Source: a virus. Taken from it: 23,896 bases of DNA. The stretch spans positions 1 through 23,896 of the IMG/VR virus record IMGVR_UViG_3300028597_000072. One strand, 5' to 3'. The translations under genes and the position numbers were made by a program. This document shows, one piece after another, positions 1-23,896 of this stretch; position 1 is the first letter of the stretch, and each line of letters starts with the position of its first letter. Under the pieces are notes generated by a model. It had not been told where the DNA came from and did no database searches. It saw only the letters and a list, made by a program, of their open reading frames with translations.

Positions 1-131
1 AAGAAGTGGAGCCTACTGAAGAAGAGGTTCCAGCAGAACCTGAAGTTAAGGAAGGTGAAGAAGGTACTGAAACACCAGAGGCAGGTAATGCCGACGGTGG
101 TGATGACGATCTGAACTTCCCAGGTCTGTAA
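1..131 (+). CDS. C-terminal end of an unknown protein with an acidic tail (partial)
   Basis: The reading frame enters from the left edge (first full codon at base 3) and stops with TAA at 129-131, leaving 42 residues. They are almost all Glu, Asp, Pro, Gly, Thr and Val, and end in GGDDDLNFPGL. Such a disordered acidic tail finishing in Asp residues and hydrophobics resembles the C-terminal tips of ssDNA-binding proteins (bacterial SSB ends DDDIPF; T4 gp32 and T7 gp2.5 also end acidic), which recruit partner proteins. That resemblance is suggestive only, because acidic tails occur in many unrelated proteins. The folded part lies outside the window, so no function is assigned. Confidence 0.75.
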   Translation, partial: EVEPTEEEVPAEPEVKEGEEGTETPEAGNADGGDDDLNFPGL

Positions 132-144
132 GTCATTAGAGGAG

Positions 145-172
145 GGTGGATGGGTCGTAAGATCCATCTGCC
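145..172 (+). promoter_or_regulatory. Stable RNA hairpin with a GUAA tetraloop
   Basis: Bases 145-156 pair with 161-172 as a 12-bp stem with three G-U wobbles, closed by the loop GTAA (157-160), a GNRA-type tetraloop in RNA. It lies 13 bases after the preceding stop codon. No T-run follows, so it is not a classical intrinsic terminator. It could stabilise the 3' end of the upstream message or mask the start of the mini-ORF at 150, whose ATG lies inside the left arm. Confidence 0.5.
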
Positions 173-206
173 TGACTCTCACTTTATGCTGCATGTAAAA
201 AGTTAG
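150..206 (+). CDS. Possible 18-residue mini-ORF in the leader
   Basis: An ATG at 150 follows a strong Shine-Dalgarno sequence (GGAGG at 141-145, 4-base gap). It opens an 18-codon frame (MGRKIHLPDSHFMLHVKS) ending in TAG at 204-206. The start codon lies in the left arm of the 145-172 hairpin, so initiation may be blocked when the stem forms. There is no homology or length evidence that it encodes a functional peptide. It may be a leader peptide or chance. Confidence 0.2.
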   Translation: MGRKIHLPDSHFMLHVKS

Positions 207-262
207 ATAAGCCCTTGATCTTTTGTATTAAAAGCTCCCATCCTTATTCTTGAGGAGACGTA

Positions 263-304
263 ATGACTGAGATCTTGGATCGAGGGAATGAAGTCGACGA
301 TTGA
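263..304 (+). CDS. Possible 13-residue mini-ORF in the leader
   Basis: An ATG at 263 sits five bases after AGGAG (253-257) and opens a 13-codon frame (MTEILDRGNEVDD) that ends in TGA at 302-304. The ribosome-binding site is as good as those of the real genes nearby. It is the second SD-equipped tiny frame in the 132-451 gap. Too short for coding statistics; a leader peptide, a remnant or coincidence are all possible. Confidence 0.2.
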   Translation: MTEILDRGNEVDD

Positions 305-330
305 ACAGGTGAGTGAGTGGAACGAACGAA

Positions 331-357
331 CATCTCTAGTGCTCTTTACTAGAGGTG
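331..357 (+). promoter_or_regulatory. Hairpin in the leader of the AAA+ ATPase gene
   Basis: Bases 331-340 (CATCTCTAGT) pair with 348-357 (ACTAGAGGTG) over 10 bp with one G-U wobble, around the 7-base loop GCTCTTT. A G-rich stretch follows rather than T-residues, so it is not an intrinsic terminator. It sits about 95 bases before the ATPase start and could be an RNA-processing or stability element, or a protein-binding site. In the rest of the 132-451 gap nothing else is evident beyond the two mini-ORFs and the repeated TATG motif. Confidence 0.4.
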
Positions 358-451
358 GGGAGGGGGCGCTTATGCTGTAAAAACAATTTCAGTGATACAT
401 TACAGTCTTGAATCCTAACCGCAACATCAACCATTAAGTAAGGAAATAACG

Positions 452-1552
452 ATGGGTCTGCAATTCTTTGATCACGGTTCTCACGTCACTGCTCGCAACG
501 TTCCGGAAGTCGGTCGTGTGGAGAAGATCCCACCATCTGTCTACCGCATCAACGTTACCGAAGAAGGCCTCGACCTGGTACGTGATCGTAAGCGGTTTAC
601 TCTGCCGAGCAAGATCTACGGCGATCACCACTTCCACCTGGGTGCTATCATGGAAGCCTTCGAAGAGCGCGCCTGCTCCACCGGCGTTCTGCTCAAGGGC
701 CTGAAGGGTAGCGGTAAGTCGTTGCTGGCCGAACACATCGGCAACAAGTGCCTCGACCTCGAAATGCCAGTGCTGCTGATCAGCACCGAGATCCCAGCCG
801 GTCTGCTGAAGTCGGTCATTGGCCTGATCGGTTCGTGCATGGTCTACTTCGACGAGTATGGCAAGATCTACGGCAAAGATGCGAAGAACTCGATGCTGGC
901 TCTCTTCTCTGACACTGACCTCAAGAACGTCATGTTCGTGGTCACTGCCAACGAAGACAAAGAGCTGAACGAATACATGCTCGATCGTCCTGGTCGTTTC
1001 ATGTTCCGTATCGACTACGGCGATCTGGACACTGACGTCGTGAAGGACGTATGCCGATCCAACGACGTCAACGAGGAGCTTACCGAATACCTGGTTGCCT
1101 ACGCGGCGTATCACCACCTGAGCTTCGATATCTTGATGTACCTGGTTCGTCAAGCTCAGCGCGTCACCACGGCGAAAGATCTCAACAAGCGCATCTCCAT
1201 CCTCAACGTGCCGGCGCCGGTAAACCAGACGCTGTCTGTTGTCGATGTATCGTTCCAAGGTCAGGCGTTCGTCGGCGAAGTCATCGAGCGCTACGACCAA
1301 GACCATCTGGAAATCGATCTGATCCAGGACGGCACTCTGGAAATGATCGGGTCGTACGTCTTCGACCGCAACCATCCTAACGCCAGCGTGATCCACACGA
1401 CCAGCACCGGCGTGAAGTATCGCGTGAAGTTCAACGACGAGGTCACCATGACCGTCGCTCGTCAATGGAGCCAGACCGCATCTAGCACCGGCGAGCGTAA
1501 GCGTAAGGCCAAGGTGAAAGAAGATGGCAAAGCCACTCTGGAGTCTGAGTAG
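452..1552 (+). CDS. AAA+ family ATPase
   Basis: This 366-residue protein is a single-domain AAA+ ATPase. Visible motifs are Walker A GLKGSGKS (83-90), Walker B CMVYFDEY (129-136, D134/E135), sensor-1 Asn in VVTANE (N167), and an arginine-finger-like LDRPGRF (177-183). About 80 residues precede the nucleotide site. A helical lid region is followed by a beta-rich segment (about 240-345) and a charged tail with KRKAK. AAA+ proteins form ring oligomers that remodel proteins or nucleic acids; the substrate cannot be read from the sequence. Start: ATG at 452 after AAGGAAAT with good spacing. It follows a long leader with two hairpins and stands alone before a 50-base gap. Its codon use matches its neighbours. 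Cytoplasmic; a MoxR-like or clamp-loader-like role is possible but unproven. Confidence 0.9.
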   Translation: MGLQFFDHGSHVTARNVPEVGRVEKIPPSVYRINVTEEGLDLVRDRKRFTLPSKIYGDHHFHLGAIMEAFEERACSTGVLLKGLKGSGKSLLAEHIGNKCLDLEMPVLLISTEIPAGLLKSVIGLIGSCMVYFDEYGKIYGKDAKNSMLALFSDTDLKNVMFVVTANEDKELNEYMLDRPGRFMFRIDYGDLDTDVVKDVCRSNDVNEELTEYLVAYAAYHHLSFDILMYLVRQAQRVTTAKDLNKRISILNVPAPVNQTLSVVDVSFQGQAFVGEVIERYDQDHLEIDLIQDGTLEMIGSYVFDRNHPNASVIHTTSTGVKYRVKFNDEVTMTVARQWSQTASSTGERKRKAKVKEDGKATLESE

Positions 1553-1630
1553 CCGGCTTAGTCCGCTACTTATACTCTATAGTCGACTTCTATAAAGCTT
1601 TGAATCCTTAGACTACGCCTTCCCGAACCG

Positions 1631-1867
1631 ATTACGTTCAGCTTCACACTTACCGATATTCCCATCTGGCTTCCCGGAGATAAAGGGAGTCACATTCAGG
1701 GACAGCAGCCGGGGCTGAATCTCGACTTCGATGGCGACATCGATATCGCAGCCACGTACCCGAAAATACACTCACTACCAACCCCTGACTCAGATGATGC
1801 TGATGCATGGGGCACGGTATTCAACCAACAAATGCTCGGGCGCGCGTTTCGACGCAGATCCGAGTAA
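1631..1867 (+). CDS. Coding-like frame with no ATG, GTG or TTG start (unknown product)
   Basis: A frame open from the TGA at 1601-1603 to the TAA at 1865-1867 holds 87 codons with protein-like composition but no ATG, GTG or TTG before 1832. Taking ATT at 1631 as the start gives 78 residues beginning (M)TFSFTLTDIPIWLPGDKG, with an acidic middle (LDFDGDIDIAATY) and a basic end (GRAFRRRSE). The stop lies 18 bases before the next gene, normal operon spacing. No clear Shine-Dalgarno precedes 1631. Options: a rare ATT start, a gene that lost its start, a programmed frameshift, or a sequencing error. Sequence at 1553-1600 is AT-rich (TATACTCTATAG) and may hold a promoter. No function is recognised. 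Confidence 0.45.
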   Translation: MTFSFTLTDIPIWLPGDKGSHIQGQQPGLNLDFDGDIDIAATYPKIHSLPTPDSDDADAWGTVFNQQMLGRAFRRRSE

Positions 1868-1885
1868 CAACAAAGCGGAGGCGTC

Positions 1886-2506
1886 ATGACTCTCTCTATC
1901 AAACAGGCTATTGCGCTTGGCGTTATCGGCGCAGCTGGCTTGGGGTTTGTAGCCGCAGGCGTCCAGGGTCTACGGAAGACAAACGAGCGCAAGGAAGCAA
2001 TCGCTTTGCGTGAGCGAAACATCCACTGTCACAATCGGCTACACAGTGAAGAGTACCTGATGGACATGTCGCAATATCTGGAGCGCTTCGGTAATGCGTT
2101 CCAGTATGTCCACTCGTACCGTCACGGTTACGTGCCGAACAATGACAAGTACCAGGTCCTCATGAGTCAGTTCGCACTCATGCTGGATGAGGACGTGGCC
2201 ATGCTCCTCGCAGCAGGACTCGCCAGCACGCACATGTTCGCCGATTACAGCGACGTGTACAAAGACCAGACCTTGGTGTGGAACGCCTCTCAGACGCGCT
2301 ATACAAGCGTCTCAGACTTCATCAGCGGTGACGTTGATGTATTCGACCTGGCGTATCCTCCGAACGACCTGGTTACGGTGGCAGGTTACATCCGCCATCA
2401 GACCAATGCCAACCGCGAGTTCCGCGTTTGCTCGTTCGTCAAAGAGCAAGCCAACTTCATCAACCAGATTCTCGACGGCACGCTCGTCGTAGGTAAGGCG
2501 GCTTAA
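1886..2506 (+). CDS. Unknown protein with an N-terminal membrane anchor
   Basis: A 206-residue protein. Residues 7-27 (AIALGVIGAAGLGFVAAG...) form one hydrophobic, glycine/alanine-rich transmembrane helix or uncleaved signal anchor, followed by a strongly basic segment (LRKTNERKEAIALRER). Positive-inside logic puts the C-terminal ~175 residues in the cytoplasm, unless the segment acts as a signal sequence. The soluble part is helical, rich in Tyr, His and Asp (HSEEYLMDMSQYLERFGNAF), with no motif I recognise. ATG at 1886 follows GCGGAGG at good spacing. It is two bases from the next gene, so the two are probably co-translated. Not recognised. Confidence 0.8.
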   Translation: MTLSIKQAIALGVIGAAGLGFVAAGVQGLRKTNERKEAIALRERNIHCHNRLHSEEYLMDMSQYLERFGNAFQYVHSYRHGYVPNNDKYQVLMSQFALMLDEDVAMLLAAGLASTHMFADYSDVYKDQTLVWNASQTRYTSVSDFISGDVDVFDLAYPPNDLVTVAGYIRHQTNANREFRVCSFVKEQANFINQILDGTLVVGKAA

Positions 2507-2508
2507 GC

Positions 2509-2865
2509 ATGAACAACACCCTCGTCAATCGGGTTCAACTGGCGGTGATCTGGACAATCGGTAATCTTATCGAAGATGACCTCGATTGCGAAGAAGCGGC
2601 CAGGAAGTTCATCAGCAGCATGGACGACGCCGGCTACAAGCTGGAGTTGTGCCAGAAGATGGCCGTCGTTCCGATGCCGGAAGTGAAAATTAACCTCCAG
2701 CACGAATATGATGTCGACGATCTTCCAGACCCTGTTCCTGGGGATCTGTGCGCCAACTTGGCCAACTACATCTCGTTCCACTTCCAATGTGCGATTGCAC
2801 AAGCAAAAGTGGTCGAGGTACTTCTGAACCTCGCGGAAGAGCAATACTACTTCTTCGACAAGTAA
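2509..2865 (+). CDS. Unknown small acidic protein
   Basis: A 118-residue, predominantly helical, acidic soluble protein (IGNLIEDDLDCEEAARKFISS near the start; LLNLAEEQYYFFDK at the end). No signal peptide, membrane helix or recognised catalytic motif. The ATG is separated from the preceding stop by two bases, with AAGGCGG inside the previous coding end as ribosome-binding site, so translation is likely coupled to the membrane-anchored neighbour. It could be that protein's partner; that is only neighbourhood inference. A hairpin follows directly after its stop. Confidence 0.78.
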   Translation: MNNTLVNRVQLAVIWTIGNLIEDDLDCEEAARKFISSMDDAGYKLELCQKMAVVPMPEVKINLQHEYDVDDLPDPVPGDLCANLANYISFHFQCAIAQAKVVEVLLNLAEEQYYFFDK

Positions 2866-2871
2866 TTAGGA

Positions 2872-2890
2872 GCCCAGCATTCCGCTGGGC
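2872..2890 (+). terminator. Hairpin after the unknown acidic protein gene
   Basis: GCCCAGC (2872-2878) pairs perfectly with GCTGGGC (2884-2890) around the loop ATTCC, seven bases after a stop codon. There is no T-run, so it would be a weak or factor-assisted terminator, or an mRNA-stability element that allows read-through into the gene at 2959. Its position between two plus-strand genes suits attenuation. Confidence 0.45.
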
Positions 2891-2958
2891 ACTAACCGCG
2901 CTGACTCCTCGTAAGTCCTTTTAGGCAGATAACGAGCAGCCAACAATGGAGCTACATC

Positions 2959-3669
2959 ATGCAAAAAGAAATCACTGGTTTCGAGTTCGGCCCACTTAGC
3001 TTCAAGCTCTTGCCGCAAGAAACTCAGATCAGCTCGTTGAGCGAACTCCCGCATCACCTGGTAGCTACGTGCGAACCCGGTGGCGAGAACAACCGCCACA
3101 AGGGCGAGAAAGATCGCGACCACTATCTGCACGTCAGCATCGATCCGGAGCTGCCGCAGAAAGAGAAGATCGCCGCCTTCCGCGAAACCAACCTCATGGT
3201 CGAGCTGGGCAGTCAGATCGCGTTGGCAGTTGGGCAGAAGGTTACCTGCGTCTTCCCGGCTCCTGCGTCGAGCTACTACAGTCACGTCTACCCTGACGTG
3301 AAGCTGGGTGAGATGTCGGCGAAGAAGATGAAGATCTTTGCCAAGATGAACCTCACCCCGATGTTCACCATCCGGATGTATCGGATGGTCCATCAAAACC
3401 CGCTGCAATACCAGCCAGAAATCTGCGGCATCTACCGTACCGTGAACGAGACCGGCATCTGGGCGCTGGAATCGAAGTATCGCGGCCTGACCTGCAAGCT
3501 GTCTGTAGCTGATAAGAACCAGATCGCCGAAGAACTCAAAGCCGAGTTCGCAGCCCGCTGGCCGTCGTACCCGATGGATTTCCTGGTGACCAGCCACAGT
3601 GCAGCCAAAGCGTGGTACGAAGAGCATCACGTTAAACTGCCGCAGCACGAAGAGCAAGTAAGCGCCTAA
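2959..3669 (+). CDS. Unknown protein, 236 residues
   Basis: A soluble protein with alternating beta-like and helical stretches: an N-terminal strand segment (EITGFEFGPLSFKLLP), a charged central loop (GGENNRHKGEKDRDHYLHVSID), a Pro/Ser/Tyr-rich turn (VFPAPASSYYSHVYPDVKLG), and a helical Lys/Met-rich part (MSAKKMKIFAKMNL). It ends in a hydrophilic tail (EEHHVKLPQHEEQVSA). No signal peptide, membrane helix or known catalytic motif. ATG at 2959 follows GGAG with a 7-base gap. Base composition and codon use match the AAA+ ATPase gene. It is the last gene of the left plus-strand block, closed by the strong terminator at 3680. Not recognised. Confidence 0.82.
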   Translation: MQKEITGFEFGPLSFKLLPQETQISSLSELPHHLVATCEPGGENNRHKGEKDRDHYLHVSIDPELPQKEKIAAFRETNLMVELGSQIALAVGQKVTCVFPAPASSYYSHVYPDVKLGEMSAKKMKIFAKMNLTPMFTIRMYRMVHQNPLQYQPEICGIYRTVNETGIWALESKYRGLTCKLSVADKNQIAEELKAEFAARWPSYPMDFLVTSHSAAKAWYEEHHVKLPQHEEQVSA

Positions 3670-3679
3670 ACGGCATAAG

Positions 3680-3723
3680 GAGCAGGTGGGGAAACCCACC
3701 TGCTCTATGCTTTCTTTTTTTTT
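3680..3723 (+). terminator. Strong intrinsic terminator
   Basis: GAGCAGGTGGG (3680-3690) pairs perfectly with CCCACCTGCTC (3695-3705) around a GAAA tetraloop. After nine bases comes TTTCTTTTTTTTT (3711-3723). This is a textbook Rho-independent terminator for plus-strand transcripts. The minus-strand gene ends at 3725; read in that direction the hairpin lacks a good U-run, so it mainly serves the left block. Confidence 0.92.
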
Positions 3724-3724
3724 G

Positions 3725-4399
3725 TCAGAGCGTACTGACGAACTGCGACTGGAAGCCTTTCACAAGTTTGTTGTTGACCTTGTGGAGGCATTCGATGCGC
3801 AGGATCTGACCATCGCTGTTGATGTCCAGGCCTCTGTTCGGCTCGAACTGACGGTCGCCGGATTTCCACATGACGTAGGAATCAGGCTTGCCGATACCTA
3901 CCGGCCAGATGATGCCCATGTAGAGGTCACCCAAGTTCTGCAGACGCTTGGCGTAGGGCTTGAAGTAACGCTCTACGTAGTTCAGCTGCTCGATGACGGT
4001 CATCTTGGCAAGCTTGGCAGTGGTAGTGCCCAGACCTACCGCAGTGGCTTCCATGAACTGGATGAGGCCAGTAGCGGTGGACTTAGGGTTACGTACCGAC
4101 GGACTGAAGGTCTCGCCAGATTCCCACGCCATGCACGCCATGAGGTCGATGATCATCGACTTCGGCAGACCGAGGTTAGCAACCACCTGAGCTACCTTGG
4201 CGATTTCAGCATCGGTCAGCTTCTTACCCCAACCCAGCTTCTTCACACCGTACGGATGAGAAGCGTCGATAGCCGAGGCTTTGAGTTGATCGAGAGCGCC
4301 TTGGGAGTTCTTCCCCCATTTACCGTCAGCGATGCCGCAGTTGAAGCCGAGGGCGTTCAGCATCTGCTGGGTTTGCGTTACAGTGAAGTCACCAGCCAT
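3725..4399 (-). CDS. Endolysin: peptidoglycan-binding domain plus lytic transglycosylase domain
   Basis: A 224-residue muralytic enzyme. The N-terminus (about 6-40) is a PG_binding_1-type repeat (TQQMLNALGFNCGIADGKWG...SQGALDQLK). Residues about 75-165 form a lysozyme/SLT-like catalytic domain: ACMAWESGETF with probable catalytic Glu93, then STATGLIQFMEAT (108-120), the family's G-L-x-Q-F segment, and YVERYFKPY (141-149). It would cleave the MurNAc-GlcNAc bond. The same order, binding domain first, is known for phiKZ gp144 and EL gp188. There is no signal peptide or membrane anchor, so it needs a holin or must be carried in the virion. ATG at 4399 follows AGGTG. It is the last gene of the fibre operon, eight bases after its neighbour. 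Confidence 0.88.
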   Translation of the reverse strand: MAGDFTVTQTQQMLNALGFNCGIADGKWGKNSQGALDQLKASAIDASHPYGVKKLGWGKKLTDAEIAKVAQVVANLGLPKSMIIDLMACMAWESGETFSPSVRNPKSTATGLIQFMEATAVGLGTTTAKLAKMTVIEQLNYVERYFKPYAKRLQNLGDLYMGIIWPVGIGKPDSYVMWKSGDRQFEPNRGLDINSDGQILRIECLHKVNNKLVKGFQSQFVSTL

Positions 4400-4407
4400 G
4401 TTGTCAC

Positions 4408-5031
4408 CTACACGTTTCGGAGTTTGTCCAGCGCGACGTGCACTGGATCGAACCGCCCACTCGGCAGGTCGAGTACGTCAATGTGGCCAGGAGTGCCATT
4501 CTTTTCGTAGTCGATGCTGAGGTTCATGCTGGTCCGAGACAGAGGTTGTCCCGACACGGCATTGAAGACGGCTGTGAGACTGATCTCCTTGAGACCAGCC
4601 CAGGACGCCATGGTCGATACGAAATACTGCGCCTGAGTAATCTTGTCCAACTTGTCCTCGTCTTTGAGACGAGTAGCGTCAGCAGCCAGATAGTTCGAGG
4701 TGAAGCTTTCGATCGCCCAGTATTCAGCCATGATCGGATCAAGGACCAGACCACGGGTGAAGGCGTCAAACCAGTTACCGCCGCCCGGCGCTACCAGCAA
4801 GGTGCCGGCAGCGTATTGAGCGGCAGTGGTGGGTTTGGTGTTGTAGACCATGACCTGATATTCCAGGACACCCACCGCCGCCTCAGGGCCTACGGTTACC
4901 CAGCGAGCAGCGTGGATGCGTGCGTATTTTGCCGGGTTGGTTTTCTGCGAGAGGAACAAACCGCGGTCGATGGCCACGTATGGGTTCGTGGTCTGGACGT
5001 TGGTTGGCGTTGGTGGAATTTCATTGGCCAT
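4408..5031 (-). CDS. Unknown probable virion protein between fibre genes and endolysin
   Basis: A 207-residue protein: Pro/Thr/Asn-rich N-terminus (NEIPPTPTNVQTTNPYV), a central mixed region with a Gly-rich loop (LLVAPGGGNWFDAF), and a C-terminal part (about 145-207) predicted beta-rich (SLTAVFNAVSGQPLSRTSMN, then HIDVLDLPSGRFDP). No membrane helix or enzyme motif seen. It does not carry the C-terminal signature of the six fibre paralogs upstream. Location, tight spacing (8 bases to the endolysin gene, 13 from the last fibre gene) and AAGGA ribosome-binding site place it in the late structural operon. It could be an assembly factor or a small tail component. Not recognised. Confidence 0.75.
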   Translation of the reverse strand: MANEIPPTPTNVQTTNPYVAIDRGLFLSQKTNPAKYARIHAARWVTVGPEAAVGVLEYQVMVYNTKPTTAAQYAAGTLLVAPGGGNWFDAFTRGLVLDPIMAEYWAIESFTSNYLAADATRLKDEDKLDKITQAQYFVSTMASWAGLKEISLTAVFNAVSGQPLSRTSMNLSIDYEKNGTPGHIDVLDLPSGRFDPVHVALDKLRNV

Positions 5032-5044
5032 GGGTTACGGTCCT

Positions 5045-5788
5045 TTAGAGCGGATTCCACGTACTCGGGAACTTGGTAGGCGCGTCGATAGTGCCGCCAG
5101 TAACCGGGATAACAGAACCCAGTGGAGTGGTCGAGAGACGGAAGGTGTCGATACGGGTTACCGGTGCGAAATTCAAACTAGCAATTCCACTAGCATTAGT
5201 CGTCACCGTACCGATGAACATTACCGATACCGATTCAGGGGGAGAATCCACCCGAGCCTCGTACGTCACTTTGCCGAACCGAGCACGCACGTAGACGTTG
5301 AAGGTCTTGTTACCTGGGGACGCTTCCACACCACGCAGGTCAAGGCTGAAGGTCGGCATCGTGTACGGCGTACCGGACAGGATGATCTTGATGGTGCGAT
5401 TACACGACACCACCCATCCGGCACCGACCCAGGCAGCAGCCACTTGAGCGGCTGACAAGAACTCGATCACCCCGTAGGTGCTAAGCGGTAATACTGAGTT
5501 TGGCACTTTCGTTGCCAGCTTCGCGTTGACCGCAGTAGCGCTGTACGAGCCGATGGTCTCCATGGTCTCCTGGTGAGGGTTGTCGCGTCTGGCGGCGTGA
5601 GCCGCCAATGCGTCGCGAGCCTTCTTGAGGAGCTTGGTGAAGTTCCAGTCTGGGACAAGCAGTCCTGCGTCTTTCGACTCGAACGCGTTGTCCCGTTTGA
5701 TCTGAGTAAGAATCCTGACGATCTCGGCCTGATAGGCTTTGAACTTCTGGATTCTTAACAGGACGCCTTCTGTGATTGGACCAGCCAT
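5045..5788 (-). CDS. Small tail-fibre-like protein (unit B, fourth gene)
   Basis: A 247-residue protein with three parts. A helical N-terminus (KFKAYQAEIVRILTQIK) leads to the fibre motif HAARRDNPHQET...GSYSATAVNAKL and VLPLSTYG; the NPH-x-x-T element recurs in many phage tail fibres. A middle beta region follows. The C-terminal ~100 residues (KTFNVYVRARFGKVTYEA, IGTVTTNASGI, VTRIDTFRLSTTPLGSVIPVT) end in W-N-P-L. That end-domain is shared with the other five fibre genes of this locus. The positional counterpart is at 10110-10808. No membrane segment. ATG at 5788 follows GAGGT. Likely a small fibre, tip or assembly subunit; which of these cannot be told. Confidence 0.72.
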   Translation of the reverse strand: MAGPITEGVLLRIQKFKAYQAEIVRILTQIKRDNAFESKDAGLLVPDWNFTKLLKKARDALAAHAARRDNPHQETMETIGSYSATAVNAKLATKVPNSVLPLSTYGVIEFLSAAQVAAAWVGAGWVVSCNRTIKIILSGTPYTMPTFSLDLRGVEASPGNKTFNVYVRARFGKVTYEARVDSPPESVSVMFIGTVTTNASGIASLNFAPVTRIDTFRLSTTPLGSVIPVTGGTIDAPTKFPSTWNPL

Positions 5789-5796
5789 TCGTTACC

Positions 5797-6480
5797 TCAC
5801 TGGAACCAAGTAGTCGGGATGGAACCTGCGGCTGCTTGAGTGCCGGAGGAGTGGGGGATACCGTTACCGCGGACAGTCGAGGAGAGTACGGCTGCGCCAA
5901 TACGCACCGTGCGGACGAATGTCGGCACCCAGGCGCTACCTGACCAATCGAACCACCCAACGATCATGTTCCTGGCATCCTCAGCACCGCTCGCCGATAC
6001 GGCAAATGCTGCGACCTCAGCAGGACCGATACCGGTAACGACAACCTTCAGATACATGCGAGCAGTGCCGGACAGTGTCACAGGACCTGCTGGTACACGC
6101 AACTTACGGCCGAAGTAAACGATGTCTAGGTTGTTGGGTGTATAGATAGAGGCCGAGGTGAAGCTCCCTGCCGGAGCAGGGATCTTCGACAGCGGGACAG
6201 CGTCCTTCGGGAAATAGTTGACCGCCTGCGCTTCGAACGTGCCGGTGGTCATACCGCCCAACTGAGCCAGGGTCTCGCCGTGAGGCCGTACCTGACTCGT
6301 GTGGTTACCGACCTCACCCTTGATGATAGCGATGAGGTCGGCGAGGCTATACCCATTGATCTTCAGCGTGTTGTCGGCATGCTTTACGATCGGAGCTACC
6401 CGCTTCAGCAGCCTGATGATCTCCGCTTTCCAAAGATTGAACTTGGTAACGAGATATTGTCTCAGTTCTGCGTCAGTCAT
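5797..6480 (-). CDS. Small tail-fibre-like protein (unit B, third gene), most diverged
   Basis: A 227-residue protein. The N-terminus is helical (LWKAEIIRLLKRVAPIVKHADN). The usual NPH motif is replaced by NHTSQVRPHGETLAQLGGMT, and VPLSKIP replaces LPIxxYG. The C-terminal beta domain (RMYLKVVVTGIG, MIVGWFDWSGSAWVPTFVRTVRIG) keeps the signature GNGIPHSSGTQ and ends W-F-Q. Its counterpart is 10821-11534, from which it has drifted most. ATG at 6480 has only a weak GGAAA site but starts two bases after the stop of the large fibre gene, suggesting coupled translation. Likely a structural fibre component or chaperone-like partner. Confidence 0.7.
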   Translation of the reverse strand: MTDAELRQYLVTKFNLWKAEIIRLLKRVAPIVKHADNTLKINGYSLADLIAIIKGEVGNHTSQVRPHGETLAQLGGMTTGTFEAQAVNYFPKDAVPLSKIPAPAGSFTSASIYTPNNLDIVYFGRKLRVPAGPVTLSGTARMYLKVVVTGIGPAEVAAFAVSASGAEDARNMIVGWFDWSGSAWVPTFVRTVRIGAAVLSSTVRGNGIPHSSGTQAAAGSIPTTWFQ

Positions 6481-6482
6481 GG

Positions 6483-9434
6483 TTATTTCCAGTTGAGGCG
6501 ACCGTAGGAGTTCGGCGTACCGGAGGTAAGCGGGATCGAGGAACCGCGTGCATCCGGCGACAGCATCTTCCCGTCCACAGCAACGCGCTTACGCACGTTA
6601 ATGAGGTTCAGGCCGGTGGCGTTGGTGGTGAAGTAACCGAGGTACAAAGCCGGGCTTGCAGGCGGTTGGTTGGACGTGCCAATGGAGTACACCAGCGAGT
6701 CGCCGCTACGCACCAGCCAGACGTGGAACGTTTTATTACCGTCGGTCGCTGGGTTCAGGTTGTAGTTCATTGGAGCAACCACATCGTAGAACCCGTCCAG
6801 CATGGCTGGGGTATCATCCGCGAAGTAAACCGTCCACGCACTGACCACCCGTTGCGACATCATCACGAAACCGTAGGCTGGATCGACTACCCTGCTCCTC
6901 AGTTCGTTGACGTTCAGCGTCGACATCGCATTGTCGGCAAACAACGTAGCGACCATCTTCGTACCGCAGTCAATTTCCGAGTAGATAAACTCGGAAGACA
7001 GTACGAAGTAGAGACCCTTGCTGGGCAGGTTCACCCAACCAGCTGGGGCTGTGCCGTTCCAGTAATCCCAATAGACGCCGCCGTTAACCGCCCAGACACC
7101 GCCAGCGCAACGCAGAGCCAACATAGCTCGACCGCCGTTACCGACAATGTGGTACGAGTGCTGGGCAGCGTAACCCACCATGAACCCGCCGCTCACTCGA
7201 CGAATTGCCACCTGACCGGAGTCAGGGGCATTCATCAGACCGAGGCTGGTACCGATGGTAGCGTCGTTACGGATAATCAAACCACTGCTAGGCTGGATAG
7301 CTGCACTGGTCACGTTCTGCCGACTACCGGCGAGCGTCGCGTTGTAGACAAACATCCACGTAGTACGTTCTGCCCCGAGACCCGATACGATAGAACCCAC
7401 AATGAACGGAGACATGTCCGTGTATACTTGCGGGATGATCAGCTCGAACGTGAACTTACTGAAGCTACCGCTGACTTCGGGACTCGGCGTATATCCCCGA
7501 CTCTGAAGGTTAGCGAGTAATTGGGATTCCAGGGAGTCCATCACCGCAGTCGGCACAGTCACACTACCGGACACGCTCATGTCTGGGTTAACCACTGCCG
7601 CTCGAGTGATTCGTTCAGGGTTCCCGCGACTGAACCGGGCCTGCGATGTGCGCGATACCCCAGGAGAGCCTTCGTTCAACAACAATTGCCAGTTAGTGGA
7701 AGGGTGACCTAGCGATGGCTGGTCGTAACGTTCGGCTGTTGGCGGATATCCTTTCCAAGCGTAGTCGCCAGTTACCGACGAGTACTGGAAGGTCGGGTCA
7801 CCAACCAACGCACTTCGCACGTAGTACGTAGTGGCTCCGTATGGTGCGGGTAAACGCCCAAAGTTCAAACAGTTTACTACGTCATCCCCGACGTTGGAGA
7901 CGCTGCGCATAGACGCAGTCAGGGCAGAGCCGAACTTACCGACCGGCTGAACTTGACCGTGCTCCGTCCAGTCGTGGAATCCAGCCAATACTTCAACCGG
8001 ATCGGCGTTAACATCGTACTGGAAACGATGCAACCACATACTTCCAGTACCGGTCGTGTAAGACACCACTGTCCACATCCAGAGCTGGTTGTAAACCGTC
8101 GAGTAGATAGAGTCAGTAGATTGACTGTTCTGAGAACGTTGGTGGCTATTGTGCAGATAGTTGTTGAACGACGCGGACGCCTGCAGGTGCCATCCAGTCG
8201 AGTCATAGATCATGCGGATCGGATCGTTGTGATACTTAGACACATCGATTTGCTTGTTCTCGTTAAACTCAAATGAGAAGTAAGCGTTACCACTGCTGAT
8301 CGAGAACATGTTGTCGCTCGGATACCACTGTAGGTACCAGTGTCCGAATATACCGGTGGTTCCGTCGTCTCGAGTAAGCGCAGTGGCCATTGTGGAGCCG
8401 TTGGTCGCAAGGACGGTGGTTGACGGTGTGCCGGTATTGATGGTCGCGCTGGCGACATCGTCGTAGATAACGATGTCGTCACGTACAACGGTGCCGTTCG
8501 CGCCGCGGTTCATGGTCCAGCCGGTGATACGAGTAGCGCTAGTGAAGTTGCCGGTGATCAACTCGTTCTTGTTCAGGCGCCATACACGGTAACCGATCTT
8601 ACCTTCACGATGTAGATCATGCAGGATGTAGACGTAGTTACCTTTGATGAAACCAAACGGCGTATGGTAGATGCCTGGCAGAGGACCTTCCATTTTTAGG
8701 AAGTTACCGTTGGGTACGAAAATACCGGTGTGCTTGGTTTGGTCCATCGTGTTGTTGGTCAACGAGATGAAGTAACCAGTGTGCGCACCGGTAGCTGCGT
8801 CCTTCATGAGACCGCAGATAACGTCCTGGGTACTGCCGAGGATAGCCTTGGCACGCATGTTACTCGGGAAGTACGCTGGACGATACTCCACGTTTGACAT
8901 CATCAGGTTCTTTGTCAGATCCGTCTCAGTCATGGCGTTACGCAGGTACGAGTAATAGATGCCCGCACTGTCGCCGTCGGTGCCTGGACGAAGGATCATC
9001 AAGGTACCGTTGTCTTCGAGCATCATCGCAACGCGGTTGTACGGCGTGGTGTTACTGCCGGACTCGAAGGAACCAGTTACCGATGGAGGGAGGAACTCAC
9101 GGTCGCCGTAGAAGTCCATCGGGATGCCGCTATCCTTATCCAGCATCAGATCGAAACGACCATCGTACTCAGCCTTGTTGTAGCTGCCAACCATCCCCGC
9201 GTTGAGGTTGTGGACGTTCTGACCAAGAGCTGTAGTGTGCTTCGTAACTTCTGCCAGCAGCAGCGCTTCTACTTCGGCTGGAGTCTTGCCCCCTAGCGTA
9301 TCCGCGGTCTCCGCGTACTCGGCGCTCTGAGCTTTCTTCTTCAAGGCGGCTTCGAGACCTTCCTTGAACTCGGTCATCGAGTCTTCGACTTCAGCGATAG
9401 TCTCAGCAATGATAGTGCTAGAGGACTTCGACAT
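6483..9434 (-). CDS. Large tail fibre / receptor-binding protein (unit B)
   Basis: A 983-residue protein. The N-terminus (1-75) is helical with the fibre motif TLGGKTPAEVEALL, then QNVHNLNAGMVGSYNKAEYDGRF. The long middle is beta-rich with many short strands and aromatic residues (FLPPSVTGSFESG, MLEDNGTLMILRPGTDGDSAG, YFISLTNNTMDQTKHTGIFV), suggesting a beta-propeller-like or beta-helical shaft and binding region. The C-terminus (KTFHVWLVRSGDSLVYSIG, LGYFTTNATGLNLI, GSSIPLTSGTP) ends W-K. The first ~300 residues align by eye with the 976-residue protein at 11538, and so does the end. No catalytic depolymerase motif recognised. ATG at 9434 follows AAGGGAT. Most likely binds the host surface. 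Confidence 0.8.
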   Translation of the reverse strand: MSKSSSTIIAETIAEVEDSMTEFKEGLEAALKKKAQSAEYAETADTLGGKTPAEVEALLLAEVTKHTTALGQNVHNLNAGMVGSYNKAEYDGRFDLMLDKDSGIPMDFYGDREFLPPSVTGSFESGSNTTPYNRVAMMLEDNGTLMILRPGTDGDSAGIYYSYLRNAMTETDLTKNLMMSNVEYRPAYFPSNMRAKAILGSTQDVICGLMKDAATGAHTGYFISLTNNTMDQTKHTGIFVPNGNFLKMEGPLPGIYHTPFGFIKGNYVYILHDLHREGKIGYRVWRLNKNELITGNFTSATRITGWTMNRGANGTVVRDDIVIYDDVASATINTGTPSTTVLATNGSTMATALTRDDGTTGIFGHWYLQWYPSDNMFSISSGNAYFSFEFNENKQIDVSKYHNDPIRMIYDSTGWHLQASASFNNYLHNSHQRSQNSQSTDSIYSTVYNQLWMWTVVSYTTGTGSMWLHRFQYDVNADPVEVLAGFHDWTEHGQVQPVGKFGSALTASMRSVSNVGDDVVNCLNFGRLPAPYGATTYYVRSALVGDPTFQYSSVTGDYAWKGYPPTAERYDQPSLGHPSTNWQLLLNEGSPGVSRTSQARFSRGNPERITRAAVVNPDMSVSGSVTVPTAVMDSLESQLLANLQSRGYTPSPEVSGSFSKFTFELIIPQVYTDMSPFIVGSIVSGLGAERTTWMFVYNATLAGSRQNVTSAAIQPSSGLIIRNDATIGTSLGLMNAPDSGQVAIRRVSGGFMVGYAAQHSYHIVGNGGRAMLALRCAGGVWAVNGGVYWDYWNGTAPAGWVNLPSKGLYFVLSSEFIYSEIDCGTKMVATLFADNAMSTLNVNELRSRVVDPAYGFVMMSQRVVSAWTVYFADDTPAMLDGFYDVVAPMNYNLNPATDGNKTFHVWLVRSGDSLVYSIGTSNQPPASPALYLGYFTTNATGLNLINVRKRVAVDGKMLSPDARGSSIPLTSGTPNSYGRLNWK

Positions 9435-9453
9435 GTTGGTTTATCCCTTTGGT

Positions 9454-10098
9454 CTATTGGATCGCAGCCAGCTCAGTAGCGCCCGCCTGGAAGCAGTCGG
9501 CCAATTGCTTGGCAAACAGATCAAACGAGTTGAACTTGTCACCGACCTGCTTGAGGAGCAGTGCGCGAGATGCAGCATCGCCCTCACGAATCGCATTGGC
9601 CACATCGATCTGAGCTTCCACGACGTACTTCATGCCGTAGAGATCGTAAGCGCTGTGCAGGTGAGGTGCTGGCACGAACTGCGATGGCACGCCGATGAGG
9701 TCGCCCCAGAACACAGGACGGTCGTCGTTCATCAGCTCTTCGATCGCTTGCTTGAGCGCATACGTCGAGAACGAGAACTCGCCACCGACGTATTGTGCAG
9801 TCATCAGAATAGTGGTGCTGACGTTAGGGTTGGTGATCCGCACTGCGGTGTAGATCGCCTGACCAGTACGAGCAGTCGCTTCACGATACAGATGGACAAG
9901 TGCGTAGTCGTCGTTAGCAACGAGCGTACGGCCGGTGACGCCGTCTTTCAGGATGATCGAACCGCCGAAGAACGGACCGTAGTCCGCTACGAAGATCCGA
10001 CCCTTGACCGTTCCGATCGTGTGACTTTCGTCAACGACCTTGTTGGTCGAGCTGGTGCCGAGGAGGTCCAGCGGATATTTGAAAATGGTGTCAGCCAT
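9454..10098 (-). CDS. Tail fibre connector/baseplate-proximal protein (unit B)
   Basis: A 214-residue protein starting MADTIFKYPLDLLGTSSTNK. The N-terminal half (GPFFGGSIILKDGVTGRTLV, YREATARTGQAIYTAVRITN) is a beta domain of a kind common in large-phage virion proteins. It continues into WGDLIGVPSQFVPAPHLHSA (131-150), the W-x-x-I-x-G-x-P-x-x-F-x-P-x-x-H-x-H element typical of tail-fibre proteins, whose paired His can bind metal in T4 fibres. The C-terminus is helical. It is paralogous to 14485-15216. Start chosen at ATG 10098, with GAGGT five bases upstream and alignment to its paralog; the frame is open further up to 10446, but that would run back through the preceding gene. It probably attaches the downstream fibre to the tail. 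Confidence 0.75.
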   Translation of the reverse strand: MADTIFKYPLDLLGTSSTNKVVDESHTIGTVKGRIFVADYGPFFGGSIILKDGVTGRTLVANDDYALVHLYREATARTGQAIYTAVRITNPNVSTTILMTAQYVGGEFSFSTYALKQAIEELMNDDRPVFWGDLIGVPSQFVPAPHLHSAYDLYGMKYVVEAQIDVANAIREGDAASRALLLKQVGDKFNSFDLFAKQLADCFQAGATELAAIQ

Positions 10099-10109
10099 GA
10101 TGACCTCAA

Positions 10110-10808
10110 TTAGAACCAGCCAGCCGCGAGCGTCTGACCATTGTTTGGAGTACCTACGGTTACAGGGACCGCAGAACCGATCGGAGTGGCTGACGTACGA
10201 TAGGTATCGATACGAGTCACTCGGTTGATGGCGATAGATGACACCGCGGAAGCTCCGGTGACAATCCTGCCGATCCACATCCGAGTGGTGGTCTCTGCCA
10301 AGTCCTCGGTGCTGAAGAAGTAGCTGGTGACCGAACCGTTGAAGCGGACGTAGACGTTGTACGCGGTGTTCGGCTGCAACGTCTGACTGAACGCAGGTAG
10401 TGGTCGAGAGTACCCCATCATGACGGCATGCACCTGCGCCGGCCACGTTACGGTCAAACCGCTAGAGGTTACGCTGATTGCCGTACCGTCAAGATCGCCA
10501 TACCGAGAGATCGGCAAGATCCCTTCGGGGATACGGTTAGCCAGACCCAAGTCTACGTCGCTACTCAGCATACCGCCCACAAGCGCTGCCGTTACCCCAT
10601 GGGGGTTTTGGTAGTTCGTGATGTGGGTGTTGGCAATCGCCCTACCGGCGTTGACGACGCTGGTCGACGTATCGCCGTTCTGCATCGCTAGTGCGTTATC
10701 CGCGGCTAGCGACGCTTTAGGCTTGCGGGACAGGAGGTCTAGGACCTCCGTCTTCATCGCATTGAACTTAGCTGCCATCTGTGCAATGGCGGTAGTCAAG
10801 GCGCCCAT
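10110..10808 (-). CDS. Small tail-fibre-like protein (unit A, fourth gene)
   Basis: A 232-residue protein with the locus plan: helical N-terminus (AKFNAMKTEVLDLLSRKPK), motif THITNYQNPHGVTAALVGGM, ILPISRYG, a short beta region, then the shared end-domain (AYNVYVRFNGSVTSYFF, MWIGRIVTGASAVSSIAI, VTRIDTYRTSATPIGSAVPVT) ending W-F. NPHGVT is the classic form of the tail-fibre motif. Its counterpart in unit B is 5045-5788. ATG at 10808 follows an excellent GGAGGT at 5 bases. It may be a minor fibre or a cap protein that pairs with the large fibre through the common end-domain. No membrane or catalytic features. Confidence 0.75.
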   Translation of the reverse strand: MGALTTAIAQMAAKFNAMKTEVLDLLSRKPKASLAADNALAMQNGDTSTSVVNAGRAIANTHITNYQNPHGVTAALVGGMLSSDVDLGLANRIPEGILPISRYGDLDGTAISVTSSGLTVTWPAQVHAVMMGYSRPLPAFSQTLQPNTAYNVYVRFNGSVTSYFFSTEDLAETTTRMWIGRIVTGASAVSSIAINRVTRIDTYRTSATPIGSAVPVTVGTPNNGQTLAAGWF

Positions 10809-10820
10809 ACTCTACCTCCA

Positions 10821-11534
10821 TTAAGGCTTCCATCCACCTGGGATGGAAGCGGTTACAGTTGGTAGGCCTGAGGTGTACGGAATCGCAGCACCAATACCTA
10901 CGCTAGACAGCCTGAAGTTATCGAGCTTGGTGACCTTGCTAATCGCAATCGCCGAGATCGCCGAAGCTCCTACGCTGACGGTGCCGATGTACAGACGATT
11001 GAAGCTATCGATCTGGAATGTGTCGTACAGCTTGTAGGTCGGCGCACCGCCGACGATTTCGGCGTACACGTAGAGGGTCTTACTCCACGGTGAACTTACA
11101 TCGTCGGTGATCAGCTTGTTGATCGCAGGCATCAGGTAATACCGACCCCAAAGGATTAGAGGAACCTGCGCCGTTATTCTCAGTGTGGTGCCGGTGTATG
11201 AAGCCGGCAGAGCTGAGTTGTCGAGCGATCCGTACTGACTGACCGGCAGTGTATTGACCCGCACCAGAGCGTTTACCTTTGCATTAAGCTCAGTATCGGT
11301 GTACGCAGTAAGGATCGTACCGTTCAGTTTGTGGGGGTTGTCGGTCCGCGCAGCATGGGCGGTCGTCAACGTATCGACGTCAGCTTGCATCTGCGCGGGA
11401 GTGCGGTTGTTCAGATGAGGTGAGTCATCCGACAACTCAACTGCGGTCGGCTTCTTCGACAGAACGCGAACGATCTGCTGAGTGAAGTCGAGTACTTCCG
11501 CTTTGAGCGTGTTGAGCTTATCCTGGATCGACAT
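10821..11534 (-). CDS. Small tail-fibre-like protein (unit A, third gene)
   Basis: A 237-residue protein. The helical N-terminus (LNTLKAEVLDFTQQIVRVLS) precedes LNNRTPAQMQADVDTL and HAARTDNPHKLNGT, then TLPVSQYG and a beta-rich middle. The shared end-domain (KTLYVYAEIVGGAPTYKLY, LYIGTVSVGASAISAIAI, VTKLDNFRLSSVGIGAAIPYT) ends W-K-P. Its unit B counterpart is 5797-6480. ATG at 11534 lies three bases after the stop of the large fibre gene, with GGAG 7 bases upstream, so translation is probably coupled. Structural role inferred from family motifs and position only. Confidence 0.75.
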   Translation of the reverse strand: MSIQDKLNTLKAEVLDFTQQIVRVLSKKPTAVELSDDSPHLNNRTPAQMQADVDTLTTAHAARTDNPHKLNGTILTAYTDTELNAKVNALVRVNTLPVSQYGSLDNSALPASYTGTTLRITAQVPLILWGRYYLMPAINKLITDDVSSPWSKTLYVYAEIVGGAPTYKLYDTFQIDSFNRLYIGTVSVGASAISAIAISKVTKLDNFRLSSVGIGAAIPYTSGLPTVTASIPGGWKP

Positions 11535-11537
11535 GAA

Positions 11538-14468
11538 TCAACTCCATGCGAGCTTGTCGGCATTGCGAGGCAGACCGGTAGATACCGGAATGGCCGAGCC
11601 TTTCGACGTGGCGCTGAATCGGAAGTTACCAAGCCTGGTCACTTTCTCTGCAGCGATGGAAACGATTTGCGTGGCGTTGGTTACGATGGTTCCGACCAAG
11701 AGAGTGGTGTTACTTTCAGCAATCGGACTAGTGGCGATCACGTATTGAGCAACGTCGCCAAACACTCGGACGTAGACGTAGAACGTCCTGTTGGAGGCAT
11801 CGGTCATGACCGTACGCAAGTCAATACTACTTACCGGCAGGACGTAATACGTACCGTTGATTACCACGGGGGTTTCTTCGGAGAAGTACACGACCCAGCC
11901 TTCAGCAGCTTTCTGGGAAGCCAAACACGTCCACGTCTCTTGTGGCGATGCCGACTGACCGGTCCATGCAGTGAACTCAGCGACCGTAGTACCGATCGGT
12001 TGGAAGTTCAGCTTGGTGGTTTCGTCAGAGTAGCCTCCGTTACCTTGGGTGTTCCAGAAGAAGCCGAAGCCCAAAGTAGGATGGCCAAGGAAGTGTCGCC
12101 CAGTGCCGCCAGAGTATACGTTGTACGACCGGTGCGAATAATCATCACGGTGCAGAAACGCCTGCGCCGATCGATTGTAACGGAAGCAGAACGACGGTTG
12201 AGGCGAACCGCCCGGAACCTGCATGTAGCCGGCCATGCTGATGCCGATGAATACATCGGTGCCGATGTCATACATCGCACAAGGACCGCAATACAGAATC
12301 CCGTTCGCCGTCATCTGCACGCCAAAGGCAGTGCCATTGGTGTAAACGTATTTCGGCGTATGGGGTGTGCCTACAGATACCGCCGTCACGTTACCGGAAC
12401 CGTCTCTGGTTACAGTTACGGGACAGATGGTCACGTAGTTATTGCCATTATCACAAACACCCAGGTAGGCTACAAACGGAGGCACCCCGTTACTGGCCGG
12501 AATGACCAGCTCCGCCGTCCATTGCGTAGTGGTAGGTTCACCAGCCGCTGCCAGCTTCGATGCAATCTGGTTACCTACACCTTGCATTATGGCGTTGGTT
12601 ATCGATACCTGAGTACCTAGGACCAGGTCTTCGCTAATCGATGCCCGGCCGTCTAGACGACTGACGGAAGAGACTCCGGTTTTCGCAGCAATGAACCGCT
12701 GCGTGTGAGTGAAGAACGAACCTGTGGCCGTTACCTCGTTGACCGGGGCTTTGTACTCCTCGTCATTAAGACCAAGGTCAGTTAGGAAGTCACGCACCGG
12801 CGACGGTTCGTAACCTTTGATAGACCCTCGATAGATCGACGCGTAGTTGTAAGTCGGACCGCCTTCCAACGTAGTGCGAACGAACCCACGGCGCCAAGCG
12901 CCGGCCGCGGTAACTCCATCAGCGCAGAGATACAGTTTGGTGGCCGACAGCATTACAGCGCCATGGATGCCAGAACCGATTGCCGTACCGAACGATGGAC
13001 GAACAGCAACTCCGGACGCTGAACCGATGTTAGCAACACCGCCTTCGAGAGCGGCGTACTTAGTAGTGAAATTGACAACCTTACCGATCCACATATTCAG
13101 GTTGTCTACCACGTTCGTCAGCGAGTAACGAACTACGTTACCGAAGTCGTCGTAAGCGTAGCTGTTCTTGTAAGGGTTAGCTGTAGCCAGCTTATCCAGA
13201 ACGTTGCCGTCAAACAGCGGACCTGCGTAGGTCGGTGTCGGTACGTCGTCGGTGACCGTACTCTCGCCGGACAGGTAATGCGGATCTAGTGTTACGGACT
13301 TGGTAGCCGGATCGAACACGAAGCTGAAACCACAGGCGCTGTACGGCGCGGCGCCTGTGGTAACTAGTCGAGCTTGGTGGTAGATTTTTGTACGGATTTT
13401 TCCGGTAGCTTCATCCATTGCTGAGACCGGCGTACCGCTGTAGTAGTACATGATCTGCAAGAACGTGAACCGGGTACCAATCTGACGACACATCGGGTTA
13501 TCGGAAGCGAGCTGACTCACCATCTTGTTGCAGAATCGCATCCGGTCAAGGTTGGAGTAGTTGACACCGCCAAAACCTTTGGTAGTGATTCCGGTCATCT
13601 GCGTGAACGTCACCTCGCCGCCACCTGCCGCTGCGAGAGTTGCGCGCGGGATGGTGTACACAGTGATGTCATAAGGCGTCGACATGTTGCTGAGGGTCAG
13701 TGTGATGTTGTAGAAGTAGACGGTGTTGCCAGCTACGAACACCTCACCGCCTATTTTGATCCAAGCATCACCCACTGCCTTAGGGATGATCCCGCCGACG
13801 TGTTTGGTGGCGTCGTAGGTCCCGTTGGTCAGCGCTACGAAGTAATCGCCAGGTACTCCAGCCGAGTCCTGCAACTGACCAACGATTACCGACTGACTCG
13901 AGTTGAATACGGCAATCGCAGTAGTCCCGGGTGGGAACCAGCTGGGCTGGTAACGTCGACCAGTCCTGGTAGGTTGACCCACCTTGTTGGTAGCACCTTC
14001 AAGGAATGCGTAGAACACACCCTGACTTGCGCCGTCGGTACCATTACGCAGATAAACAGCAGTGCCATCGTCTTCGATCATGATGGCGGTGTCGATGTAT
14101 TGTAGACCAGACGTACCGCCTTCGAAGCTACCTTGAATGCCGGGCGGCAGATAGTTCTGCGTGCCATAACGCGCGATCGGCAAAACGCCATTCGGCATTA
14201 CCGTCGGTAGCAGGGCGTCGTAGGCAGCTTTGGAATGGATGCCCACCGAAGTGAAGGTATCGTTGTGCACGTTACCTTGTAGCGCTGCGTGATCGTCGGC
14301 TGCCTTACGGACTTGCTGAGCCAGTTGGGTCGGAGTCAGACCACCCACGAGCTTGGTCTGGTCTGCCGTACCGGCCGTCTTGCGTTTACCGGTGGAGACT
14401 GTCCCCACCAGGGTAAACAGCCGATCCATAGCCGCGCTGAGCGCGGCAAGGTTATCAGTCAAACTCAT
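11538..14468 (-). CDS. Large tail fibre / receptor-binding protein (unit A)
   Basis: A 976-residue protein. N-terminus: coiled or helical (DNLAALSAAMDRLFTLVGTV), then LVGGLTPTQLAQQV (40-53), QGNVHNDTFTSVG (64-76) and VLPIARYG (95-102). The large middle is beta-rich (YLPPGIQGSFEGG, MIEDDGTAVYLRNGTDGASQG, YFVALTNGTYDATKHVGGII), homologous to the protein at 6483 over at least the first ~270 residues and the last ~110. C-terminus: RTFYVYVRVFGDVAQYVI, LLVGTIVTNATQIVSI, GSAIPVSTGLP, ending W-S. No enzyme motif is apparent. ATG at 14468 follows AAGGAA. Possessing two such diverged fibres suggests two receptors or a branched fibre. Confidence 0.8.
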   Translation of the reverse strand: MSLTDNLAALSAAMDRLFTLVGTVSTGKRKTAGTADQTKLVGGLTPTQLAQQVRKAADDHAALQGNVHNDTFTSVGIHSKAAYDALLPTVMPNGVLPIARYGTQNYLPPGIQGSFEGGTSGLQYIDTAIMIEDDGTAVYLRNGTDGASQGVFYAFLEGATNKVGQPTRTGRRYQPSWFPPGTTAIAVFNSSQSVIVGQLQDSAGVPGDYFVALTNGTYDATKHVGGIIPKAVGDAWIKIGGEVFVAGNTVYFYNITLTLSNMSTPYDITVYTIPRATLAAAGGGEVTFTQMTGITTKGFGGVNYSNLDRMRFCNKMVSQLASDNPMCRQIGTRFTFLQIMYYYSGTPVSAMDEATGKIRTKIYHQARLVTTGAAPYSACGFSFVFDPATKSVTLDPHYLSGESTVTDDVPTPTYAGPLFDGNVLDKLATANPYKNSYAYDDFGNVVRYSLTNVVDNLNMWIGKVVNFTTKYAALEGGVANIGSASGVAVRPSFGTAIGSGIHGAVMLSATKLYLCADGVTAAGAWRRGFVRTTLEGGPTYNYASIYRGSIKGYEPSPVRDFLTDLGLNDEEYKAPVNEVTATGSFFTHTQRFIAAKTGVSSVSRLDGRASISEDLVLGTQVSITNAIMQGVGNQIASKLAAAGEPTTTQWTAELVIPASNGVPPFVAYLGVCDNGNNYVTICPVTVTRDGSGNVTAVSVGTPHTPKYVYTNGTAFGVQMTANGILYCGPCAMYDIGTDVFIGISMAGYMQVPGGSPQPSFCFRYNRSAQAFLHRDDYSHRSYNVYSGGTGRHFLGHPTLGFGFFWNTQGNGGYSDETTKLNFQPIGTTVAEFTAWTGQSASPQETWTCLASQKAAEGWVVYFSEETPVVINGTYYVLPVSSIDLRTVMTDASNRTFYVYVRVFGDVAQYVIATSPIAESNTTLLVGTIVTNATQIVSIAAEKVTRLGNFRFSATSKGSAIPVSTGLPRNADKLAWS

Positions 14469-14484
14469 GTCGGAAGTTCCTTAC

Positions 14485-15216
14485 TCAGAGCGCGCCGAGT
14501 TGGTTAGCCGCCTGGGTGTAAGACGCAGTCATGGAATCGATCAGCTCTTCCAGATCCGCAATACCGGCCCCGCCACCTTCGATCTCGAGCAGCTTGGCAT
14601 CGATCTCATCTTTGGTATAGTAGAGGTTAGGTAGCAGCGGTGGATTAGCCAACCAGTCCCGAGTGCGCTCACGAATGGCAGCGGCCACGTCGTAGGTAGC
14701 AGCAATCAGCTCGGCAAAGCCGGTCATGTCGTCTGCAGGGTGGGTGTGTTCGGTAGGCGGGAATACTTCCGGCTTACCGTTCACTTCCTCGAAGGTCACC
14801 TGACGCGGGTCGGCGATCTTGTTGGACATGATCTCGAGAATCTTGTTCTCGCTGAGCGTCCAGGCACCACCGAGGGTCTGGTAGGAGTCCATACGGACCT
14901 GACCACCCAGCGTACGGTCGAACAGCAAGATGGAAGCATAGACGCCACCCTTGGTGTTCTGTAATTCGTAACTGGCGCTGTTGAATCTATGCCCAGGCGC
15001 CCAGTCCACACCGCGGATCAAAAGGCGGTTGGTGGTGATGTGGCGCAGGACCATGGTGTCGCGGAAGTAAGGACCGGCCCATGGCAGCAGGAAGTGGAAG
15101 TCGAGTTCCTCTTGAGGCGGGTTCAGCGTACGGCTTTCATTGACCACCTTGTTGGTTGCCGCCGCACCCGTCAGGTCAAGTGGGTACAGATAATCGAGGG
15201 GATTGGCGCTAGCCAT
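14485..15216 (-). CDS. Tail fibre connector/baseplate-proximal protein (unit A)
   Basis: A 243-residue protein. It has YLYPLDLTGAAATNKVVNES (10-28), a beta-rich N-terminal half (WAGPYFRDTMVLRHITTNRL), and the tail-fibre element EVNGKPEVFPPTEHTHPADD (144-163) with H157 and H159 as a possible metal pair. A C-terminal helical or coiled tail (KDEIDAKLLEIEGGG, ADLEELIDSMTASYTQAANQ) ends near where the large fibre begins. It is paralogous to 9454-10098, 29 residues longer, mostly in the C-terminal helices. ATG at 15216 is the first gene of the long minus-strand operon. Likely docks the fibre to the baseplate. Confidence 0.76.
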   Translation of the reverse strand: MASANPLDYLYPLDLTGAAATNKVVNESRTLNPPQEELDFHFLLPWAGPYFRDTMVLRHITTNRLLIRGVDWAPGHRFNSASYELQNTKGGVYASILLFDRTLGGQVRMDSYQTLGGAWTLSENKILEIMSNKIADPRQVTFEEVNGKPEVFPPTEHTHPADDMTGFAELIAATYDVAAAIRERTRDWLANPPLLPNLYYTKDEIDAKLLEIEGGGAGIADLEELIDSMTASYTQAANQLGAL

Positions 15217-15290
15217 TTGAGGTCTCCATTAAAATATGGGACTCGCGTCTATGAGACGTCGAGCATATCATTTTTCGACGAGGTGAATGC
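15217..15290 (+). promoter_or_regulatory. Divergent promoter region with shared ATATCATTTT motif
   Basis: This 74-base gap separates the minus-strand fibre operon from the plus-strand gene at 15291, so it must contain both promoters or leaders. TCGAGCATATCATTTTTC at 15259-15276 matches TCAAGCTATATCATTTTC at 22807-22824 in another divergent gap (one substitution and one-base shifts). TATG occurs at 15235 and 15250, and a short hairpin CGTCT-ATG-AGACG at 15246-15258. The shared motif is the best candidate for a phage-specific promoter element; its direction is uncertain. Confidence 0.5.
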
Positions 15291-16541
15291 ATGTACACTT
15301 GCCAACGTGCGCTACTCCGCCCTCGTGGCGCAAACCAGAGGCTGATTGAAGCGCAGGTGGGTAACAGCTATCTGCGTAACTTGGTAACCGAATACGACGT
15401 CGCATACCTCGTCCTCAAACACCCAGCTATCACTAATGAGGTCAGCCTCAACCTGATGGAGATCTTGGATACTGTTTATAGTGTCCTCGAAAACGTCACG
15501 GTCGATGATTGGCTGGTGTCTCTTGGCGATGCTAGCTTGCCAACCTCCGCTACGGTGCCTAAGCGCCAAGCAGGCGTTGCCAAGTTCAACGATGCCTTCT
15601 CGGCAGGCTACATCTTGAACCGCGTCCATCCGACAGCAGGCGAAGGTAACGAGTATCCTGATGAGGATCTCACCGACATCCTGATGACCAAGCCGGAGAT
15701 GAACTACGAGCTGTTGTATCGCAACTGTTTGGTCAACGTGAACGGGCTGTTCCACATCACCGACTACTCGACTCGTGGCCTGCGTATTAAGGATGCTGGT
15801 CGCAGCACCTACTTCGCCAACAACCACGACATCGGGCTGATCAGCTTCCTCGATGTGGGTAAGGTCACGGTGACTCCGATCACCGAAGCGATGATCAAAC
15901 CAAAGGGAACCAATCCCCTGAAGAACGGTTTCATCGTCCACATGCCGAAGATCGATCTGTCGAAGCGCATCGTCATGTTGTCGATCGGCGGCTATCTGCA
16001 CTACGGTGAACAGCAGTACAGCGTCACCGGTGATCGCTCGATCGATGTGCAGTGGTACAACCTGCCGTTGGCTCAGCGCTATCACAACTCCAAGCATCTG
16101 ATCGATCTGTCGAAGTTCGACGATACGATGACCCGCAATCCGAACCATGGCGAAGCCTTGGATCTGAATCAGGCGAATACCGACGAAGCGATCAAAGCGT
16201 ACATGACGCTGAGTCAGTCCTTCGTGATCACCATCGAAGCGAGCAACCTCTACTACATGCGCCACGGTCTGGAGCGTACCAAGCTGCCGGGTCGCTACGT
16301 GTCCTACGAGCGTCCGCGCTTCCCGATGCAGCTCGAGAACGGTCTCATGCCGTCCTACATTGCGATCGTCGAAGATGACCTCTACTCGATTGCTGTGACC
16401 GACAACATGGTCAACCGTTACGTCGCTGACAAACAGCCGGTATCCGGTGACATGTACGACAACGGGGCCAGGCTATCCTCTGAACGACAGAAATACGCCT
16501 CGGCATATTTCCTGGAGTTCGGTACCGACTACCTAGCGTAA
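15291..16541 (+). CDS. Unknown protein, 416 residues (lone plus-strand gene)
   Basis: A soluble 416-residue protein, helical early (NLVTEYDVAYLVLKHPAITN, NLMEILDTVYSVLENVTVDD) then beta-rich (VNVNGLFHITDYSTRGLRIK, KRIVMLSIGGYLHYGEQQYS, SFVITIEASNLYYMRHGLER). No signal peptide, membrane helix or catalytic motif recognised. ATG at 15291 has GAGGTG five bases upstream. It is a single-gene unit: divergent promoter region on the left, bidirectional terminator on the right, lying between the fibre operon and the spike genes on the opposite strand. Size and setting suggest a conserved virion or assembly protein, but this is not demonstrated. Confidence 0.82.
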   Translation: MYTCQRALLRPRGANQRLIEAQVGNSYLRNLVTEYDVAYLVLKHPAITNEVSLNLMEILDTVYSVLENVTVDDWLVSLGDASLPTSATVPKRQAGVAKFNDAFSAGYILNRVHPTAGEGNEYPDEDLTDILMTKPEMNYELLYRNCLVNVNGLFHITDYSTRGLRIKDAGRSTYFANNHDIGLISFLDVGKVTVTPITEAMIKPKGTNPLKNGFIVHMPKIDLSKRIVMLSIGGYLHYGEQQYSVTGDRSIDVQWYNLPLAQRYHNSKHLIDLSKFDDTMTRNPNHGEALDLNQANTDEAIKAYMTLSQSFVITIEASNLYYMRHGLERTKLPGRYVSYERPRFPMQLENGLMPSYIAIVEDDLYSIAVTDNMVNRYVADKQPVSGDMYDNGARLSSERQKYASAYFLEFGTDYLA

Positions 16542-16552
16542 GCCGAATAGAA

Positions 16553-16574
16553 GCCGGGTGGTTCCCCACCCGGC
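16553..16574. terminator. Terminator hairpin between convergent genes
   Basis: GCCGGGTGG (16553-16561) pairs perfectly with CCACCCGGC (16566-16574) around TTCC. It lies in the 43-base gap between a plus-strand gene ending at 16541 and the minus-strand PAAR gene ending at 16585, so it probably stops transcription from both sides. No strong T-run on either side. Confidence 0.75.
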
Positions 16575-16584
16575 GACTATGCCG

Positions 16585-16854
16585 TTAGAATGGAAGCGTC
16601 ATCCACGGGTTACCGTTAGCCTCGTGCCCGCACGAAGCCTTGTTGCCGGTACGCACCACTGGAACTCCGTTGATGGTAAACCACCCGGAACCTTCCACCA
16701 TCTTTGGACCGGCGTGAGAACCAGTACCGTGACCGGCCACGTCATCGTTTAGCAACGACATCGGTTTACCGAGGACAGTCCAGGTAGGCATGCCGGGACC
16801 AGTGATCACGCCACCGGCTTGAGATTCGCCAACGAGAGAGATTGGAAAGGCCAT
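16585..16854 (-). CDS. PAAR-domain tail spike tip protein
   Basis: An 89-residue single PAAR domain. PAAR proteins form a sharp cone that caps the trimeric spike of contractile tails (and of type VI secretion VgrG) and helps pierce the outer membrane. The cone usually binds a metal through three His and one Cys. Here H42 and H47 (GHGTGSHAGPKMVEGSGWFT), and C75 and H77 (KASCGH), fit that set, and INGVPVVRTG (61-70) is the typical PAAR strand. The start ATG overlaps the spike gene's stop (TAATG, sharing base 16854), so tip and spike are translated together. The length is typical of stand-alone phage PAAR proteins, with no added effector domain. Confidence 0.9.
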   Translation of the reverse strand: MAFPISLVGESQAGGVITGPGMPTWTVLGKPMSLLNDDVAGHGTGSHAGPKMVEGSGWFTINGVPVVRTGNKASCGHEANGNPWMTLPF

Positions 16855-17684
16855 TATGTCAACCCTACGAACTTGGGAGTCTTCAGAGTAGTGCCAGCGC
16901 CGATGAATGTCATCACACTACCACCGCCATCGATGGTTGCCTTGACGCCAGCTTTGAGGTCCATGTTCTGACCTGCCTTGATGCTGACGTTGCGCGTAGC
17001 CTCAGCGATGATGTCTTGGGGTGCCTTGGCCTTGAGGTCCTTCTTGTCAAGCTTTACAAAGGTGCCATCGGCGTTCTGAAGATGCAGTAGCTTGAGCTTA
17101 CTGATCATGTTGATGAAGTTACCGATGTCGTCCTTCACCATCACCTCGCCACCGCCGAAGTCGAAGTACATCTCGTAGAGGTACGGCTCACCGTTCGCCT
17201 GACAGCTGCGGAACGCCAACATCTTACTGTGGGACGAGAACTCGAACCAGTACATGTTCTCAGGACTAAGGACTGTGGGCGAACCGGCGCTTTGTTCTGT
17301 AGGATCAGCGCTGATACCGAAGATGATGGTTTCCAGCTTACGCAGGTTGTCATCAAGACCCATGGTGCGCCAGTAATACTTGTCGTCATCCGCAGCCTGC
17401 AAGATCTCCACACGTTCGCCGCGACGTACGTTAGGAGCGGTCAGACGGTTAGAGCCTGAAGGCATCCACGTAGCCTTGATGGTGTTCGTAGACACCGTAC
17501 TGCCCTTGACGACGTTCTCGTCACCATCGACCGTCTCAAACGTCGTGGTGGTTGCGTTCGAGGTCAGCTCGCCGTCACGCATGGGGATCCATTCGATCGG
17601 GACAATCTCGATCTCTTTGGAGCCGAGCTCAAGGTTGGTATCGACCCGTCCGATTGCGACAGATCTGAATGCAGACATCTTCAT
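16854..17684 (-). CDS. Tail spike (gp5/VgrG-like central spike) protein
   Basis: A 276-residue protein. The N-terminal ~130 residues look like a beta-barrel/OB region (RSVAIGRVDTNLELGSKEIE, RRGERVEILQAADDDKYYWR). The middle is mixed. Residues 197-276 alternate short strands with charged and Gly turns (VKLDKKDLKAKAPQDIIAE, RNVSIKAGQNMDLKAGVKAT), the look of the triple-stranded beta-helix of T4 gp5 and VgrG. No lysozyme domain is visible, unlike T4 gp5, so cell-wall cleavage must come from another protein. Start ATG 17684, GGAG eight bases upstream; an in-frame ATG two codons later (17678) is also possible. The PAAR gene follows with a one-base overlap, strongly supporting the spike role. Confidence 0.82.
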   Translation of the reverse strand: MKMSAFRSVAIGRVDTNLELGSKEIEIVPIEWIPMRDGELTSNATTTTFETVDGDENVVKGSTVSTNTIKATWMPSGSNRLTAPNVRRGERVEILQAADDDKYYWRTMGLDDNLRKLETIIFGISADPTEQSAGSPTVLSPENMYWFEFSSHSKMLAFRSCQANGEPYLYEMYFDFGGGEVMVKDDIGNFINMISKLKLLHLQNADGTFVKLDKKDLKAKAPQDIIAEATRNVSIKAGQNMDLKAGVKATIDGGGSVMTFIGAGTTLKTPKFVGLT

Positions 17685-17755
17685 GCGTTCAGCTCCAGAT
17701 AAAATTCTACAAAACCCGCTAATGCTAAAGCAGATTGACTTAGGGACATCCCGAC
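17685..17755. promoter_or_regulatory. Divergent gap between spike and SbcC-like genes
   Basis: Seventy-one bases separate the start codons of a minus-strand and a plus-strand gene, so promoters for both are expected. It is AT-rich with TAAAAT at 17700-17705 and the small palindrome TGCTAAAGCA. It lacks the ATATCATTTT motif found in the other two divergent gaps, which may mean a different promoter class. No confident promoter is called. Confidence 0.35.
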
Positions 17756-20185
17756 ATGTTTTTCAGAGAAGTAAAGCTGGTCAGATGCAACCGGATGTCG
17801 CTCAATGGTAGCGAGACAATCACGATCAGACCGAGCCTTAAGACCCAGATGGTTTTAGGCAGTAACGGGGGCGGCAAATCAAGCCTACTCCACATCGCGT
17901 TCTGTCCTCTCCCACCGGATCCTAACTGGTTCGATGACGGCGGTTCGTTACACCAGATCTTCGACCACAAAGGGCACACTTACGAGATCAAGTGTGAGTA
18001 TGGGGATAAGAATTCCTACTCATTCATAGTAGATGGCGGGGAGAACCTTAACAAAGGCCGTACCGTCACTGCGCAGCTCGAGCTGGTCCGTATCCACACC
18101 GGTTATACGAAAGACTTCCACCAGCTGGCTATCGGTAACCTTGAGTTCACAGCGATGACGTCCAAACAGCGTCAGGACTGGATTGCTAAGCTCTCGCCTA
18201 CGAACTTCGACTTTGCGTTTGCCAAGTACGTGTCGTGGCGCAAGATGGCGAACTCCAAAGCTGAGATCGTTAAGTACCTCAAAGACCGCCTCGTAGAAGC
18301 TCGCGGTAATCTGCTTGAGCCTGACGTCATTGCAGACATGCGCGCTAAGTCAGCTGAGCTGCAAGCGACTCTTGAGCAGTTGATGCGCGTACCTCGCAAT
18401 ACGGCTGATGTGCTCGATGATGAAGAGATGGCCAAGCGTGTACAAGAGCTCGACGCTCGTGCCGCTAAATGGCTCATGCTTGATCATCCCGATCAGGACG
18501 GTGAGATCAGTCTTGAAGAGCTGATCACTAAGTCTGCGGATATGGGCGAGGCTATTTCATCACGATACGGTGAGATGCGTGTTCGTGAAGAGACGCTCAG
18601 TAAGGCTGACCACCGTCGAGTGGTGCTTGGTGACTCTGTGGTGCATGACCCTGAGGTTCTTAAGCGACACTTAGAGTCTGCGGTGCTTGAGCTTGAGGCG
18701 ATACCTGAGCCAGCATGTGGTCTGCATCCGTCTCTGCTGATCCGTGCCAGCAAGCCAATCGGTGAACTGCGCATGGCTGTCGCTGGACTGCCTGACGTGC
18801 GTTATACGGCCACTGACTATAATGTCTTGACCCAAGGTCTCTTCGATAAAAAGGAGCGCTTGAATCGCGTCTCTGGACTTCTGGAGGACCTTAACCGTCA
18901 GGTCGAGCACATCCACAGCTGCGAGACCGTCGCTTGCCCTAACTGTAAGACCGAATTCAAACCCGGTATTGAAGAAGGTAAGCTTGACGAGCTGAAGAGC
19001 CGCATCGATAAGGGTTCGGTTATGAACACCGAACTTGAAGGCGAGGTTGAAGAAGCTGAACAGCACTTGCAGAACGTGTCCCGTGCTGTCGACTCGTACG
19101 CGCGTCTCGATGAGATTCGTGGGGAGTATCAATCTCAGTTCCCGGGCCTGTTCGCTTGGCTCGATAACTGCGGTTGGACTTCGGCTGGTAAAGCGCTGTC
19201 TTCGAAGATCGCCTTGTACGAACGTGACGTTATCCACAACGAGCAACGTAACGATTACACGAAGGCTATCGAGACATTCCAGCTGCAGCTCGCCAAACAT
19301 GAGTCAGCGTCTGGCGAAGCCAGCAAGGTTCTTAAAGAGTTCGAAGAAGCCCACGCCGCCTATGAGGCAGTATGGGAAGAGATCAAAGTAGCCGAGGACA
19401 AGAAGCGCCGCCTCGATACCATCATCCGAGAATGGCATGGGTACGAAAGCACCTATCAAGCCATCGAACAAGGTTACTCCGAAATACGCAATGAACTGAT
19501 CTCGTACTGCAATCATCAAGGCGACTTGGTGATTGAAGACATGATCAGGAAGACCAAGCAGAGTATCGGTGTCCACGAATACGCGATCAGTGAACAAGAA
19601 ACTCACGAGACGTTGGTAAAAGATCTTGAGAACCAATTGAAGGGTGCGCTCGTTCAGGAAGAAGCCTACAAGCGACTGACTGCTGAGATGTGTCCTAAGA
19701 AAGGATTCCTGGCTGAGCAGATCAGTCAGCAGATGGCTAGCGTCATCAATGTCATCAACAAGCTGATCAAACGTGTTTGGGGTTATCCTCTGTACCTGCA
19801 TCACTGCGATGTGGAAGAGACTGAGATCACTTACAAGTTCCCGGTCACGGTCGACACCAAGCGCCGGAACGATATCTCGGAAGGGAGTCGTTCCATCAAG
19901 GATGTAATCAACCAGGCATTTCGCCTGGCTGCGTACTACTGCATGAAGCTGCACGACTTCCCGCTGTTCCTCGATGAGATCGGATCCTCGTTTGACGAAG
20001 CCCACCGTCACAACCTGATCCCGTTGATCAAGGACCTCGTGGATGACGAGCACTTCTCGCAGGTGCTAATCGTTAGCCACACCCTGGATGGTCAGACTGC
20101 GTTCCCCATGTCGGAAACAATCATCATGGACGACCGTAACCTGAACTACCCGCACGCCTACAACCTCCATGTGGAATTCGCCTAA
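17756..20185 (+). CDS. SbcC/Rad50/T4 gp46-like recombination ATPase
   Basis: An 809-residue SMC-type protein. The N-terminal ATPase half has Walker A GSNGGGKSS (35-43) and a Q-loop-like region near 137-145. A long coiled-coil arm (about 165-690) is interrupted by CPNC (394-397), the zinc hook that dimerises Rad50-type proteins, with C389 nearby. The C-terminal half has an ABC-signature-like ISEGSRSIKD (about 707-716), Walker B and D-loop PLFLDEIGSSFD (about 736-747, D740/E741), and the H-loop VSHT (H775). It should act with an Mre11/SbcD/gp47 nuclease in DNA end processing, recombination and replication; no such partner is in the window. The signature is not the usual LSGG. ATG at 17756. Its TAA overlaps the next gene's ATG by one base. 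Confidence 0.9.
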   Translation: MFFREVKLVRCNRMSLNGSETITIRPSLKTQMVLGSNGGGKSSLLHIAFCPLPPDPNWFDDGGSLHQIFDHKGHTYEIKCEYGDKNSYSFIVDGGENLNKGRTVTAQLELVRIHTGYTKDFHQLAIGNLEFTAMTSKQRQDWIAKLSPTNFDFAFAKYVSWRKMANSKAEIVKYLKDRLVEARGNLLEPDVIADMRAKSAELQATLEQLMRVPRNTADVLDDEEMAKRVQELDARAAKWLMLDHPDQDGEISLEELITKSADMGEAISSRYGEMRVREETLSKADHRRVVLGDSVVHDPEVLKRHLESAVLELEAIPEPACGLHPSLLIRASKPIGELRMAVAGLPDVRYTATDYNVLTQGLFDKKERLNRVSGLLEDLNRQVEHIHSCETVACPNCKTEFKPGIEEGKLDELKSRIDKGSVMNTELEGEVEEAEQHLQNVSRAVDSYARLDEIRGEYQSQFPGLFAWLDNCGWTSAGKALSSKIALYERDVIHNEQRNDYTKAIETFQLQLAKHESASGEASKVLKEFEEAHAAYEAVWEEIKVAEDKKRRLDTIIREWHGYESTYQAIEQGYSEIRNELISYCNHQGDLVIEDMIRKTKQSIGVHEYAISEQETHETLVKDLENQLKGALVQEEAYKRLTAEMCPKKGFLAEQISQQMASVINVINKLIKRVWGYPLYLHHCDVEETEITYKFPVTVDTKRRNDISEGSRSIKDVINQAFRLAAYYCMKLHDFPLFLDEIGSSFDEAHRHNLIPLIKDLVDDEHFSQVLIVSHTLDGQTAFPMSETIIMDDRNLNYPHAYNLHVEFA

Positions 20186-20481
20186 TGAATTTTCCTTACG
20201 ATGTAAACGACATGTCCCCAAAGAATCAGACTCTCCTGATCTCTCGGGAATCGGTGGAGCACTTCGCCGACTACGGCGCAGTGGTCGGCTATGACGAGCA
20301 CGGCAACGTTGATGAAGAGAAGTACAGTGCTTGGGAAGCGCTGACTAAATTCGAGCGCTACGAACAGCAAGCAGCCTTCTTCGTCGCTTCTGCACTGACC
20401 GCCGGCTGGAACCGCGTTGAGCGATTTGGCAACGAGTTCGTCCTGTGGGCTAACATCGCTCACTTGAGGTCAGCTGCATGA
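20185..20481 (+). CDS. Unknown small protein coupled to the SbcC-like gene
   Basis: A 98-residue acidic, soluble, probably helical protein (RESVEHFADYGAVVGYDEHG, EALTKFERYEQQAAFFVASA). No known motif. Its ATG overlaps the TAA of the ATPase gene by one base (TAATG) and its TGA overlaps the next ATG by four bases (ATGA), so the three genes are one translationally coupled unit. This linkage suggests a link to the recombination ATPase or simply shared timing; function unknown. Confidence 0.78.
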   Translation: MNFPYDVNDMSPKNQTLLISRESVEHFADYGAVVGYDEHGNVDEEKYSAWEALTKFERYEQQAAFFVASALTAGWNRVERFGNEFVLWANIAHLRSAA

Positions 20482-20726
20482 AGTGGGCGATCATTGCGGT
20501 GTATGTGATCACCGTCATCCTGTTCAACTGGTTCTTCCTGTCTGATCGCGCCGGCGATAAGCGGATGAACAAGCGCAGGGCTGATGAACGCGGCTATAAA
20601 CCAAAGCGGATCCCCAGCATCACCTCGACGATGTTCTGGAGCACTATCGCGGCTCTCGTAGTCGCATCGATCATCGGCTGGGGCCTACTGCCAGGCTTGG
20701 CGATGTTGAAGTTCATCTTCAGTTAA
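20478..20726 (+). CDS. Small protein with two membrane helices
   Basis: An 82-residue protein with hydrophobic helices at about 3-21 (WAIIAVYVITVILFNWFFL) and 52-71 or beyond (MFWSTIAALVVASIIGWGLL). They are joined by a very basic loop (RAGDKRMNKRRADERGYKPKR). The positive loop predicts that it stays in the cytoplasm with both ends outside. This differs from class II holins (N-in, C-in), so although size and two helices recall a holin, that reading is weak. Overlaps the previous gene by four bases and is followed by a strong terminator hairpin. Confidence 0.75.
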   Translation: MKWAIIAVYVITVILFNWFFLSDRAGDKRMNKRRADERGYKPKRIPSITSTMFWSTIAALVVASIIGWGLLPGLAMLKFIFS

Positions 20727-20729
20727 CAG

Positions 20730-20762
20730 CATAGAGGCCGGGGCACGTCCCCGGCCTCTATG
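20730..20762. terminator. Bidirectional terminator hairpin
   Basis: CATAGAGGCCGGGG (20730-20743) pairs perfectly with CCCCGGCCTCTATG (20749-20762) around CACGT: a 14-bp, GC-rich stem centred in the 40-base gap between convergent genes. It would work for both strands. T-runs are short (GTCGTTT on the plus side), so release may depend mainly on the stem. Confidence 0.82.
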
Positions 20763-20766
20763 TCGT

Positions 20767-21411
20767 TTACGAGCCTGGAGCCGAACCTTCGAGCTCATCG
20801 ATCCTGGCTTGCAGGGATTCGACTAGTTCAATGAAGGCAGCCTCGTTAGCTTTGTAGTTGACGATCTGCTCTTGCAGGAACAACGTCTGCGTGTAGTACG
20901 TCGTCTTGTTCTTGATAGCGGCAGCCCGTGCTGCTTGAGCAGCTACAGCTTGCGCTTGGGTGATCGCATCAACGGTTGGGATGGTTGCCGCAGTAACCAC
21001 GGTAGTGATACCGCAATCATCTTCCACTGCGTTCTGACACGCCTGAATAGCACGAGTCAGATCGTAGGTGTCCGGTAGGATACCGAGTGGTACGCACAGC
21101 ACGACTTCGCTATGCGGGACCGTACCCATGTTCGGATAGGAGACGATGTACGTGTCAGGCACGTACAGCGGTTTCTGCGTTGGGTTCATCAACGTGATGA
21201 CGTACGCCCCAGCCTCAACGTCGGCAGCGTAATCAGCTTCCGTCAATTGGTTAGGGGTGTAGACCATCTTGAGCGGATCGTCACCCTGACTGATCATCTC
21301 ATCGAAGGAGCGCAGTGCACCAACGGTGTACGACAGGGTCGACTTAGCCTCGAACGGGAGCCGGAGTTGGAATAACCCCGACGCACCTGGAGGCGGAGTT
21401 ACTCTCGCCAT
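20767..21411 (-). CDS. Probable virion protein with C-terminal coiled coil
   Basis: A 214-residue protein. A Pro-rich start (MARVTPPPGASGLFQLRLPF) leads into a beta-rich N-terminal domain (YVITLMNPTQKPLYVPDTYI, SEVVLCVPLGILPDTYDL). From about 145 an alanine-rich helical segment (ITQAQAVAAQAARAAAIKNK) and a coiled coil (QEQIVNYKANEAAFIELVES, LQARIDELEG) run to the end. Such architecture suits an oligomeric tail or baseplate component. It is three bases downstream of the 439-residue gene and co-transcribed with it. No enzyme motif. Not recognised with certainty. Confidence 0.75.
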   Translation of the reverse strand: MARVTPPPGASGLFQLRLPFEAKSTLSYTVGALRSFDEMISQGDDPLKMVYTPNQLTEADYAADVEAGAYVITLMNPTQKPLYVPDTYIVSYPNMGTVPHSEVVLCVPLGILPDTYDLTRAIQACQNAVEDDCGITTVVTAATIPTVDAITQAQAVAAQAARAAAIKNKTTYYTQTLFLQEQIVNYKANEAAFIELVESLQARIDELEGSAPGS

Positions 21412-21414
21412 GGT

Positions 21415-22734
21415 TTATACCACTCCCGTAGCTTTGACGCTGGAGAACGCCACTACCAGATAGAGGAAGTTCTTGAAGCTCTTCGCGATGTAGACGATGC
21501 CGTCACGGATGATTCGGTTGTAACCCTGTGGAACGCCAGAATCGACCGTCATCTCTTCAGCGTGCATCAGCATCTCTGCCAGCATGTAGCAGAACTGCCG
21601 AGTCTCTTCGCTCATCGCCATGAAGTCCTGGTGAGTGAACGAGACGTTGATGTAATCAGGGTAACGTTCCATGAACAGGTCGATACCGTCACGGTTCTCA
21701 GGACCGCCGACTACCGAGCACATGATCGAACGGAACTGCGTCGGTACGATGCAGATCACTTTGTCGATGTGTGCGTTGGTGTACTTCACGCCCTTACAGG
21801 TCTTGCGGCACATCCTGATCGCCTTCTGGATAGAAGTCTGACCGGAATAGATGCCGTGGTCACGGTCGCCGTTTGGGACAGCGTAGTCCGTAGCCATCGG
21901 GGTGAAGATGAACTCAGTCGACGTAAAAAGGTCGGGGAAGATCACCGCCCATTCGTCACGAGTGTGAGTGGTGTTCGCCATGATGTACTGACGAATCGCT
22001 TCCTTGGTAGCGTCGAGGTTGTCGCCTGCCGCACCGTAGATGACAGTGACCCAGTCGGTGTCGACAGTCAGGGTCTTGTCGTTACGGTCGTGCCACTGGA
22101 ACATGTCGGTACGCAGCACGGTCTCAGGGAACTTCCCACGAGCGACGCGGATGCGGTCGAAGATGTCGGCCTGCTTGATGCCGGCTACCAGATCGGTCAC
22201 GCCGTTGAAGTCGTCGAAGAACTGATCCACCGGAACTACCGGCGGTACGACCATGTGTTGGAATTCGTCGAACTGGTTATAGAACGCATCGTCCGAGAAC
22301 CACACACGCCAGCGAGTGGTTGCATCCTGTTGGTACGGAGCGAACTCGATATATTCAGGGGACCAGTAGTTGCCGAACGCAACGTGCTCGCCGGAGCTTA
22401 CGAGATCGAACTGAGTGCCGAACGTCTGGATGAAGAACTGCTGGAACGAGTCCTTCTGTTCGGTGAACTTGCCGAGGCGAGCTTGAGCGTAAACCCAGGA
22501 GATTACCTTGAGGCAAGCATAGGAAGTGGCGTCAGGGACGGCCTTCTTGACGTCCTCCTCTTTGTAGGAGAAACCGATCAGGGTGAGGTCGCCCGGGAAG
22601 TCGGAATGCACGTACTCGGTATAGCCACGAACGAACGTTCGCGACATAGGAGCCAGCTCGCCGACCGGAGCCACCACGTTGTCCGTGTTATCGGTCAGCG
22701 GTCCGATCTGGGCAAATGCCTTGAAAATTTTCAC
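21415..22734 (-). CDS. Probable virion structural protein, 439 residues, GTG start
   Basis: A large soluble mixed alpha/beta protein with many aromatic residues (SFQQFFIQTFGTQFDLVSSG, RWRVWFSDDAFYNQFDEFQH) and repeated Asp/Asn-rich stretches. There is a Cys-containing patch (MCRKTCKGVKYTNAHIDKVI) but no recognisable catalytic or metal-binding arrangement. Start: the frame is open to a GTG at 22743, but the ribosome-binding site GAGGTG itself covers 22746-22741. The GTG at 22734, seven codon-bases further in, is correctly spaced from it, so I chose 22734 (MKIFKAFAQIGP). It begins a two-gene minus-strand operon from a divergent promoter region. Structural role is inferred from neighbours. Confidence 0.75.
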   Translation of the reverse strand: MKIFKAFAQIGPLTDNTDNVVAPVGELAPMSRTFVRGYTEYVHSDFPGDLTLIGFSYKEEDVKKAVPDATSYACLKVISWVYAQARLGKFTEQKDSFQQFFIQTFGTQFDLVSSGEHVAFGNYWSPEYIEFAPYQQDATTRWRVWFSDDAFYNQFDEFQHMVVPPVVPVDQFFDDFNGVTDLVAGIKQADIFDRIRVARGKFPETVLRTDMFQWHDRNDKTLTVDTDWVTVIYGAAGDNLDATKEAIRQYIMANTTHTRDEWAVIFPDLFTSTEFIFTPMATDYAVPNGDRDHGIYSGQTSIQKAIRMCRKTCKGVKYTNAHIDKVICIVPTQFRSIMCSVVGGPENRDGIDLFMERYPDYINVSFTHQDFMAMSEETRQFCYMLAEMLMHAEEMTVDSGVPQGYNRIIRDGIVYIAKSFKNFLYLVVAFSSVKATGVV

Positions 22735-22852
22735 GTTAAACACCTCAATGCGCGAGCGGCGAAAGGTATGACTGGATGTTAGCGTAATTAATTACACCGT
22801 GTAGTCTCAAGCTATATCATTTTCAAGGGAATTGTTTCAGAGGACTCTCACA
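22735..22852 (+). promoter_or_regulatory. Divergent promoter region with shared ATATCATTTT motif
   Basis: This 118-base gap separates the minus-strand structural gene from the plus-strand spanin-like genes. It holds TCAAGCTATATCATTTTC at 22807-22824, nearly the same as 15259-15276 in another divergent gap, 28 bases before the plus-strand GTG at 22853. An AT-rich palindrome-like TAATTAATTA lies near 22785, and TATG occurs in GGTATGACTGG near 22768. The shared motif probably marks a promoter class. Confidence 0.5.
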
Positions 22853-23305
22853 GTGTCAGGTACAACGCTGCTACTCATACTGAAGTCTCTCTTCCCTTTG
22901 GCACGCGAAATTATCCTGAAGGACAAAGACCTCAGGGCTTTCTTACTAGACAACAAGTTAGCGAGCATCCTCAGCGGCTGTCTGATTTTCCTGTTCGTGT
23001 TGTTTCTCTATATAAGCGAAGTCGCTGACTCAGCGCTGAAGGACCTCGACCGACTCAAGTTCGTTTACGAGCATCAGTCTCGCACTGTCGAAGAATTGAA
23101 GGAGCGGAATGCTGCTTTGGAGAAGGATAAGCAAAGTCTGCTTGAAGCCCTGAACAATCGGGAACCTCCCCAAAGTCCTACCAACCATCATCAGCCACCC
23201 GACGCAAAGCCTCCACGTAGAACTCGATCGAAGCTACCGGACGATGTGAGTATCAAGTTCTACATTGAACAACGCCTGCGCTCGCTCGAACAAGACGGGA
23301 AGTAA
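22853..23305 (+). CDS. Putative inner-membrane spanin subunit (Rz-like)
   Basis: A 150-residue protein (from GTG 22853). A cytoplasmic start (SGTTLLLILKSLFPLAREII) leads to one transmembrane helix at about 37-55 (ASILSGCLIFLFVLFLYIS), then a charged coiled coil (60-101: LKDLDRLKFVYEHQSRTVEE, ERNAALEKDKQSLLEALNN), a Pro-rich linker (105-121) and a basic helical end. This is the layout of i-spanins: inner-membrane anchor with a periplasmic coiled coil that, with an outer-membrane lipoprotein, fuses the two membranes at the end of lysis. The next gene, three bases on, encodes such a lipoprotein. I prefer the GTG at 22853 (AGAGGA seven bases upstream) over the TTG at 22832. A different membrane protein cannot be excluded. 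Confidence 0.58.
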   Translation: MSGTTLLLILKSLFPLAREIILKDKDLRAFLLDNKLASILSGCLIFLFVLFLYISEVADSALKDLDRLKFVYEHQSRTVEELKERNAALEKDKQSLLEALNNREPPQSPTNHHQPPDAKPPRRTRSKLPDDVSIKFYIEQRLRSLEQDGK

Positions 23306-23308
23306 CCA

Positions 23309-23665
23309 ATGTCCAACCCTAGACTCTTGATCCAAATACCTCTCCTGCTCTTGGGATCATGCACCCCCATCACCCCCGCATCGATCCAGATCTACAACAA
23401 CATCAACATCGATCCTGACTTAAGTCAGGTCGACAGTCGACTGAAGCCGAGAGTCGACCGCTTGATGGAGAAGGAGTGTAAAGCGATCGAGAAGGCCGAA
23501 CTCAACGCGTACCACATGCCGAACCTTCCGGACATCAGTAAGATGGATCCTGATGATTCGAAGGCTCTGATCGATGCGCTCTTTGCGCACATCTCAGAAT
23601 TGAGGAAGCAGTACGGGACATTGAAGGATCAGTTCCAATGCAACCTCGATCACCCGACGCCTTAA
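23309..23665 (+). CDS. Putative outer-membrane lipoprotein (o-spanin, Rz1-like)
   Basis: A 118-residue protein with a short signal peptide (NPRLLIQIPLLLLGSC) ending in a lipobox L-G-S-C, so Cys18 would be lipidated and cleaved there; Thr at +2 does not retain it in the inner membrane. The mature ~101 residues are helical and charged (SQVDSRLKPRVDRLMEKECK, LIDALFAHISELRKQYGTLK), with further cysteines at 57 and 111 that could form disulfides. Directly after a membrane-anchored coiled-coil gene, this fits an o-spanin partner. Separate, non-overlapping spanin genes are a known arrangement. Longer than the classical Rz1. Another phage lipoprotein, such as an immunity protein, is possible. Confidence 0.6.
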   Translation: MSNPRLLIQIPLLLLGSCTPITPASIQIYNNINIDPDLSQVDSRLKPRVDRLMEKECKAIEKAELNAYHMPNLPDISKMDPDDSKALIDALFAHISELRKQYGTLKDQFQCNLDHPTP

Positions 23666-23716
23666 AAAGCTACCGGGCCTGCTAATCATTTAGAGAGTAT
23701 CAGCAAGGAACTTGAG

Positions 23717-23896
23717 ATGTCTGAGACCGCAGTGTCTACTCGGGCCGTGATTTACGTGGACGGCGGCTACCTTCCGGATAAACGGATCGGTGGTTGGGGC
23801 GTCCACGGTTACACCTACTTCGACGAGCTGCCGAAGAAAGGTACCGGCAATCCGAAAGCAGTACCGACCGACAACGGGTACCTTGGGACTGACATC
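23717..23896 (+). CDS. Ribonuclease HI, N-terminal part (cut by the window edge)
   Basis: The first 60 residues are visible. AVIYVDGGYLPDKRIGGWGV (10-29) matches the first strand pair of RNase HI (Y-x-D-G-x...G-G-W-G-V), with Asp15 as the first catalytic, metal-binding carboxylate. RNase HI cuts the RNA strand of RNA-DNA hybrids, for example Okazaki primers. The remaining catalytic residues lie beyond the right edge. ATG at 23717 follows AAGGA with a seven-base gap. A 51-base gap after the lipoprotein gene shows no clear terminator, so it may be co-transcribed with it. Confidence 0.85.
   Translation, partial: MSETAVSTRAVIYVDGGYLPDKRIGGWGVHGYTYFDELPKKGTGNPKAVPTDNGYLGTDI

Follow-up and report, generated by a model that had tools for sequence, protein, structure and literature searches.

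Organization of the Locus

The window, the whole stretch of DNA that was analyzed, is a complete virus record of 23,896 bases and a fragment of a jumbo phage. Eight open reading frames, A1-A2-A3-A4-B1-B2-B3-B4, are closely spaced on its minus strand as two successive sets (A, 15216-10110; B, 10098-5045), all of them present as a sequence-only reading of this DNA had described. Each set consists of a connector (243 aa in A and 214 aa in B), a large fiber protein (976 and 983 aa) and two small fiber proteins (237 and 227 aa, then 232 and 247 aa). About ten other contigs also carry both full sets; this recurrence of the eight-gene order rules out an assembly artifact.

In slot A, the connector A1 (14485..15216) is followed by the large fiber A2 (11538..14468) and the small fibers A3 (10821..11534) and A4 (10110..10808). 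In slot B, the connector B1 (9454..10098) is followed by the large fiber B2 (6483..9434) and the small fibers B3 (5797..6480) and B4 (5045..5788). Pfam and NCBIfam searches gave nothing usable for any of the eight proteins. In PHROGs, the connectors match phrog_2163 (A1, E 4e-40; B1, E 3e-61) and the large fibers match phrog_3573, A2 at full length (residues 43-975 of 976, E 1e-152) and B2 over residues 63-982 of 983 (E 1e-83). A3, A4, and B4 match phrog_26864 at E 2e-27 to 4e-19 (A3, 2e-27; A4, 9e-22). B3, the most diverged of the small fibers, reaches only E 0.02 against this family and joins the small fibers by profile comparison.

The right-hand neighbors are a phiKZ gp130-like gene (15291..16541, plus strand, 416 aa; phrog_3337, E 4e-87), which serves as a locus marker in phiKZ-like phages, a gene for baseplate assembly (spike), and a gene resembling SbcC. 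This neighborhood matches that of cultured phiKZ-like phages, where the gp130-like homolog sits at the same place; the window itself had no megablast match among cultured phages. The locus is closed by X5 (4408..5031, minus strand, 207 aa), a conserved gene for which the libraries searched contain no matching family. X5 is kept in environmental contigs both with and without fiber cassettes. Between the related contigs 046542 and 049460 its product is 44% identical, though the flanks are 84-86% identical in DNA, and X5 may have been exchanged too. Further left, a small separate gene (3725-4399) matches the C-terminal part of baseplate hub/cell-wall enzyme families (phrog_196, phrog_4928), and the left end, beyond the locus, carries an ATPase-like gene (452-1552; phrog_2376).

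An Ancient Pair of Connectors

In a tree of 57 connector domains, all A1-type domains fall on one side and all B1-type domains on the other, with support of 100/99. Ten cultured phiKZ-like phages (PhiPA3, Goslar, EaH1, Totoro, KpLz, Eowyn, DT01, FLC9, Special G, and pEa54) are placed in these clades, and both clades hold cultured phages of Pseudomonas, Erwinia, Escherichia, Serratia, Klebsiella, and Burkholderia. A1 is the ortholog of the N-terminus of PhiPA3 gp150 (phiKZ gp131), and B1 that of the N-terminus of PhiPA3 gp152-154; a search of bacterial genomes with B1 gave no match and so pointed to no host. The features of phrog_2163 connectors, namely an N-terminal domain of ~180 aa, a place beside a gp130-like gene, and the A1-then-B1 order, are all found here. 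The phiKZ gp131-gp135/PhiPA3 gp150-154 loci and the "YomR" pairs of PHROG 2163 are alike in this position, in the succession of A1-type and B1-type N-terminal domains, and in belonging to common clades. The sequences show A1 and B1 to be an old pair of connectors whose position is conserved. PhiPA3 has three B1-type proteins in a row (gp152-154; L043:9106-13374), a separate multiplication of socket B.

The two systems differ in how connector and fiber are encoded. In cultured phages, a longer fiber protein (433-872 aa in the phiKZ/PhiPA3 type) usually has the connector domain as its N-terminal part, whereas in the window group the domain is a gene of its own. No one-piece long fiber with an N-terminal connector is seen in the window, where A1 and B1 end at 243 and 214 aa and the fibers are separate genes; each connector is followed by a cassette that encodes three related fiber proteins, one large and two small. 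Both kinds of fiber are found fused to the connector in Erwinia phage Special G, in gp19 (connector 6-158, large fiber 269-1155) and in gp18 (connector 12-179, small fiber 239-420). Deimos-Minion gp19, which occupies the same place as Special G gp19, was detected by mass spectrometry of lysate with 10.9% coverage (PMC6690015).

In a connector model (single chain, pLDDT 66), the first ~110 residues resemble the N-terminal domain of T7 gp17 and collar domains of T5/DT57C (Z 5-6.5, second structure aligner), scores that are under the level excluding a merely common arrangement. Foldseek with this model gave no match under E 0.4, and it was the second aligner alone that returned phage attachment domains consistently. 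A connector HxH stretch matches the solved tail collar fiber 9d93 (E 7e-13).

Relationships Among the Fiber Proteins

According to the sequence-only reading, each gene of one set should resemble most the gene at the same position in the other. An all-against-all comparison of the eight proteins upheld this pairing for the first and second genes, gave a tie with a neighbor for the fourth, and contradicted it for the third. A1 and B1 are 30% identical (E 2e-23). A2 and B2 match at E 2e-35 by sequence, and their classes align profile to profile over 907 columns (E 8e-83), which is almost the whole length and shows that more than an end domain is shared. Chance resemblance was ruled out for both pairs (Z 38 for A1-B1, 89 for A2-B2). 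A4 and B4 match at E 2e-26. The best partners of A3 are A4 (E 7e-29) and B4 (4e-23), with A3-B3 at only 5e-4, and the best partner of B3 is A4 (6e-11). The profile scores (A3-A4 286, A4-B4 280, A3-B4 248, A4-B3 162, B3-B4 143, A3-B3 134) place A3-B3 as the weakest of the six small-fiber pairs. A2 scores higher against a fiber of Escherichia coli phage 121Q (276 bits) than against B2 (179 bits).

The small proteins, A3 among them, match the N-terminal (~115 aa) and C-terminal (~125 aa) parts of the large fibers and none of the middle. The eight-gene row therefore consists of one connector family and one fiber family, the latter with long and short members, distributed over two slots. Across the relatives, each positional class forms its own group, A3 weakly. 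Full-length relatives of A2 and B2 are the PHROG 3573 large proteins of 121Q, CBB, Serratia phage BF, PhiEaH1, and the Agricanvirus phages. In phage 121Q, a small relative lies between two large genes. Unlike in the window, no connector gene was found beside the PHROG 3573 genes of 121Q and CBB; in Special G gp19 the PHROG 3573 fiber is fused to the connector, which is separate in the window.

Predicted Fold and Variable Middle of the Large Fiber

The AlphaFold2 model of A2 (single chain, mean pLDDT 71) has a predicted β-propeller at about residues 113-500 (12969..14132, minus strand). The pLDDT is mostly 70-90 over residues 170-400, and TM-scores are low for a chain of 976 aa. The best matches of the propeller are six-bladed fucose lectins (Aleuria aurantia lectin, Z 12.3, rmsd 4.3 over 243 residues, second structure aligner), followed by sugar-cleaving propellers including the endosialidase of phage phi92 (Z 10.4). 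Foldseek with the A2 model found the host-recognition protein (RBP) of Staphylococcus aureus phage phi11 (E 4e-6), and predicted structures of CBB, BF, and PhiEaH1 proteins resemble the model over most of the chain (TM 0.64-0.72). A PDB sequence search with the large-fiber profile gave no match. From the model, the A2 propeller is predicted to be lectin/sialidase-like, and the fiber genes are probably concerned with sugar recognition.

The nearest relative, IMGVR 042136, is 98, 96, and 99% identical to the window in A1, A2, and B1, and 66% in B2. The difference in B2 lies in the middle (residues ~350-860; 6855..8387, minus strand), which is 35-67% identical, while both ends are 90-94% identical. 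The alignment indicates that the middle of B2 was replaced between otherwise near-identical phages, a pattern as of exchange of a receptor-binding part.

The Joint Between Connector and Cassette

The DNA of 046542 and 049460 is 84% identical up to about codon 174 of A1, with no identity over A2-A4. It is 74% identical over codons 1-191 of B1, shows little identity beyond, and is 86% identical right after X5.

At their C-terminal ends, A1 (SYTQAANQLGAL; 14488..14523, minus strand) and B1 (CFQAGATELAAIQ; 9457..9495, minus strand) carry a proposed fiber docking tail of the pattern, roughly, [YF]xx[AGS][AG]x[EDQ]L. The pattern is found in 20 of the 20 connectors that precede a phrog_3573 cassette and in none of the nine without one; it was written after seeing these sequences, and many of the rows are close kin, with about five independent changes behind the counts. 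The rule that links tail to cassette is accordingly offered as a hypothesis resting on those changes, with no statistic attached. The A1 protein of 046542 (L015:5186-6007) has the tail motif twice in tandem (SYTTAANQL ... TYNQAATDL). The C-terminal ends of A1 in L029/L031 and of B1 in L032/L033 are a common adapter (37-45% identical, E 1e-23 to 1e-29), despite N-terminal domains from the two old classes. These alignments demonstrate that the C-terminal end of the connector changes together with the cassette.

Turnover of Cassettes in the Two Slots

The contents of the two slots vary among the relatives. In L021, a bare A1 is directly followed by B1; this A1 (L021:9137-9796) ends without the common tail, and its socket is apparently empty. 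Slot A holds a phrog_11065 protein in L029-L031 and a Gly-rich protein in L016, L032, and L033, and slot B holds a phrog_11065 protein in L032 and L033. The phrog_11065 protein in slot A of L029 shares 55% identity with the one in slot B of L032, which indicates that one cassette type has occupied both slots.

The Gly-rich proteins of slot A (L016:8457-9206; L032:9156-9977; L033:9127-9930) are gp38 adhesin-like, and those of L032 and L033 have a conserved start, the rest being glycine-rich and strongly variable. The L032 protein resembles gp38 (PF05268, E 8e-4) at a score of 19.7, below the Pfam cut-off of 25, and matches phrog_2056, "host specificity," at E 2e-4. This recalls gp37/gp38 (GP38) of the T-even phages; the window itself has no gp38-like adhesin.

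Among 18 relatives, as read on a core-gene tree (a quick search, with long cultured rows), slot A underwent at least three changes of state and slot B at least two, gain and loss not being distinguishable. In these genomes, cassettes have been acquired, lost, and exchanged for others, and the junctions fall close to where the connector domain ends. Comparison of the A2, A4, B2, and B4 trees with the core tree suggests that the fiber genes of 046542 were transferred from a window-like phage; naming the donor was ruled out, the identities (41-61%) being too low.

A Proposed Pair of Sockets for Two Fiber Complexes

The locus probably encodes two sockets for two independently evolving receptor-binding fiber complexes, carried by a contractile tail of the phiKZ type. 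A1 and B1 would be anchored to the baseplate or tail through their conserved N-terminal domain and would dock the fiber with their C-terminal end, and the propeller of the fiber would bind or cleave a sugar on the surface. The small proteins, lacking the middle but retaining the end parts, would be short fibers or partners on the same socket. Both fibers would be present on each particle, so that one particle would have two separately evolving specificities. The earlier proposal of two different fibers on one tail, kept under long selection, agrees with the separate group formed by each positional class, with the receptor-type features, and with the connector-fiber fusions. The receptor-type features are the predicted propeller fold, the swapped center of B2, and the gp38-like adhesin in the same slot of a relative; that there are two receptor specificities is inferred.

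A more specific account, plausible with nearly even chances, is a phiKZ-like plug-and-socket arrangement: the two sockets on one tail would be anciently duplicated, and each multi-gene fiber cassette would supply, at the 3′ end of the gene for the socket, a short docking tail or adapter of its own, so that whole unrelated sets could be installed in either socket, taken out, or moved from one to the other.

The three fiber genes, not the connector, could instead have been block-duplicated within the phage group behind the old connectors, with later exchange and drift blurring the relationship; we regard this as possible though doubtful. It differs from the two-socket explanation in origin only, not in function. 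The three-gene plan and the connector tail are common to both cassettes; cultured phages including pEa54, Goslar, and EaH1 carry a single set, flanked by connectors of the A1 and B1 types; and AU tests do not reject the groups A3+B3 (p 0.32), A4+B4 (p 0.28), or A2+B2 (p 0.54). However, the trees do not establish A2/B2 or the small genes as sister groups, and separate capture from two phages fits equally.

A role as structural decorations (whiskers, or neck or tail ornaments) or as polysaccharide-degrading enzymes, and not as receptor binders, seems unlikely. It would agree with the filing of phrog_2163 under head and packaging as a virion structural family, with the likeness of the connector fold to T5 neck/collar proteins as well, with the resemblance of the propeller to sialidases and other sugar-cleaving enzymes, and with the hairy tail appendages known in phage CBB, which has three phrog_3573 genes. 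CBB_147-149 are absent from the mass-spectrometry table of CBB, although the record calls two of them structural, and the table is given no weight here. Against the decoration or enzyme reading, a gp38-like adhesin lies in slot A of a relative, variation in the middle and the turnover of cassettes are characteristic of host-range parts, and an enzyme on a fiber would still be part of host recognition.

It is very improbable that one tandem duplication copied the whole four-gene module, followed by drift: the order and sizes are the same, pairs 1, 2, and 4 match well, and the AU tests leave the paired groups standing, but the connector split is older than the fiber sets, A3-B3 is the weakest small pair, A2 is nearer to the fiber of another phage than to B2, and slot A is without the set in several relatives. 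The earlier view that a four-gene module was duplicated from a common plan thus does not hold as worded, because the connector pair also occurs in phages with one fiber set or none and cassettes come and go independently of it; nor do the data demonstrate one duplicated four-gene block, since the third genes fail the pairing test.

Comparison with Branched Receptor-Binding Complexes

The branched complexes of CBA120/Ackermannviridae (TSP1-4), RaK2, and phiKp24 have several fibers per particle, conserved N-terminal docking, and exchangeable receptor parts (PMC10253068, PMC9700779). The proposed two-socket arrangement would be alike in all three respects. The complexes of CBA120, RaK2, and phiKp24 branch via T4 gp10-like domains, and no match to such a domain is listed for the window proteins in Pfam, PHROGs, PDB sequences, or folds.

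Implications for Host Recognition

Host recognition by phiKZ-like jumbo phages is poorly known, and a recent review treats it only in general terms (PMC13282480). The removal or replacement of whole fiber sets and their exchange between sockets, as traced in these genomes, are likely a way to change the bacteria that are gripped. The locus names likely receptor-binding genes of phiKZ-like phages, in two separate exchangeable slots, and the joint is predicted at connector residue ~175-190 and its C-terminal tail.
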